From Coriobacterium glomerans PW2 (GTDB lineage Bacteria > Actinomycetota > Coriobacteriia > Coriobacteriales > Coriobacteriaceae), in the NCBI RefSeq assembly GCF_000195315.1, contig NC_015389.1, positions 2,046,001 through 2,110,000 on the forward strand: a stretch of 64,000 bases of DNA. The letters run 5' to 3'. The notes under the pieces were generated by a model, which had not been told where the DNA came from, did no database searches, and worked only from the letters and a program-made list of their open reading frames with translations. Below, piece after piece: positions 1-64,000 of the stretch. The translations under genes and the position numbers were made by a program. Positions within the stretch are counted from its first letter, which is position 1. The number at the start of each line of letters is the position of its first letter.

Positions 1-221
1 TGGCGAGCCTGAACCCGATCATGGTCGACGGAACCGGCATGTGCGGCTGCTGCCGCGTGGAGGTCGGTGGCGAGACCAAGTTCGCCTGCGTCGACGGCCC
101 GGACTTCGACGCGAGCCTCGTCGACTGGGATGATCTCGCGCATCGGCAGGCGACCTATCTGGCTGAAGAGGCCGATTCCATCAAGCATCATGAGGAGGAC
201 TGCGCATGCCACAGGAAGTAA
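1..221 (+). CDS. FAD/NAD-binding flavoprotein subunit (NfnA/SudB-like), 3' end only
   Basis: This is the C-terminal end of a gene that starts before the window; the open frame runs from base 3. The visible part holds the stretch MVDGTGMCGCCRVEV followed by FACVDGPDFD. That cysteine-rich end is typical of the PyrK-like FAD/NAD(P) and [2Fe-2S] proteins called sulfide/dihydroorotate dehydrogenase-like, or NfnA in ferredoxin:NADP oxidoreductase. The tail ends in CACHRK. The stop overlaps the start of the next gene by 16 bases, so the two are translationally coupled and probably form a two-subunit enzyme. Whether the pair is a true NfnAB bifurcating complex or a GltA-like system cannot be decided from the fragment. 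Confidence 0.8.
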   Translation, partial: ASLNPIMVDGTGMCGCCRVEVGGETKFACVDGPDFDASLVDWDDLAHRQATYLAEEADSIKHHEEDCACHRK

Positions 222-1612
222 AGTACCGGCCGAACATCGGGGCGCCCCGCGTTGAGCCCAACGAGGAGCCGGCCGATGCGCGCGCAAAGGATTTTCGGCC
301 CGTCGACAACGGCTTCACGAAGGCTCAGGCGGTAGCCGAGGCGAACCGATGCCTGGACTGCAAAAAACCATTCTGCATAGACGGCTGCCCCGTCGGGGTC
401 GACATCCCCCGGTTCCTTGAAGCCATTCGCGCCGAGGACTGGGAGCGCGGTCTGGAGATCATCAAATCAGACAACCTGCTGCCCTCCGTCTGCGGACGCG
501 TCTGTCCGCAGGAGACTCAGTGCGAGGGCAAGTGCATCTTGGGCCGCAAGGGAGAACCCGTTGCGATCGGGCAGCTGGAACGCGTGCTCGGCGACATGGC
601 CGATGAAGTCGGCAAAGCCCCCGAGTGCGAACCGGCTAACGGCAAGAAGGTCGCCGTCGTCGGCTCCGGGCCCTCCGGCATCGCTTGCGCCGGCGAGCTC
701 GCACGCATGGGCTTCGAGGTCACCGTTTTCGAGGCGTTCTTCACCGGCGGTGGTGTGCTGACCTACGGCATCCCCGAGTTTCGTCTGCCGAAAGCCATCG
801 TCAAGCGCGAGATCGAGGGTCTGGCGCAGCTCGGCGTGAAGTTCGAGTACGATTCGGTCGCCGGGCGGCTGTTCGACGCGGAGGAGCTTTTCAACGACGA
901 GGGATTCGATGCGCTGTATCTGGCTGTCGGTGCCGGTCTTCCGCGCTTTCTGCACATTCCAGGCGAGAACCTGCCGGGAGTGTATTGCGCCAACGAATAC
1001 CTGACGCGCAACAATCTGATGCACGCCTATGATTTCCCCTCCTATGACACGCCGATCAAGCACGGCAGGCGCGTCGTGGTGTTCGGTGGCGGCAACGTCG
1101 CCATGGACGCCGCGCGCACGGCTCTGCGTCTCGGTGCCGATGAGGTCACGCTCGCGTACCGCCGGACCGAGAAGGAGATGCCCGCGCGTATCGCCGAGAT
1201 CCACCATGCCAAGGAGGAAGGTGTGATCTTCCGCGAGCTCGTCTCCCCCAAGGAGTTCATCGCCGATGAGTTGGGCAACCTCTCTCGGATGCTCCTCGAT
1301 CGGATGGAACTCGGTGAGCCGGATGCATCCGGACGCCGTCGGCCTATCGTCATCCCCGACTCCGAATTCGAGATCGAGTGCGACGTCGCGATCACAGCCA
1401 TCGGCACGCGCGCGAACCCGTTCGCGAAGCTCTGCGCCGACATCGAGCTCGACCGCTGGGGCCTCATCGAGGCCGACGAGGACGGCCGGACATCGAACCC
1501 CAAGATCTGGGCCGGCGGCGACATCGTGACCGGTGCGGCAACCGTCATCTTGGCGATGGGTGCGGGCAAAAAGGCCGCCGCGTCGATCAAGGAGACGCTC
1601 ATCGGCGATTAG
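206..1612 (+). CDS. gltA: NADPH-dependent glutamate synthase small-subunit-like / NfnB flavoprotein
   Basis: 468 residues. The N-terminal third carries two [4Fe-4S] cysteine clusters, CLDCKKPFCIDGCP and CGRVCPQETQCEGKC. These are followed by an FAD-binding motif (VAVVGSGPSGIACAGELA) and a second dinucleotide fold (VVVFGGGNVAMDAART) for NAD(P)H. This is the architecture of the glutamate synthase small subunit and of NfnB. The gene overlaps the upstream NfnA-like gene by 16 bases. A GGAGG sits just before the ATG inside the upstream gene. No glutamate synthase large subunit is in view, so a role as NADH-dependent reduced ferredoxin:NADP oxidoreductase is at least as likely as glutamate synthesis. 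The end of the transcript is marked by hairpins at 1621-1722. Confidence 0.88.
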   Translation: MPQEVKYRPNIGAPRVEPNEEPADARAKDFRPVDNGFTKAQAVAEANRCLDCKKPFCIDGCPVGVDIPRFLEAIRAEDWERGLEIIKSDNLLPSVCGRVCPQETQCEGKCILGRKGEPVAIGQLERVLGDMADEVGKAPECEPANGKKVAVVGSGPSGIACAGELARMGFEVTVFEAFFTGGGVLTYGIPEFRLPKAIVKREIEGLAQLGVKFEYDSVAGRLFDAEELFNDEGFDALYLAVGAGLPRFLHIPGENLPGVYCANEYLTRNNLMHAYDFPSYDTPIKHGRRVVVFGGGNVAMDAARTALRLGADEVTLAYRRTEKEMPARIAEIHHAKEEGVIFRELVSPKEFIADELGNLSRMLLDRMELGEPDASGRRRPIVIPDSEFEIECDVAITAIGTRANPFAKLCADIELDRWGLIEADEDGRTSNPKIWAGGDIVTGAATVILAMGAGKKAAASIKETLIGD

Positions 1613-1620
1613 ATTCGGGT

Positions 1621-1722
1621 GCTCCATCGAGAGCCGCCAGGTTCTCGATGGAGCGCTTGCCTGCTCGGCTGATATACCTATGGCGATGCCCGCCTGCCCA
1701 GATCCTCTGGCAGGCGGGCATC
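1621..1722. terminator. Two tandem hairpins between convergent genes
   Basis: Two perfect inverted repeats lie between the flavoprotein gene and the convergent cytidylate-kinase-like gene. The first has 12-base arms at 1621-1632 and 1643-1654. The second has 14-base arms at 1685-1698 and 1709-1722 (GATGCCCGCCTGCC and its complement). Neither is followed by a strong U-tract. They probably act as a two-way transcription end. Confidence 0.6.
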
Positions 1723-1801
1723 TCTGTGATCGCATGTCGCTCATCGCCCAAGAAGAGAGGCGGCGGCGATTCCATTCCGCGTCGACCTCCCTGTACGCGC
1801 G

Positions 1802-2536
1802 CTACTTCTCGAGCTTCTCGCAAGCGGTCCTGACGGAGTCGTTCTCAACTGCGATCGCGGACTCCTCCTCATAGATTCCCAGACTCGCGGCCTTCGCGCG
1901 ATAGGCAGCCGCGATCACGTCTACGCAGCCCTGGCGTCCCAGCTTGGCGCGATTCACAATCAGGTCCTTGTCGGTGCGCATCTTCCATCTGCCGGCGGAA
2001 TAACGCCTGTAGAAATGCTCGCGAGCGCGCTGCATCTGCTTCACGAGCGTGGCGGCCTTTCGGCGTGTGAGACCCCGGTTCCGACGCACGATCTCGATGC
2101 GATCTGCCAGCGGCGCCGTCACGAGGACCGCGATCTGATTCGGATTGCACCGCAGCAGATAGTCTGAGAGACGACCCTCGATGATGCAGCTCTCCGTTGA
2201 GCCGAGATCGACGATGACCTCTGACATCTTCTCGAACAGCTTGTCCGCCAGAGTTCGCGCATCAACCCGATCGGGCATGAATGCCATGAACTCCGCAGTC
2301 AGACGCTCGTCGTAGTCGGCCATCTTCTCGATGGACTCGCCGGCGCGCAAGGCGGAGCGCACGAGTATCTCGTTGTCGTAGAGCGGGATCTCGAGCTCGT
2401 TCGAGAGCATCTTGCCGATCTCATGGGCCTCCGCGCCAAAATCACGGGTGATGGTTATCACAACGGGCTGCCCGGCTCGGATCACAGCGGAAGGGCCTCC
2501 CGGAGCGAGCGCTTCGATCTTCGATTTGATGCTCAT
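1802..2536 (-). CDS. Cytidylate kinase-like family protein
   Basis: 244 residues from the ATG at 2536, chosen because AAAGGAGG lies six bases upstream; a longer frame to 2584 lacks such a site. The segment VVITITRDFGAEAHEIGKML with PLYDNEILVRSAL matches the cytidylate kinase-like family (Cytidylate_kin2), a P-loop-kinase relative. A classical GxxGxGK Walker A loop is not seen; the first loop is TRDFGAEA. SCIIEGRLSDYLL and a basic stretch with paired arginines (RRNRGLTRRKAA) follow, as in NMP kinase lids. It lies 10 bases after the second amino-acid permease gene, so it is the last gene of the transporter operon. Substrate unknown. It should not be assumed to be the housekeeping Cmk. Confidence 0.7.
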   Translation of the reverse strand: MSIKSKIEALAPGGPSAVIRAGQPVVITITRDFGAEAHEIGKMLSNELEIPLYDNEILVRSALRAGESIEKMADYDERLTAEFMAFMPDRVDARTLADKLFEKMSEVIVDLGSTESCIIEGRLSDYLLRCNPNQIAVLVTAPLADRIEIVRRNRGLTRRKAATLVKQMQRAREHFYRRYSAGRWKMRTDKDLIVNRAKLGRQGCVDVIAAAYRAKAASLGIYEEESAIAVENDSVRTACEKLEK

Positions 2537-2546
2537 GATGCCTCCT

Positions 2547-3194
2547 TTAGGCCGCGACCAGTCGGCGCTGGTACGCGCGAACAAACAGCGAGATACCGAA
2601 GTTCAAGATGAAATAGAGTGCGAACACGAACCCGTACAGCAGAAGCACCTGGGAGAGATTGGTCGCCTGCGCCATGATGACTCTGGTGGTGTACATGAAT
2701 TCCGCCACATTGATACCGGCAAGATACGACGAATCCTTGATGACCGTCGTGCACTGGCTGAACAGCGCGGGAATGATCGTGCGAAACGTCTGCGGGAGAA
2801 TGATCAGCCTGAGCATGGCCGCGAAGCCGAAGCCCTGGGAGCGCGCGGCCTCGAACTGGTTGTCCGGGATGGAGTTCAGCCCGCCTCGCACGATCTCCGC
2901 CATGACCGCCGAGGTGAAGATCGTGAAGGCGAGAACCGAGATGAAGATGTCCGTGCCCTTGACGGTGAAGTATATGAACAGGATCCAAAGCAGGTTCGGC
3001 GTGCATCGGAACAGCTCGATGTAGATGCTCACGATCCAGCGGAACACGCACAGCCTCCCGGTGCAGAACTGCTTCACAAGCGCGAGAAGCGTACCCAAGA
3101 TCAGCGAGCAGAGAATCGCCAGTGCGGATATCTCTACCGTTCTCACAAACCCGCCCATGATGAAGGCGATGTTCTCAGGTGCGAAAACCGTCAT
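2547..3194 (-). CDS. Amino-acid ABC transporter permease (second subunit)
   Basis: 215 residues from the ATG at 3194 (AGGAGG nine bases upstream); an in-frame ATG at 3215 would overlap the preceding gene. The protein is hydrophobic with several membrane segments. It carries the permease EAA loop near the middle (QFEAARSQGFGFAAMLRLIILPQ), which docks on the ATPase, as in HisMQ/GlnP-type polar amino-acid permeases. It works with the permease at 3199-3948, the ATPase at 4984-5715 and the lipoprotein at 4055-4903. The start lies only a few bases after the first permease stop, so the two are co-translated. Confidence 0.9.
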   Translation of the reverse strand: MTVFAPENIAFIMGGFVRTVEISALAILCSLILGTLLALVKQFCTGRLCVFRWIVSIYIELFRCTPNLLWILFIYFTVKGTDIFISVLAFTIFTSAVMAEIVRGGLNSIPDNQFEAARSQGFGFAAMLRLIILPQTFRTIIPALFSQCTTVIKDSSYLAGINVAEFMYTTRVIMAQATNLSQVLLLYGFVFALYFILNFGISLFVRAYQRRLVAA

Positions 3195-3198
3195 GGCC

Positions 3199-3948
3199 CT
3201 ACGCCTCCTTCGCATCGAGATCGGTCGTGATGCCCGGTATCACCTTGGCGCGAGGTCTGCGCTTTGATCGACTCTCAAGCACTTGAACGAGTATGGCCAG
3301 CGGAAAGCAGATGAGGAAGTACAGGGCGCACGCCATAATGTAACCCTGCAGAAATCCAGAACTCGAAACGAAGTTATCTGCCTGGTACATGAGATCTCCG
3401 CCTGCTATGAGCGCCAGCACCGATGTGTTCTTGATGAGATTGAGAGCCTGGTTGCACAACGGTGGCAGGATCATCTTGAACGTCTGCGGCAACACGATAT
3501 AGCGATATGCCTGCGCGCGAGAGAACCCCTGGCTGCGAGCCGATTCGAGTTGACCACGGGGCACGCTCTCGATGCCGGTCCGAATGACCTCGGCCACATA
3601 GGCGGCATGATAGAGGCCGACGCCAAGGGAGCCGATGGCGAACGGGGCTATGCGCACCGGGGTCGCAGCGCCGAGAATCGCCTGGAGGATCTGCGGGCCC
3701 GCCATGTACATGAAGAAGATCTGCACGGGCAGTGGGGTATTCTGATAGAACTCGACATAGATGCGGCTGATCGCACGCAACGCCCGCGAGCGGGTCGTCG
3801 AGAACACGCCGAGCAGCGTCCCCAGAATCATCGAGAGCGCAAGGCCCGCCACCGAGACCGCAAGCGTGAAGAAGAAGCCCTCCCAGAATATATCCATCTG
3901 AGTGAAGAGCAAATGCCAGCGATTGGCACTCAGAATTCCTTCAAGCAT
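3199..3948 (-). CDS. Amino-acid ABC transporter permease (first subunit)
   Basis: 249 residues from the ATG at 3948, which follows GAAAGGAG. It has an N-terminal hydrophobic segment (GFFFTLAVSVAGLALSMILG), the HisM/GlnP signature FYQNTPLPVQIFFMY and the EAA loop SARSQGFSRAQAYRYIVLPQ. The C-terminal tail is basic (RSKRRPRAK). It forms a heterodimer with the permease encoded just downstream. The 106-base gap after the substrate-binding gene contains no convincing terminator, so the block reads as one operon. Confidence 0.9.
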   Translation of the reverse strand: MLEGILSANRWHLLFTQMDIFWEGFFFTLAVSVAGLALSMILGTLLGVFSTTRSRALRAISRIYVEFYQNTPLPVQIFFMYMAGPQILQAILGAATPVRIAPFAIGSLGVGLYHAAYVAEVIRTGIESVPRGQLESARSQGFSRAQAYRYIVLPQTFKMILPPLCNQALNLIKNTSVLALIAGGDLMYQADNFVSSSGFLQGYIMACALYFLICFPLAILVQVLESRSKRRPRAKVIPGITTDLDAKEA

Positions 3949-4054
3949 CGTACTCCTTTCTGCAGGTCGCGCGAGATCGCGTCGCCGGTTTCGCATGCTT
4001 CGCGCAGCAGAGACGCAGCGATGCGGTTCCGCTGGCGCAGCGAGTGGAACCCGT

Positions 4055-4903
4055 CTAGATCAGCTTCCACGTCTCGGCTTCTTTGTCGAGCCAACCATCA
4101 GACTTGAGGTCCTTGACGGTCTTGGCTACGACCGGCGAGAGGTCGGATCCCTTTTTGCTCGCTATCCCGTACTCCTGCGGTCCGAACTTGATATCCTCGC
4201 GCAGCAGCTCGACCGAATCGTCCATATAGTTCTTGAGCGTCGAGCGATCCATTGCGAACACGTCGACGTTGCCGGCATCGAGCGCGCTTTTGAGTGATGG
4301 GTAGTCGGGAAACTCCTGATATGTGGGCTTGGCGTCCGCCTTCTGATCGGCGAGCATCTTTGTGATGGCAGCTTTTGTATCGGAGCCCTGCGACACGCCG
4401 ATGACCTTGCCATCGAGATCGTCCAAGTCTTCCATGCCGCTGCTCTTCTTGACCATCATGCCGACGTAATCGGTGCGATAGGGCTCGGAGAAGTCGTAGG
4501 ACTCCTTGCGCGTATCGGTGATCGTGTACGTGGCGCAGATGATATCCAAGTTGTCGTTATCGATGAGCGGTCCGCGCGTCTTGGGCGTGACATCCTTGAA
4601 CTCAACGAGATCCTTCTGCTTGGCCTCCTCATAGGAGACCTCAAGCACCGATGCCGCGACCTGATAGCACAGATCGATCTCCATGCCCTCGTACTTGCCG
4701 CTGGCGGGGTCGAGATAGCCATAGCCCGGTACGTCCTTCTTGACACCGGCCTTGAGCTTGCCTCGGCTCTTGATCGCTTCGATCTTGGAGGATCCGGATC
4801 CCGAATCCTCCCCGCATCCGACGAGCGAGCCTGCTGCCGCCACACCGATCGCAGCCATTCCGAACATCTCGATAAATTGTCGACGTGAAACACTCATGAG
4901 CAT
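4055..4903 (-). CDS. Amino-acid ABC transporter substrate-binding lipoprotein
   Basis: 282 residues. The N-terminus reads MSVSRRQFIEMFG, then a hydrophobic stretch and the lipobox LVGC. SRRQF resembles a twin-arginine motif, so this may be a Tat-exported lipoprotein. The mature part is an SBP_bac_3 fold: LKAGVKKDVPGYGYLD, YEGMEIDLCYQVA, DIICATYTIT and RKESYDFSEPYRTDYVGMMV are typical of glutamate/glutamine/aspartate binding proteins. GGAGG lies five bases before the ATG at 4903; an ATG two codons later is also possible. It captures polar amino acids outside the membrane and delivers them to the permease pair encoded downstream. The exact substrate is not readable. Confidence 0.92.
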   Translation of the reverse strand: MLMSVSRRQFIEMFGMAAIGVAAAGSLVGCGEDSGSGSSKIEAIKSRGKLKAGVKKDVPGYGYLDPASGKYEGMEIDLCYQVAASVLEVSYEEAKQKDLVEFKDVTPKTRGPLIDNDNLDIICATYTITDTRKESYDFSEPYRTDYVGMMVKKSSGMEDLDDLDGKVIGVSQGSDTKAAITKMLADQKADAKPTYQEFPDYPSLKSALDAGNVDVFAMDRSTLKNYMDDSVELLREDIKFGPQEYGIASKKGSDLSPVVAKTVKDLKSDGWLDKEAETWKLI

Positions 4904-4983
4904 TGCTCCCTCCAGTCAGCTCGGAGAAGTCCGAGAACGGACATGATCCGAGGTATGCGGCGCACATGCGCCGAAAGACCATA

Positions 4984-5715
4984 TCAGTGCAGTATCTTGG
5001 CCAGAAACTCCCTGCACCGGGGGTTCTGGGGATTGGTGAAGAAGTGCTCGGGTGTTCCGGTTTCCAGAATCTGACCGTCATCCATGAAGATGACCTGGTC
5101 AGCGACCTGTCGAGCGAAGTTCATCTCGTGGGTCACGCAGACCATCGTGATGTTCTCATGCGCGAGCTCGATCATGACATCGAGCACCTCCTGAATCATC
5201 TCCGGATCGAGCGCGGAGGTCGGCTCGTCGAACAGGATGATCGGCTGCCTCGTGCACAGGGCGCGAGCAATCGCGACACGCTGTTGCTGACCCCCTGAGA
5301 GGTTCTGGGGGTACTCTCCGGCCTTCTGTGCCAAGCCGACGCGCCTGAGACTCTCCATCGCGATCTCGTTCGCCTCTTTTTTGCTCTTCTTCTGTAGCTT
5401 GATGGGTGCCAGAGTCAGGTTTCCGAGCACAGTCATATTCGGATAGAGATTGAATTGCTGAAACACCATAGAGGAGTATTTCCGAGTCATCTGAAGGTGA
5501 TTCTTTTTGGTGATCAGCTGACCGGCTATCTTCACGGTACCGCTCGTCGGCTCCTCCAAGAAGTTCACGCATCGGATGAGGGTCGACTTGCCTGAACCGG
5601 ATGGCCCGATGACGACGACCTTCTCCCCTTCATCGACGCGCAAATTCACGTCTTTGAGAACATGCAGGTCGCCAAAATACTTGTTGAGCCCTTCAAGCTC
5701 GATCATCACAGGCAT
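4984..5715 (-). CDS. Amino-acid ABC transporter ATP-binding protein (GlnQ/HisP type)
   Basis: 243 residues. Walker A is GPSGSGKSTLIRC, the Q-loop follows at VFQQFNLYPNMTVLGN, the signature is LSGGQQQRVAIARAL, and Walker B is IILFDEPTSALDPE. VCVTHEMNFARQVADQVIFMDDG and the end GTPEHFFTNPQNPRCREFLAKIL are characteristic of polar amino-acid importers. The ATG at 5715 has AGGAG five bases upstream. It is the first gene of a five-gene operon (ATPase, binding protein, two permeases, kinase-like protein). The promoter should lie in the 357-base gap upstream. Confidence 0.93.
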   Translation of the reverse strand: MPVMIELEGLNKYFGDLHVLKDVNLRVDEGEKVVVIGPSGSGKSTLIRCVNFLEEPTSGTVKIAGQLITKKNHLQMTRKYSSMVFQQFNLYPNMTVLGNLTLAPIKLQKKSKKEANEIAMESLRRVGLAQKAGEYPQNLSGGQQQRVAIARALCTRQPIILFDEPTSALDPEMIQEVLDVMIELAHENITMVCVTHEMNFARQVADQVIFMDDGQILETGTPEHFFTNPQNPRCREFLAKILH

Positions 5716-6072
5716 GAGCGCTCCTCTCGCGATCGACTATGAACTCGCCCAAGATATTCTGGTGTGATGCGAACACACGCCCTTGACGCCTCTGCGCTTC
5801 CTCACAAGGGTCTCCGGCAGATCCCATGTCTGCCTCCAGTGCGACCGATCGTGATCGACCGGAGTGCCCTACCGGGCATCTTGAACATTTCTTCGAGGCG
5901 ACCCCGGGCAAGGTCATGATTTGGTCAGTATACCCCGCGGGTCGATGGGTAAGCACTTTACCATGCGGAGGCTATTGCGCGCAAGTCCAGCGAAACGAAG
6001 TGCCGTCTCGGCAACAAGTTGGCAACATGGGCGCAGCACGTCTCGCAAAACGTCCCCATGAGCATCTGGCGA
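5716..6072 (-). promoter_or_regulatory. Leader/promoter region of the amino-acid transporter operon
   Basis: No convincing gene. On the minus strand the best -10 candidate is TATACT (5927-5932); a suitably spaced -35 (5950-5955, TGCTTA) is poor. The roughly 200-base leader contains a small hairpin with arms at 5816-5821 and 5829-5834. No T-box or amino-acid riboswitch consensus was recognised. Confidence 0.35.
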
Positions 6073-6516
6073 TCAGGAAAGTCGCGATGAAATCTGTTTT
6101 GCTGCTTGGGCCTTGTCAAAGTCGCCGCCGGTCCGCTCGGCGAGCGCACCCATCACGCGCCCGGTGTCTCTGCGCGTCCGCGCACCGATCTCATTGATTG
6201 TCTGATCGACGAGAGCGCGCAGTTTCTCGCCCGAAACCTGTTCGGGGAGAAGCGATTCAAGAATCGAGACCTGCTCGGCGAGTCGAGCGGTGCGCTCTTC
6301 ATCGTTGCCGGCTCTCTTGGACATCTCGAGGGTCTCCCCGGTCTGCTTGATGAGCCGCTTGATCATGTTTGAGACATCCTGCTCGGTGATATCGCGTCTC
6401 TCGTTCACCTCGATGTTTCTCAGCTCGCCCATTACCTGTCGAACGATGGACAGGCGCGTCTTGTCCTTCGACTTCATCGCGGCGATCATCTCGTTGTGCA
6501 GCTCGGTGCCTGTCAT
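6073..6516 (-). CDS. GatB/YqeY domain protein
   Basis: 147 residues from the ATG at 6516, which has GGAG six bases upstream; a start four codons earlier (6528) is possible but has no such site. The N-terminal helix HNEMIAAMKSKDKTRLSIVRQVMGELRN and the C-terminal GRVMGALAERTGGDFDKAQA match YqeY, a small helical protein related to the tail domain of GatB amidotransferase. The length equals the family norm of about 147-150. Its cellular role is not settled; a tRNA-binding or amidotransferase-accessory function is inferred from GatB. It lies 31 bases after the foldase gene and is likely co-transcribed with it. Confidence 0.88.
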   Translation of the reverse strand: MTGTELHNEMIAAMKSKDKTRLSIVRQVMGELRNIEVNERRDITEQDVSNMIKRLIKQTGETLEMSKRAGNDEERTARLAEQVSILESLLPEQVSGEKLRALVDQTINEIGARTRRDTGRVMGALAERTGGDFDKAQAAKQISSRLS

Positions 6517-6547
6517 GTGCGACTCCATTCATGCGCTCGCCTCTCGA

Positions 6548-7762
6548 TCAGCTCGCGCTTCCGTTGTCGTTGGTTTTCTTCACGCCGTCCAGTGACACGT
6601 TGTAGGGTACATTGGAGGGCATATCGTTGATCTTGATATCTGCCTTGTCCACAAGATCGTCCTCCCAAGCCGTATACGCCTTGCTGGAGCTGTCCTTCTT
6701 GATGGTGTCGCTGATCTTTTCCTTCATGTTCTTCGGAATCTGATCGATCGAGTTCACGGTGCCGTCCACATGGAAGTAGCCGGTGCATCGGATGATATGG
6801 TATCCGTAGGTCGATTTCACCAAACCGCTCACCTGATCCGCAGCGAGATTGTTGAGAGCGTCTTGGTACTCCTTGACAAAGGTCGTGAGCTTGTCCCAGC
6901 CCACATCGCCCTTGTCCTTCTTGGAGCCATCATCTTCTGAGTACTTCTCTGCGGCGTCCTCGAATGTGAGCTCACCGGAGTTGATCTTGTCAAGCACCCC
7001 TTGCGCCTTTTCCTTTACCTTTGCATCCGACTGCTCATCGGCACCGGATTCGATCTTGAACAGGATGTTCGAGGAGCGGCGCGCATCGTTGTACTTTGAG
7101 ATATCCTTGTTCACGTAATCGATGATATCCTGATCGCTCGGATCCTTCTCTGGTGCGACCTCCTCCTTGAGCTTCTTCTGCATGAGGCTGTTTCTGATCG
7201 AGCTCTTATAAGACGCCTCGGTCATGCCCATCTTCTTGATCTGATCGATGAAGGCCTGCTCGGAGTCGTATTTTTTTACCTGATCCTTCCAGTCATCATT
7301 CAACTCATCATCCGAAACGGTAATGTCATGCTTCTTCTCGGCATCCTCGATCAGATACTGCTTCGCGAGACTCTTGATCTTTGTCTTGCGCAGCTCCTCG
7401 GGGGTCTGATTGCTGTCTACGAGGTACTTTGCCCATTTTTCGTCGGTATCGTATTTGCCGCCCTCTTTCGTCTGCATGATCTGCTCTGTGATCGAATCCT
7501 CTTTGATGTTGACCCCGTTCACCGTTGCGGCGACGCCACCGGTCAGCTCATAGGACTTCTTCGTCTTGGCCTGATTCATGATGCCGGCGCATGCCATCGT
7601 GGTGACCGACAGCAGCATGGCGAAGACACCGATGGCGACGAGGACGATCTTGACGATTCTGCCGACCTTCTCGCGATGCCCGTCCCTGACGCCGGGCTTG
7701 ACGAATGCGCGAAAGGTCGCTGACTTCTCATGCCGCTGGCGAGCTTTTCTTTTCGTTACCAT
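6548..7762 (-). CDS. Membrane-anchored parvulin-type peptidyl-prolyl isomerase (PrsA/SurA-like)
   Basis: 404 residues from the ATG at 7762 (GAAGGA seven bases upstream). A basic N-terminus is followed by one hydrophobic segment at about residues 38-60 (IVKIVLVAIGVFAMLLSV). The rest is a very charged outside part. A SurA_N-like helical region (VNGVNIKEDSITEQIM, ELRKTKIKSLAKQYLI) precedes a parvulin domain at about 230-325. That domain contains RRSSNILFKI, FEDAAEKYSEDD, GDVGWDKLTTF and STYGYHIIRCTG. Unlike PrsA, no lipobox is present, so it is anchored by a transmembrane segment. It probably helps fold secreted or wall proteins. Confidence 0.85.
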   Translation of the reverse strand: MVTKRKARQRHEKSATFRAFVKPGVRDGHREKVGRIVKIVLVAIGVFAMLLSVTTMACAGIMNQAKTKKSYELTGGVAATVNGVNIKEDSITEQIMQTKEGGKYDTDEKWAKYLVDSNQTPEELRKTKIKSLAKQYLIEDAEKKHDITVSDDELNDDWKDQVKKYDSEQAFIDQIKKMGMTEASYKSSIRNSLMQKKLKEEVAPEKDPSDQDIIDYVNKDISKYNDARRSSNILFKIESGADEQSDAKVKEKAQGVLDKINSGELTFEDAAEKYSEDDGSKKDKGDVGWDKLTTFVKEYQDALNNLAADQVSGLVKSTYGYHIIRCTGYFHVDGTVNSIDQIPKNMKEKISDTIKKDSSSKAYTAWEDDLVDKADIKINDMPSNVPYNVSLDGVKKTNDNGSAS

Positions 7763-7901
7763 GAACAAGTCCTTCGTCTGCTCGAGTTCGCATTGCGATC
7801 ACCTTGCACTGCGAGCTATTGTCGCACATCGCCTGAGCATGAACTCTGATTTGAAGTAGATACCCAAAACACCAGAAGACCGACTCGCGCGCGAGCCATG
7901 C

Positions 7902-8657
7902 TCATCGAGGATCGATCGCCACCGTGAGATCGCCGCGCACATGAACCCTTCCCTCGGCGAGAAGCTGCACCGTATCCGGATAGAGACGGTGCTCGACCTC
8001 GTGGATCGCGGCCTCGAACGCCTCGAGATCCATGTCCTGGCGGATCCGCACGGGCTCTTGGGCGATGATGGGACCCTGATCGTAGTCCGCGTTCGCAAAA
8101 TGGACGGTCACACCGCTCACCTTGACACCGCGTGCGTAGGCCTCCGCGATAGCATGAGCCCCCGGAAAGCTCGGCAGCAGCGCCGGATGTATGTTCACGA
8201 TGCGATTGGGCCACAGTGCGAGCAGGGGCTCGTGAACCCGACGCATGTAGCCGGCCATGATGATGTACTCCGCCTCGAGCCTGCGCATCTCGGTTGCGAT
8301 CACCTCATCGGCATCCCACGGATCGGCATCGTAGATCTCCTTGGACAGGGCGAGGGTCTGGATACCCGAGCGTGCCGCACGCTTGAGTCCGCCCGCATCG
8401 CCTCTGCTCGAGACCACGAGCACGATCCGGGCGTTGAGATCCCCTCGATCGATCCGGTCGATGAGCGCCTGCAGGTTCGTGCCCGACCCCGAGATGAGCA
8501 CCCCGATCTTCAGAGGATCGCTCACGGGCGTGCCCGTGGGCCGCGAGAAGGGTGCCGAGCGGCGCTCCAATTCGATCATATCATCCTCGAGAGCGGCGGC
8601 ATCCACGTCGCCTCCGGGCTCGACTCGGGTGAAGATCCCCGCGGGGGCGTCGCTCAT
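7902..8657 (-). CDS. purN: Phosphoribosylglycinamide formyltransferase (GART)
   Basis: 251 residues. It transfers a formyl group from 10-formyl-tetrahydrofolate to GAR, the third step of IMP synthesis. The core begins at about residue 49 with KIGVLISGSGTNLQALID. The catalytic segment NIHPALLPSFPGAHAI supplies the Asn and His, and the formyl-folate loop is VTVHFANADYDQGPIIAQ. About 48 residues precede the usual PurN start. A shorter start is possible, but the ATG at 8657 overlaps the purM stop as ATGA, which supports translational coupling and the long form. It follows purM in a purF-purM-purN order. Confidence 0.93.
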   Translation of the reverse strand: MSDAPAGIFTRVEPGGDVDAAALEDDMIELERRSAPFSRPTGTPVSDPLKIGVLISGSGTNLQALIDRIDRGDLNARIVLVVSSRGDAGGLKRAARSGIQTLALSKEIYDADPWDADEVIATEMRRLEAEYIIMAGYMRRVHEPLLALWPNRIVNIHPALLPSFPGAHAIAEAYARGVKVSGVTVHFANADYDQGPIIAQEPVRIRQDMDLEAFEAAIHEVEHRLYPDTVQLLAEGRVHVRGDLTVAIDPR

Positions 8658-9769
8658 CTGTACACCACCTGCGCTCTCTCACCGGGATGACCCTCGATGA
8701 CGCGCCCCATGGGAAACGGCTTGATGCCGCGCTCTTGAAACGCGGACGTGATCTTTGCCTCATCGTCGGAGTCGCACACGACGCTCATGCCGACCCCCAT
8801 GTTGAATGTCTGATATGCCTCGTCGGGAGTGAGCGCGGCAGCTTGGATGATGCAGCCGATGACGGCCGGTACCTCCCAAGCCGGGTTGTTCGGCGCGGCA
8901 CCGCGCATGACCTCGGCGCAAAGCCCGTTCGGGATCGCTCGAGCGAGATTCTCCGTGATGCCGCCGCCGGTGATGTGGGCCATCGCATGTATAGGCGAGC
9001 CATCGGCCAAGACCTCTGTAATCGCGCGCGCGTAGATCGCAGTCGGAGCCATTACCGCGTCGGCCATGCTCTGGCCGCCGAGATCGGCGCGAGGCCGCAT
9101 CAACTCGGCAGCCTTGGCAGATGCCTCGGGCGTACCAGGCTCGATGCCGACGGTGCCCAAAACGCGTCGTACCAGCGAATAACCATTCGAGTGGATACCC
9201 GAGCTCGGCAGACCGAGTATGACATCCCCCGCGTGCACGCGATGCGAACCGAGCATTTTGGGCCGGTCGACCGCACCGACGCAGAAACCGGCGAGATCGT
9301 AGTCGTCCGGTCTCATGACACCGGGATGCTCGGCCATCTCGCCGCCGATGAGTGCGCAGCCCGCCATGCGACAACCGCGCGCGATACCCGAGATGACCCG
9401 GGCGGCTTGAGTCGCGTCGAGTTTTCCGGTGGCGAGATAATCAAGAAAGAACAACGGCTCGGCACCGGAGGGCACGATGTCGTCGACGCACATGGCGACG
9501 AGATCTTGACCGACGCTGTCATGCCGACCGAGCAGCTGGGCCAAGGCGAGCTTCGTGCCGACACCGTCGGTACCGGACACGAGCACGGGATCCTCCATCC
9601 GCTTCAACGCCTCGGCTGAGAACAGGCAGCCGAAGCCCCCCAGACCACCGATCACCTCGGGGCGCGCGGTGCTGGCCGCGCACGCCCGGATAGCCTCGAC
9701 CGCCCGGGCGCCCTCGACCACATCCACACCAGCTTGGGCGTAGGTAACGTGCTCAGTGCTCTCGCTCAT
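8654..9769 (-). CDS. purM: Phosphoribosylformylglycinamidine cyclo-ligase (AIR synthetase)
   Basis: 371 residues from the ATG at 9769 (AGAGG seven bases upstream). It makes AIR from FGAM and ATP in the cytoplasm. Family marks in order: YAQAGVDVVEGARAV, DPVLVSGTDGVGTKLALAQ, CVDDIVPSGAEPLFFLDY, CALIGGEMAEHPGV, GLPSSGIHSNGYSLVR, and HITGGGITENLARAIP towards the end. Its stop overlaps the purN start by four bases. A 95-base gap separates it from purF upstream; no clear promoter was found there, so one purF-purM-purN transcript is likely. Confidence 0.96.
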   Translation of the reverse strand: MSESTEHVTYAQAGVDVVEGARAVEAIRACAASTARPEVIGGLGGFGCLFSAEALKRMEDPVLVSGTDGVGTKLALAQLLGRHDSVGQDLVAMCVDDIVPSGAEPLFFLDYLATGKLDATQAARVISGIARGCRMAGCALIGGEMAEHPGVMRPDDYDLAGFCVGAVDRPKMLGSHRVHAGDVILGLPSSGIHSNGYSLVRRVLGTVGIEPGTPEASAKAAELMRPRADLGGQSMADAVMAPTAIYARAITEVLADGSPIHAMAHITGGGITENLARAIPNGLCAEVMRGAAPNNPAWEVPAVIGCIIQAAALTPDEAYQTFNMGVGMSVVCDSDDEAKITSAFQERGIKPFPMGRVIEGHPGERAQVVYR

Positions 9770-9864
9770 CTGTGATCCTCTCAATCGAAGTGCGTCCATC
9801 AACTATATAGGTCGCGCGCCCGACGGTCGCGCGCCTCATGGCTCGGCCGCGTGGACTGTCTCTA

Positions 9865-11529
9865 TCAGCGATCCGCCTCGATCTCCGTGACGCTGCGCTC
9901 GGGTGCCTCTGCGACCCGCCCGGGAGAGATCGGCGCAAAACCCTCGAGAAACTTCTCGCGACCGAAGTCATCCGGAATCGAAACGGGATAGCGCCCGGTG
10001 AAGCACGCGGCGCAATGGCCTGCCCCCGGCACGCTCGCGATGAGGCCCTCGATCGAGAGGAACGCCAGAGTATCGGCACCGATGAAATCACAGACCTCTG
10101 CTGCGGACCTGGTCGCCGAGATAAGCTGATCCTGCGTGTCGGTATCGATGCCGTAGAAGCACGGCCAGACGACCTCCGGACAGTTCACGCGCACATGGAT
10201 CTCCCGCGCGCCGGCACCGCGCAGCATCCGCACGATCTGTCGCATCGTCGTGCCGCGCACGATCGAATCGTCGACGAGCACGAGGCGTCGGCCGGCCACG
10301 TTGTCGCGCAGCGGGTTGAGCTTCATGCGCACGCCCATCGCGCGAAGCTCCTGCGCAGGCTCGATGAACGTCCGGGCGATATAGCGGTTCTTGATGAGGC
10401 CCTCACCGAACGGGATGCCGCTCTCGTGCGCGAAGCCCTCGGCCGGAGGCAGACCGGAATCGGGAACGCCGATCACCATGTCCGCAGCGGCTGGAGCCTC
10501 CCGCGCGAGGCGCCTGCCCATATCATAGCGGCACGCGTACACCGACTTGCCATCCATGATCGAATCGGGTCGTGCGAAGTACACCTGCTCGAAGATGCAC
10601 GCCGCCGGCTCAGCGGGAGCGACGCCCCGCTCGGACACGATGCCTTCCGCCGAGATGCGCACGATCTCGCCGGGACGGATATCGCGCACGTACTCGGCGC
10701 CGACGATATCGAGGGCGCAGGTCTCCGAAGCCACGACCCAGCCATCTGGGCTCTCCTCCGCCGGGACCGAGACACCGCGATCGCCGACATGGTCCCTCTG
10801 CTTGGCCGGCAGCATGGAGACGTCTGCGTCGTCGAAACCAGGATTTGGCAGGCGCCCCAGCACGAGGGGCCGGATGCCGTTGGGATCGCGAAAGGCGTAG
10901 AGCGCCTGCTCGTTGATGAGGGTCATCGCATAGCCGCCGCGAATGATCTCCATCGTCTTGCGAATGCCCTCGCGCAGATGGCTCGTGCGCTGAGTGAAGT
11001 AGCCGATGAGCTGGGCTGCGACCTCGGAATCCGAATTCGACAGGAACGACGCGCCGAGATCGGCGAGCTGATCGCGCAGATCGTCGGTGTTGACGAGGGT
11101 GCCGTTGTGAGCCAGGGCGATGATCACATCGCCGATGGATGAAAGATGCGGCTGCGCGGCCTCCCAGCTCTTCGCACCGGCTGTGCCGTAGCGCACATGG
11201 CCGACGGCGAGCTGGCCGGGCAACGAGGAGAGATCCGCTTCCGAGAAGACCTGGCCCACGAGACCGAGATCCTTGCGCACCATGACCGTGGCACCGTCGC
11301 CGACGGCTATGCCGGCGGACTCCTGACCGCGGTGCTGAAGCGCGCGCAAACCGAAATACGTGAGACGCGCCACGTCGCGTCTCGGGGCCCATACGCCGAA
11401 TACGCCGCATTCCTCATGGAGGGCATCAGACTCCGGATTTACCCGTGCCTCGGGCACTCGCACAAGCGATGCAGACGGGACGAATCGCGAGGCGCGCGCC
11501 CCGGCCGCGATGAGGGTCTGGTGGGACAT
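9865..11529 (-). CDS. purF: Amidophosphoribosyltransferase (glutamine PRPP amidotransferase)
   Basis: 554 residues. First step of purine synthesis, making 5-phosphoribosylamine from PRPP and glutamine. The N-terminal 40 residues are a propeptide; cleavage before C41 (HEE/CGVFG) frees the catalytic cysteine of the class II amidotransferase. RALQHRGQESAGI and the PRPP loop LVLVDDSIVRGTTM are present. The four cysteines of the Bacillus-type [4Fe-4S] enzyme are all seen: ETCALD, PCFYGIDT and the pair in CAACFTGRYP. It is therefore the oxygen-sensitive, metal-containing form. AGAGG lies five bases before the ATG. It is first in the pur cluster and has a candidate extended -10 promoter at 11581-11608. 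Confidence 0.96.
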   Translation of the reverse strand: MSHQTLIAAGARASRFVPSASLVRVPEARVNPESDALHEECGVFGVWAPRRDVARLTYFGLRALQHRGQESAGIAVGDGATVMVRKDLGLVGQVFSEADLSSLPGQLAVGHVRYGTAGAKSWEAAQPHLSSIGDVIIALAHNGTLVNTDDLRDQLADLGASFLSNSDSEVAAQLIGYFTQRTSHLREGIRKTMEIIRGGYAMTLINEQALYAFRDPNGIRPLVLGRLPNPGFDDADVSMLPAKQRDHVGDRGVSVPAEESPDGWVVASETCALDIVGAEYVRDIRPGEIVRISAEGIVSERGVAPAEPAACIFEQVYFARPDSIMDGKSVYACRYDMGRRLAREAPAAADMVIGVPDSGLPPAEGFAHESGIPFGEGLIKNRYIARTFIEPAQELRAMGVRMKLNPLRDNVAGRRLVLVDDSIVRGTTMRQIVRMLRGAGAREIHVRVNCPEVVWPCFYGIDTDTQDQLISATRSAAEVCDFIGADTLAFLSIEGLIASVPGAGHCAACFTGRYPVSIPDDFGREKFLEGFAPISPGRVAEAPERSVTEIEADR

Positions 11530-11580
11530 AACATCCTCTCATGGGCGTGGTATGGCCGCGCCGAGCGGCGCGATCAACCT

Positions 11581-11608
11581 ATTATGGCATTGCAGCAGAT
11601 GCATGCAA
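11581..11608 (-). promoter_or_regulatory. Candidate purF promoter
   Basis: On the minus strand TTGCAT (11603-11608) and CATAAT (11581-11586) are 16 bases apart. The -10 is preceded by TG in the extended position (TGcCATAAT). It lies about 52 bases before the purF ATG. No PurR-box or guanine-riboswitch consensus was recognised nearby. Confidence 0.45.
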
Positions 11609-11693
11609 CGCCCATCACCGATATCACAGCCCGACCGTGACGCTCAACAGCTGTGACCCCGCGGTCCCGGCGTGCACAACGAAGGGGCTCCGT

Positions 11694-14015
11694 TTATGCA
11701 TCGGTCATGCGAGAGGCAGTTCCTTCGGACAGATCAATTAATGTCTCGAGCTCATTGACCCGAATTCTTGCGCGCGAAGCCGTAGCTAGGTTACGGCGCG
11801 CATCCATGTAAGAAAATGCGGAACGATCAAAACGAATGATGACCGATTGCACCTCGCCGGGATTCAGTTTGACAGACTCGAATCCCTGGAGCATCTCACG
11901 TTGTAGAACGCCCCCACCTATTAGTTCGACATAGGCCAAAATCGTTTCTATAGCACCTCTATCACCAAGGTTTCGTACCTGGACACGTATTTCTACATTA
12001 TCTTCTGAAATATGAGCTATCAGATCATGATACGATATATTGGTGTAACTCAGTCCGAAGCCAAAGGGATGAAGCGGACTCCCTGGTTCATCGAGATAAT
12101 CCGCATTTCCAAACGACCTGCGTTGATGATGATATACGGGCAACTGAGAAGCGTTCCGAGGATATGAGATACTGAGCTTTCCGCTTGGATTGTCCGCGCC
12201 GGTAAGCACGCGCGCTACTGCAGCCCCACCACTCTGTCCGGGATACCAGGCGATGAGCACGGCATCGGAAAGTTGCTCAAGTTCTTGGATATCATAGGGT
12301 CTGCCCTGTACGAGCACGCTAACCATCGGTTTTCCGAGCTTCGCAACCTCTCGTGCCATCTGCATCTGACACCCCCCGAGCGACAATGATGCAACGTCCA
12401 CGTTCTCACCCGAGTCCATGTTTGCTCCGCGTGATGAAACTGCTCCATTTCTGAGAAACTCCATGTTGAAGTTACGCTCGCTTGACCCTCCTAGACAAAG
12501 CACGACCGCATCGCTCGCTTGAGCACAAGCAAGCGCATCGTCCAGAGCTTCGTCCTGACCATCTATCTGTCTGATTTCGCAGCCCTTCGCATACGTGAAA
12601 GTTGCAGAGGGAGAGATCTTACGTAATTCATGAAGTATTGTCGCGGCAAGAGAATCATCATCTTGGGGGGCAGTGTAATCTCCAAGCATGCTGTATACGG
12701 AATCAGCATTCGGCCCTAACACTGCAATTGATTTACCAGACTCATCAAATGGCAACGTTCCGTTGTTTTTGACGAGCACCATCGTTCTTCGAGCTGTCTC
12801 GAAGTTGAGCTCGCGTGATCGTTTGAGTACGCGCTCATACTCTTCACCCGGATCAGTCAGCGGCGGACGATCGAACAGTCCGAGTAAAAATTTGATTGAA
12901 AGTACCCGAGCGACCGCACGATTCAGATCGAGCTCCGAGGTGAGGTTTTGCTTGATGGCAGAATCGACATGCAAGAATGCATCATCCCATAGACTCATAT
13001 CGACGCCAGCCGTCAATGCCGCTGCAGCGGCTGCCGATATTGTGGGATAAGGTCCGAATAGACGATCGAGGGCGATACCATCTGCCATGACGATCCCTTG
13101 GAAGCCTACATTCGTGCGAAGCACATCGGTGAGCAACGCGGTGTTGCTATGACAAGGGACTCCATCGATATCATTGTAGGCCGCCATGATTCCCACAGCT
13201 TCGCGTCCAGCGCGCATCAGCGGCATGTACACATCGTTGAATTCGCGATCGCCGATCACCACCGTGCCCGAATTGTGTCCTCCCTGCGCATCTCCTTGCG
13301 CTATGCAGTGCTTGAGAACGGCACCGACCGGTCTCTCTTGTGGCTCTCTGGTGTGAACGGGCCGGTCAAGAAAACTCGACCCGTGTCTTATGAGCCTGCC
13401 TTGAAAACCCTCCACTATCGCTTCGCTGTATTTTGCCGATAGATATGGCTCTTCACCAAAGCATTCCTCCGTCCTGCCCCATCTTGGATCGCGAGCCAAA
13501 TCAAGTGTTGACACGAGCGCAAGATCGACGCCCATGCAAGAGAGCTCGCGGCCCATTAGATGGGCACCCTCTCTGATCAGATCCGTATTAAACATGCAAC
13601 CTCGTCCGATATTTGTCGGATATGAAATGCCGTCAAGACCCTGATGTCCGTGTGGACACTCCTCGACGATAAGCGCTGGAATACCCCACCTCGAGTGGCT
13701 TTTGACGTAGTCTTGAATGAGATTTGTGATTCTCCAGCCATCTCGACCGCGAACACCATTTGTGAAATCAATCTTGGACCACGGATCAGCTCGAAATGCT
13801 CCATAGAGCGCGCCCAATCCCTTGGACCACTCGACATGTCGTTTAAACATGTCGGTAAGATACCAAGAACCTGTCTGTGACTGACTCACGCACTGCCAAC
13901 CATACAGGTGCTGATTTATCTGACCGATTTTCTCCTCGAGACTCATCCGGCCAAGCAGATCCTCGACGCGAGCCCGTATCGTGAGCGATGAATCTGTGTA
14001 GGGGAAATCAGACAT
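11694..14015 (-). CDS. Glycoside hydrolase family 3 (beta-glucosidase/beta-xylosidase type)
   Basis: 773 residues from the ATG at 14015, overlapping the PTS gene stop by eight bases. The N-terminal barrel starts with VEDLLGRMSLEEKIGQI. RDPRWGRTEECFGEEPYLS and GAVLKHCIAQGDAQGG line the active site. The nucleophile aspartate is expected in GFQGIVMADGIALDRL, at about D312. The second alpha/beta domain starts at about residue 430 (KSIAVLGPNADSVYSMLGDY). A fibronectin-III-like end follows, as in BglX-type enzymes. No signal peptide is seen, so it is intracellular and probably cleaves a sugar brought in by the adjacent PTS EIIC. Base composition is clearly AT-richer than in the pur genes. Beta-glucoside specificity is inferred. 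Confidence 0.88.
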   Translation of the reverse strand: MSDFPYTDSSLTIRARVEDLLGRMSLEEKIGQINQHLYGWQCVSQSQTGSWYLTDMFKRHVEWSKGLGALYGAFRADPWSKIDFTNGVRGRDGWRITNLIQDYVKSHSRWGIPALIVEECPHGHQGLDGISYPTNIGRGCMFNTDLIREGAHLMGRELSCMGVDLALVSTLDLARDPRWGRTEECFGEEPYLSAKYSEAIVEGFQGRLIRHGSSFLDRPVHTREPQERPVGAVLKHCIAQGDAQGGHNSGTVVIGDREFNDVYMPLMRAGREAVGIMAAYNDIDGVPCHSNTALLTDVLRTNVGFQGIVMADGIALDRLFGPYPTISAAAAAALTAGVDMSLWDDAFLHVDSAIKQNLTSELDLNRAVARVLSIKFLLGLFDRPPLTDPGEEYERVLKRSRELNFETARRTMVLVKNNGTLPFDESGKSIAVLGPNADSVYSMLGDYTAPQDDDSLAATILHELRKISPSATFTYAKGCEIRQIDGQDEALDDALACAQASDAVVLCLGGSSERNFNMEFLRNGAVSSRGANMDSGENVDVASLSLGGCQMQMAREVAKLGKPMVSVLVQGRPYDIQELEQLSDAVLIAWYPGQSGGAAVARVLTGADNPSGKLSISYPRNASQLPVYHHQRRSFGNADYLDEPGSPLHPFGFGLSYTNISYHDLIAHISEDNVEIRVQVRNLGDRGAIETILAYVELIGGGVLQREMLQGFESVKLNPGEVQSVIIRFDRSAFSYMDARRNLATASRARIRVNELETLIDLSEGTASRMTDA

Positions 14016-15333
14016 TCGCTTCAACCTTCATAGTTCGGTTAGACGCTATGACAAAAGGCAGGAACAAAACGATATCCAAGCCGATCAGCAAAACCGTGAG
14101 AATCGTTGCCGGTATGTCGCCTGAAGACGCAATATAGGTCTGTAAAACGGGTGGAGTTACCCACGGAGCGCTCACGGAGATTCTTCCGATAATGCCCACC
14201 GCCGTGCACGCGTAGGCGATAATGAGATTGATGGATGGGATTATCGCACATGGAATCATGAAAACGGGGTTTAACACAACTGGAAGACCGAACATCACGG
14301 GTTCGGTAATATTAAACAGAGTAGTGGTCACACCGAGTTTGGCAATCTTTCGATAATCGGGACGTCGCGAACTGATAAACAGTGCGATCGTCAGCGGTAG
14401 AATGCAACCCCCGCCACCGATAAGCCCGAAAGCATTGGTAAAATTCTCGGTGATGATATTTGGAATTGGTGCTCCATGCTGAAGCGCAAGCATGTTCTCT
14501 TGAAGCGCCTCGAGCATGGGAGCTTGGCGAATCGGTGCAAGGATGCTTGAGCCATGCATTCCGAACACCCAAAGCGTGTCGGAGACGAATTGCAGGCCAA
14601 GCATGCCGCCGACAGATAGCACGAGACCCTTGAGCGGTAATTGAATCGCTAACTCGATGAGCTGAGGGACGCTATATCCCGTAAAGGTGTCGAGCGCATA
14701 CACGAGAATGCCAAACAGAAGAACGACGAGCATTTCCGGAATCAGCGAGTTGAATGATTTTGCGACCGCCGGCGGCACACCATCAGGCATTTTTATCTTA
14801 AAACAATTGACGCGAGCCAACCGGCAGAAAAGCTCGGTGCTGATGAGTCCGCAGATCATTGCTGTCGCTACACCCGAAGATGAGGTGAGGGCCGTGGAGT
14901 ACACCCCTGTTGCTGTTGCCGTCGTTCCATCGGTAAGGGTTACCAGAGTTTCAAGGGGCATCACTATGAACATGGCTCCGACTGCGAGTACGCCGGAGTG
15001 CAATTCGCTGAACGCTGGATCGTTGATGAAGCCTCGACGGATATATTCTTTCGCAAGATTCGAACCAATTTGATAGGCGACAATGATCGCCATGATGTTC
15101 ATGGTTCCATTCGTGATGATAATCGCCAAACGAGATAAATAGCCCAGATCAACTATGTGTGCGATCGACTCGTTCGTGAACACGAGGGCATTTAGCAATG
15201 TCATCAACGACGCCGCCATGATAAGAGGCATCGTTTCGATAAAACTGTCTCGAATAGCAACAAGATGACGCTGGCTGCTCACCTTTGCCATGATAGGCAT
15301 GAGTTTGTCTGCGAATCTATCGATAACGTTCAT
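14008..15333 (-). CDS. PTS transporter subunit EIIC, cellobiose/lactose family
   Basis: 441 residues with about ten hydrophobic segments. It opens with FADKLMPIMAKVSSQRHLVAIRDSFIETMPLIMAASL, the usual start of CelB-type EIIC proteins. The substrate-site region is GAPIPNIITENFTNAFGLIGGGGC, followed by SVSAPWVTPPVLQTYIASSGD. AAGGGGGACGG precedes the ATG. It forms a two-gene operon with the GH3 enzyme. No EIIA or EIIB gene lies in the window, so phosphoryl transfer must use subunits encoded elsewhere. It is divergent from the ROK repressor, which probably controls it. Confidence 0.9.
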   Translation of the reverse strand: MNVIDRFADKLMPIMAKVSSQRHLVAIRDSFIETMPLIMAASLMTLLNALVFTNESIAHIVDLGYLSRLAIIITNGTMNIMAIIVAYQIGSNLAKEYIRRGFINDPAFSELHSGVLAVGAMFIVMPLETLVTLTDGTTATATGVYSTALTSSSGVATAMICGLISTELFCRLARVNCFKIKMPDGVPPAVAKSFNSLIPEMLVVLLFGILVYALDTFTGYSVPQLIELAIQLPLKGLVLSVGGMLGLQFVSDTLWVFGMHGSSILAPIRQAPMLEALQENMLALQHGAPIPNIITENFTNAFGLIGGGGCILPLTIALFISSRRPDYRKIAKLGVTTTLFNITEPVMFGLPVVLNPVFMIPCAIIPSINLIIAYACTAVGIIGRISVSAPWVTPPVLQTYIASSGDIPATILTVLLIGLDIVLFLPFVIASNRTMKVEANV

Positions 15334-15402
15334 CCGTCCCCCTTCAGATTCATTACATCTTTTTCAAAGTGATTTAAAAAGCTCATTTAATTTAGCATTT
15401 TT

Positions 15403-15428
15403 ATGGAATACGTATATACCGATTCCAT
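15403..15428. promoter_or_regulatory. Inverted repeat in PTS/ROK divergent region
   Basis: ATGGAAT (15403-15409) and ATTCCAT (15422-15428) form a perfect seven-base inverted repeat with a 12-base AT-rich spacer containing TATATA. It lies 70 bases before the PTS gene start. It may be a regulator site or overlap the PTS promoter. Confidence 0.4.
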
Positions 15429-15504
15429 CAACGGTTGGAAGATCAGCTTAAACGGCAACGCATAATCCCTCATTGGCTTGAGCAGATCGGACTAATTGCA
15501 TCAC

Positions 15505-15534
15505 TTGGGCGATGTCCGCCCTTTACGGTAGAAT
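15505..15534 (+). promoter_or_regulatory. Candidate promoter of the ROK repressor gene
   Basis: TTGGGC (15505-15510) and TAGAAT (15529-15534) are 18 bases apart. The predicted transcription start, about 15541, falls at the operator-like palindrome at 15543-15558, consistent with autorepression. Confidence 0.4.
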
Positions 15535-15542
15535 CATTGTAA

Positions 15543-15558
15543 TTTAAACTTGTTTAAA
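15543..15558. promoter_or_regulatory. Palindromic operator candidate for the ROK repressor
   Basis: TTTAAAC-TT-GTTTAAA is a perfect inverted repeat with seven-base arms. An overlapping longer repeat, AAACTT...AAGTTT, extends to 15564. It lies just downstream of the repressor's own -10. A TTTAAA-rich partial match lies at 15373-15391 in front of the PTS gene. Confidence 0.5.
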
Positions 15559-15610
15559 AAGTTTCCCGTTTGAAGAATGAAGCGTTCTCAAACAGAAGGC
15601 AGGTAAGCCT

Positions 15611-16744
15611 ATGCCAGATACGCGAGACCAGAGATCTCGCCAGTCAAAATCTCACGGTTCCCTTTTTCGTCTCATTGCCGCAAGCCCTTCACCCATGACG
15701 ATGAAACAGCTCTCGATGAGTTTGGGGGTCAGCCTTCCTACGGTTTATCAAAATGTCAGCGAACTGATCGAGAGGGGTCTCGTTCGTTCTTGCGGTGAGC
15801 AAAGCTCGTCCGGAGGAAGAAGACCAAATAGTGTCGGCATCAACGCCGGCGCACGCATATCTTTAGGGATATCGCTTGCGGGCGATAGCATCAGTTCAGT
15901 CGCTGTCGACCTTCAAGGTCACACCATCTACTCGAGTTGCATAGCTAGGGAGCTTCCACGATCCGCAGATGCGTTGGCCGACCTTCTACAAGAAGAAACC
16001 GAAAGATTTCTCAAGGCCACGAGCTTCTCACGTGGACTGCTGCTCGGAGTAATGATCGCGATTCCCGGCTTCATAGACCGCGAAAGCGATACCATCTTCA
16101 ATTCTCCCCTTGCAGGGCTCTCGGATATCCCGATCACCCTGCTCACCGATGGTCTTCCTGTACCCGCATACGCCGAGGCCGCCGCAGTCTGCGGCGGCTG
16201 CGCCGAGTACCATACGAGACCTTCCGACTGCAATATGGCGTATCTGTCAATTGAGCACGAAGTCAGTGGTTCCGTTTTTCTAGACGGAAGACCCTATATA
16301 GGCAACAACAACAGAAGCGCTGAGTTCGGCCACATCTGCGTTGAGGAAAACGGTAAGACCTGCGCCTGCGGAAATCGCGGATGCCTTGAGACGTATTGCT
16401 CCGCTACTAGAATCGAGCGGGACAGCGGGTTGTCACTCGACCAATTTTTTGATGCTCTTGGACGAAGAAGCGCCGAGGAACGTGAGATCTGGAATGATTA
16501 CGTCGAGCATTTAGCACGCGGTATCGCGACGATCATCACCTGCTTCGACTGCGAAGTGGTGATCGGGGGTCGAATCTGTCAGTTTCTCGGCCCGCATTTC
16601 GATAACATCTTGCTTCATATAGGTGAACGCAAACTATTCAACTCGCATGATTATCCATCGGTGATACTGAGTAAACACGCACAGTACGGGATCCCACTGG
16701 GAGCTGCGCTCATGCTCATTGAGGATTTCATCAGCCATGCATAG
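15611..16744 (+). CDS. ROK-family transcriptional repressor (NagC/XylR type)
   Basis: 377 residues. The N-terminal winged helix-turn-helix (SPMTMKQLSMSLGVSLPTVYQNVSELIERGLV, residues 30-60) is followed by a ROK kinase-like domain. That domain contains RISLGISLAGDSISSVAVDL and the zinc motif CACGNRGCLETYCS in the second half. ROK proteins with a DNA-binding head repress sugar genes and release DNA when a sugar binds. It faces the PTS-GH3 operon and precedes the fucosidase. Palindromes at 15403 and 15543 are candidate sites. AT-richer than the genes from 18.2 kb onward. The effector sugar is not readable. Confidence 0.88.
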   Translation: MPDTRDQRSRQSKSHGSLFRLIAASPSPMTMKQLSMSLGVSLPTVYQNVSELIERGLVRSCGEQSSSGGRRPNSVGINAGARISLGISLAGDSISSVAVDLQGHTIYSSCIARELPRSADALADLLQEETERFLKATSFSRGLLLGVMIAIPGFIDRESDTIFNSPLAGLSDIPITLLTDGLPVPAYAEAAAVCGGCAEYHTRPSDCNMAYLSIEHEVSGSVFLDGRPYIGNNNRSAEFGHICVEENGKTCACGNRGCLETYCSATRIERDSGLSLDQFFDALGRRSAEEREIWNDYVEHLARGIATIITCFDCEVVIGGRICQFLGPHFDNILLHIGERKLFNSHDYPSVILSKHAQYGIPLGAALMLIEDFISHA

Positions 16745-16760
16745 CATGGAGGTACAGAAT

Positions 16761-18080
16761 ATGGAAGCTGCGGACACTTCACAAAGACTCGATATCGTCA
16801 AACATGGCTCTGGTTTGCAGGAGACGTATGACGGTGTATCCGATGTCGTGCTCAGGAAAATCGAAGCGTTTCGCGATCTCAAAATCGGCGTCATCTTCCA
16901 TTGGGGGCTCTATTCCTTAGCTGGAATAGTCGAATCGTGGCAGCTCTCCGAAGAAGATACGTGGGCGCGCAAAAAACCATGGCGCGATGACCTCTCTACA
17001 CTTCGTCGGGACTATTGGGGCCTTGCAGACAAGTTCAATCCGACACGATTCCATCCCGATGAGTGGGCTCGCATCTGCAATGAGGCCGGCATCAGATACA
17101 TGCTGTTCACGACGAAGCATCACGACGGCTTCAACATGTTCGGAACCGACGCTTCAGCATTCTCCGTTCTGAACACCCCTTTTAAACGCGATGTGTTCAG
17201 TGCTGTTTCCGAAGCGTTTCAGCGAGCTCATATCCTGACAGGAGCATATTATTCAAAGCCTGACTGGCACTCTCCCTTTTACTGGGAACATGGATCTAAG
17301 CCTCGGGGACGCTACGCTTCCTACGATCCTTTGCAAAAACCTGAGAAATGGCGAGCGTTCAACAAGTTCGTCAAACGACAACTCGTGGAGATCTGCAGCA
17401 AGTATGGACCGCAGGAGATCCTATGGCTTGACGGCGGATGGGTTAATAGGGATAACAACGAAATACTGGACATGGACGATATCGTAGCCGCGCTTCGGAC
17501 GGTACGAGCTGACCTCATCGTGGTTGATCGCACGTTAGGCGGCAAATATGAGAACTATGTCACACCTGAACGCATGATTCCATCCATCACTCCGATCAAA
17601 GCTTGGGAGAGCGGCATTCCGCTCGCAAAAAACTGGGGTTATGTTCCTCGAGACTCGTATAAACCATTTGAAGAGATTCTTGACGATCTCATTTGTATCG
17701 TTTCCAAAGGAGGGAATGCTCTTTTCGGTATCGGGCCAAAGCCAAACGGAGAGCTTCCCTATGAAGCGCTCGACATCCTAGCTCGGCTGGGATCCTGGCT
17801 TTCTAACTACGGGGAAGGTATCTATAAGACGAGACCGCTTGTGTTACCAGATGGGTTTCCCCCTGATGTTTATGGAACGCGTCGCGATCACACCTGCTAT
17901 CTATTCGCACGAACGCACGGGAAAGACCGTACGTTTGATCTGTCGCCTCTTCTCGATGACTTTGATACTCCCGAACTGCTCAATCAATCAGGTTGCTTAC
18001 ATTTTTTGAGCAGAGGATCTACGATTACCGTTCGAGAAATCCGAGAGCGCTATGCTGTCATACGTCTTGAGAAACGATGA
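16761..18080 (+). CDS. Alpha-L-fucosidase, glycoside hydrolase family 29
   Basis: 439 residues from the ATG at 16761, chosen because GGAGG lies eight bases upstream; the frame is open to 16719, overlapping the repressor. GH29 marks are KIGVIFHWGLYSL, the KHHDGFNMF substrate-binding pair (H120, H121) and GQRAHILTGAYYS-like strands. The nucleophile motif EILWLDGGW puts it at about D224. CIVSKGGNALFGIGPKPNGELP is the usual end of the barrel. No signal peptide is visible, so it acts inside the cell on imported fucosylated oligosaccharides or fucosides. It follows the ROK repressor by 16 bases and is probably co-regulated. No fucose isomerase, kinase or aldolase lies nearby. Confidence 0.9.
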   Translation: MEAADTSQRLDIVKHGSGLQETYDGVSDVVLRKIEAFRDLKIGVIFHWGLYSLAGIVESWQLSEEDTWARKKPWRDDLSTLRRDYWGLADKFNPTRFHPDEWARICNEAGIRYMLFTTKHHDGFNMFGTDASAFSVLNTPFKRDVFSAVSEAFQRAHILTGAYYSKPDWHSPFYWEHGSKPRGRYASYDPLQKPEKWRAFNKFVKRQLVEICSKYGPQEILWLDGGWVNRDNNEILDMDDIVAALRTVRADLIVVDRTLGGKYENYVTPERMIPSITPIKAWESGIPLAKNWGYVPRDSYKPFEEILDDLICIVSKGGNALFGIGPKPNGELPYEALDILARLGSWLSNYGEGIYKTRPLVLPDGFPPDVYGTRRDHTCYLFARTHGKDRTFDLSPLLDDFDTPELLNQSGCLHFLSRGSTITVREIRERYAVIRLEKR

Positions 18081-18202
18081 TACGCTCTTGTATTACGATA
18101 GCTCTATGTCGCGTCAGGCACTCGAAAAAACTCGGCTCATCGCTTCCTGGCCGATGCGGATGCTGCTCGAAGATGAGTCAGGACACGTGAGGGGGAACCT
18201 GC

Positions 18203-19150
18203 ATGGCAAGCTGTCTTGGGATCGATATCGGTGGAACGTGCATCAAATGGGCACTGTTCTCACGCGAATCGGATATCATCGAGCGCGGCGAGCTTCCGAC
18301 TGCGTTCAATGGATGTGACGAGGTCGTTGACGCGATCTCATCGATCGGACGGGCTCACGCTGGCTGCTTTGGGACCATCGGGGTGAGCGCGCCGGGCCTC
18401 GTCGCCGCCGGAGACCGAGATGGCACCATCCATTACGGCGGTGCCCTGCCCTATATGGACGGCTGTCCTGTCGGTCGCATCCTGCGCGAGCGCTTCGATG
18501 TACCGGTCTCCGTGAACAACGATGGGAAATGCTGCGCGATGGGCGAATATGCCGCCGGAGCGCTCGCCGGAGCTCACGTGGGCGTGGTGCTCGCAATCGG
18601 GACCGGGATCGGCGGCGGCATCGTCATCGAAGGCAACGTGCTCAACGGCACGCACTGCGCCTCTGGTGAGTTCAGCGGCCTGCGCAACAATGTCGAGGAA
18701 CCCATCGACTCCGAAAACGCATTCGCCGCGCAGTGCGGATGGCTCGGGCTGCGCTCCCTCATCCTCGCAGAGAAGGGTCTAGAGGAGAACCCCGCCTACG
18801 CTGACGTCGATGGCCGAAAGCTGTTCGCCTGGATCGAGGCGGGCGATGAGGCGGCTCTGCGGGGGCTGCGACGCTATGCGCGCATCTTCGCCGGTCATCT
18901 TTTCAACCTTCAGTCGATTCTCGATCCTGACGTCTTCGCGATCGCCGGAGGCATCAGCTGCCGACCCGAGCTGATTCAAGCGATCTCCTCCGAGGTCACG
19001 CGGCAGCATGCTGATTACCTGGGTCCCTTGGCGGTCGTTTCAGCGCCGCGCGTCGTGCGCGCGCGCCTCGGCAACGACGCCAATCTATACGGAGCGATGC
19101 GACAGGCTACGAAGCTGATCGAAGGGGATCCCAGCGCGCTCGATACATGA
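18203..19150 (+). CDS. ROK-family sugar kinase
   Basis: 315 residues with GAGGGGG seven bases before the ATG. The phosphate-binding motif LGIDIGGTCIKWALF opens the protein; VSVNNDGKCCAMGEY and VLAIGTGIGGGIVIEG form the ATP/sugar site. The zinc motif CxCGxxGC of glucokinase-type ROK proteins is absent; HCASGEFSGL stands in its place, as in zinc-free ROK kinases such as BglK or some ManNAc kinases. There is no DNA-binding head, so this is an enzyme. It may phosphorylate glucose, a beta-glucoside or an amino sugar freed by the neighbouring hydrolases. GC content is back to the high chromosomal level here. Confidence 0.82.
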   Translation: MASCLGIDIGGTCIKWALFSRESDIIERGELPTAFNGCDEVVDAISSIGRAHAGCFGTIGVSAPGLVAAGDRDGTIHYGGALPYMDGCPVGRILRERFDVPVSVNNDGKCCAMGEYAAGALAGAHVGVVLAIGTGIGGGIVIEGNVLNGTHCASGEFSGLRNNVEEPIDSENAFAAQCGWLGLRSLILAEKGLEENPAYADVDGRKLFAWIEAGDEAALRGLRRYARIFAGHLFNLQSILDPDVFAIAGGISCRPELIQAISSEVTRQHADYLGPLAVVSAPRVVRARLGNDANLYGAMRQATKLIEGDPSALDT

Positions 19151-19204
19151 GAGATGCGACGGGTTTGCCCGAATACTCCGATATCAAAGAATCGACCGAC
19201 TGGA

Positions 19205-19233
19205 TTCGCTCCGAGCGGTTTCGAACGTATACT
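19205..19233 (+). promoter_or_regulatory. Candidate galKT promoter
   Basis: TTCGCT (19205-19210) and TATACT (19228-19233) are 17 bases apart in the 255-base gap before galK. The -10 is near consensus, the -35 weak. The leader to the ATG is about 165 bases. Confidence 0.45.
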
Positions 19234-19405
19234 GTCAAAGAGAGCGTCGCAGAGGATTTGCGCAGCTCTCGATTGCGCGGGTTGGATTGTTCGCGAAAAA
19301 GGTGCATCCGAAGCAGATGGATGCCCTTCGCATGCTCTGGAGGGCCGGTGTTTCGCATCATCCATCCAACCTATTCCAGATGCCGTGTCCAGAGAAAGGA
19401 TCATC

Positions 19406-20593
19406 ATGACCGCCACTGATCACGTCCTCAACCTGTTTGAGGAGGCATTCGGATCGGCTCATGGAGCACGTTTGCTCGCCGTGCACGCGCCGGCGCGCTC
19501 CGAGATCGCCGGCAACCACACCGATCACGAAGGCGGCCATGTGATCGCAGGAGCACTCGATGCGGCGATCTCCGGTGTTGCCGCCGCGAACGGCTGCCGC
19601 GAGATCCGCGTATCAAGCGAGGGCTATCCCGACTTCTGCGTCTGCGTCGACGACCTCGCTCAACACGTCGATGAGCGCGTCAGTCCCGCGGCGCTCGTCC
19701 GGGGCATGGCCCAAGCGATGCGGGAAACCGGTCGGAGCCCGCAGGGGTTGGATCTCGTGCTCGCGAGCACCATACCCAACGGCGGCGGGCTATCGTCCTC
19801 TGCTGCCATGGAAGCAGCTTTGGGTCGGGCGATGGAGGCGCTTTGGGAAGGCGTGGCCTTGAAGCCCCAGACGCTCGCGCGCATGGGCCAGCGAGCTGAG
19901 AACGACTACTTCGGCAAACCCTGCGGCCTCATGGATCAGCTCGCCGTGTGCTTGGGGGGGCTCGCGTTCATGGATTTCGAGATCGCGAACGAGCCGCGAA
20001 GCGCCAAGCTCGATTTGGACTTCGAGCGGCACGGCTACGCTCTGATGCTCATTGACGTCGGCTGCGACCACAGTCGCTTCACTCAGGATTACGCGGCTGT
20101 TCCCGATGAGATGCAAAAGGTCGCCGCTAACTTTGGCAAGAAGCGGCTGTGCGAAGTCGATCCGGCGGACTTCGATGCGCGCGCGATGCGCCTGCGCGAG
20201 GAACTCGGTGATCGCGCGGTGCTGCGCGCCATCCACTACTGGCGTGAGAACGAGCTGGTCGATGAGAGGTGGGACGCGCTCAGACGCGGTGATATGGACG
20301 CATTTCTCGACCTCACACGCGAATCGGGCGCGAGCTCGGCGATGTTTCTCCAAAATGTCTCGAGCGGAGATCGATACCAGCCGGCGATGCTCGCACTCGG
20401 TCTCGCGGAGCGCGTGCTCAGCGGACGCGGGGCCACGCGCATCCATGGCGGTGGGTTCGGTGGCTCGATTCAAGCCTTCGTTCCCCTCGATCTCACCGAT
20501 GAATTCAGCCGACGCATGGACGCCTGGCTGGGAGCGGGATCATGCCGGCGCTACGTTATCGCTGCTCAGGGGGCATCAGCGACATGGCTGTGA
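19406..20593 (+). CDS. galK: Galactokinase
   Basis: 395 residues from the ATG at 19406, with AAAGGA five bases upstream; the frame is open for another 84 codons without family similarity. GHMP kinase marks: APARSEIAGNHTDHEGGHV (the galactose motif, with A-G-N in place of the more usual I-G-E), NGGGLSSSAAMEAALG for ATP, and HGGGFGGSIQAFVP near the end. It phosphorylates alpha-D-galactose to galactose 1-phosphate in the Leloir pathway. Its stop overlaps the galT start, so the two are coupled. No galE or aldose epimerase is in the window. Confidence 0.93.
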   Translation: MTATDHVLNLFEEAFGSAHGARLLAVHAPARSEIAGNHTDHEGGHVIAGALDAAISGVAAANGCREIRVSSEGYPDFCVCVDDLAQHVDERVSPAALVRGMAQAMRETGRSPQGLDLVLASTIPNGGGLSSSAAMEAALGRAMEALWEGVALKPQTLARMGQRAENDYFGKPCGLMDQLAVCLGGLAFMDFEIANEPRSAKLDLDFERHGYALMLIDVGCDHSRFTQDYAAVPDEMQKVAANFGKKRLCEVDPADFDARAMRLREELGDRAVLRAIHYWRENELVDERWDALRRGDMDAFLDLTRESGASSAMFLQNVSSGDRYQPAMLALGLAERVLSGRGATRIHGGGFGGSIQAFVPLDLTDEFSRRMDAWLGAGSCRRYVIAAQGASATWL

Positions 20594-22236
20594 TGGCGCA
20601 GCGGCGCGCAGAGGCGATCGAGAAGCTGGTCGACTACGCGATCGCCCGCGATCTCATAGAGGGTGGCGACAGCACATGGGCGTATAACGTCCTTCTCGGT
20701 GCCATCGATGCCAGCGGGCCGGGTCCCTCTGAGGACTGGACGCTGCGCCGGACGAGCGCGGAGGGCACCCGACCGGCCATCGAAGTCGATCTGCAGGCAA
20801 CCCTTCACACGCTCGCCGAGGACGCTGTGGCGCGCGGTGTCGTCGAAGACACCGCCAGCGCGCGCGATCGCATCTCGATGCGCATCATGGGTGCGCTCAC
20901 GCCGCGTCCCTCCGAGGTGGCGGAGCGCTTCAAGGCTCTCGCCGAGGAGCGGGGTCCGCGCTCTGCCACCGATTACTTCTACGGTATGTGCTGCGATGTC
21001 GGGTATGTGCGTCGTGAAGCCATCGCACGCAACGTGCGCTGGTGCGCTCCCACGCGCTGGGGTGATCTCGAGATCACGATCAACCTCTCGAAGCCGGAGA
21101 AGGATCCACGAGAGATCGCCGCCGCCGGTAAAGCACGGCCCCTTCAGCGGAACTACCCGGCCTGCCAGCTGTGCATCGAGAACGAAGGGTACCCGGGCCG
21201 ATCTGCAGATGAGGCCGGCGGCGCTCACCCGGCTCGTCAGAACCTGCGTATCGTGCCGATCGAGATGGGCGGGCAACCCTGGGGATTGCAATACAGCCCC
21301 TATGCGTACTTCAGCGAGCACTGCATCGCCATGAGTGCGATACATCGGCCCATGCACATCGATCGAGCGGCACTCGCATGCTTGCTTGACTTTTTGGATG
21401 CCATCCCCCACTACTTCATCGGATCCAACGCCGATCTGCCCATCGTGGGAGGCTCGATCCTGTCCCATGACCACTTCCAAGGGGGGGCGCACGAGTTTCC
21501 CATGATGCGCGCTCAGGTGGAGGGGCGCTTCGGCGTGCCGGCATATCCGGATGTGGAGTTCGCCACGTTGCGCTGGCCGCTGTCGGTCATCCGCCTGCGG
21601 AGCGCGAACCGCGTCGACCTGATTGACGCGTGCGTCCACGTGATCGATACCTGGCGGGGCTGGTCCGACGAATCTCAGGGAATCCTTTCGCGCACACCGG
21701 ATGGCATCCCCCACAACACGGTGACGCCCATCATGAGGATCTGCGAGGACGCGACCGCGAGCTCGGCGTGCGCACCCGAATCTCGTTATGAGGTCTACCT
21801 CGCGCTGCGATGCAACATTGCCAGTGAAGCCCATCCGCTCGGCCTGTTCCATCCCCATGCCGAATACCATCACATCAAAAAGGAGAACATCGGACTCATC
21901 GAGGTGATGGGGCTCGCGATCCTCCCGGCGCGCCTCATCGATGAGCTGGATGCCGTCGAGACCCATCTTGTGGACGCAGCCGAGGACACCGAGGACCGTA
22001 CCCTCGCAGAGCATCGGCTCGCCGAGGCGCTCGCATCGGATCCCTTGAGCGAGCCGCATGCCGCTTGGGCTGAGAATGTCTTCGCGCGGCACCCGGACAT
22101 ATCGCGAGACACCGCTTCCCAGGTGCTGCGCGATGAGGTAGGTGGCGTGTTCGCCGGTGTACTCGAGGACGCCGGGGTGTTCAAGTGGGACGAGGCGGGA
22201 CGCGCAGCGCTGCAGCGCTTTATCGACGCGCTCTAG
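20584..22236 (+). CDS. galT: UDP-glucose--hexose-1-phosphate uridylyltransferase, class II
   Basis: 550 residues from the ATG at 20584; a start at 20593, overlapping the galK stop as TGATG, is equally possible. The size (about 500 or more) and the motifs are those of the Firmicutes-type class II GalT, not the shorter E. coli type. They are DYFYGMCCDVGYVRREAIARN, SILSHDHFQGGAHEFPM with its catalytic histidines, and HNTVTPIMR. It exchanges galactose 1-phosphate for glucose 1-phosphate on UDP. Together with galK it channels galactose from glycans into central metabolism. It converges on the CmpB-like gene with a 30-base gap. Confidence 0.95.
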   Translation: MAVMAQRRAEAIEKLVDYAIARDLIEGGDSTWAYNVLLGAIDASGPGPSEDWTLRRTSAEGTRPAIEVDLQATLHTLAEDAVARGVVEDTASARDRISMRIMGALTPRPSEVAERFKALAEERGPRSATDYFYGMCCDVGYVRREAIARNVRWCAPTRWGDLEITINLSKPEKDPREIAAAGKARPLQRNYPACQLCIENEGYPGRSADEAGGAHPARQNLRIVPIEMGGQPWGLQYSPYAYFSEHCIAMSAIHRPMHIDRAALACLLDFLDAIPHYFIGSNADLPIVGGSILSHDHFQGGAHEFPMMRAQVEGRFGVPAYPDVEFATLRWPLSVIRLRSANRVDLIDACVHVIDTWRGWSDESQGILSRTPDGIPHNTVTPIMRICEDATASSACAPESRYEVYLALRCNIASEAHPLGLFHPHAEYHHIKKENIGLIEVMGLAILPARLIDELDAVETHLVDAAEDTEDRTLAEHRLAEALASDPLSEPHAAWAENVFARHPDISRDTASQVLRDEVGGVFAGVLEDAGVFKWDEAGRAALQRFIDAL

Positions 22237-22266
22237 ATCCATTCGGTGAATCACAGGAGAGCGCCG

Positions 22267-23550
22267 CTATCGATCTGAGTTCACCGCGCGATCCGCCCTA
22301 TCGGCATCGATGCGGCTCGAGACCTCAGGATTGATCGACATGGACTGGAACCTGCGCTCCATGCGTCTGTTATCGAAGTAGGTCGCGTAGAAGATCTGAA
22401 CCGGGTCGCTCGGCGGAATTCCGGAGATCCGCTCGAACCAGCAGTCGATCGCCTGAAGCGTCATAACGCCGTTGATGATCATGAGCACGGCGCACAGCGT
22501 GGTGAGCGAGTAGCGCATCTTCCACGGGATCTTGTTGATGAGGCGCAGGAGTCTGGGCAGGCAGAACCGAATCCAGCCGAGACCGAGAAGACCCCACATG
22601 ATCATGAACTCCGTGCTCGTCCTGCCCTGCAGAAGCGAGGCGACCGGATCGGGCACCCCGAAGATCACGGCATCTGAATAATTCCACGCCACGGCACCGA
22701 ACGCCGTCTGCATAAACCAGCTCACAGCGAACTCGAACAGGCCCCCGATCAGAGCGCTCACGAGAAAGATGATCAAGAAGTTGCTCCGATAGAATCGGTT
22801 GAGCGCGATCGTGAGCAGCACCGCTCCGTATCCGTAGATCGGGGAGAACGGGCCGAACAGCATCCCGGCGCGATCCTGATAGGAACCGGGATCCACGAAA
22901 AGCATGTGAAATGCGAGCTCGATGGCGAGACCGAGAACACTGGAGACCATGAAGACCCAGAACAGGTTGAAGAAGTTGAGCTGAATGTAGCCTCGCCCAT
23001 CCAGATCGCGCCCGAGCATCCCCTCGTCGGCGGCGTCGCGCTCCACCATGTTGCGCAGCCGACGCTGAAGACGACGCTCTTGGAGCAGCGCGGGATCGAC
23101 GATGACCGAAAGCGGCAGCAAGATGAGCAGCTGGATCGCCGGAGCGATCAGATGAGTTCCGATTCCCTGCATCATCGCGCCGAGCACGATCTGGAAAAAC
23201 GTCGTGATGATCAGGATCTGCGAGACGCGCCCCGCGTATCGTCGTCGATTTCTGAGCAGGGCGATGCCGAATGCCACGAGCGCGGTCCCATCGATGACCG
23301 ACACGCCGAGCGCGAGAGCGGCGACCACCGTCGCCAGAGACGGATCTATTCCCACGATCGCTGCCCGGGGATCGCGCAGGAGCGCCCAGATCATCTTGCC
23401 GATATGGACCGATACAGAGGGAAGCGAGAACGCTCCGTCGGCCAAGCACAGAAGACCATACGCTTTGATGATCAGCGGCAGGCTCTTGTGCTCGCTTGCG
23501 CCCTCGTAGCCTGCTGAGAGCTCGTTGTCAACCTTGCGCGCACCCGCCAT
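22267..23550 (-). CDS. CmpB-like putative ABC-transporter type IV membrane protein
   Basis: 427 residues, multi-spanning. The N-terminal half (about 30-160) has several hydrophobic segments. The C-terminal half matches the CmpB family: FWVFMVSSVLGLAIELAFHM, GPFSPIYGYGAVLLTIAL, SALIGGLFEFAVSWFMQTAFG, AVAWNYSD and then FMIMWGLLGLGWI. Despite the family name no ATPase partner is nearby and transport is unproven. It starts one base after the sortase stop, so the two are translated together. Similar proteins are common in Firmicutes and Coriobacteria with no firm function. Confidence 0.75.
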   Translation of the reverse strand: MAGARKVDNELSAGYEGASEHKSLPLIIKAYGLLCLADGAFSLPSVSVHIGKMIWALLRDPRAAIVGIDPSLATVVAALALGVSVIDGTALVAFGIALLRNRRRYAGRVSQILIITTFFQIVLGAMMQGIGTHLIAPAIQLLILLPLSVIVDPALLQERRLQRRLRNMVERDAADEGMLGRDLDGRGYIQLNFFNLFWVFMVSSVLGLAIELAFHMLFVDPGSYQDRAGMLFGPFSPIYGYGAVLLTIALNRFYRSNFLIIFLVSALIGGLFEFAVSWFMQTAFGAVAWNYSDAVIFGVPDPVASLLQGRTSTEFMIMWGLLGLGWIRFCLPRLLRLINKIPWKMRYSLTTLCAVLMIINGVMTLQAIDCWFERISGIPPSDPVQIFYATYFDNRRMERRFQSMSINPEVSSRIDADRADRAVNSDR

Positions 23551-23551
23551 C

Positions 23552-24505
23552 TCAGGAGTCGCTTTGCTCGAGCGTCAGCACCATGACGGTTCTATCGCTT
23601 GTGGGGATCTCGCTGCTGCAGGTGATGAGCGAGAGCACCTTCTCTGTCGAGTCCAAGCGCTCTTCCGCATCAGGAGCCTTCGCCTTCGCGCTTTTCATGA
23701 TGTCCCTCAGATAATCGGACAGAGCACCGTCACCGATGAAGGTCCGCGCGCGCGCCTTCGAATAGGAGTCGGGAACCACAGCGGTGAGAAGGGGCCTGAG
23801 TTTGGAGGTCCCTTCCCGGGTAATATAGTAGGCGATCGTGATCTTATCAAAAGCCGCCTGATCGGTCGTATCGTTCACCTGATAGAACATCGTCTTGTTG
23901 TTCATGTGGTGTCCATACAGCGATGTCTGCTGATCAATCATGCCCGGCGAGGTGCAAGACGCGTCCATGAAGATCGATCCGGAGGGATTCTTCTTCCCGT
24001 CGAACAGCGTCGTCAGGTACTTCTCGTTGTCGGACGCTTGAGCGACCGGGTAGTTGATGTTCGTACCGGGAATGTAGATCCAACCGACGATCTCCGGATT
24101 GATAGCGTTCAACTGGTCGAAATCAACCTTCGGCGGAACGTCGTCGTCACCCTCTGAGATGTGGGCGTACTTCGTGAGACCGCTATAGGAGTCGACCGCC
24201 TCGTGATAGCCCAGCTGCGCGGAGATGAAGATGTACGCCGCCGCGCCCGCGAGCGCGAGACCCACCAAGAGCAGCAGCGTCGAGACGATGCGCCGATTTC
24301 CGCGCGGGCGACGTCCGCGGTGCGGATCATCCGCACATGCGTGAGCGGACCTCGCGTGCGCGCCGCAGCTTGACCGACGCGGCATCGGTGCGAGCCCTGA
24401 GGAGCGGGCGTGACGCGGCGCGTCAGCGCTCTGAGCTGTACCAAAGGTGCTGCCAGCGCGTCGGCCATCTGGGTGCGCGAACCTCTTTGGCTGATATGCT
24501 CCCAT
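23552..24505 (-). CDS. Class B sortase
   Basis: 317 residues. An unusually long, basic, low-complexity head of about 72 residues precedes one transmembrane segment at about 74-93 (VSTLLLLVGLALAGAAAYIF). The catalytic domain follows. The sortase triad is visible: His in SLYGHHMNNKTMF, Cys in SLITCSSEIPTSDR and the Arg in the same stretch. Spacing and motifs fit class B. Such enzymes attach wall proteins or pilins at an LPXTG-like signal outside the cell. AGAGG for the ATG at 24505 lies inside the end of purE, 11 bases away, so it may be translated from a purE transcript. No substrate gene adjoins it. Confidence 0.88.
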   Translation of the reverse strand: MGAYQPKRFAHPDGRRAGSTFGTAQSADAPRHARSSGLAPMPRRSSCGAHARSAHACADDPHRGRRPRGNRRIVSTLLLLVGLALAGAAAYIFISAQLGYHEAVDSYSGLTKYAHISEGDDDVPPKVDFDQLNAINPEIVGWIYIPGTNINYPVAQASDNEKYLTTLFDGKKNPSGSIFMDASCTSPGMIDQQTSLYGHHMNNKTMFYQVNDTTDQAAFDKITIAYYITREGTSKLRPLLTAVVPDSYSKARARTFIGDGALSDYLRDIMKSAKAKAPDAEERLDSTEKVLSLITCSSEIPTSDRTVMVLTLEQSDS

Positions 24506-24515
24506 GCGCCATCCT

Positions 24516-24989
24516 CTACGCTTCGGCCATTTCCTGTTTCATACGCTCGATGGCACGACGATGCTCTGGCATTCCGGCACCCAATATCTGCGTCGCGAAG
24601 ATGGCGGCGTTCTTGGCGCCGTTGATGGCGACGCAGGCGACCGGCACCCCCGAGGGCATCTGCACCATCGACAGCAGCGAGTCAAGACCTCCCAGATCAC
24701 TCGTCTTGATGGGGACGCCTATAACGGGAAGCGGCGTGTAGGCCGCGACCACACCTCCCAGGTGCGCCGCCTTTCCAGCCGCTGCGATGATGACTCGCAA
24801 GCCGCGCTGCGCCGCCGTTTCCGCCCACTCGTGCACTCTGTCCGGTGAGCGATGCGCACTGGCGACCTTGAGCTCATAGGGCACCCCCAAGCGCTCAAGC
24901 TCCGATGTGCACCCCTCCATGACCGGAAGATCGGACTTCGACCCTAGAATGATACCCACAAGGGGGTCCCTCTCGACAGTTTCTGCCAT
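24516..24989 (-). CDS. purE: N5-carboxyaminoimidazole ribonucleotide mutase
   Basis: 157 residues; class I Pur[47 protein letters not shown] and PVIGVPIKT are the family's binding loops, including the catalytic His of SAHR. GGAGG lies six bases before the ATG. No purK follows, so the CAIR-forming step may use CO2-dependent chemistry or a purK elsewhere. It leads a group with the sortase and the CmpB-like gene. A TATACT at 25024-25029 is a possible -10, with a poor -35. Confidence 0.95.
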
Positions 24990-25054
24990 AATTTGCCTCC
25001 AAATGACGGTTCGAACTCGATCAAGTATAGCGCGGCGCAGGCGAACGCCTTCGA

Positions 25055-28370
<3,316 letters not shown>

Positions 28371-28378
<8 letters not shown>

Positions 28379-29849
28379 GAGCGACCTCCGTTCTCGAAGA
28401 TGTCGCCTCGTGCTGATCCGCTTGAGCCGACGCACGGTCGAACCGCGCGGGATCGGCTCCAAAACGCCAGCCGGCGACGCGGTCGCGTGAGATATCTATG
28501 TCCAGATAGTCGGGGTCGCCGTCCATGAGTCGGCTGAAGGCGCCGAACAGGTAGCGCGCATCAGTTGGCCCCGGAGACGCCTCGGGATGGTACTGCACCG
28601 AAAACGCGGATCGATCGAGCAGCTGGATGCCTTCGGGTGTGCCGTCGTTCAGATTCACGTGCGTGAGGCGGATCCGCCCGAAGCGCTCGTTGTCCACTAC
28701 CGGAGCGATCCCGCGCTCGACCCAAGCGCGCAGATCGCCATCCTCGACATGGGCGGAGAAGCCGCCCGAAAGCGCCGGCGCGATCGGACCCAGCGAAGAG
28801 AAGTCGAGGCCGAATCCGTGGTTTTGCGCCGTGATCTCGACACGGCGGCTGATGAGATTCATGACCGGATGGTTGCCGCCGTGGTGCCCGAAGGCGAGTT
28901 TCTCGGTGCGTCCGCCTGCGGCCAAGCTGATCATCTGATGTCCCAGGCATATGCCGAAGACGGGCACGCGCCCGATGAGTTCGGCCACCTGTTCATAGGT
29001 GACACGTACCGCCTCGGGATCTCCGGGTCCGTTTGACAAGAACACACCGTCCGGCTCAGCTGCGAGCACCTCGGCGGCCGGCGTGTCCCAAGAGACGATA
29101 CGAAGCTCGCAACCCGCTCGAACGAGACCGTCCAGAATCGAACGCTTGACCCCGCAGTCCAAGACGACCACGCGATGGCGGGGGCGCGGTGGCTCATTGA
29201 GCGCAAACGCATGTCCACAGGCCAGTTCGGCTGTCCCCCAGCTGGCAGGAGCGAGCCCGCTCACCTTCTTGACGAGATTCGTTCCGACCAGCGAGGGCGC
29301 CTCCGAAAGCGAGCGCGCCAACTCGTCGAGATCGAGCGTGTCGGTCGAGATGATCCCCTGCTGGGAACCATGATCGCGCAGATGGCGCACGAGTGCGCGC
29401 GTGTCAACGTCCTCGATGGCGACGACACCGTGCCTTTTGAGATAGGCCGGCAAGCTCTCGTTCGATCGCCAGCTCGATGGCGTCGGACACATATCGTGGA
29501 CGATCATCCCGCTGAGTGCGGGGCGCGCCCGATCCCCTGCGGGCATCTGGCTGTCTGCGGACGCGACGCCGTAGTTGCCGATCTGCGGATAGCACATCGT
29601 CACGATCTGGCCGGCGTAGGAAGGGTCGCTCAGCACCTCGAAATAGCCTTCAATCGAGGTGTTGAAGCACACCTCGCCGATCGATGTGCCGCATGCTCCG
29701 CAACCTCGGCCATAAAAAACGGTCCCGTCCTCCAAAAGAAGGATCGCGGGACCGCGGATGCCCTTGGATGTCGATGCCATGATGCGCTCGGCCATGCTTC
29801 TCGACTCTGCATCGGAACCTGCCGGGCTTGCCTGCTGCTTGTCGTGCAT
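28371..29849 (-). CDS. carA: Carbamoyl-phosphate synthase small subunit
   Basis: 492 residues, including about 33 extra N-terminal residues before [15 protein letters not shown]. The glutaminase domain contains the nucleophile Cys in [17 protein letters not shown] and the His-Glu pair in [12 protein letters not shown]. It hydrolyses glutamine and passes ammonia to CarB. AAAGGAG lies five bases before the ATG at 29849. Immediately upstream of it is an 18-base hairpin resembling a PyrR-binding loop, so translation is probably repressed by PyrR when UMP is high. The overlap with carB keeps the subunits in step. Confidence 0.96.
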
Positions 29850-29854
29850 ATGCG

Positions 29855-29879
29855 CTCCTTTCCGGTCTCTCGGGACCGG
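29855..29879 (-). promoter_or_regulatory. Probable PyrR-binding hairpin abutting the carA ribosome binding site
   Basis: On the minus strand CCGGTCCCGAGAGACCGG (29862-29879) forms a six-base-pair stem with a hexaloop CCGAGA. The known PyrR loop consensus is ARUCCNGNGAGGYU; here the invariant core UCCNGNGAG is intact and the stem covaries (U-A for U-G). AAAGGAG (29855-29861) starts at the next base. This position implies translational repression, as reported for mycobacterial pyr leaders, rather than attenuation. Confidence 0.65.
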
Positions 29880-30009
29880 CTTAAAGGATTGGTTTCACGT
29901 ATTGTACCGTTTCTTGCAGACGCGAGGACGCTCGATTCTTAACTTCGGGACGCTCGCGCGCTCGCGCACCCGATAGAGATCGCGCGCCAGATCGATCCGA
30001 GTGGTCTGC

Positions 30010-30921
30010 TCAGGCATGCCTGCTCGGATGCAGCAGATCGGTCACCTCGCCGAGCACCGATTCGAACGAGACTCCGCGAAGTTCATAGTCGGGCTGGGCG
30101 CGCGTGACCCGCATGGCGTCGCGCACCAGATCGCCCGCGAAGCCGACAGCCTCGATCAGGGTGCGCCCGCAGAACAGTGCGGCCGTGACGCCGCTGGCAA
30201 ACAGGTCACCGGTGCCGTGCAGCATAAAGGGCAAAAGATCGCTCGCGATCTCTCGGATGCGACCGCCATCCATTTCCGCCATCGCCAGATAGTTGCGGAT
30301 GACATGCTCTCCCTCATGCACGATGCCCTTTATGACGACGGATTTCGCTCCCATCTCGAGCATCGCATCGGCGTTTCTCTGGACGAAGGCAACCTCGACG
30401 TCTTGCCCCTCATAGGGAATACCCGACAGGATCGAGACCTCGGTCAGATTGGGAAGGAGCACGTCGGCTCCCTTGACGAGACCGGCCATCGCGGAGCACA
30501 GTTCATCGGTGTAGGTGGGGTATTTCTCGCCGCCATCGCCCATGACGGGATCGACGATGCGCAGAGCGCGCGGGTACTCTCGGTACAGTCGCTGGATCGT
30601 GTCGACCTGCGCCGCGGAACCCAAAAAACCCGAGTACACCCCGTCCAGATCGATGCCCTCCTCGCGCCAGGCGTCCAGATACTCGGTGAGCATGCTCGTC
30701 GTATCATGCATATAGAAGTAAGGAAACTTCGTATGAGCGGAGAACAGCGCGGTGGGCACGGGGCACACGTCGACCCCCGCCGCGGAGAGCACCGGGATCG
30801 CGACGCCAAGTGAGCATTTCCCATATCCGCACATGTCGTGCACGGCGGCAACACGGGGGATGTAGTCTCCCTCGCGCTGATAGAGCGGGTGCATCTGGGA
30901 CTGCGTGCTTTGATCTGACAT
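30010..30921 (-). CDS. Pyridoxamine/pyridoxal kinase
   Basis: 303 residues from the ATG at 30921 (AAGGAG four bases upstream); the frame is open 14 codons further. RVAAVHDMCGYGKCSLGVAIPVLSAAG is the start of the PdxK/PdxY ribokinase-like fold. LRIVDPVMGDGGEKY binds ATP/Mg. The anion-hole motif is LPFMLHGTGDLFASGVTAALF with its catalytic Asp. It phosphorylates vitamin B6 vamers for salvage of pyridoxal phosphate. A TATACT at 30982-30987 is a possible -10 with no good -35. It stands alone between carAB and the broken gene at 31.1-31.7 kb. Confidence 0.88.
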   Translation of the reverse strand: MSDQSTQSQMHPLYQREGDYIPRVAAVHDMCGYGKCSLGVAIPVLSAAGVDVCPVPTALFSAHTKFPYFYMHDTTSMLTEYLDAWREEGIDLDGVYSGFLGSAAQVDTIQRLYREYPRALRIVDPVMGDGGEKYPTYTDELCSAMAGLVKGADVLLPNLTEVSILSGIPYEGQDVEVAFVQRNADAMLEMGAKSVVIKGIVHEGEHVIRNYLAMAEMDGGRIREIASDLLPFMLHGTGDLFASGVTAALFCGRTLIEAVGFAGDLVRDAMRVTRAQPDYELRGVSFESVLGEVTDLLHPSRHA

Positions 30922-31077
30922 GTGGCTCCTTCTTCTGCGAGATCGCGACCGGCATTGCAGCAAGCCGACTCATCGCCTCTAAGTATAGTATGAACCGCGG
31001 ACCGCAAGAGCGGGGAAAACCAACGGCCGCATCGGTTCGGTCGGCGGGAGCGCCGCCAGAGGATCGCGCGACGATGC

Positions 31078-31666
31078 TCAAGCCGAGCTCATGTTGGTCG
31101 CCTGCCTCGCCCTGGCGGCAATGAGTTTCTCCGTCGCCATGAGCCGGCACCTTCGGATCCGCGTTCACCTGATAGTCGACGAGCGACTTGCCCGGAGCGG
31201 ATATATTCATTTTGAATTTCTGGCTCGTCGTGATCGTAACCACAGCGAGGCCACTCGTGTCCATCTATCGCGAGCTGCTCATCGGCTGCATCACTGGATC
31301 CATGATGATGAGCGTGCCCGCCGCTATCGAGAATGTCTTGCCACCGGCCGACCGGCTCGTCGTCCCCCTTTTTAAGAAGCGGGCGCATAGAGCTTGGTAA
31401 TAGAGGATCCCGCCAGCGCTGTTCCGGTCACCGAGGCCTTGTCCTTGTCGCAGATCAGATAGAGCAATGTGTGGCCCGTCTTGGCGAAGACGCCGGTTTG
31501 GTACGATTCGCCATCATGGCCAGCGACACGCAAAAGCGCGGTTTTCGACCATTTTCCGCTACATTTTCGGTAAATAGTAGTCGAAAACCGCGCTTCTGCT
31601 GCGGTGTCGGCAGCCGTCCGGCTGCTCGGTCTCGCTCACGTGCCACCCTTTGAAGTTCTCGCTCAT
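31078..31666 (-). pseudogene. Broken gene of unknown function, interrupted by a palindromic element
   Basis: An ATG at 31666 overlaps the stop of the preceding gene as ATGA, which is how operon partners start here. The reading frame MSENFKGWHVSETEQPDG soon runs into the palindrome at 31534-31595 and stops. After the palindrome a different frame reads coherently (VAGHDGESYQTGVFAK, then TGHTLLYLICDKDKAS) up to KLYAPAS and a TAA near 31370. A third frame then continues with GKTFSIAAGTLIIMDPVMQP and, after a TAG, SGLAVVTITTSQKFKMNISA. The last piece, ATEKLIAARARRATNMSSA, needs another shift to reach the stop at 31078. I read this as one decayed gene; the C-terminal part could instead be a separate remnant. 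Family not recognised. Confidence 0.55.
31524..31608. repeat. Palindromic insertion-like element
   Basis: A perfect 16-base inverted repeat, AAGCGCGGTTTTCGAC at 31534-31549 and its complement at 31580-31595, encloses a 30-base AT-rich loop. The loop holds two near-copies of a GAAAATG word. Weaker outer pairing (GACAC/GTGTC) may extend the unit to about 31524-31608. It has no transposase and resembles a MITE or REP-like element. It sits inside a broken gene. Confidence 0.6.
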
Positions 31667-32643
31667 TGCATGCTCTGCTTGAATTTCCTCACGACGCCAG
31701 CCGGGTCCTTCTCGGGGGCGCCCCCCGTGAGCGTCTCTGCGCCCTTGAGAGCGTCCTGGAGGTTGCGATCGTCTCTCTCCGCTTCAAGATCGCCCTGCGA
31801 GATGCCCGGTTTCACGATGAGGGAGGACACGGAGTTCACCTGCTTTTGAATGCGATCGGCGATCTGTTCATCCATACCGACGATCCTGAGCTCAAGATCG
31901 ATATTGCTCGTAGCGGCTGAGCGCTGCTTCGTCCAGATGAATGTCAGAATCTGGCGCTTGGTGCCTTGTGCCGGCAAGAGACCGAAAAGGGAGCTGTGCG
32001 AGATGTTCCCATCGCCGTCGACGCGGGCCCAGACGTTGTAAACCACTCGGCTGATCTTATTGTTCAACAGAGCATTCGTGGCGAATGCAGATCCTTGGAT
32101 CTGGGCGTTCGAAAATACCTCGAGCTCGTTATGAGAGCGCGTATCGGTGACGCTCACCTCGACGTCGCCGGAGCGCTCGTCAGCCTGATCGACAGTGAAC
32201 TCCTGCGGGAACTGCGTGAAACCGCTGCCCCACTCCACACCGCCCTTCAGCGCCGTCTTCACGGTATCGATCGTGACCGACTCGGAGAGGTTCGCCGTGT
32301 TGAGACGCCGGATCACGCCGTAGATGATCTGGATGCCGACGATCAGGGCGAACGTGGCGACGACGAAGCCGATCGCGGCGCGGGAGATGGTGTGCCCGAC
32401 CTTTGAGCCGGATGGATCGTCGGCGGAAAGCGGGTCGATCGTTCGACGGCGTCGAGGCCGATCCCCTTGACCCAGAAGTCTGCCGATGGGCCCTGCGCCC
32501 GCCGTCGGCCTGCCTGCTCCATCGGGTCGCTGACGAGCGGACTCGTGGGAGCGACCATAAGCTGGATCAAGCACGCCCGAAGCATCGAGCTCGGAGAACA
32601 GCTCTGTGACCTCTTCACGTGTCAGCGGTTTCTTCGCCATCAT
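31663..32643 (-). CDS. Conserved membrane protein of unknown function
   Basis: 326 residues. A charged, disordered N-terminus of about 80 residues (ends RPRRRRTIDPLSADDPSGSK) leads to a single hydrophobic segment at about 88-112 (AAIGFVVATFALIVGIQIIYGVI). An outward-facing part rich in beta strands follows (DVEVSVTDTRSHNELEVFSN, RQILTFIWTKQR). The start overlaps the ABC exporter stop (ATGATG), and its own stop overlaps the start of the broken gene, so all three were one operon. No family recognised. The topology suggests a membrane-anchored extracellular domain, possibly working with the exporter. Confidence 0.6.
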   Translation of the reverse strand: MMAKKPLTREEVTELFSELDASGVLDPAYGRSHESARQRPDGAGRPTAGAGPIGRLLGQGDRPRRRRTIDPLSADDPSGSKVGHTISRAAIGFVVATFALIVGIQIIYGVIRRLNTANLSESVTIDTVKTALKGGVEWGSGFTQFPQEFTVDQADERSGDVEVSVTDTRSHNELEVFSNAQIQGSAFATNALLNNKISRVVYNVWARVDGDGNISHSSLFGLLPAQGTKRQILTFIWTKQRSAATSNIDLELRIVGMDEQIADRIQKQVNSVSSLIVKPGISQGDLEAERDDRNLQDALKGAETLTGGAPEKDPAGVVRKFKQSMQ

Positions 32644-34424
32644 CTGCCTGTCGCGTTCGATTTCCCCACCATGCGCACGCCCTCGAACTGCATTCGATAG
32701 TACCGTGCATAGGTTCCGCCACGGGCAAGAAGCTCCTCATGGGTACCGCGCTCCACGACCTGACCATGTTCCACGGTGACGATTTCATCGGCGTGTTTGA
32801 TAGTTGATAGGCGGTGCGCGATGATGACGGTCGTGCGGTTCTCCGCCAGATGCTCCAGCGAATCCTGCACGGCTTCCTCGCTCTCGTTGTCCAAGGCGCT
32901 GGTCGCCTCATCCAAGATGAGGATCGCCGGGTCCTTTAGAAAGACGCGAGCGATCGCGATGCGCTGCTTCTGCCCGCCGGAGAGCCGACCGCCGCGCTCG
33001 CCGACAACGGTATCGTAGCCGTCCTCAAGCGATTCTATGAACTCATGGATGTTCGCCTTGCGTGCCGCGTCGGCGATCTCCTCGTCGGTCGCTCCCGGCC
33101 GTCCGTATTCGATGTTGTCGCGAATCGTCCCATCGAACAGGTAGACGTCCTGCTGCACGAGACCGATGCTCCGACGAAGGCTCTCCTGCGTCACATCGCG
33201 CACATCTTGACCATCGATGGTGATCGCACCGGCGCTCACATCGTAGAAACGCGGGAGCAGCGCGCAAGTCGTCGATTTCCCGCCTCCCGAGGGGCCCACG
33301 AGCGCAATGGTTTCACCGGGGGCGATAGCGAGATTCATGTGATCGATGACCGGGCGCGCATGTCCCCTCTCGGAGATCTCGCGGTTCTCGTAAGAGAAGC
33401 TGACGTCGCGATACTCTATCGCGCCACGCCTGACGACCAGATCGGTGGCTCCAGGGCGATCCTTGATCTCGGGCATGCTCTCGAGCACCTCGTCCATGCG
33501 CCGGAACCCCGCGATCGCCTTCTGGAAGACCTCCGTGGAGTTCACAAGCGTCTCGATGGGGCCTGTGAACAACGTGATGTAGAGCGCGAACGTCGCCATG
33601 TCGACCGGGCTCATCGAGCGCTGCGCAACGAGATAGCCTCCGAGGACGACGATGATGGTGTAGAGCGATCCGGTCATGAGAGCGCTCGTGGTCTGATAGG
33701 TGCCCATGACCTTGTACATCGATTCCTTTGACCCGAGATAGCGGTCATTCGATCGGTAGAACTTGCGGCGCTCCGTCTCTTCGTTCGCGAAGGATTTCAC
33801 GACGCGCATGCCGGCCAGCGAATCCTGCAGCTGGGAATTGACCTCGGATATCTTGATGCGGTTGTCGGTGTAGACGGCTCGCATCGTGAGATTCTGGCGC
33901 ACCATGACGATGACGAAGATCAGCGTGACCGCGGCCATGACCGCGGCCAGGGTCTGCGAGATCAGAAACAGGATCACGAAGGCTCCGATGATCTCGGTGC
34001 CGCAGATGACGATCCATTCGGGCACGTGATGGGCCGCCTCGCAGATGTCGAACAGATCGTTCACGACGCGGCTCATCATGTCGCCGGAGTTCACGCGATC
34101 GAAATAGCTGAACGAGAATCGCTCGTATTGATCGAACAGATCTTGCCGCATCCTCGATTCCATGCGCGCGCCCATGACGTGACCCTGAGCCGAGACGAAG
34201 TACCGGCAGCCGCACCGTAACGCATACATGCAGATGAGACCTGCGGCGATATAGCCGAGCGCGCCTGTGATCGCGTCGCTGTCGCGCGTGAACAACCCGC
34301 CTGTGAGCGCCCGCAAGATGCTGGGAAAGGCCAGATCTATCCCGGCCATGACCAGAGCGCAGACGGTGTCGGCTGCGAACAGGAGCCGCTGGGGCCGGTA
34401 GTATGAGATGAACCGTCTAAACAT
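32640..34424 (-). CDS. ABC exporter, fused membrane and ATPase domains (MsbA/MdlB type)
   Basis: 594 residues. Six membrane segments span about 15-310, including FDRVNSGDMMSRVVNDLFDI in the first coupling region. The ATPase domain then shows Walker A GPSGGGKSTTCALLPRF, the Q-loop at IGLVQQDVYLFDGTIRDNI, signature LSGGQKQRIAIARVF, Walker B AILILDEATSALD and the switch His in IIAHRLSTI. It acts as a homodimer or heterodimer exporting lipids, drugs or peptides; substrate unknown. It is the first gene of a three-gene operon ending in the broken gene at 31078-31666. The ribosome binding site is weak (GAGAGGAG about 13 bases upstream). Confidence 0.9.
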   Translation of the reverse strand: MFRRFISYYRPQRLLFAADTVCALVMAGIDLAFPSILRALTGGLFTRDSDAITGALGYIAAGLICMYALRCGCRYFVSAQGHVMGARMESRMRQDLFDQYERFSFSYFDRVNSGDMMSRVVNDLFDICEAAHHVPEWIVICGTEIIGAFVILFLISQTLAAVMAAVTLIFVIVMVRQNLTMRAVYTDNRIKISEVNSQLQDSLAGMRVVKSFANEETERRKFYRSNDRYLGSKESMYKVMGTYQTTSALMTGSLYTIIVVLGGYLVAQRSMSPVDMATFALYITLFTGPIETLVNSTEVFQKAIAGFRRMDEVLESMPEIKDRPGATDLVVRRGAIEYRDVSFSYENREISERGHARPVIDHMNLAIAPGETIALVGPSGGGKSTTCALLPRFYDVSAGAITIDGQDVRDVTQESLRRSIGLVQQDVYLFDGTIRDNIEYGRPGATDEEIADAARKANIHEFIESLEDGYDTVVGERGGRLSGGQKQRIAIARVFLKDPAILILDEATSALDNESEEAVQDSLEHLAENRTTVIIAHRLSTIKHADEIVTVEHGQVVERGTHEELLARGGTYARYYRMQFEGVRMVGKSNATGR

Positions 34425-34456
34425 GGATGGCTCGGTCTCCTCTCAGACGAAACAGA

Positions 34457-35212
34457 TTAGATATCGCGCTCATCGCAAGCCGCTGACGTGTCCTCATGTG
34501 GCTGTGAAAGCTCCTGCTCGAGGCGGTGCGCCATGACATCGCATGCGAGCGCGCCTATCACCGTCTTCGCGTCCTCGATCTTGCCGTCGAGCACCGCGTC
34601 GACAAGCTCGTGCACGTCGACGAGATCCACATTCAGGAACTCATCCTCATCGGGACAGGCGTCGCCGAGCTCGAGCTGCGTGGCGAAATACAGATGAATG
34701 AGCTCGTCGGTGAACCCGGGAGAGGTGGCGATCGTCGTCAGATACGCGATGCGACCGGGCACGAAGCCGGTCTCCTCCTTGAGTTCGCGGCGAGCGGCTT
34801 CCAACGGCTCCTCACCCGGATCGATCTTGCCGGCCGGTATCTCCACGGTCACACGGTCAAGAGCGGTCCGGTATTGGCGCACCAGGGCGATCTTGCCCGT
34901 CTCGGTGAGCGCGACGATGGCGACCGCGCCCACGTGGCGCACGACATCGCGCTGTGAGCAGCGCCCGTTGGGAAGCCGTACATCGGAGGTCTCCACATTG
35001 AAGATCTTGCCGGACCAGACGGTGTCCTGCGTGAGAATGTCTTCGTGAAGCTCGACATCATGCTCGTCTTCATCGCCCAAGACAAGACCCTCGTGCTCGG
35101 CGTCGCGGACGTCGGGCTCCGAATCGGCGACATGGTCGTCTTTCGACCGGCCACAAGAAGCCGACCGTGCATCCCCGGCTTCAGAGCCGCTATCTCCAGT
35201 TGTGTCGCTCAT
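34457..35212 (-). CDS. NUDIX hydrolase, ADP-ribose pyrophosphatase type
   Basis: 251 residues from the ATG at 35212; the choice among in-frame ATGs at 35212, 35245 and 35260 is uncertain because none has a strong binding site. The NUDIX box is complete: GKIDPGEEPLEAARRELKEE followed by TGF. VDIVRHVGAVAIVAL-like strands before it, and SPGFTDELIHLYFATQL after it, match ADP-ribose pyrophosphatases (NudF/YqkG). An acidic, low-complexity head of about 65 residues precedes the domain and is unusual for the family. It probably hydrolyses ADP-ribose to AMP and ribose 5-phosphate in the cytoplasm. Confidence 0.85.
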   Translation of the reverse strand: MSDTTGDSGSEAGDARSASCGRSKDDHVADSEPDVRDAEHEGLVLGDEDEHDVELHEDILTQDTVWSGKIFNVETSDVRLPNGRCSQRDVVRHVGAVAIVALTETGKIALVRQYRTALDRVTVEIPAGKIDPGEEPLEAARRELKEETGFVPGRIAYLTTIATSPGFTDELIHLYFATQLELGDACPDEDEFLNVDLVDVHELVDAVLDGKIEDAKTVIGALACDVMAHRLEQELSQPHEDTSAACDERDI

Positions 35213-35308
35213 TGCTGTCCGCCCTTCCTTTCTGCTGGAAATCATACCTTCGAATCCCATTTCGGCGAGGCTCGAAGCTGAAGCCGAGACCGCGATGCGA
35301 AAAGGAGC

Positions 35309-36622
35309 TCAAACCCGGCGGGAGCGACCCTGAAGCGCGCGCTCGCCGATGTCGCTCCTGTATACCTTGCCTTCGAAGTCGATCATCTCGCACGCCGCAT
35401 AGGCGCGCTCACGGGCGATCGAAAGCGTCGACCCCAGCGCTGTCACCGCCAGCACGCGACCCCCCGAGCTCACCACGCGATCGCCGAGACGGGTCGTGCC
35501 CGCATGAAAGACCGTTACGCCATCGATCTCCTCGGCTGCGGCGATGCCGCTGATCGGCTTGCCCGTTTTGTAGGAGCCCGGGTAGCCGGCAGAGGCGAGC
35601 ACCACCGTGAGCGCGCAATCCTCGCGCCATCCGATCTCGACCTCATCGAGACCTCCGCGCGCGCACGCGAGCATGATCTCCAACAGATCGCCCTCCATGC
35701 GCGGCAGAACCACCTGCGTCTCGGGATCACCGAACCGCGCGTTGAACTCGATCACCTTGGGGCCGCTCGGGGTGAGCATGAAGCCCCCGTAGATGCAGCC
35801 GCGATACTCGATGCCGTCCTCGGCGAGAGCGACCATGACGGCATCGAGAATTCGCTCCATCTCCCTGCGCTCGGCGTCGCTCACGACGGGCACCGGGCTC
35901 ACGGCGCCCATGCCACCGGTGTTGGGACCTCGATCCCCGTCCCAGGCGCGCTTATGATCCTGCGAGGGAGCCATGGCGCGCACCACGCGCCCGTCGGTGA
36001 AAGCGAGCAGCGAGCACTCCGGTCCGCTCAGCATCTCCTCGATGACCACCTGCGAGCCGGCGTCGCCGAAGCTTCCCGAGAAGCATGCGCGAACCGCGTC
36101 GAGGGCCTGATCCAGCTCATGGGCCACGGTGACACCCTTGCCGGCTGCCAGGCCATCAGCCTTGATCACGAGCGGGGCGCCCTGCTCGCGAACATAGGCG
36201 AGTGCGTCGTTCACCTCAGAGAACACGGCATAGCGCGCCGTGGGAATCGATGCGCGCTCCATGAGCCGCTTAGAGAAGCTCTTCGAGCCCTCGAGCCGAG
36301 CCGCATCGCGGCCGGGACCGAAGCAGGGGATACCGGCTGCGCGCACGGCATCGGCGACGCCGGCTACAAGCGGTGCCTCGGGCCCGATGACCACGAGGCC
36401 GACCCCGTGCTCGCGGGCGAAGGAGCACACCGCGGCGGGATCGCTCTCGTCGAGCTCGACGTTCTCGCCGACCTGCGCAGTTCCGGCGTTTCCGGGTGCG
36501 ATGTAGAGGGCTCCGGCGCGCGCGGACGCGCTGAGCCGGGATGCGATCGCATGCTCGCGACCACCTGCCCCCAGCAGCAGGATATCAATCGATCGATCGA
36601 TGTCATCTTTGGCTTCAAGCAT
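35309..36622 (-). CDS. purD: Phosphoribosylamine--glycine ligase (GARS)
   Basis: 437 residues. Second step of purine synthesis, joining glycine to phosphoribosylamine. DILLLGAGGREHAIASRL starts the N-terminal domain; the ATP-grasp core has PLVIKADGLAAGKGVTVA, SLLAFTDGRVVRAMAPSQDHK and NTGGMGAVSPVP. The metal-binding end is FNARFGDPETQVVLPRM. AGGAGG lies four bases before the ATG. It follows purA on the same strand with a 45-base gap; the two could share a transcript. Length is normal. Confidence 0.96.
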   Translation of the reverse strand: MLEAKDDIDRSIDILLLGAGGREHAIASRLSASARAGALYIAPGNAGTAQVGENVELDESDPAAVCSFAREHGVGLVVIGPEAPLVAGVADAVRAAGIPCFGPGRDAARLEGSKSFSKRLMERASIPTARYAVFSEVNDALAYVREQGAPLVIKADGLAAGKGVTVAHELDQALDAVRACFSGSFGDAGSQVVIEEMLSGPECSLLAFTDGRVVRAMAPSQDHKRAWDGDRGPNTGGMGAVSPVPVVSDAERREMERILDAVMVALAEDGIEYRGCIYGGFMLTPSGPKVIEFNARFGDPETQVVLPRMEGDLLEIMLACARGGLDEVEIGWREDCALTVVLASAGYPGSYKTGKPISGIAAAEEIDGVTVFHAGTTRLGDRVVSSGGRVLAVTALGSTLSIARERAYAACEMIDFEGKVYRSDIGERALQGRSRRV

Positions 36623-36667
36623 GAATCCTCCTCGCGATGCGCCTGGCGAACCATTGGTCGTTTTAGC

Positions 36668-37963
<1,296 letters not shown>

Positions 37964-38040
37964 TCACTCGAGCTCCATCGTGAGCCGCACGGCGCGCGCG
38001 GCTCAAGACGAGCGACAAACGCTCACATTATATCGCGTCC

Positions 38041-39441
38041 TCAGACCTCTCCATGCACGCCATCAAGCTCATAGAACTTTGTCGAAGCGGGGATGAACAT
38101 GAGATCGACCTCACCGGTCGGGCCGGAGCGGTTCTTCGCGACGATGATTCGGGTGACCCCCGTGTCGGGACGATCGGGGCGCTGGGCCTCCTGCTCGTCA
38201 GAAGATCGGTCCAGAAACATGACGATATCCGCATCCTGCTCGATGGATCCGGACTCGCGAAGATCTGAAAGCTGCGGGCGTTTCCCCGTGCGCGATTCCA
38301 CTGCACGGGATAGCTGCGACAAGGCGATGACGGGGGCCTTGAGATCCTTTGCCATGATCTTGAGCGCGCGGCTCATCTCGGAGACCTCGACGGCGCGGTT
38401 CTCAGCGCGGCGGCCGGGGGGCGGGCTCACGAGCTGCAGATAATCAAGGATGATGACGGCTCGCTCGTGGTTATGGAGCATGCGGCGGGCCTTGGCTCTG
38501 ACCTCGGTGATAGTCGTCCCGGGGGTGTCATCGATCAGGATGTCGAGGTTTGACAGATCTCTGGTCGCCTCATTGATGCTCGCCCATTGCTCGGCTCGAA
38601 TATTGCCGCAGCGAAAATCTGAGATCGAGATCATAGCCTGTGCGCAGATGAGTCGCTGGGCGATCTCCTTTCCACTCATCTCGAGCGAGAAGAACCCGAC
38701 GCGGTAACCGGCCGCGGCGGCATTGAGCGCGAGATTGAGCGAGAACGACGTTTTGCCCACCGCGGGACGGGCTCCCACGATGATGAGCTGCCCCTCGCGC
38801 AGACCCAGCAGCAAGCGGTCGAGACTCGGGAAATCAGTGGGGACGCCTTGCGCCACGCCACCTGCGAGGCTGACCTCCTCAGCCTCGGCATACGCTTCTG
38901 CCATGAACGCGGTGAGCGGTTGAAAGGAGCTTTTGACCTCGCGTGCGGTCACCGACAGGAGCATGCCCTCCGCGCGCTCGATGACCTCATGCGTGTCGAG
39001 GGGCGCATCAAAGGCCAGGGCGTTGATCTGATTCGTGGCCCCGATGATCTCGCGTAACATGGCATCGCGCCGCACGATGCCGGCGTGGTGCTGCCAATTC
39101 ACCAGCGCCAGCGTCTGCCCTATGAGCTCCAAGACGTATGCCTCCCCGCCGATGGCGGCGAGCTTGTCTATGGAGCGCAGGTAATCGATGAGCGAGATGG
39201 AATCGATCGGAAGGCTGCGAGCGCTCATGTCCTGCATCGCCATGAACAGGGTCCTGTGCGCGGGCCGGTAGAAGTCATCGGGTACGAGCTCGACGGTGGC
39301 ATCCTCCACGACATCGCCCGACAGGATCATCGCTGCGAGAACATTCGCCTCGGCTTCAGGATTGTTCGGCAGACCCTGTCTAGAGCCGCGATCGACGAAG
39401 GTTGACGGCGCCCATGCGTAGTCGGTTGACGCAACGTCCAT
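38041..39441 (-). CDS. dnaB: Replicative DNA helicase
   Basis: 466 residues. The N-terminal helical domain opens with QGLPNNPEAEANVLAAMI. A RecA-like motor follows: Walker A is GARPAVGKTSFSLNLA, Walker B region AVIILDYLQLVSPP, and AVESRTGKRPQLSDLRESGSIEQ carries the arginine finger area. It unwinds DNA at the replication fork as a hexamer. AGGAG lies eight bases upstream of the ATG. It is the last gene on the strand after the rpsF-rplI operon but is separated from it by a strong terminator, so it has its own promoter. Three DnaA-box-like sequences lie about 190-240 bases upstream. Confidence 0.95.
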   Translation of the reverse strand: MDVASTDYAWAPSTFVDRGSRQGLPNNPEAEANVLAAMILSGDVVEDATVELVPDDFYRPAHRTLFMAMQDMSARSLPIDSISLIDYLRSIDKLAAIGGEAYVLELIGQTLALVNWQHHAGIVRRDAMLREIIGATNQINALAFDAPLDTHEVIERAEGMLLSVTAREVKSSFQPLTAFMAEAYAEAEEVSLAGGVAQGVPTDFPSLDRLLLGLREGQLIIVGARPAVGKTSFSLNLALNAAAAGYRVGFFSLEMSGKEIAQRLICAQAMISISDFRCGNIRAEQWASINEATRDLSNLDILIDDTPGTTITEVRAKARRMLHNHERAVIILDYLQLVSPPPGRRAENRAVEVSEMSRALKIMAKDLKAPVIALSQLSRAVESRTGKRPQLSDLRESGSIEQDADIVMFLDRSSDEQEAQRPDRPDTGVTRIIVAKNRSGPTGEVDLMFIPASTKFYELDGVHGEV

Positions 39442-39990
39442 GCGATCTGCTCCTGTCTGACTGTTGTTTCTCGGAGGTGTGCGAGCATCAATACTAAAGC
39501 ATCCGAAGACGTTGGCAAGGGTCTGCCGTCCAAGATGCGGCGAGATGCGAGCAGGCTCATCTGAAGTCGCGCGCTCTCCACACGGGCGTGTAGAAAACCC
39601 TATAGGTCGGTTCAGCGCGAATATAAGTTATCAACGTTTTCCACAATTCAAAACACCGATATCTGAAAGTTATCCACACGTGCAAGATTTTTGACGGGGG
39701 GCCTGAATTTTGGAGATTTCGACGCAGGTATGGAGGAGTCGCGAATATGCTGATCTCATGAAATGGCAGCTCAGAGTATAGATATCAGAAAACGCGCAGT
39801 ACATTGCACTCAAAGAATGTGCAGATGACAACTGCACGATGGTGTGAACAAAGTACCGTTTGAATCGAGTTTTTCAGCTGGAGCACCAAAGACCTGTTAA
39901 CTTCTCATCTCATTCATTTGTCAAGAAAAAAAGAATTCCGATATTCTCTGAATCAAACGCACATCGATGGGTTTGAATGCTCACCGGATG
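39442..39990. other. 549-base AT-rich non-coding region upstream of dnaB
   Basis: No open frame with a binding site is supported here. The middle (39600-39960) is clearly AT-richer than its surroundings. It holds the DnaA-box cluster and a possible minus-strand -10 (TATATT) overlapping it. A fourth, weaker DnaA-like word (TGTGAACAA, 39843-39851, minus strand TTGTTCACA) is also present. It may hold the dnaB promoter. Confidence 0.5.
39628..39678 (+). promoter_or_regulatory. Cluster of DnaA boxes upstream of dnaB
   Basis: TTATCCACA (39670-39678) is an exact consensus box. TTTTCCACA (39637-39645) is a one-base variant, and TTATCAACG (39628-39636) directly abuts it. All three lie on the plus strand within 51 bases of AT-rich DNA. 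No dnaA or dnaN gene is in the window. Confidence 0.6.
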
Positions 39991-40043
39991 AAAAAAGATC
40001 GGGACGCGTCGCGATCGGTTGATCGCGTTCGCATCCCGATCTT
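39991..40043 (-). terminator. Strong rho-independent terminator of the rpsF-rplI operon
   Basis: On the minus strand AAGATCGGGATGCG pairs with CGCGTCCCGATCTT through a long stem with an inner GCGATC/GATCGC pairing, followed directly by a run of six T. It ends the ribosomal protein operon before dnaB. Confidence 0.85.
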
Positions 40044-40117
40044 GAAATACAGTCGCGCTGATCGCGTGATGCGAAGAGCTTTCGACCAGAGATCGCGGTT
40101 TTGAGTCGCTGCATGCG

Positions 40118-40140
40118 AGAGGCTGATTCGATCAGCCTCT
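40118..40140 (-). terminator. Hairpin just after rplI
   Basis: AGAGGCTGAT and ATCAGCCTCT form a perfect ten-base stem with a three-base loop, nine bases past the rplI stop. No U-tract follows; it may protect the mRNA end or pause polymerase before the main terminator. Confidence 0.5.
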
Positions 40141-40148
40141 TCGGTCTC

Positions 40149-40724
40149 TTACTCGCTCGACGCGGTCGGCTCGGCCTCAGAGGGCTGCTCGGCTTCCTCT
40201 GCGTCAGCCCCATCAGTCGCAGGGCCCTCGGCGGCATCCTTTGCGAGCTGAGCTTTCGCCTGCTCGTCCGCCTCCTCGGCGGTGATGCCGATCAGGACCT
40301 CCACAGAAGCGCGAATATCGCGATACAGACCGATGACGACCTCGTGGACACCCGCGACCTTGATGGGCTTTCCGAGCTCGACGCGCTTGCGATCGATCTC
40401 GACGTCCAACTGCTTCTGGATCGCCTCTGCGATCATGGCCGCGGTCACCGATCCGAACAGGATGCCCTCATCGCCGACTTTGGCATCCACGATGACCTGT
40501 TTGCCCTCAAGGGCTGCTTTGAGCGCGCCAGCCTGCTCGATACGAGCGGCCTCGCGCTTCTCGATATTGCTGCGGCGCTCCTCGAGCTGTTTCAGATTGC
40601 CCTTGGTGGCGGCGACGGCGAGCTTCTTCGGGAACAGGTAGTTCTCGGCGTATCCCTGAGCGACATCAACGATGTCACCCTCGCCGCCCTTGCCCTTGAG
40701 CTCGCTCAGAAGAACGACTTTCAT
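40149..40724 (-). CDS. rplI: 50S ribosomal protein L9
   Basis: 191 residues. The N-terminal RNA-binding domain reads MKVVLLSELKGKGGEGDIVDVAQGYAENYLFPK, the L9 signature. A long connecting helix (LKQLEERRSNIEKREAARIEQ) and the C-terminal domain (GILFGSVTAAMIAEAIQKQ) follow. The usual length is near 149. Here the last 35 or so residues form an acidic, alanine-rich tail (DGADAEEAEQPSEAEPTASSE) of no known role. GGGAG precedes the ATG. It is the last gene of the rpsF-ssb-rpsR-DUF2232-rplI operon. Confidence 0.96.
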   Translation of the reverse strand: MKVVLLSELKGKGGEGDIVDVAQGYAENYLFPKKLAVAATKGNLKQLEERRSNIEKREAARIEQAGALKAALEGKQVIVDAKVGDEGILFGSVTAAMIAEAIQKQLDVEIDRKRVELGKPIKVAGVHEVVIGLYRDIRASVEVLIGITAEEADEQAKAQLAKDAAEGPATDGADAEEAEQPSEAEPTASSE

Positions 40725-40768
40725 GAAATCTCCCTAGCGACACGCACCGCACTCGCGCGGTGCCCTGC

Positions 40769-41758
40769 TTACATAGCGTTTCTTGATGAGGGGCGCTCGA
40801 TCCGCAGCAGACTGCGGAAGTTCGCCCACACGTCGACGAGACCGACGACGCTGAAGACAAACGACACCATCTCGACCACGACTGCGATGATGACGAGCAT
40901 GGTGCGCATCGCGCATCCCACCCTGTGGTGTTCAAAGAGCGCGAACATGATGCCGAAACCCTGGATGGCGAAGATGAACCTGACGCTCATGGCAACGGTG
41001 GCGCTCGCGACACGCAGGACATGCGCATATGGAACACCGGCCCAAGAGAGGCCGAATCCGATTATCGCCACCGCGAGGACCGCGACCGACCAACCAGGAG
41101 CGCGAAACGCGCTCAGACGCGCTGCGCTCTGGGTGCCGTCGACGCGCATGCGCATCACCTGAACCCCCAAGCCCACCGCTCCTGCCTGGACGGCGGCCTC
41201 CAAGACATACTGAAGAGGCCACAGCATCTGGACGATCGGCGCGATCGAGCTTATGAACACGGTCTGCTCGATGCCGTTTCCCGATGTCTCCCTTGCCGTC
41301 GACAGAAGGTAGGCGATAGAGAACTCGGCGATGTTCGAGCCCGCCATCGATGCGATGACCGAGACGGCCACCATCGTGATGCAGGCGACCGATGCGATCA
41401 CGGCGCTGATCCCCAGTGCCGTCGCGCGGCGGTCTCGCATGCACCACGTCACACCAAGTGCGACGAGAAGCCCCTGCGCCAGGGAAAAGGCGTAGCCCGC
41501 ATCAAAGAACCAAGAGGCCGCGGCGATGGCCGCGCCCTCCAGCGCGCCGAGCGCGAAGCCCTTGAGCTGCCTTGTCTCCATGAACTCGCGGATGCCGCAA
41601 CCCAGCGCGCAGCAGCCGATCAGAGGCGAGACGATGCCCAGAATCGATCCCACGAGCACGCACAGCGCCGCATGAGCATCATGAGGCTGCCTCGAACGAC
41701 CCGCAGGCGGCGCAGGTATGATCTGCTTTCGCAGTGGATCCGGAGCCTCGTTCATCAT
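40769..41758 (-). CDS. DUF2232 (YybS-like) membrane protein
   Basis: 329 residues, eight or so hydrophobic segments. It lies between rpsR and rplI, the place held by yybS in Bacillus, and has the same topology, so it is assigned to DUF2232. The usual neighbour gdpP is missing. The start is uncertain: TTG at 41761 and ATG at 41758 and 41755 are in frame, with GGAAGG 9-15 bases upstream. Function unknown; a membrane-transport role has been guessed for the family. Confidence 0.7.
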   Translation of the reverse strand: MMNEAPDPLRKQIIPAPPAGRSRQPHDAHAALCVLVGSILGIVSPLIGCCALGCGIREFMETRQLKGFALGALEGAAIAAASWFFDAGYAFSLAQGLLVALGVTWCMRDRRATALGISAVIASVACITMVAVSVIASMAGSNIAEFSIAYLLSTARETSGNGIEQTVFISSIAPIVQMLWPLQYVLEAAVQAGAVGLGVQVMRMRVDGTQSAARLSAFRAPGWSVAVLAVAIIGFGLSWAGVPYAHVLRVASATVAMSVRFIFAIQGFGIMFALFEHHRVGCAMRTMLVIIAVVVEMVSFVFSVVGLVDVWANFRSLLRIERPSSRNAM

Positions 41759-41780
41759 CAATCTGCAGAACCTTCCTATC

Positions 41781-42047
41781 TTATCCGCGATTGCGCTCTC
41801 CGCGGGCGGAGACCACGGGGACGGTATACGGAAGAAGTGCCATCTCTCTCGCGCGCTTGATAGCGTTGGCGATGTCGTGCTGATGCTGCGTGCAGGTGCC
41901 AGTGACCCGACGCGGCTTGATCTTGCCGCGGTCGGTCATATACTTGCGGAGAAGCTGAATATCCTTGTAGTCGATATGCTCGGTGTTCTCCTTGCAGAAC
42001 TGGCAGTACTTGCGACGCGGCTGACGTGCTGCGTAATCATTAGCCAT
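41781..42047 (-). CDS. rpsR: 30S ribosomal protein S18
   Basis: 88 residues. [39 protein letters not shown] is the typical S18 core, binding 16S rRNA with S6. It keeps the CxxC pair and a third cysteine (GTCTQHQ), so it may be a zinc-binding form. It follows ssb by 73 bases in the conserved rpsF-ssb-rpsR order. AAAGG lies somewhat far (about 15 bases) from the ATG. Confidence 0.96.
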
Positions 42048-42120
42048 GTCTGGATACCACTACCTTTCTTCAGACGAAGCGAGCTGCGCCCGCCGTCCTC
42101 ACTGATTCGGGCGACACCCC

Positions 42121-42570
42121 TTAAAACGGGATGTCCTCATCGTAGACCTCGACCGAGGGCGGAGCCTGCACAGGTGCCGCGCTCGGTGCTGAGGGGGCGC
42201 TTGTGGGAGCGGAGGCGTATCCGCCCTCGGAGCGGCCCTGCTGAGTGCGGGAGAGGAACTCGATCTCGTCGACGATGACCTCGAGCTTGCTTCGGCGCTG
42301 GCCGTCGCGCTCCCAGCTGCTGTAGCGCAGCTTTCCCTCGATGGCGACCTTCGCGCCCTTGGACAGGTAGCGGGAGATCGCCTCGGCGCGAGCACCGAAC
42401 ATCGTGCAATCCACGAAGTTGGGGTAGTCCTCCCATTCCCCGCTCTGCGGGTTGCGCCGACGGTCGTTGACGGCCACGCCGAAGGAGAGGACCTGCGTGC
42501 CGCCCTGCGTCATGCGCAAATCGGGATCGCGGGTCAGGTTGCCGGAGATGTTCACTCGATTGATGCTCAT
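42121..42570 (-). CDS. ssb: Single-stranded DNA-binding protein
   Basis: 149 residues. The OB fold opens with INRVNISGNLTRDPDLRMTQGG, followed by SGEWEDYPNFVDCTMFGARAEA and KGAKVAIEGKLRYSSWERDG. A Pro/Ala/Ser-rich linker leads to the acidic tip DEDIPF, which binds replication and repair partners. It coats single-stranded DNA as a tetramer. It lies between rpsF and rpsR. GAGG is about 13 bases from the ATG, a weak site; coupling to rpsF translation is possible. Confidence 0.96.
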   Translation of the reverse strand: MSINRVNISGNLTRDPDLRMTQGGTQVLSFGVAVNDRRRNPQSGEWEDYPNFVDCTMFGARAEAISRYLSKGAKVAIEGKLRYSSWERDGQRRSKLEVIVDEIEFLSRTQQGRSEGGYASAPTSAPSAPSAAPVQAPPSVEVYDEDIPF

Positions 42571-42654
42571 ATACGATCACTGCCTCTCATGCATTGCGGT
42601 GCACATGCTCGTCGTTTCCTGAAACGCTTCGCCTGCGCCTTTTCCAGCAAAGAT

Positions 42655-42948
42655 CTACTCTTGGTCATCACGCCGCACGATCATATGGCGCTGCACCGCG
42701 TCCGTGACGCGAAGCACGCGATCGAGCTCGGCGATCTGAGTGGGATCTGCATGGAAGTTGATGAGGGTGTAGTCACCTTCGATGAGCTTGTTGATCTCGT
42801 AGGCGAGCTTGCGCTTGCCCCACTCCTCAACGTTGTCAACCTTGCCGGAGCCATCGGCGATCGCAACATCGATGCGCTTCATGACAGCGGCGCGCGATTC
42901 GACATCCAATGCAGGGTCAACAAAGAACAGCAGTTCATAGGCCTTCAT
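42655..42948 (-). CDS. rpsF: 30S ribosomal protein S6
   Basis: 97 residues from the ATG at 42948, with AAGGAGGTGA seven bases upstream; the frame opens seven codons earlier without a site. KAYELLFFVDPALD, VEEWGKRKLAYEINKLIEGDYTLINF and DRVLRVTDAVQRHMIVRRD match S6 over its full length. It forms a dimer with S18 on the platform of the small subunit. It is the first gene of the operon; a promoter and a leader hairpin lie upstream. Confidence 0.96.
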   Translation of the reverse strand: MKAYELLFFVDPALDVESRAAVMKRIDVAIADGSGKVDNVEEWGKRKLAYEINKLIEGDYTLINFHADPTQIAELDRVLRVTDAVQRHMIVRRDDQE

Positions 42949-42972
42949 TTGGTCACCTCCTTCGGGCATATG

Positions 42973-43001
42973 GCCCCGGGTCGTGAAGGCGCGCCCGGAG
43001 C
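42973..43001 (-). promoter_or_regulatory. Leader hairpin before rpsF, possible S6:S18 feedback site
   Basis: On the minus strand GCTCCGGG (42994-43001) pairs with CCCGGGGC (42973-42980) around a 13-base loop, 25 bases before the rpsF ATG. Many bacteria carry an S6:S18-binding structure here. The known CCG-bulge motif was not confirmed; a nearby CCG lies just before the ribosome binding site. Confidence 0.35.
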
Positions 43002-43017
43002 AGGAAAGGATTCAGCA

Positions 43018-43046
43018 ACTATATCCTTCTCGTCGTGAAACCACAA
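43018..43046 (-). promoter_or_regulatory. Candidate promoter of the rpsF operon
   Basis: TTGTGG (43041-43046) and TATAGT (43018-43023) on the minus strand are exactly 17 bases apart. The rest of the gap up to 43301 shows no gene. Confidence 0.55.
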
Positions 43047-43301
43047 GAAGTCGCTGCTACACGCTCATGACCTCCACATAACAAAGGCTGACACGACGAC
43101 CTTGCGTAGATCTGACTGCGATTGCCTGATGGGTGACGCGATCTCCTCGGTGACTGACACGATTCAAATTCGCGCACATAAACCGATGCTCGCAAGAATT
43201 GACGGCGCGCGAGGGGGACGGCGAAAACCACGCGATGTCCATCGGTCCATCTCATCGGCTGCGGGAGATTCGCCACCGCTCACCATGCACGAGCACCTTT
43301 C

Positions 43302-44378
43302 TCAAACGCGATGAGCGGGCTCGCTCTCCGAAGCGTTCCCGCTCGCCTCGCCAAGCATCGGAGCGAGCGGTATCTGACGGACTCTCGGCTCCGGCTCCGG
43401 AACGGGATCGGGCTGCCGATCCGTATCCGCAGGGGCGGCCGGGCTCGCGGACGGCGAGGTGGCCTCGGCAGCCGGCGCGCGCGGGGGCTCGGGCGCGCCC
43501 GGTCCTGAGGCTATGACAGCTGGCGGCAGGGGCGCAGATGAGACATCCCAGCGATCGACCTCGAATCCGCTGAACCACTGCCCCATGGCGCTGATAGAGA
43601 CAAGCTGCATGATCGATGCGAGCAGCGCGAGTCCATAGGCGAATGCGAGCGTGATCACGACGAGCAGCAGGAGCGGAACGAAGTACGTGATGAGCAGAGA
43701 GCTGAGCATGTCCTGCTCCTGCGCGTAGCGCACGATGCTCAAGGCGTACACGAGGTAGCGGGTCGCGATCCGAGCGATGAATCCCGTCAAGACGATCGAG
43801 GCGAATGAGAGAGCGGAACTCATGAGCGCGACGCCATAGGTCCTGAAGAAGCCGGTGAGATCACGCGCGACCATCTGAAGCAGACGATCGATGCGCCAGC
43901 CGGCGCTGAATTGGTCGTAGATCGTCGCGCGCATGGCTGCGACGGAGATGAACGTACCAGCGAGCAACAGCATGACGAGCAACAGCGGATAGAGCAGATC
44001 GTCCCCGCCGTCGAGCAGGAGATAGATGCGGTACGATCCGGCTTCCAGCGGAAAGAACGGAAGCGGAACCCGCATCAGGTCAAGTCCGAAAAAGAGCACC
44101 GGAAGGCAAAGCAGCACGGCGCGCATGCTGAATGACACCAAAAAGGCTCGAACGCCGGTGTGCAGCAGCGTTCGATAGTCGGTGCCGTGTCTGTCAGATG
44201 ACGCATCAACACCCCATGCGATCAGCCGCGCCCGCTCGTAGCCGTATCCGAAGACGACGATCTCACCAAGAATCGGAATCCAAGCCAGCAGGGCAATTTT
44301 CAAAAGGGGCCTGAACCAGTCTCTCTGCCCGAGCAGCCTCTTCCAAGAGGTTGAGAAACTTATTTGTCTATAGAGCAT
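43302..44378 (-). CDS. DUF4013-like membrane protein with Pro/Ala-rich tail
   Basis: 358 residues from the ATG at 44378 (AAAGGG seven bases upstream). It has about six hydrophobic segments in the first 265 residues. RPLLKIALLAWIPILGEIVVFGYGYERARLIAWGV and a second amphipathic repeat are typical of the DUF4013 family. The last 80 residues are low-complexity Pro/Ala/Glu-rich and probably cytoplasmic. Function unknown; such proteins are often found in Gram-positive anaerobes and archaea. It precedes the rpsF promoter but is separated from rpsF by 353 bases, so is an independent unit. Confidence 0.65.
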   Translation of the reverse strand: MLYRQISFSTSWKRLLGQRDWFRPLLKIALLAWIPILGEIVVFGYGYERARLIAWGVDASSDRHGTDYRTLLHTGVRAFLVSFSMRAVLLCLPVLFFGLDLMRVPLPFFPLEAGSYRIYLLLDGGDDLLYPLLLVMLLLAGTFISVAAMRATIYDQFSAGWRIDRLLQMVARDLTGFFRTYGVALMSSALSFASIVLTGFIARIATRYLVYALSIVRYAQEQDMLSSLLITYFVPLLLLVVITLAFAYGLALLASIMQLVSISAMGQWFSGFEVDRWDVSSAPLPPAVIASGPGAPEPPRAPAAEATSPSASPAAPADTDRQPDPVPEPEPRVRQIPLAPMLGEASGNASESEPAHRV

Positions 44379-44654
44379 GAACACCCTTTCATCCCTGCTG
44401 TCCCCGCGCCCGGTCGGTTCCCCGGAGGTCAGAGGCGCTCAATCCACTCTGAATCCTTCAAGTCTATCATTGCGACGGCACTCCATCGTCTCCTCGATAC
44501 CCGTTTACATGACGCTTCCCCGAGCGATAAGCTGTATTTAAGAATTCGATCGGCTCATCGGGCTTGTGGAGAGCCGATGTCACGCTCGCCGGTGCCCCCG
44601 ATTCACGCATTTGCAAAGGCCAAGAACTACGCTACAATTGCCTGTGCACTTCAC

Positions 44655-44745
44655 GGAGAGTTGTCCGAGCGGCTTAAGGAGCACGATTGGAAATCGTGTA
44701 GGCGTCAAAAGCGTCTCCAGGGTTCAAATCCCTGACTCTCCGCCA
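44655..44745 (+). tRNA. tRNA-Ser (anticodon GGA)
   Basis: 91 bases with the CCA end encoded. The acceptor stem GGAGAGT pairs with ACTCTCC. A long variable arm (type II) follows the anticodon loop, whose anticodon is GGA (gattGGAaatc), and the T-loop is GGTTCAAATCC. It reads UCC and UCU serine codons. A second tRNA-Ser follows 48 bases on. Confidence 0.95.
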
Positions 44746-44793
44746 GCGTATTCTCGGCGGGCCCCTCGGGGCACGTCGTATTTCACCCCATGC

Positions 44794-44886
44794 GGAGGGG
44801 TGGCAGAGCGGTTGAATGCGGCGGTCTCGAAAACCGTTTATCCGGTATCCCCGGATACGAGGGTTCGAATCCCTCCTCCTCCGCCA
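44794..44886 (+). tRNA. tRNA-Ser (anticodon CGA)
   Basis: 93 bases with encoded CCA. The acceptor stem is GGAGGGG with one G-U pair; the anticodon is CGA (gtctCGAaaac); the extra arm is long, with a TATCC/GGATA stem; the T-loop is GGTTCGAATCC. It reads UCG serine codons, which suits a GC-rich genome. Confidence 0.95.
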
Positions 44887-44905
44887 GCTGTTTTTTATAC
44901 GAACA

Positions 44906-44929
44906 CCGCCTCCTCTTCTATGGAGGCGG
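44906..44929 (+). terminator. Hairpin after the tRNA-Ser pair
   Basis: CCGCCTCC and GGAGGCGG form an eight-base stem with an eight-base loop. A T-run (44892-44897) lies before rather than after it, so termination is uncertain. Confidence 0.4.
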
Positions 44930-45313
44930 GTTCGCATCAACGATTCGACTGAAAGAATGATCACCCGACCAGACCCCATTTCATCACGACATGTGGGGCC
45001 AGATGATCATGAATCGTCGTCAATCGGTTTTCTGGCACCGCTCGAGTCTCGGCTTCTGTCACTGGCAACTATTGGGAACGCGCCGGCGAGGGTCCACGCG
45101 GGCGGCACGTCTGAGCATCTCTCTTTCAGCATGCGTTGATCACGCGCGCCGATTGGTTTTCATCTGACGGCCCTCGAGGCGCGCGAGCCGGTGAATCCCC
45201 ATCTGACTTGTGACCTGTTCATGCAGGCACCGCAGACGCCGGCGCAACCATGTAAGATAGCGGCGTGCATCCATCGTGATGACCTGTCACCCGTCGATGA
45301 GAGGCGCGACCCC
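44930..45313. other. Non-coding stretch before the UPF0126 gene
   Basis: About 380 bases with no supported gene or RNA. The downstream promoter probably lies here, but no pair of -35/-10 boxes stood out. Confidence 0.4.
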
Positions 45314-46186
45314 ATGCCTGAGACAATGCTTTTCCACGTGCCCGCCGCAGCGGCGACCATCGTTACCGCACGCGCGACGGCACCGCAGCTTCCCGTCCCG
45401 CTATGGCTCGAGATGATCGCGGTGATCGTCGCGTCCGCATCCGGTGTGCTCACAGCACGCGAGCACCAGCTCGATTTCGTCGGGGCCATCGGACTCGCCA
45501 TCGTGTGCGGACTTGGCGGCGGGCTCCTACGAGATATGATCCTGCAGGTCGGCAACGTCTATATCCTGAATCAACCGCTTGCGTTGCCGATCTCTGTCGC
45601 TGCAGCGACGACCGTCTTCGCCTTTCCCGTCGTGGTGGCCAGACGCGAGCGCATCATTGCGTTTTTGGACATCATGTCGGTTGGGATCTACGCCGTCATG
45701 GGCGCAGACAAGGCGATGGTGTACGGATTCGAACCAACGGTCTGCATAATGATGGGATTTTTCACCGCTGTCGGAGGGGGCATGCTGCGCGATATATGCC
45801 TGGGCCAGACGCCGGCCATCTTCCGCCGGGGCAACTTCTATGCGATAGCCGCGATCGCAGGCGCCATGAGCTATGTCATTCTCATCAGAGTCACAGGTCT
45901 GTACAATATCGCAGCCCTCATCCTCGGTACGCTTGTGACCATGGGGCTTCGCTGGCTTTCCCTGCGGTACAACATCATGTCTCCGACCGAGATCGATCTC
46001 GGTCGGGTGGTGGCAATCTCTCGGCGCCGCAGGCGCACGGCAGATGGCGCCGCACCGGCGAGATCGTCTCACTCCGGCGATGCGCTCGCCGATCGACGCG
46101 AGCGCATCTTGCGTGATATCGGACGCAGACGCGACGCTGAGGCCAGCACTCAGCGCAGACGGCTTTGGTTGCTGCGGAGAAAATGA
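45314..46186 (+). CDS. UPF0126 (YicG/YadS-type) membrane protein, glycine-transporter fold
   Basis: 290 residues from the ATG at 45314 (AGAGG nine bases upstream); the frame is open to 45191. Two repeats of three hydrophobic segments each bear a GGG.LRD motif: GLGGGLLRDMIL and TAVGGGMLRDICLGQTP, the mark of the family, which includes TRIC-like channels and putative glycine transporters. The C-terminal 60 or so residues are charged and arginine-rich (SRRRRRTADGA ... RRLWLLRRK), longer than usual. Substrate is not known. It converges on typA with a seven-base gap. Confidence 0.85.
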   Translation: MPETMLFHVPAAAATIVTARATAPQLPVPLWLEMIAVIVASASGVLTAREHQLDFVGAIGLAIVCGLGGGLLRDMILQVGNVYILNQPLALPISVAAATTVFAFPVVVARRERIIAFLDIMSVGIYAVMGADKAMVYGFEPTVCIMMGFFTAVGGGMLRDICLGQTPAIFRRGNFYAIAAIAGAMSYVILIRVTGLYNIAALILGTLVTMGLRWLSLRYNIMSPTEIDLGRVVAISRRRRRTADGAAPARSSHSGDALADRRERILRDIGRRRDAEASTQRRRLWLLRRK

Positions 46187-46193
46187 CCGCAGC

Positions 46194-48023
46194 TCACTGG
46201 CCTCGCCGAACGGCGGCCTTCTTGCGCTCGTTTGCCGAGAGCAGCCGCTTGCGAAGGCGAACGTTCTTCGGTGTGATCTCAACGAGTTCGTCGTCTGCTA
46301 TGTACTCGAGCGCCTCCTCAAGCGAAAACGTGCGCGGCGGGGTGAGCTGCACGGAGATATCCGATGTCGAAGAGCGCTGGTTGCCCAGATTCTTCGTACG
46401 CGCAATGTTCACGACCATGTCCCCGGGTTTGTTGCGCTCACCGACGAGCATGCCCTCGTAGCATTCCGTACCGGGCTCCACGAACAGCTGCCCGCGCTCC
46501 TGAAGGGTTCCCAGCGCATATGCCACGGCCTTCTCGGTCGTCATCGAGATCATGGCACCGTTGTTTCGGCCGCCGATCTCACCCGCATAGGGACCGTATT
46601 CAAGAAACGTGTGATAGAACACACCCTCTCCGTGGGTAACGTTGAGAATCCGGTTCTTAAGACCCATGATGCCGCGTGTGGGGATGCGGAATTCAAGATG
46701 AGTGACGGTGACGCCGGTCTGCATGCTCGTCATCGTGCCGCCGGCATTGCCGAACACCTCGATCACCTTGCCGGAGTACTCATCAGGGCACTCGACCACA
46801 GCCTGCTCGATCGGTTCCTGGCGCTTGCCATCTTCTCCGGTGCGGAACAGCACGCGCGGACGGGCGACCTGAAACTCGAACCCCTCACGGCGCATCGTCT
46901 CCATGAGCACGGACAGATGCAAGATCCCGCGACCCGATACCTCTACGCCGGACTTGTCCTCGAGCTCAGCTATCCGCATGGTGACATTGTTGTCAGCTTC
47001 GGCGAGCAGGCGCTCCTTGAGCTGGCGGGCGCCGACGGTGTCGCCGTCGCGGCCCACGAGCGGTGAGGTCGAGGCCTCGAACACCACCGACAGGGTCGGC
47101 GGATCGATCAGTATCGGTGCGAGCTCGACAGGGTGCTCGGGATCGGTGTAGACATCCCCGATGTCGGCGCCCTCCACGCCGACGACCGCGGCGATGTCGC
47201 CGGCGCCGACCTCGCTGCATTCCGTTCGGCCCAGATAGTCGAACGTGAACAGCTGCTTGATCTTCGAAGTCGTCGTCGTGCCATCGTTTTTCTGCACGAG
47301 GATCGTGTCGCCTTCGTGCAGCGTTCCGGAGAATACCCTTCCTATGCCGATGCGACCGACGAAGTTGGAATGATCGATCGTCACGCATTGCATAGCGAGC
47401 GGCGCGCACTCATCGACCTCGGGAGCGGGCATGTCGTCGATAATCATATCGAGAAGCGGGAACATGTCGTTGTTGTCATCCTCGGGCGACCGGCGAGCGT
47501 ATCCGTTGACGGCGCTCGCGTACACGACGTGCTCCATGGCGAATTCGAGCTGCTCATCGGTTGCACCGAGATCCGCCATGAGATCGAGGCAGTCATTGTA
47601 GGCGCGTTCGGGGTCTGCGGCGGGTCGGTCGATCTTGTTGATGACGATCATGATTCTGAGCCCGGTGTCGATCGCGTGGCGAAGCACGAATCTTGTCTGA
47701 GGCATGGGACCCTCGAACGCGTCGACGAGCAGCAGCGCTCCGTCGGCCATCTTGAGCACGCGCTCGACCTCTCCGCCGAAGTCAGCGTGGCCCGGAGTAT
47801 CGATGACGTTGATCTTCACACCCTTGTATTCGATCGAGCAGTTCTTCGCGAGAATCGTGATGCCTCGTTCGCGCTCCTGGTCGTTCGAGTCGAGAACACG
47901 CTCTTCGATCTGCTGATTCGACCTGAACGCATCAGTGGCGCGAAGAAGCTTGTCCACAAGCGTGGTCTTGCCGTGATCAACGTGGGCTATGATCGCAATA
48001 TTCCTCAAATGCTCTACTTGCAT
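46194..48023 (-). CDS. typA: Ribosome-associated GTPase TypA/BipA
   Basis: 609 residues from the ATG at 48023 (GGAAG four bases upstream). An EF-G-like GTPase: NIAIIAHVDHGKTTLVDKLL (G1), RGITILAKNCSI (G2), IDTPGHADFGGEVERVL (G3), VINKIDRPAADP (G4). EF-G domains III and V follow, and the C-terminal domain peculiar to TypA contains GVTVTHLEFRIPTRGIMGLKNRIL and the tail ITPKNVRLRKRLL. It binds the ribosome and helps 50S assembly, mainly under stress or cold. Full length. Confidence 0.96.
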   Translation of the reverse strand: MQVEHLRNIAIIAHVDHGKTTLVDKLLRATDAFRSNQQIEERVLDSNDQERERGITILAKNCSIEYKGVKINVIDTPGHADFGGEVERVLKMADGALLLVDAFEGPMPQTRFVLRHAIDTGLRIMIVINKIDRPAADPERAYNDCLDLMADLGATDEQLEFAMEHVVYASAVNGYARRSPEDDNNDMFPLLDMIIDDMPAPEVDECAPLAMQCVTIDHSNFVGRIGIGRVFSGTLHEGDTILVQKNDGTTTTSKIKQLFTFDYLGRTECSEVGAGDIAAVVGVEGADIGDVYTDPEHPVELAPILIDPPTLSVVFEASTSPLVGRDGDTVGARQLKERLLAEADNNVTMRIAELEDKSGVEVSGRGILHLSVLMETMRREGFEFQVARPRVLFRTGEDGKRQEPIEQAVVECPDEYSGKVIEVFGNAGGTMTSMQTGVTVTHLEFRIPTRGIMGLKNRILNVTHGEGVFYHTFLEYGPYAGEIGGRNNGAMISMTTEKAVAYALGTLQERGQLFVEPGTECYEGMLVGERNKPGDMVVNIARTKNLGNQRSSTSDISVQLTPPRTFSLEEALEYIADDELVEITPKNVRLRKRLLSANERKKAAVRRGQ

Positions 48024-48110
48024 GAAACTTCCTGTCTCTTTACCCATCCTGATGGCGACACGGTGCCGCTCGGACAGCCCTCGATCAAACGTTCTCTATC
48101 TTAGCGGCTC

Positions 48111-48560
48111 TCATATCAAAGGTGGCTCCGCACCTGCGGGCGCGGGCGCGCTCCATACAAAATCGGCTCCGGCCCCGACGCGACGATAGAGCACATAAGC
48201 CGAGAAACCACTGGAAAGCCCGCGTTCAAAGAAGCTCACAAGCAGCGCGTCGTGAGATGCGCCGGCGCTCTCGATGCTGCCGGTGCAGGCGATCGCGTAG
48301 CGCTCGATCTTGTCGATCGGAAGCGCCTCCCCGCCATCGGCGTGACTGCTGACGAAGCGTTTCGCGGCGTCGAGACACACCTGCTCGTCGTCCTCGCAGA
48401 AAACGATGTCGTGCGAATTCGATGCCTTGTCCTGCATGGATACGACGACGCCCGGGTCGGTGCCTGAGGCAAGCTCATCGAGAAAGCGACCGATGAGCTC
48501 GCATACCATGCGATCGAGCTCTTGGGAAACGGTTCCGAACTCCTGCGCGCTCTCATCCAT
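48111..48560 (-). CDS. Small protein of unknown function
   Basis: 149 residues from the ATG at 48560 (AGGG about 11 bases upstream); the frame runs to 48752 but would overlap the next gene's whole end. No membrane segment. It begins MDESAQEFGTVSQELDRMVCELIGRFLDELA, a helical region. A mixed part follows, with NSHDIVFCEDDEQVCLDAAKRFVSS and LLVSFFERGLSSGFSAYVLYRRV. It lies 19 bases after the J-domain gene, so it is probably its operon partner. No family recognised. Confidence 0.6.
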   Translation of the reverse strand: MDESAQEFGTVSQELDRMVCELIGRFLDELASGTDPGVVVSMQDKASNSHDIVFCEDDEQVCLDAAKRFVSSHADGGEALPIDKIERYAIACTGSIESAGASHDALLVSFFERGLSSGFSAYVLYRRVGAGADFVWSAPAPAGAEPPLI

Positions 48561-48579
48561 ATGCCGTCGCACCCTCACT

Positions 48580-49173
48580 CTACAGTTCCTGCGCCTGCCG
48601 CGCGATCTCACGGGCGCGATCACGTGTTTCCAAAAGCTTGCGCGCGCGCTGATCGAGCACGTTGATCTGACTCGACATCGTGAAGATGTCCACGGCACCC
48701 CAGATCGCCAGCATCGATGAGACCGACATACCGAGTCTGCCAACCGCACCATGAAAGCGTGAGAGCACGATCATACCCATGATTCCGATACCGAGCACCG
48801 CGAGCATGCTTCCGCGGCGCTCTCGCATCGTGCGCGCCTGGCTCACGACCGTCAACCGCGCCGTCTCGGCGGCATGTGCGCGGGCCTCGGCCTCGAAGCG
48901 TATGGCAGCCGGTTCCGAAGATCCGGTTGATCTGCGGGCCGTATGCCCGCGGGCGTCTCCGCCGGGCCTGCACGAGGCCGAGCGGCCGACGAGCACGGCG
49001 CGCGCCTCGTTGATGGTTCGCATCTGCCGCTCGGCGCGCGCCTGAAGCTTTTTGCTGTCAGCGAACTTGTCGGGATGAAGCATCAAAGCCAGCTCGCGAT
49101 AGGCGATGGCGATCTCATCGGCCGACGCCTCTGGCCTGAGACCCATCACGCTGAACGCCTCATCACGGGTCAA
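48580..49173 (-). CDS. J-domain membrane protein, TTG start
   Basis: 197 residues starting at TTG 49173; GGGAGG lies eight bases upstream, whereas the ATG at 49206 has no such site. The J domain is at the very N-terminus (DEAFSVMGLRPEASADEIAIAYRELAL) with the HPD motif (LHPDK). It is followed by a charged linker, two hydrophobic segments at about 115-160 (GSMLAVLGIGIMGMIVL, LGMSVSSMLAIWGAVDIF) and a coiled helical tail (LDQRARKLLETRDRAREIARQ). It likely recruits DnaK to the membrane. No DnaJ G/F or zinc-finger region is present. Confidence 0.75.
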   Translation of the reverse strand: MTRDEAFSVMGLRPEASADEIAIAYRELALMLHPDKFADSKKLQARAERQMRTINEARAVLVGRSASCRPGGDARGHTARRSTGSSEPAAIRFEAEARAHAAETARLTVVSQARTMRERRGSMLAVLGIGIMGMIVLSRFHGAVGRLGMSVSSMLAIWGAVDIFTMSSQINVLDQRARKLLETRDRAREIARQAQEL

Positions 49174-49382
49174 AGCTGCACACCTCCCTCGCACCGAGCA
49201 ACTCATGCCGATTCGCACACGGCGCAGCCCAGTGTAGCGCAACAAGATGGGCGGCTCGTGAACGAGCTTCGGTGCCAGTTCCGCTCACACAGAGATCTTC
49301 CCGACAGGAGACGCCGATGTGCGACGTCCGGAGGATGGCAAAGCGAAGAATCGGCGATGCGACCGATCCGGAGATTGAAAAA

Positions 49383-49458
49383 TGGTGGAGGTTAGGGGGC
49401 TCGAACCCCTGACCTCAGGCTTGCAAAGCCCGCGCTCTCCCAGCTGAGCTAAACCCCC
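49383..49458 (-). tRNA. tRNA-Ala (anticodon TGC)
   Basis: 76 bases with encoded CCA. The acceptor GGGGGTT pairs with AACCTCC (one G-U pair). Anticodon loop CTTTGCAAG gives TGC; the T-loop is GGTTCGAACC. It is separated from the tRNA-Ile by a terminator hairpin. Confidence 0.95.
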
Positions 49459-49468
49459 ACGGTAATAA

Positions 49469-49503
49469 ACACCCCAGCGGCGACTCGGCTCTCGCTGGGG
49501 TGT
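49469..49503 (-). terminator. Terminator between tRNA-Ile and tRNA-Ala
   Basis: ACACCCCAGCG (49469-49479) and its complement (49493-49503) form a perfect 11-base stem, followed on the minus strand by TTTATTA. It ends the tRNA-Ile transcript before tRNA-Ala. Confidence 0.65.
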
Positions 49504-49517
49504 CTATTGTAAAGGAG

Positions 49518-49594
49518 TGGTGGACCTGACAAGATTCGAACTTGTGACCTCCCGGTTATCAGCCGGACGCTCTAACCAACTGAGCTACAGGTCC
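49518..49594 (-). tRNA. tRNA-Ile (anticodon GAT)
   Basis: 77 bases with encoded CCA. Acceptor GGACCTG pairs with CAGGTCC; anticodon GAT (ggctGATaacc); T-loop AGTTCGAATCT. It reads AUC/AUU. tRNA-Ile(GAT) and tRNA-Ala(TGC) usually sit in rRNA spacers; here they are outside one. Confidence 0.95.
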
Positions 49595-49875
49595 ATCGCA
49601 CTAGGAGATGATACCCCGGTCCATTCTTGCAAGTCAACTTATTTTTCCTTGGAAATCCAGTGATTCGCACGCGACCCTCTCGTGCGCGGCGGCGGTGCGA
49701 TCGCAAGATGTGTTCTGTGTGATCTTGCGTATGCGATTCGGATGCGACAGGGCGACGGCATCCACCGCGAGAGGCTCCCGGCGTCGGGATACGGAGAAGC
49801 GGTCAGACGGCGATCGTGTTCGAGCGAGATCTGTGCGAGAAAATCATGCAGATGCGCCTGGCCCTTCGCGATAGG
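49595..49875 (+). promoter_or_regulatory. Upstream region of the surface-protein gene
   Basis: No gene is supported. An eight-base inverted repeat, CGCAAGAT (49702-49709) and ATCTTGCG (49722-49729), with a 12-base spacer could be an operator or a small hairpin. No clear promoter boxes were found. Confidence 0.4.
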
Positions 49876-49900
49876 CTCCCCTCATCTGAGGCGAGGGGAG
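49876..49900 (+). promoter_or_regulatory. Hairpin holding the ribosome binding site of the surface-protein gene
   Basis: CTCCCCTC (49876-49883) is the perfect complement of GAGGGGAG (49893-49900), which is the Shine-Dalgarno sequence four bases before the ATG at 49905. The nine-base loop is ATCTGAGGC. Closed, the hairpin would hide the ribosome binding site. Confidence 0.6.
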
Positions 49901-49904
49901 AACC

Positions 49905-52900
49905 ATGGTAAGAAGAGCCCGTCCGCGACGGTTTCGCATCCCGCGAGGCATCTGTGCGCTAGCTGCGAGAAAGATCCTGCTCGTCACAGCCGCCACCCTG
50001 ATCGCAAGCGGCATGATGCTGGGCGACCTCAATGCTGCGCCGTCTGCGCGCGGCGAGATCGCCGTCCCGATAGACAGAGCTCTCGGTGCCACCCGATCGG
50101 TCGAGGAGGTGCTCGAATCCCATCTTGCCGACAATTGCTATCTGGGAACATCCTATGGAACCATCGCCCCGGGCAGCTTCGGTGACTTCAGCACCATCGA
50201 CAGCTGGGACTGCAGATACCCGAACGGACGACCCAAGCCCGGGGTCGGCGGCTATATGAACTGCGCCGGCTTCGTCTCCTCGGTGCTCACCGAGTGCGGT
50301 GCCGACGTCTCGCCGATCGCGAATTTCGTCGCCGCCAACGGATACCGTCGCGGCAACGACACGAACGCATTCAAATGGAACCTCTACGTCTCCGAGAAGG
50401 GATTCGCAGCGGGCAGGTTCGCCACCAAAGAGCAGATGCTGGCTTCGGGCATACTCAAGCGAGGCGATATCATCTACATAAATCCCGTCGACTTCACCGG
50501 CTCCAATGATTGTCACATGGGATTCTTCTGGGGAAGCAGAAGCGACGAGGACCTGTTCTGGCACTCCGCGTTTCACGGCGACGGTCTCGTCGCAGGAGCT
50601 CAGCCGGGAAACATGATCTCGCGCATCACACCTAAAAGCCCCGCGACCTATTATCTCGTGATCAAGACGCAGCACGATGTGGATGTAGCATTCGACAAGG
50701 TGTCAGCTGACGCGTCCTTTACCGATGGGAACTCGCAATACGCGCTCGCAGGTGCAGAGTATGATATCTTTTGCGCCGAGAACGACGCCATCGCGGGACA
50801 CATCGTGACCGACGGGAACGGCCACGCGAAGCTGTCGCTGTCGCCGGGAATTCGCTATTACGCTGTCGAGACGAAAGCGCCCAAGGGTTTCAAGATCGAT
50901 ACGAAACGATGGTATTTCACCGCGAGCGAGGGCGCTGACGTGAACATGCCCGAGGAGCCCGGACGGGTTCTCTTCAAGATCGTGAAGCTGGATGCGACCG
51001 GCAAGATCCAGATCGGCGCGGATCTCAGCGGAGCGACCTATCGACTCGTGGACGCCAAGGGAAGATCCCAGGAGAAGACGACCGATGTCTCGGGTCGGCT
51101 CGCATTCGATGCCGTGCCCTTGGGGAGCATCACCGTGACCGAAACCAAGGCGCCCGAGGGATACCGCCTCGATACCAAGGTGCATTCCTATCAGATCAGC
51201 GCAGACGACCTGTCAGTCGAAGGCGAGGCCGTAATCGAGCCGAAAGATGACTTCGCCGAGATTCCCCTCGCGTTCGATCTGGAGATCGCAAAATTCAAGG
51301 GCGGCGGCGATGACGCCGCACAAGATGACAGCTCCGGACATGAGCAGCCCGCAGCAGGTGTGGTGTTCGAGATCATCTCCAATGCATCGGGCAAGGCGAT
51401 CGGATCGATCGCAACGGGGGCTGACGGATTCGTGGACACGGCCTCAGATCCGAATCTATGGTTCGGACAGGGAGAGCGCGTCGTCGGCATCGCGGGAGCC
51501 ATACCTTATGACCGCGCGGGCTACAGGGTCCAAGAGGTCGCGTCGACCGTGCCGGATGGATTTGACCGCGTCGGAGAGTGGTCCATCACACCGGAGCAGA
51601 TGCTCGACGGGGTCAAGCTTCGCTACATCTTGGACGACGAGCGGATCACCTCGAGTCTCAAGATCGTGAAGACCGATGCCGAAACGAACTCCCCCGTTCC
51701 GCTGGCCGGTTTCACGTTCCAGATACTCGACGAAGACGGTCATGTCATCCATATGGTCGATCCGTATCCGAGTCCCACCGAACTCGATGCGTTCACCACG
51801 GACTCCTCAGGCAGCGTCACCTTACCTGAACGGCTTTCCAGCGGACGCTACCGGATTCGAGAAATCGCTTCGAGCGCACCGTACCTCATCGGCGACATCG
51901 AGGTCGAATTTGAGATCCCCGCCGACTTCAGGAAAGCCGCGCCGATCGTCGTCGTCGAGTTCCCCGACAGTCAGGCTATGGGGCGAGCGGCCATCACAAA
52001 GACCTGCGCTGAGGAGAAGTCCGCCACCGATGGGGGAGCCGGCGGATCCGATTTCGACAACGGCTGCGCCAAAGCGCTGGCCGGTGCTCAATTCGATGTC
52101 AAGGCGGTGCACGACGTCGTGGGGCCCGACGGCCGCGTGCGCGCCCTCCAAGGAGAGATCGTCGATCATGTCACGACCGATGAGGACGGGCTCGCCACCA
52201 CCAAACCGCTGTATCTTGGATCGGGCAGCGCCGTATACGCCTTCATCGAGACCGTGGCACCCGCCGGTCACGTGCTCGACGACACGCCTCACGAGGTGAC
52301 GCTCACGTACAAGGACGCGAGGACCCCGATCGTGAGCGCGGGCACCGACGTGGATGATGCCCCGACTCGGACGGTCATCGAGAAGACCGGCAGCGATGGA
52401 TCCGCCCTGGCAGGAGCGACGTTCGCGCTTTGGTGCGCCGATGACGAGATCGACATCACACCGGACGCCGAGACCGGAGCGATCGCGCTGCTGGCACCGG
52501 ACGCGACCGGCATTCGTCTGCGCGCGAGCAGCGAGGACGACGCCGACCCGCGCGCAGACGATGCGAGCACCTTCGTGGAGCTCGAACGAGACAAGCAGAC
52601 GGGATACTGGCACGCAGAGCGACTCCTGCCCGATGACTACGAGATCATATCGAGCGGGCCGGCAGGCGGGGATGATCGAGGGACCGATGAGGACGGGGCC
52701 GCTGAGACCAAAGCGGGCTCCGTGCAGATCATGCCGGGGCGCGTGAGCTACGGCAGTTTGGAATCGGGGTCATACCGATCGCTTCCCGTCCTGCTTGCGG
52801 ATAACGCCCAGCCTGATGAACTCACCACCGACGACAGCGGCCGAATCTTCATCGGCCACCTGAGGGCCGGCTCCTACCGCATCGCCGAGACGGCGGCGCC

Positions 52901-54245
52901 TCCGGGATATCTCATCGACGCCGAGCCCAGATCCTTCACCGTAGATGATCGCGGCCTCACCGAGGGCATGCCGATCTGGACGATCAGAATCTCGGATGAT
53001 TGCACCAAGCTGGCTATCTCAAAACGAGATATAACCGATGAGCAGGAGCTGCCGGGGGCGACCCTGTCGATCTTGGACGAGAATCGCGACGTCGTCGCGA
53101 CATGGGTCAGCGGTGGGGATCCGCACCGCATAGACCGGCTCGCACCGGGGAGCTATACCCTCATCGAGACGATAGCGCCTCACACGTACGACCAGACAAC
53201 CGAGGTTCCCTTCAAGGTGGAGCCGACCGGCGAGATACAGCATGTCATCATGTACGATGAACCGATCGCTGTTTCCGGTGGGATCGATGTGCGGCAGGAG
53301 ATCGCGCGGCCCACCGCAGCGGGAAGTCGGCCGAACGGCGACGGACGAAATCGCGCCACCGTGAACCAACGCGACGACGGGCGCTATGCATGCAGCTTCG
53401 ACTTCCGCAGCACCTCCTCCACTTGGGTGGATGAATTCACCGTCGAGTGCTCCTTGGATGCCGTCTCAGCGGGCGCCTCAGAACTCGAGCGTCTCATCAC
53501 CCCGCGTGCGCGAGGTGACTACGATGGCAAGATGAACGTCTGGTTCAAGACGGACGGACACGTCGATGGCAACGAGGCGCAAGCGGCTAACGCGTCGCGA
53601 TCTGATGGCCATGTGAATCCATGGCTCGATGACGACTCCACCTCCTCGACACTTGGAGATGACGGTCGCGCGCTTGACTACACGGGCTGGAAGCTCTGGG
53701 CAGCCGACGTCTCGACCGACAGGTCAACCGAACTCAAGGTTTCCGACCTCGGTCTCGCGAGCGGCCAGCGGATCGTCGGGGTGCGCTTCGAGTACGGTCG
53801 CGTGGATGCGGGGTTCACCACGCGCGCAGGTGAATGGGACCGAGATGATATCAAAGATCCCCATGACGACCTTGACTGGATCGGAGGCGACCGGGGAGGC
53901 GATTCGCACGGAAGCGATCGGAACGAACTCGCCGGAGCCGTTTTGCATCTGCGCGCGGGCGCCTCATACACCGAGGGCGTCGCACTGAACACATCGGGCA
54001 GGGTGGATCTGTATCGCAACGGAGGCGGAGACGACCTCGAGGACCATGATACGGATCGGGTCACGCAGACGCCGGGAACCGTTGCCGTGCCCCTGCCGCA
54101 AACCGGGGCCGCTCCGCTCGCTTATGTTACATGCGCCCTCAGCGCCACAGCGGCATCGGCGGCCTGCCTGATCGGTCTATGGCGTCATCGGACGCGGAGC
54201 GGCGGAGTGGGAAGGGCAGCCCGACGGCGACGGCGCGCGACGTGA
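49905..54245 (+). CDS. LPQTG wall-anchored protein with NlpC/P60-like and Cna-B modules
   Basis: 1446 residues. A basic head and hydrophobic segment (about 22-40) form the export signal. Residues 75-250 look like an NlpC/P60-type cysteine peptidase: C120 in MNCAGFVSSVL, RGDIIYINP, and H204 in DCHMGFFWG. From 255 to about 1120 come seven or eight Cna-B/SpaA-like beta modules. Their lysine strands (IVKLD, IVKTD, ITKTC, IEKTG, ISKRD) and E-containing strands (VTETKAPEGY, IETVAPAGH, IAETAAPPGY, IETIAPHTY) suggest internal isopeptide bonds. Residues 1155-1375 form an extra domain of unknown kind. LPQTG at 1397-1401, a hydrophobic stretch and a basic tail complete the sorting signal. The next gene is a sortase coupled to it. 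Domain calls are from motifs only. Confidence 0.85.
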   Translation: MVRRARPRRFRIPRGICALAARKILLVTAATLIASGMMLGDLNAAPSARGEIAVPIDRALGATRSVEEVLESHLADNCYLGTSYGTIAPGSFGDFSTIDSWDCRYPNGRPKPGVGGYMNCAGFVSSVLTECGADVSPIANFVAANGYRRGNDTNAFKWNLYVSEKGFAAGRFATKEQMLASGILKRGDIIYINPVDFTGSNDCHMGFFWGSRSDEDLFWHSAFHGDGLVAGAQPGNMISRITPKSPATYYLVIKTQHDVDVAFDKVSADASFTDGNSQYALAGAEYDIFCAENDAIAGHIVTDGNGHAKLSLSPGIRYYAVETKAPKGFKIDTKRWYFTASEGADVNMPEEPGRVLFKIVKLDATGKIQIGADLSGATYRLVDAKGRSQEKTTDVSGRLAFDAVPLGSITVTETKAPEGYRLDTKVHSYQISADDLSVEGEAVIEPKDDFAEIPLAFDLEIAKFKGGGDDAAQDDSSGHEQPAAGVVFEIISNASGKAIGSIATGADGFVDTASDPNLWFGQGERVVGIAGAIPYDRAGYRVQEVASTVPDGFDRVGEWSITPEQMLDGVKLRYILDDERITSSLKIVKTDAETNSPVPLAGFTFQILDEDGHVIHMVDPYPSPTELDAFTTDSSGSVTLPERLSSGRYRIREIASSAPYLIGDIEVEFEIPADFRKAAPIVVVEFPDSQAMGRAAITKTCAEEKSATDGGAGGSDFDNGCAKALAGAQFDVKAVHDVVGPDGRVRALQGEIVDHVTTDEDGLATTKPLYLGSGSAVYAFIETVAPAGHVLDDTPHEVTLTYKDARTPIVSAGTDVDDAPTRTVIEKTGSDGSALAGATFALWCADDEIDITPDAETGAIALLAPDATGIRLRASSEDDADPRADDASTFVELERDKQTGYWHAERLLPDDYEIISSGPAGGDDRGTDEDGAAETKAGSVQIMPGRVSYGSLESGSYRSLPVLLADNAQPDELTTDDSGRIFIGHLRAGSYRIAETAAPPGYLIDAEPRSFTVDDRGLTEGMPIWTIRISDDCTKLAISKRDITDEQELPGATLSILDENRDVVATWVSGGDPHRIDRLAPGSYTLIETIAPHTYDQTTEVPFKVEPTGEIQHVIMYDEPIAVSGGIDVRQEIARPTAAGSRPNGDGRNRATVNQRDDGRYACSFDFRSTSSTWVDEFTVECSLDAVSAGASELERLITPRARGDYDGKMNVWFKTDGHVDGNEAQAANASRSDGHVNPWLDDDSTSSTLGDDGRALDYTGWKLWAADVSTDRSTELKVSDLGLASGQRIVGVRFEYGRVDAGFTTRAGEWDRDDIKDPHDDLDWIGGDRGGDSHGSDRNELAGAVLHLRAGASYTEGVALNTSGRVDLYRNGGGDDLEDHDTDRVTQTPGTVAVPLPQTGAAPLAYVTCALSATAASAACLIGLWRHRTRSGGVGRAARRRRRAT

Positions 54246-54988
54246 GCGGGCGGCATCAAACGACGGATCGCGGAGATCCGAGACGGAGAGTCCTTCTGTG
54301 CGCCGCGACGCTTCTCGCGCTGGTCTCGGTTGAAACCTGCTCGATCCAAGCTTCATTCCAGCAGATGGCGCAGATGCACAACACCGGGGTGGACGCCGAA
54401 TCGACTCGATACCGCGAGATTCAAGGAACGCGGGGCGATGCGGTGCCCGAGATGCCCCGCATCCTTGTAAGGGGGACCGAGATAGATTATTCCATCGCGC
54501 AGGATCGCAGCGATCTCGCAGATGGCTTCTTCCTCTCCCATGACCCCTCGGGCGCACCAAGGCGATCCGGGTGCCCCTTCATCGATCGCAGAAGCTCGCT
54601 CGACGCTCGTCACATTCTCATATACGGCCACAATCTCGGTGCCGGTTCAGGTATGTTCTCCGAACTTGAAGATGCATGGCACCAAAGAATTCTTGAAGCG
54701 ATCGGTGATGCGGTGCTCTATCTGCCTGATGGAACCACGACGGAGTTCTCCCCGATATGCGCCGAGCGGGTCAACGAGAGGTATGCCGATGTGCAGCGTT
54801 TCGGATTCAGCGATGAGGCCGACTTGCGCGAATGGGTCTGCTCGATCGCACGCGAGTCCCAAGCCGCCATAGCCGACTGGCACAAGACCGCGGGGAATGC
54901 CAGACGGGTGCTGACACTGGTCACGTGCTCATCTGCTCGCCCATCCGAGCGGCTGCGAACCCTGATCGTGTTCGCAAGCTCAACATGA
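54242..54988 (+). CDS. Class B-like sortase, coupled to the LPQTG protein gene
   Basis: 248 residues from the GTG at 54242, which overlaps the upstream stop as GTGA; the frame is open to 54131, where ATG starts lack a binding site. A basic head leads to one membrane segment at about 14-34 (VLLCAATLLALVSVETC). The triad is visible: His in HILIYGHNLGAG, Cys in TLVTCSSARP and an Arg in SERLRTL. Gene position makes the adjacent LPQTG protein its likely substrate. It differs strongly in sequence from the sortase at 23552. Confidence 0.85.
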   Translation: MSGRHQTTDRGDPRRRVLLCAATLLALVSVETCSIQASFQQMAQMHNTGVDAESTRYREIQGTRGDAVPEMPRILVRGTEIDYSIAQDRSDLADGFFLSHDPSGAPRRSGCPFIDRRSSLDARHILIYGHNLGAGSGMFSELEDAWHQRILEAIGDAVLYLPDGTTTEFSPICAERVNERYADVQRFGFSDEADLREWVCSIARESQAAIADWHKTAGNARRVLTLVTCSSARPSERLRTLIVFASST

Positions 54989-55034
54989 CTCGGTGCGCGA
55001 CGGATGCGCTCGGACGATCCTGAGGCGCGCCGGA

Positions 55035-55238
55035 TCACGATGCGGCTGCGTCAGCTCCTGATCCGGCGACGCCGGATAATCCGGACGATCCTCCGTCGAG
55101 CTGATCGACCGTCTGCCTCCCATCGCGATGCGTCGACCCCTTGACCCCCACGAGGAATGCGCCACCCAGACCGAGCGCGACAGCGATCGCGAGCCCGATG
55201 AGATAGCACAGCCAATGTCGTTTGATGAACGCGAACAT
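55035..55238 (-). CDS. Small single-span membrane protein
   Basis: 67 residues. GGAGG lies four bases before the ATG at 55238. MFAFIKRHWLCYLIGLAIAV shows a basic start and one hydrophobic segment at about 8-31 (WLCYLIGLAIAVALGLGGAFLVGV). A short Gly/Ser/Asp-rich tail follows. It converges on the sortase gene with a 46-base gap. The strong ribosome binding site argues that it is real. No family recognised. Confidence 0.6.
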   Translation of the reverse strand: MFAFIKRHWLCYLIGLAIAVALGLGGAFLVGVKGSTHRDGRQTVDQLDGGSSGLSGVAGSGADAAAS

Positions 55239-55440
55239 GGATCCTCCAAAGAATACGTCTGGGACCTATGCTATCAGCTTTCCCCGATGGTCGATCATAC
55301 AATCGTTCCCGCAGTCGTCGGACATGGCGGCATCAGCCAGCTGACTGCTCGGCAACCTTCAGGGAAGACAGCCGATACGAAGCGTATGATTGTGGGTACA
55401 GATCAGGACACGGTCAGCAGACGATGAAAGGAACACAGCG

Positions 55441-55737
55441 ATGTCCGATACCCTAGAGCTCTACTACATGCCGACATGCCCCTTCTGTCGAAGGGTGCTC
55501 AACTACATGGAAGTTCACAACATCGATATTCCCCGTCATGATATCACCTCCGAACCGACTGCTCGAACCACCCTTGAGGAGCAAGGCGGCAAGATGCAGG
55601 TTCCGTGTCTGTTCATCAATGGAAAGCCGCTGTTCGAGTCAGATGACATCATCACGTTTCTGGAGACGGCGTTCCACGTGAATGACGAGGGCGACCAGTC
55701 AATCCAAGACGTGGTGCAAACCGAGGCCGGCGACTAG
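55441..55737 (+). CDS. Glutaredoxin-like thioredoxin-fold protein
   Basis: 98 residues from the ATG at 55441 (AAAGGA eight bases upstream). LELYYMPTCPFCRRVLNYME has the CPFC redox pair in the thioredoxin fold. QVPCLFINGKPLFESDDIITFLE supplies the cis-proline and the GST/glutaredoxin-type end. It probably reduces disulfides or glutathione-like mixed disulfides in the cytoplasm; the electron donor is unknown. A perfect palindromic terminator follows. Confidence 0.85.
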   Translation: MSDTLELYYMPTCPFCRRVLNYMEVHNIDIPRHDITSEPTARTTLEEQGGKMQVPCLFINGKPLFESDDIITFLETAFHVNDEGDQSIQDVVQTEAGD

Positions 55738-55787
55738 ATCAATAGTCATCGATTTCAAAGTCGCCGTTGCTCGACACGAGCAGGCGT

Positions 55788-55827
55788 ATAACGGACGAGG
55801 GGCCCAGCTGGGCCCCTCGTCCGTTAT
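55788..55827. terminator. Perfect 40-base palindrome, two-way terminator
   Basis: ATAACGGACGAGGGGCCCAG is followed directly by its exact complement. It lies between the glutaredoxin-like gene and the convergent M28-like gene, so it can end both transcripts. The U-tract is weak (TTAT) in either direction. Confidence 0.75.
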
Positions 55828-55840
55828 CGGTATCCTATAT

Positions 55841-58800
55841 CTAGGACCTGCGGATGACTTCGGTCACCACATCGCAGACCAATGCGATGTTGTCGACATC
55901 CACGTTGCAGGGCATGTCATCTTCAGAGTGCGAGCGGGCGAGACCGGGCCCATCGACTCCCGCTATCGTGAGAGCGCGCAGGCTCATGGACATCGCAGCG
56001 TGCGCATCGGTGCTGAGATAGGGCATGTTCACCGCACCGAACTCATGATGGAAGGCTGCGGAGACTTTGCGGACGAGGTTCATGATGCGCTTGTCACCCT
56101 TGAGGACGCGCTCCTCCCCCTCGGTCGCGACCATCGCGAGCTCACCGGCGCCGACGCAATCCAGATTTATCAGAAACACACCGCGCAGGCTATCGCGATG
56201 CGTTTCAAGAAACGCCCTCATCCCGGCGTTGCCGAATTCGGAAGCCCCCGTCGCCACGAACCAGATATCGTGACCGAGCAGCTCCTCGTCGCCCATAGAG
56301 GCGATCGCGTTTCTCATCTCGGCTGGGCTGGCATCCTCCTCCCCGGTTGCACCGCCCTTCCAGTCTTCATCGCCATCGTCGAAGTTATCCCATGAACCGG
56401 CATCGCGCCCGAACTTCTTGGCATCGAAATCCTTCTCGATGCCGAGCCAGTCGGACATGCTGTCATGTTCCCTGCTCTTTCTGCCGAACAGCCGTCCAAG
56501 TCCTCGTCTTCTGTCCGTATCGTGCGGCGAGCCGTCGGTATCGACGACGGAGCTGTTTTCCTTGACGGAAATGACCTCGAATTTCCCCGCACTCGAAGTG
56601 CCCTCGGGATGCGCGGGCGCGACGTTCGGTGTCGGCGCGACCACAGGATCCGATTCCGAAGACATGTCTCCGGTATCGGGTGAGAACGGGTCCGCCGGGG
56701 AGATAGCGGGATCGGGAAGATCGAACAGAGACGAACGATTTGTCGATGTCGCCTGATCGACAGATGCGGGAGCAGAGGGCGCGGGTACAGCTATCTGCGG
56801 ATTCGCGCGCGGCAGATCCCAACCGGGGGCTGAAGGCACGACCTGCGCCGCGTCTCCGGTCACAAGCGGAACCGCCGGGATGCGACGAGAGCGCCTTGAG
56901 GTGCGAACGGTGTCTTGCGATATCTGAGCCATGAGCGAGTCGACGGTATCCGCCGCGGCGACTCCGCGCGATGCCTCGTCGCTCGCGACCTCAGAGACGC
57001 TCTGCTCCGAGTTGGATCGCTCGATGGGCTGCTTCGGTTCGCCTGATTCAGTCATTTGAGTATGCGCATCATCTTGAGGCGGGGTCTGCTCAGCGAAGGA
57101 TGGCTCGTGAGCGACCGTTGCGCCCGGATCATCTATGAGCTGCTCGGGCGTGGAAAGGGGCTGCGAGGGGCTGGGCTCGCGGTCCCCATCAGGTTCACTC
57201 TGTTTTGCAACACCCTGATCGGACAGATCTTCATCTCGACCTTCGGGGCGCTCGGCAAAAGATTCGCTCGAACGCGCCTTGGCGTCCGAATCCGGTTCAC
57301 CATCGCGCGCAGCTGCGGCAATGTCGCCGGTCGCTCCTTGGATCAGGCCCCGTCCCGCACGAATCGTCGCATCGAAGATACGTGCGGCACCGGCACCGAC
57401 CTCTGAGAGCGTCCCGACCAATCCCGATTTGACGGAAGGTTCTTGAACGGGCACGGGAGAACTCTTGGATTCTTTGCGATGATCGGCGAGGCCGTTTTCT
57501 TGTGACCCCCCGAGCTCCGCGTGGTCCGTGTCAGATGATTCAGCTATATCGGTGCGGACTGGCTCGACGCCGGCGGAAACGGTCTCGAGAACCGGTACGT
57601 GCGCGGCGGCTTCCTCAGAGGGTGCACCGGACGACGCGGCGGGGTGCTCGTCGATGTGATCCGGTTCCTTCACGTCCTCATCCACATAGACCAACTCGCA
57701 GGCTTGCGGGATCATACCCAGATCTCTGACGACGCCCGGGCCGAATCGCCAGCCTGGCTCGGTGTGCCTCGCGCGGGGTTGCTCGGCGCTCTGGGCGAAG
57801 GCGGCATCTCGCTCGGCGTGCGATGAGGATCGATCGTCTGCGCCGTCGGAGGCGGGGTTCCCCTCATCTTTCAGAGATGGCGTCTTCGGCTCAGCTGAGA
57901 TTTGCGCGCTGTCCTGCTCGTCGGTGCGAGCCGCGTCTGCCGGCGCAGGCTGCGCCGACGCGGCGCTCTCCTCACCGGACTCGGTATCTGCGGCCGGCTC
58001 TTCCGCGCTCGGCGTCCGCACGGGCTCGCGCTCACTCGTCTCGGCCTGATAAGCGGTCCCGACCGTCGATGAGATCGAAGAGGTCGCTGCAGGTTCGACC
58101 GTCGGTGGGATCGATGATGTCGCAGCGGGCTCATCGCTGTTCTCGATAGCGTCGCCTGCGGCGGGCTGCTCCAAGATTCCCGTCCTGCCTTGCCCGGCAT
58201 CCGGGTTCGCGGCGGCAGAATCGAGCCCGTCGACGGGGATCAGCCCATCAGAGGGCGCGGTTTCGACCGCAGCGGGTTTCTCTGCGAGAAGCTGCTGCTC
58301 GGAGCTGCGGCGCTGATCGGCGATATAGGTATCGAATGGAATGTCGTCGGGGAACTCGCGCTCGCCTCGATATGGACAGACCTCGTCCATGATGCCGAGC
58401 AGCGCGGCGACTGAAGACTTGTTGCACACCGCGCCCGAGGTGTAGGGCAGAGCGACCCGATTGAGCAGAATGGCGATCGCGCGAAGAAGCGGCACGCCCG
58501 CCGTCAGAATCGCGAGGATCCAAAGAATGATCTTCACCGCAGCGGGCAGCGGAAGAATCCTCATGACCATGAATACCGCCGGCAGCACCATCGCCGCGGG
58601 CATGAGCTTGGCGATCAGGGGACGATAGGTCGCGTACGGCATCTGAGCGAACACGTCTGCGCGCGGAGAATCATAATGGGCGACGACGACGACCGGACGA
58701 TTGCGCGGCGATGCCATCGGTCCTGACGCCTCATGATGGGCGATGACGTTCTGACTCAGCCCTCCGGCGCCTATGCTCGGCAAAACGACGCGGCCATGCC

Positions 58801-59089
58801 TCTCGAGCGTGAAGAGCGCGCAAGCGGCGATGACCAGAAGAAATCCGATGACCCCCGCTGCCCCGCCGAATCCGGCGAGCACCGAGGCGATGAAGACGAG
58901 CACGCCAAGAACCGCCGATATGATCCTCGGTGAACCCGAGGCGCTGAACTCCTGCACCTCGGGCGCGAAGCCGTGGCGCCTGAACGTCTTTGCTATCTCG
59001 TCGGCAGCTGCTCGCTCCTCCATGCTGCACGCAGGCGTTATCCCCGTACTCTGAAGTAGGTGGTTGAGGTAATTCCGGGTCTGTGCCAT
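55841..59089 (-). CDS. M28-like membrane peptidase with a very long low-complexity insert
   Basis: 1082 residues from the ATG at 59089 (GGAG five bases upstream). Membrane segments at about 55-95 flank the start of an aminopeptidase-like domain: VVVVAHYDSPRADV (about 133) has the first His/Asp. More membrane segments follow (about 160-215), then GAVCNKSSVAALLGIMDE. About 590 residues rich in Glu, Ser, Ala and Pro separate this from the rest of the domain at about 860-1082. There DIWFVATGASEFGNAGMRAFLE, FLINLDCVGAGEL and ARSHSEDDMPCNVD give further Glu, Asp and His ligands. Family members have Asp where this protein has Cys in VCN, so two-zinc activity is doubtful. It converges on the palindrome at 55788. 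Confidence 0.7.
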   Translation of the reverse strand: MAQTRNYLNHLLQSTGITPACSMEERAAADEIAKTFRRHGFAPEVQEFSASGSPRIISAVLGVLVFIASVLAGFGGAAGVIGFLLVIAACALFTLERHGRVVLPSIGAGGLSQNVIAHHEASGPMASPRNRPVVVVAHYDSPRADVFAQMPYATYRPLIAKLMPAAMVLPAVFMVMRILPLPAAVKIILWILAILTAGVPLLRAIAILLNRVALPYTSGAVCNKSSVAALLGIMDEVCPYRGEREFPDDIPFDTYIADQRRSSEQQLLAEKPAAVETAPSDGLIPVDGLDSAAANPDAGQGRTGILEQPAAGDAIENSDEPAATSSIPPTVEPAATSSISSTVGTAYQAETSEREPVRTPSAEEPAADTESGEESAASAQPAPADAARTDEQDSAQISAEPKTPSLKDEGNPASDGADDRSSSHAERDAAFAQSAEQPRARHTEPGWRFGPGVVRDLGMIPQACELVYVDEDVKEPDHIDEHPAASSGAPSEEAAAHVPVLETVSAGVEPVRTDIAESSDTDHAELGGSQENGLADHRKESKSSPVPVQEPSVKSGLVGTLSEVGAGAARIFDATIRAGRGLIQGATGDIAAAARDGEPDSDAKARSSESFAERPEGRDEDLSDQGVAKQSEPDGDREPSPSQPLSTPEQLIDDPGATVAHEPSFAEQTPPQDDAHTQMTESGEPKQPIERSNSEQSVSEVASDEASRGVAAADTVDSLMAQISQDTVRTSRRSRRIPAVPLVTGDAAQVVPSAPGWDLPRANPQIAVPAPSAPASVDQATSTNRSSLFDLPDPAISPADPFSPDTGDMSSESDPVVAPTPNVAPAHPEGTSSAGKFEVISVKENSSVVDTDGSPHDTDRRRGLGRLFGRKSREHDSMSDWLGIEKDFDAKKFGRDAGSWDNFDDGDEDWKGGATGEEDASPAEMRNAIASMGDEELLGHDIWFVATGASEFGNAGMRAFLETHRDSLRGVFLINLDCVGAGELAMVATEGEERVLKGDKRIMNLVRKVSAAFHHEFGAVNMPYLSTDAHAAMSMSLRALTIAGVDGPGLARSHSEDDMPCNVDVDNIALVCDVVTEVIRRS

Positions 59090-59295
59090 CTGGACTCCGC
59101 ATCCATGTACCGATATAGTCATCGGCGAGGCCCCGCACGGAGCGCTGCGCCCATACATTCTCGCAAGTATACCGCGATTCCATGATATCTGCAGCTATCG
59201 AGCAGAGCGGCGGCAAGTCTGACTGTTATATACCCTCTATCTCCATATCGATTGGAACGACAGGTCGGCTGCTGCTGGGAGAGCCCCCGAGACGA

Positions 59296-62229
59296 CTAGC
59301 CGCGCCGGTGCTCATGCGAGCGCCTCCAGAGCTTCAGGAACCTGCCCATCTGCGCGGTCTCGATGCGCTGATAGGAACTGTTCGGAAGAGAGTGCAGGAA
59401 CTTCTTTCCGTAGCCCTTCGTCATGAGACGAGAATCAGCCAAGACGAGCACCCCCCTGTCGGACGAGGAGCGGATGAGCCGACCGGCAGCCTGCTTGATC
59501 TCCAAGACGGCATCGGGCAACGCATATTTCGCCCAGGCTCGATCCTCGCGCAGGCTCCGCTCGCAGGACAGCGGATCCGTGGGACTCGTGAACGGAAGCT
59601 TCGGGATCACCACGCAGCGCAGGGTTTCACCCGAGGCGTCGAAACCCTCCCAGAACGCCTTGAGGGCGAAAAGCGAGGACTCCGTCTTTTGAACGAATCT
59701 ATCGCGGAGCTGCTTGCCGGGCGCGCCGCGCAGCTGGCAGCCGAGCTCCAGACCCGCACGAGCCAGACGCGGCTCCACGCGTTCGAACAGCGTCTCCATA
59801 TCGCGCCTGTTCGTGAATAGGGTGAGCGTGGAGCCTCCCATGGCCATGTGCACATCGCACAGTATGTTCTCCAGCGCGTCGATGTAGGCGTCCCGATCTC
59901 GGGGATCTGGCATGTCTGCCGCCACGACGACCGCCATGTTCTCGTCGAAGTCGTAGCTCGATTCCAAATGGAGATCGCGATGCGCGTCGGCGCCCAGACG
60001 ATCCAGACCGACTTGATGATCGAAATGCTTGAAAGATCCAGATACGGAGATGGTCGCCGAAGTGAAGATCGCGGTGTGCACCTCGGGCAGCCACTGCTCG
60101 GCGAGGGCTTCACCGATGTCGATGCGCTCTGCGACGAGCTCCTCCCCTCCCGCTTTGGACCTTCGATTGATGCGGATGGAATAGACGAACCGATCGTCCT
60201 GACCGCAGACGATAAGATCAATCGCAGCCGCCAGATCCTTGAGCCTGCGCGCGCCGTCAGCGACCTCGATGAGGCCTTCGCCGGTCTCATCTGCCGTCGC
60301 CTCCGTCAGCGCGACGAGATCGCGCGCCGCATCGCGGACGGCATCGCGCGCCGCGCGCCCGAAGCGGTCGAGTCTCTTCCAAGCATCCGAGGCGCGCAGC
60401 TCCGGGCCGATCCAGAGCACGGATCTGTCAAAGCCCCCCGTCCGGCTCGATGAGGCCGCGTCGCGAACCGCATCGAACATCTCCGCCATCGCTGCTCCCG
60501 CACGGCAGACATGCGCCGCCGCCTTCGCTGCGAGACCCATATGAAGCGTGGCCGCTTCCGATGAGGCCGCGTCGCGAATGAGACGACCGAGAACCCCCAC
60601 CCGCTCGTCGCCGAGCCGCTCGAAGACGGATCGGGTTTCGTCCGCCGAAACACTCACCGCCCATTGACGTCGCGCCTCGCCCTCGATCGAATGTGCCTCA
60701 TCGATCACCCAATGCCTGATCGGCGGCAAGATCTTGCCCTCCGCCGCGACATTGCGAAACAAAAGCGAATGATTGGTCACAACGATATCCGCTCGCGCGG
60801 CGCGGCGGCGGGCGCCGTGCACCAGGCATTTGTCCGGAAAGAACGGGCACAGACGCCGCGCGCACTCGCGCGATGCGCACGTGAGATCGCTTCGACTCAC
60901 GCTTCTCCAGCGAATTCCCAAAGAATCGAGATCACCGGCGGGTGCCTGGCACACATGGGCATAGATGACCGCCACCGCCGTCAGGGTATCGGCAGGATCG
61001 CGACGGGTCTTGATCTCCGCCGATCCTCTGCTCATCGCCTCGAGCTTGCGCAGGCACGGATAGTGATCGGAGCCCTTGAGAGCGCAGAAGGAGAGGCCGC
61101 CGTCCAGCTCGGCGGCCAACTTCGGAAGCTCGTGGAACATAAGCTGGTCTGCAAGGTTGTTCGACTTCGTCGCCACCCCGATGGTAATGCGATTGCGCTT
61201 CGCCGCCTCCGCCGCCGGAATGAGATAGGCGATGGATTTGCCCACGCCGGTGCCCGCCTCGATCACACGATGCGTCGAGGTTTCAAGTGCGTCCCTGACG
61301 CTCAGGGCCATCTCCGTCTGCTCGGGTCGCGGCTCGAAAGACGGATACATCCGGTCTACCAGACTTCCCGGGCAGAACATGGAAGCGATCTCCGAGCGCG
61401 CCGGCAGATCCAGGGCAGGCAGCTCGTCGGCATCAACATGGTCTCGAGATGCGTCATCGCGCAGAACATCGGAGCGCGACTGAGCGAGCGAGAAGTGCTC
61501 ACCGGGGTTCTCGCTGGCGATATGGGAGAAGATCGGCCGATAGCTCCATGCGACATCGGGGTGCATGTCCGCAAGACGGCGAAGCAGGCCTGCGGGCAGG
61601 TCGGCCAGGGCGCACAGCAGGATCCTCCAGACCCCGCAGAGCGCGCGGACATCATCTCCGGCGCGATGCGATACGTCGGCGCATCCAAACGTCTCGGCAA
61701 GAGATGACAGGCGGTGCGATGCGAGCCGCGGCAGGGCGATGCGCGAGAGCGCGAGCGAATCGATCCAGATATCGCTCGCATCCGAGCCCCCGGGGACCGC
61801 TTCTATGAACGCGCGATCGAACGCCGCGTTATGGGCGATCACGGGCCGTCCTCCCACGAAGCGGGCCAGATCCCTGACAGCTTGGGTCGCCGGGGGAGCG
61901 TCGCGGACATCAGCGTCGCGGATACCGGTGAGCTCGACGATCTCGGCGGGAATGGGCTTCGAGGGGCGCACGAACGTCTCGAAGCGCTCTGTCACCTCTC
62001 GACCGGACAGGACCGCAGCCGATATCTCTATCAGCTCGTCATCTTGGCGAGACAGACCGGTGGTCTCGGTATCGAGCACGACAACGTCCTGCTCGATGAG
62101 ACCGAACGTGCGCGTGCGAGCTCTATCCGGAAGACTCTGGTAGGCCTCGATGACGGCCGACGGGGTCCCCGGGAGCACCGCCCGGGCGATTCTGGAGGCA
62201 AGTCGCGAGGACGACGCGGACGATATCAT
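59296..62229 (-). CDS. DinG-family helicase with N-terminal DnaQ-like exonuclease domain
   Basis: 977 residues. The N-terminal DEDDh exonuclease domain (about 45-210) has DVVVLDTETTGLSRQ, PVIAHNAAFDRAF and SHRAGDDVRALCGV. The helicase follows: Walker A EAGTGVGKSIAYLIP, Fe-S cysteines YPCLRK and DLTCASRECARRLCPFFPDKC, the DEAH box VIDEAHSIEG, SATISVSGSF, and motif VI QAAGRLIRSSSDRG. This is the DinG layout of Firmicutes, where the exonuclease domain is retained. It probably unwinds DNA structures during repair. The ATG at 62229 overlaps the ddl stop as ATGA, so the two are translated together. Confidence 0.92.
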   Translation of the reverse strand: MISSASSSRLASRIARAVLPGTPSAVIEAYQSLPDRARTRTFGLIEQDVVVLDTETTGLSRQDDELIEISAAVLSGREVTERFETFVRPSKPIPAEIVELTGIRDADVRDAPPATQAVRDLARFVGGRPVIAHNAAFDRAFIEAVPGGSDASDIWIDSLALSRIALPRLASHRLSSLAETFGCADVSHRAGDDVRALCGVWRILLCALADLPAGLLRRLADMHPDVAWSYRPIFSHIASENPGEHFSLAQSRSDVLRDDASRDHVDADELPALDLPARSEIASMFCPGSLVDRMYPSFEPRPEQTEMALSVRDALETSTHRVIEAGTGVGKSIAYLIPAAEAAKRNRITIGVATKSNNLADQLMFHELPKLAAELDGGLSFCALKGSDHYPCLRKLEAMSRGSAEIKTRRDPADTLTAVAVIYAHVCQAPAGDLDSLGIRWRSVSRSDLTCASRECARRLCPFFPDKCLVHGARRRAARADIVVTNHSLLFRNVAAEGKILPPIRHWVIDEAHSIEGEARRQWAVSVSADETRSVFERLGDERVGVLGRLIRDAASSEAATLHMGLAAKAAAHVCRAGAAMAEMFDAVRDAASSSRTGGFDRSVLWIGPELRASDAWKRLDRFGRAARDAVRDAARDLVALTEATADETGEGLIEVADGARRLKDLAAAIDLIVCGQDDRFVYSIRINRRSKAGGEELVAERIDIGEALAEQWLPEVHTAIFTSATISVSGSFKHFDHQVGLDRLGADAHRDLHLESSYDFDENMAVVVAADMPDPRDRDAYIDALENILCDVHMAMGGSTLTLFTNRRDMETLFERVEPRLARAGLELGCQLRGAPGKQLRDRFVQKTESSLFALKAFWEGFDASGETLRCVVIPKLPFTSPTDPLSCERSLREDRAWAKYALPDAVLEIKQAAGRLIRSSSDRGVLVLADSRLMTKGYGKKFLHSLPNSSYQRIETAQMGRFLKLWRRSHEHRRG

Positions 62230-63182
62230 GCGCGAACTCGTTGTAGCGCGAGCATGATCATCTCGTCACAGGCCTCCGCGAACGTCCGCCCGCAATGCCG
62301 GATCTCGTCGGGAAACAGCGACGCCTCGGTCATGCCGGGTATGGTATTGGTCTCGAGTATCACCGGCCCCTCCTCTGTCACGATGAAGTCGCTGCGGGAG
62401 AATCCGTAGCAGCCCAGCGCTCGATGAGCTCCAAGCGCGAGGGCGCCCGCGGTCTCGCAGATTCCGGTCGGCAACCGGGCCGGGATGCGATGCACGAGCG
62501 CGGGATCGATATATTTGACCTCTTTGTTGTAGAAGTCGGTGCCCTCCTGCCCCATGATTTCGACCACCGGCAGCGCTTTTGCATCGCGACCACCGAGAAC
62601 GCCGACGCTGATCTCGGTACCGATCAAGCGCTGCTCGATCAGCACCTTGTCACTCGATTCGAAGGCCCTCTCGACGGCCTTCGGCAACTCGCTCGGATGA
62701 CGGATGAGGGAGACACCCAGACTGGAACCGTTCATCGCCGGTTTCACAAAGCACTCTTTTCCGAGCTCGGCAACCAGACTATCGGGATTCAGCTCATCTC
62801 CACGACAAAGAGTGACCCCTCGTGCCACAGGGATGCCCGCATGCTCGAAGATAATCTTCGACACGTCTTTGTCCGCTGCGCAAGCGCTCGCGCGGACACC
62901 TGAGCCAGTGTAGGGTATATGCAGATAGTCAAGGACTCCCTGAATTGTTCCGTCTTCTCCGCCCGCGCCGTGCAGGGCAATGAACACCGCATCGAATGAT
63001 GCCGATTCAATCTCTTTTAAAAACCCACTATCGGCCGGATCCAACGTCTCAACCCTGCCGTAACCTGCCTGTTTCAGAGCTCGACAGACGCTTTCACCCG
63101 ACGCGAATGATATCTCGCGCTCCGGTGATGTGCCTCCGGCAAGTACCGCTATGCTCATGGACTCTCGACGACTTATCGGCAT
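62226..63182 (-). CDS. ddl: D-alanine--D-alanine ligase
   Basis: 318 residues from the ATG at 63182, with GGGAGG nine bases upstream; a later ATG at 63158 has a weaker site. IAVLAGGTSPEREISFASGESV, ALHGAGGEDGTIQGVLDYL and IPYTGSGVRASACAADKDVSK are Ddl marks. The ATP-grasp core follows (CFVKPAMNGSSLGVSLIRH), then LEQRLIGTEISVGVLGG-type strands and ILETNTIPGMTEASLFP. It makes the D-Ala-D-Ala dipeptide for peptidoglycan. The substrate-pocket residues look normal for D-Ala. It is divergent from rlmN. Confidence 0.95.
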   Translation of the reverse strand: MPISRRESMSIAVLAGGTSPEREISFASGESVCRALKQAGYGRVETLDPADSGFLKEIESASFDAVFIALHGAGGEDGTIQGVLDYLHIPYTGSGVRASACAADKDVSKIIFEHAGIPVARGVTLCRGDELNPDSLVAELGKECFVKPAMNGSSLGVSLIRHPSELPKAVERAFESSDKVLIEQRLIGTEISVGVLGGRDAKALPVVEIMGQEGTDFYNKEVKYIDPALVHRIPARLPTGICETAGALALGAHRALGCYGFSRSDFIVTEEGPVILETNTIPGMTEASLFPDEIRHCGRTFAEACDEMIMLALQRVRA

Positions 63183-63285
63183 GCGATGATTCCTCCCGCC
63201 TTCTTTCAATCTCGTGTGCGCTGCTGCCCACGCTATCCTATTGTATAGATATACGCGAGCGTTCCGGTTATCCGAAAGGTGCATG

Positions 63286-64000
63286 ATGGAACAAACAAAT
63301 CAGATGAGGGACATACGCTCTCTCAGCGATGACGATATCCGCTCAGCTGTTGCCCAGCTTGATCAGCCGATGTTTCGCGCCACTCAGGTTCTGGAGTGGC
63401 TTCACAAGAAGAATGCTTCGTCATTCGATGAGATGACGAACTTGCCGAAATCGTTTCGCACGCAACTGGCCGAACGGTTCTCTTTCGCGGTCCCGCGTCA
63501 GATCGCACAACAGATTTCACGCGACAGAACCCGCAAGTACCTCCTTGAGTTTTCAGATGGCGTCTCGGTCGAAGCGGTGGGCATCCCGGGAAGAGGCAAA
63601 CTGACGGCTTGCATCTCGACACAGGCGGGATGCGGTATGCGCTGCGCGTTTTGCGCCACCGGACTGGCCGGTCTCGCCCGCTCCTGCACGGCGCGCGAGA
63701 TGGTCGACCAGGTTCTTCATATCGCTCGCGACTTCAACGAGCGAGTGACCAGTGTCGTCTTCATGGGTCAAGGCGAACCCTTTGCCAACTTCGACGAGAC
63801 CGTACGAGCCCTGCGCACGCTGAACGATCCTCGGGGACTCAAGATAGGCGCACGCCATCTCACTGTTTCAACGTGCGGCATCATTCCGGGAATTCGGGCC
63901 TTTGCAAAGCTTCCCGAACAGTTCACACTCGCGATCTCGCTTCATTCGGCCTCTCAGCAGACACGCAACCAACTTATGCCCGGCGTGAAGAAATACACGC
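63286..64000 (+). CDS. rlmN: 23S rRNA (adenine2503-C2)-methyltransferase, 3' end beyond window
   Basis: About 238 residues are visible, to the window edge. AAAGG lies six bases before the ATG at 63286; an ATG three bases earlier is also in frame. The N-terminal helix-hairpin part includes FRATQVLEWLHKKNASSFDEMTNLPKSFR. The radical-SAM cluster motif is CGMRCAFCATG, followed by VVFMGQGEPFANFD and TVSTCGIIPGIR. It methylates A2503 in 23S rRNA and probably A37 of some tRNAs. Homologous to RlmN over its visible length. Confidence 0.95.
   Translation, partial: MEQTNQMRDIRSLSDDDIRSAVAQLDQPMFRATQVLEWLHKKNASSFDEMTNLPKSFRTQLAERFSFAVPRQIAQQISRDRTRKYLLEFSDGVSVEAVGIPGRGKLTACISTQAGCGMRCAFCATGLAGLARSCTAREMVDQVLHIARDFNERVTSVVFMGQGEPFANFDETVRALRTLNDPRGLKIGARHLTVSTCGIIPGIRAFAKLPEQFTLAISLHSASQQTRNQLMPGVKKYT

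Follow-up and report, generated by a model that had tools for sequence, protein, structure and literature searches.

The locus comprises two adjacent genes within a 64,000-nucleotide stretch (hereafter the window) of the genome of Coriobacterium glomerans PW2, which is a single contig of 2,115,681 bases and the sole genome of its genus in our sample. The first gene encodes P0001, a protein with a putative export signal in which an NlpC/P60-type head is followed by a stalk of SpaA/CnaB modules, a C-terminal domain (CTD) and a sorting signal; the second encodes a sortase (Table 1). The GTG start codon of the sortase gene overlaps the TGA stop codon of the stalk-protein gene (GTGA, position 54242). 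The corresponding genes overlap or nearly touch in many relatives too, and this recurrence supports translational coupling of the two. A preliminary description of the window had reported both open reading frames (a 1446-residue exported protein and a sortase), their GTGA overlap and an LPQTG signal, all of which are present as claimed; the domain that it left unassigned is real and characterises an entire family of stalk proteins (see below). A second sortase gene of C. glomerans PW2 lies on the reverse strand of the window (23552-24505; PF04203, 36.4 bits), and three further sortase genes are found elsewhere in the genome.

Table 1. Features of the stalk-protein gene and the sortase gene, in window coordinates
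Feature	Position	Strand	Basis
Stalk-protein gene P0001, 1446 aa	49905..54245	+	ORF, ATG start, AGGGGAG ribosome-binding site upstream
Putative export signal, approximately residues 1-48	49905..50048	+	Arg-rich start, hydrophobic core, AA/SA cleavage region
NlpC/P60-type head, residues 60-255	50082..50669	+	Profile against 4EYZ, model, fold matches, residue conservation
Candidate catalytic residues of the head	C120 50262-50264; H204 50514-50516; H220 50562-50564	+	Conservation
Stalk, seven clear SpaA/CnaB modules, residues 256-1115, plus weak piece 818-881	50670..53249	+	Pfam SpaA; custom profile
C-terminal domain (CTD), residues 1141-1390	53325..54074	+	Conserved in 100 of 299 genomes of the order, 59 of 67 of the family
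LPQTG sorting motif, residues 1397-1401, then membrane segment and Arg-rich tail	54093..54107	+	Sequence, motif comparison
Class-B-like sortase, 248 aa, GTG start	54242..54988	+	SrtB structure matches; sub-cut-off TIGR03064 and PF04203

A Pfam search of P0001 returned no NLPC_P60 (PF00877) match for the head, and relatives of the head match PF00877 only under its 23-bit cut-off. The head used as a single-sequence query already matches PDB entry 4EYZ (E = 0.0013), and a 24-row profile does so at E = 3.3e-18 with the Cys, the His and the third residue in register, a value at which the resemblance is not a matter of chance. 4EYZ is an NlpC/P60-type module of the Ruminococcus flavefaciens protein RflaF_05439 with a Cys109/His215/Gln230 triad; its active-site Cys is modified and protease activity was undetected (PMC3573020). 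An AlphaFold2 model of the head, built from a 55-sequence alignment, has a pLDDT of 93.5 and a pTM of 0.91, and its best solved match is likewise 4EYZ (Z 15.3; Foldseek, VIA-align). The next matches are peptidoglycan hydrolases (autolysins, LytE, CwlO and SagA) at Z approximately 10, with endolysins and CHAP-type domains also found by the same programs. C120, H204 and H220 align with C109, H215 and Q230 of 4EYZ. The papain-like fold that had been proposed for residues 75-250 is thus borne out by a confident model, by the match to 4EYZ and by the placement of the Cys and His on its triad; C120 and H204 stand where they had been placed, and H220 joins them as a third candidate. As modelled, the head almost certainly has an NlpC/P60 fold.

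C120 is kept in all 55 head relatives and H220 in 52 of them, across phyla, which indicates selection on the active site. Asp202, His204 and Phe208 to Gly210 belonged to the pattern by which loci were retrieved, and their invariance in the set of 55 is biased accordingly; the Cys and both His residues are also kept in a set of relatives retrieved by protein query, which is free of that bias. The head is predicted from its sequence to be catalytically competent, which we regard as probable, with hydrolase chemistry favoured because of the fold and the wall-hydrolase-like relatives described below.

The stalk accounts for the match of P0001 to Pfam SpaA (E = 7e-79). A custom profile resolves clear modules at residues 256-349, 353-441, 456-571, 580-679, 690-810, 921-1023 and 1031-1115, together with a weak eighth piece (818-881, E = 0.003), so that the 'seven or eight' Cna-B-like modules first counted become seven clear ones and one weak. 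Against the SpaH/EbpB pilin family (NF033902) the stalk scores 71.8 bits, below the cut-off of 95. The sequence of the CTD gave no useful match in Pfam or the PDB. Its model has a pLDDT of 59.6 and the top matches tie at Z 6-7 between pilus or collagen-binding sandwiches and unrelated proteins; we claim no fold for it.

We use the term chassis for the stalk, CTD and anchor together, and recognise it by the CTD. Chassis of this kind occur in 100 of the 299 genomes of the order and in 59 of the 67 genomes of the family Coriobacteriaceae, mostly in single copy, and on these counts of CTD sequences the chassis is a near-core surface-protein family of the Coriobacteriaceae. One genome (G164, C1) is an exception to the single copy, having two CTD-stalk-plus-sortase units (L190 and L198).

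The best solved matches of the sortase are sortase B entries (E = 7e-8 against solved SrtB structures). It matches TIGR03064, the sole NCBIfam sortase model listed, with 43.5 bits (E = 2.3e-11; cut-off 153.75), and PF04203 with 20.9 bits (cut-off 26.6), in both cases below the cut-off. A candidate catalytic set is formed by H130 (in YGHN), C229 (in LVTC) and Arg 237 or 239, the His and Cys of which align with those of the sortase B structure 5b23 and of Lmo2181.

The substrate preference of this sortase can be approached through the motifs of the chassis proteins. Gln occupies position 3 of the motif in 30 of 33 chassis proteins linked to a sortase (LPQTG, LAQTG, LDQTG, LFQTG, LEQTG and others) and in 2 of 21 unlinked ones (LPGTG, LPATG, LAKTG, LPDTG and others), with a Fisher p of 1.5e-9 that has to be read knowing that the bias was noticed in the counting data itself, that the motifs were read off the tails by eye, and that related species are not independent. 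A phylogeny-corrected comparison is underpowered, offering two independent pairs on supported branches; all 67 family genomes were already within the first sample of the motif comparison. The Gln bias is nonetheless the most direct evidence, at the level of sequence, of a preference of the sortase's own. The LPQTG of P0001 conforms to the pattern, and we consider it likely that P0001 is anchored by its own sortase.

The partner of this sortase appears to be the chassis. The same sortase type is encoded behind stalks that carry thioester-domain or other heads, and many of the best sortase relatives lie directly behind long SpaA stalks lacking an NlpC head; sortase relatives, counted with a permissive threshold that admits other sortases as well, occur in 237 of the 299 genomes. 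Conversely, the head-protein genes of Slackia, Olsenella and Enterococcus have no sortase gene beside them, which, for the head family, is an outcome that the preliminary description had named as refuting. Of the earlier interpretation, the NlpC/P60-like head, the CnaB stalk, the LPQTG signal and the adjacent sortase therefore stand, whereas the suggestion that the head is always paired with this sortase does not. As gene neighbourhoods indicate, the sortase belongs with the stalk, CTD and anchor, and the head is an exchangeable part. At five loci (L143, L147, L148, L152 and L155) a secreted protein of approximately 430-545 aa is encoded immediately 5′ of the sortase, and at the first three of these its ORF separates the CTD stalk gene from the sortase gene; the unit may thus have this protein as an additional partner.

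The head itself is present in 43 of the 299 genomes of the order, and its named relatives include those of Collinsella, Slackia, Olsenella, Tractidigestivibacter, Lachnospiraceae, Enterococcus and Vagococcus. Two architectures recur. In the first, the head is N-terminal on stalks of SpaA and/or T-Q ester modules, frequently with a sorting signal; in the second, it is C-terminal, behind wall-binding repeats of the ChW, choline-binding or SLH type. One GW-tethered and one dockerin-like head protein are also found among the relatives, as is a 1459-aa protein of Oscillospiraceae bacterium MH27-2 (L105:9011-13390) in which the head is accompanied by an M23 peptidase, an SH3 domain and eight SpaA modules; sortase-like genes lie 2.3 kb and 3.1 kb downstream of its gene. 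By domain content, the ChW, choline-binding, SLH, GW and M23/SH3 company of these relatives is that of wall hydrolases, and the variety of architectures suggests that the head is an enzyme-type module brought to the surface on many unrelated tethers. Viral contigs yielded no relative of the head and thus nothing that points to a phage origin. In uncultured Collinsella (L036/L067) a frameshift or an assembly error has divided the head-stalk gene between two ORFs (3901-6549 and 6428-8725) that overlap and differ in frame, and a protein at L058:9624-10748, closely related to the intact one at L048:3604-7383, is cut to 374 aa just past the head.

What the chassis carries at its N-terminus varies between species. 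Among 59 chassis proteins examined for their heads, 7 have an NlpC head (one of them in a split gene), 29 a thioester-like head by profile, and 23 some other head, including at least 6 of the TED_2 type, so that thioester-domain-type heads total at least 35. Pfam TED or TED_2 is matched above the cut-off at L145, L146, L160, L163, L164, L165, L167 and L169; the head at L158 is a sub-threshold TED, and further stalks are TED-like by custom profile. A thioester domain in P0001 was considered and rejected, there being no TED match in Pfam.

The closest view of the exchange comes from the chassis protein at L142, which has a thioester-like head and aligns with residues 252-1431 of P0001 at 47% identity over 1202 aa. 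The alignment begins at the border between head and stalk, and identity in the head region (18-28%) is at background. On a tree of CTD sequences the NlpC label requires at least three changes, and a topology constrained to a single clade of all NlpC-headed chassis is rejected by a narrow margin (p-AU 0.038; long branches are a caveat). It is very likely that the head has been exchanged as a module on a shared chassis. Several thioester-like chassis heads (L142, L143, L147, L148, L149, L158, L174, L181 and L184) keep the Cys and have A, T or M at the position of the thioester Gln (ATQxAxW), and many of these heads may thus be unable to form a thioester.

We read the locus, with moderate confidence, as a two-gene fibrillar display unit with an enzyme-type tip and its own sortase. 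In the mechanism that we propose, the sortase would cleave the LPQTG motif and link the stalk protein to the wall, whilst the CnaB modules would stiffen the stalk through internal cross-links. The head would be a working cysteine amidase or peptidase; its target, attacked through an acyl-enzyme at C120, would be an amide or peptide bond located beyond the own wall of the bacterium. Its likeliest substrate may be a peptidoglycan-type peptide, on a neighbouring cell or on the own wall at contacts, an assignment that we hold to be evenly balanced; alternatively, the substrate may be a protein from the host or the diet. Such a fibrillar enzyme would have arisen by head exchange on a chassis that presents a thioester-family head in many relatives. 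Both the stalk and the thioester-family heads on the shared chassis support an action at a distance from the own wall, and the sister chassis with thioester-type heads favour a function at some target surface.

The same fold matches, at Z approximately 10, to autolysins, LytE, CwlO and SagA, and the head relatives on ChW, choline-binding and SLH repeats or in the M23/SH3 fusion, would also suit an autolysin, that is, a D,L-endopeptidase or amidase trimming its own peptidoglycan and merely retained at the wall by the sortase. We consider this unlikely, as the head is the part farthest from the anchor, past seven modules and the CTD, and a long stalk that keeps it off the own wall is a poor fit with such a function; moreover, many relatives with the same stalk bear thioester-type heads, which serve no wall turnover. 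Alternatively, the class-B-like sortase might polymerise the stalk protein into a pilus-like homopolymer with the head repeated along the fibre, as the class B sortases Spy0129 (PMC3019223) and the SrtB of the AbpA ladder (PMC4974636) polymerise their substrates, and in keeping with the weak similarity of the stalk to SpaH/EbpB pilins. That similarity remains below the family cut-off, however, the unit holds no additional pilin gene, and the stalk protein has the length to project even as a monomer, all of which make polymerisation distinctly unlikely.

NlpC/P60 and thioester-adhesin chemistries both involve a Cys acyl thioester. For the thioester adhesins, this group is described in PMC4450167. 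Together with the adduct on the Cys of 4EYZ (PMC3573020) and the position of the head, at which other copies of the chassis bear thioester-type heads, the shared chemistry would be consistent with a covalent adhesin or transamidase, in which C120 acylates amines of the host or of a neighbour's surface and so replaces the thioester head in its job. If true, an NlpC/P60 covalent adhesin would be a second evolutionary solution to the task of thioester domains on the same stalk-plus-sortase chassis. We nevertheless find it improbable, since amine acylation is shown for no NlpC/P60 member in the evidence examined, the head relatives occur in wall-hydrolase contexts, and the sequence gives no sign of transfer over hydrolysis. 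A non-catalytic, ligand-binding tip, for which RipD (from the title of entry 4jxb) and the lack of detected activity of 4EYZ (PMC3573020) are precedents, is improbable too, given the Cys in every one of the 55 heads and the third His in all but three, across phyla.

Each component of the fibrillar display unit is of a known kind. The head shares with 4EYZ its fold, the Cys/His/third-polar register and a surface-bound setting, provided by a dockerin in the 4EYZ protein (PMC3573020). The third residue is Gln in 4EYZ and His in the head, and the 4EYZ protein has tandem modules and a dockerin where P0001 has a single head, a CnaB stalk and a sorting signal. TIE and other thioester adhesins (SfbI, CpTIE; PMC4450167, PMC6194298) resemble P0001 in having a tip head, a CnaB-type stalk and a sorting signal, but P0001 has an NlpC/P60 head and no thioester domain, whilst its sister chassis carry TED or TED_2. 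The fibrillar enzymes of Monzon and Bateman (PMC9210967), like P0001, combine a stalk of repeat domains with a domain related to enzymes instead of an adhesive domain; P0001 goes beyond them in its cognate sortase and in the head exchange, and the main text of that paper mentions neither NlpC nor CHAP.

A two-gene unit in which a surface adhesin gene precedes the gene of its anchoring class B sortase is known from AbpA-SrtB of oral streptococci (PMC4974636), although AbpA is a small coiled-coil protein with LPKTS and a short tail, and lacks both a CnaB stalk and an NlpC head. Spy0129/SrtC1 of Streptococcus pyogenes (PMC3019223) is, like the window sortase, of class B with CnaB-type substrates, and attaches the adhesin Cpa, but its recognition motif is EVPTG and its locus is a multi-pilin one. 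We found no description of an isopeptide stalk with an NlpC or CHAP head in the open-access literature, covered mostly at the level of titles and abstracts, and NlpC is absent from the main text of a survey of isopeptide bonds (PMC12617251). Within that literature, two things appear to be new: the combination of an NlpC/P60 head, an isopeptide stalk and a class-B-like sortase, and the exchange, on a single near-core chassis, between an NlpC head and heads of the thioester type.

The scattered occurrences of the 4EYZ-type domain, in Coriobacteriia, Lachnospiraceae, Enterococcus and Vagococcus, are joined by this analysis into one surface-displayed family. The Coriobacteriaceae are a common gut family, and their surface fibre would be a chassis with its own sortase and interchangeable tips, thioester-type in many species and enzyme-type in others. 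The swap of one domain would offer a testable route by which a bacterium passes from gluing to cutting, and chassis with the same stalk and different heads would form a naturally matched set for measuring the effect of each head.
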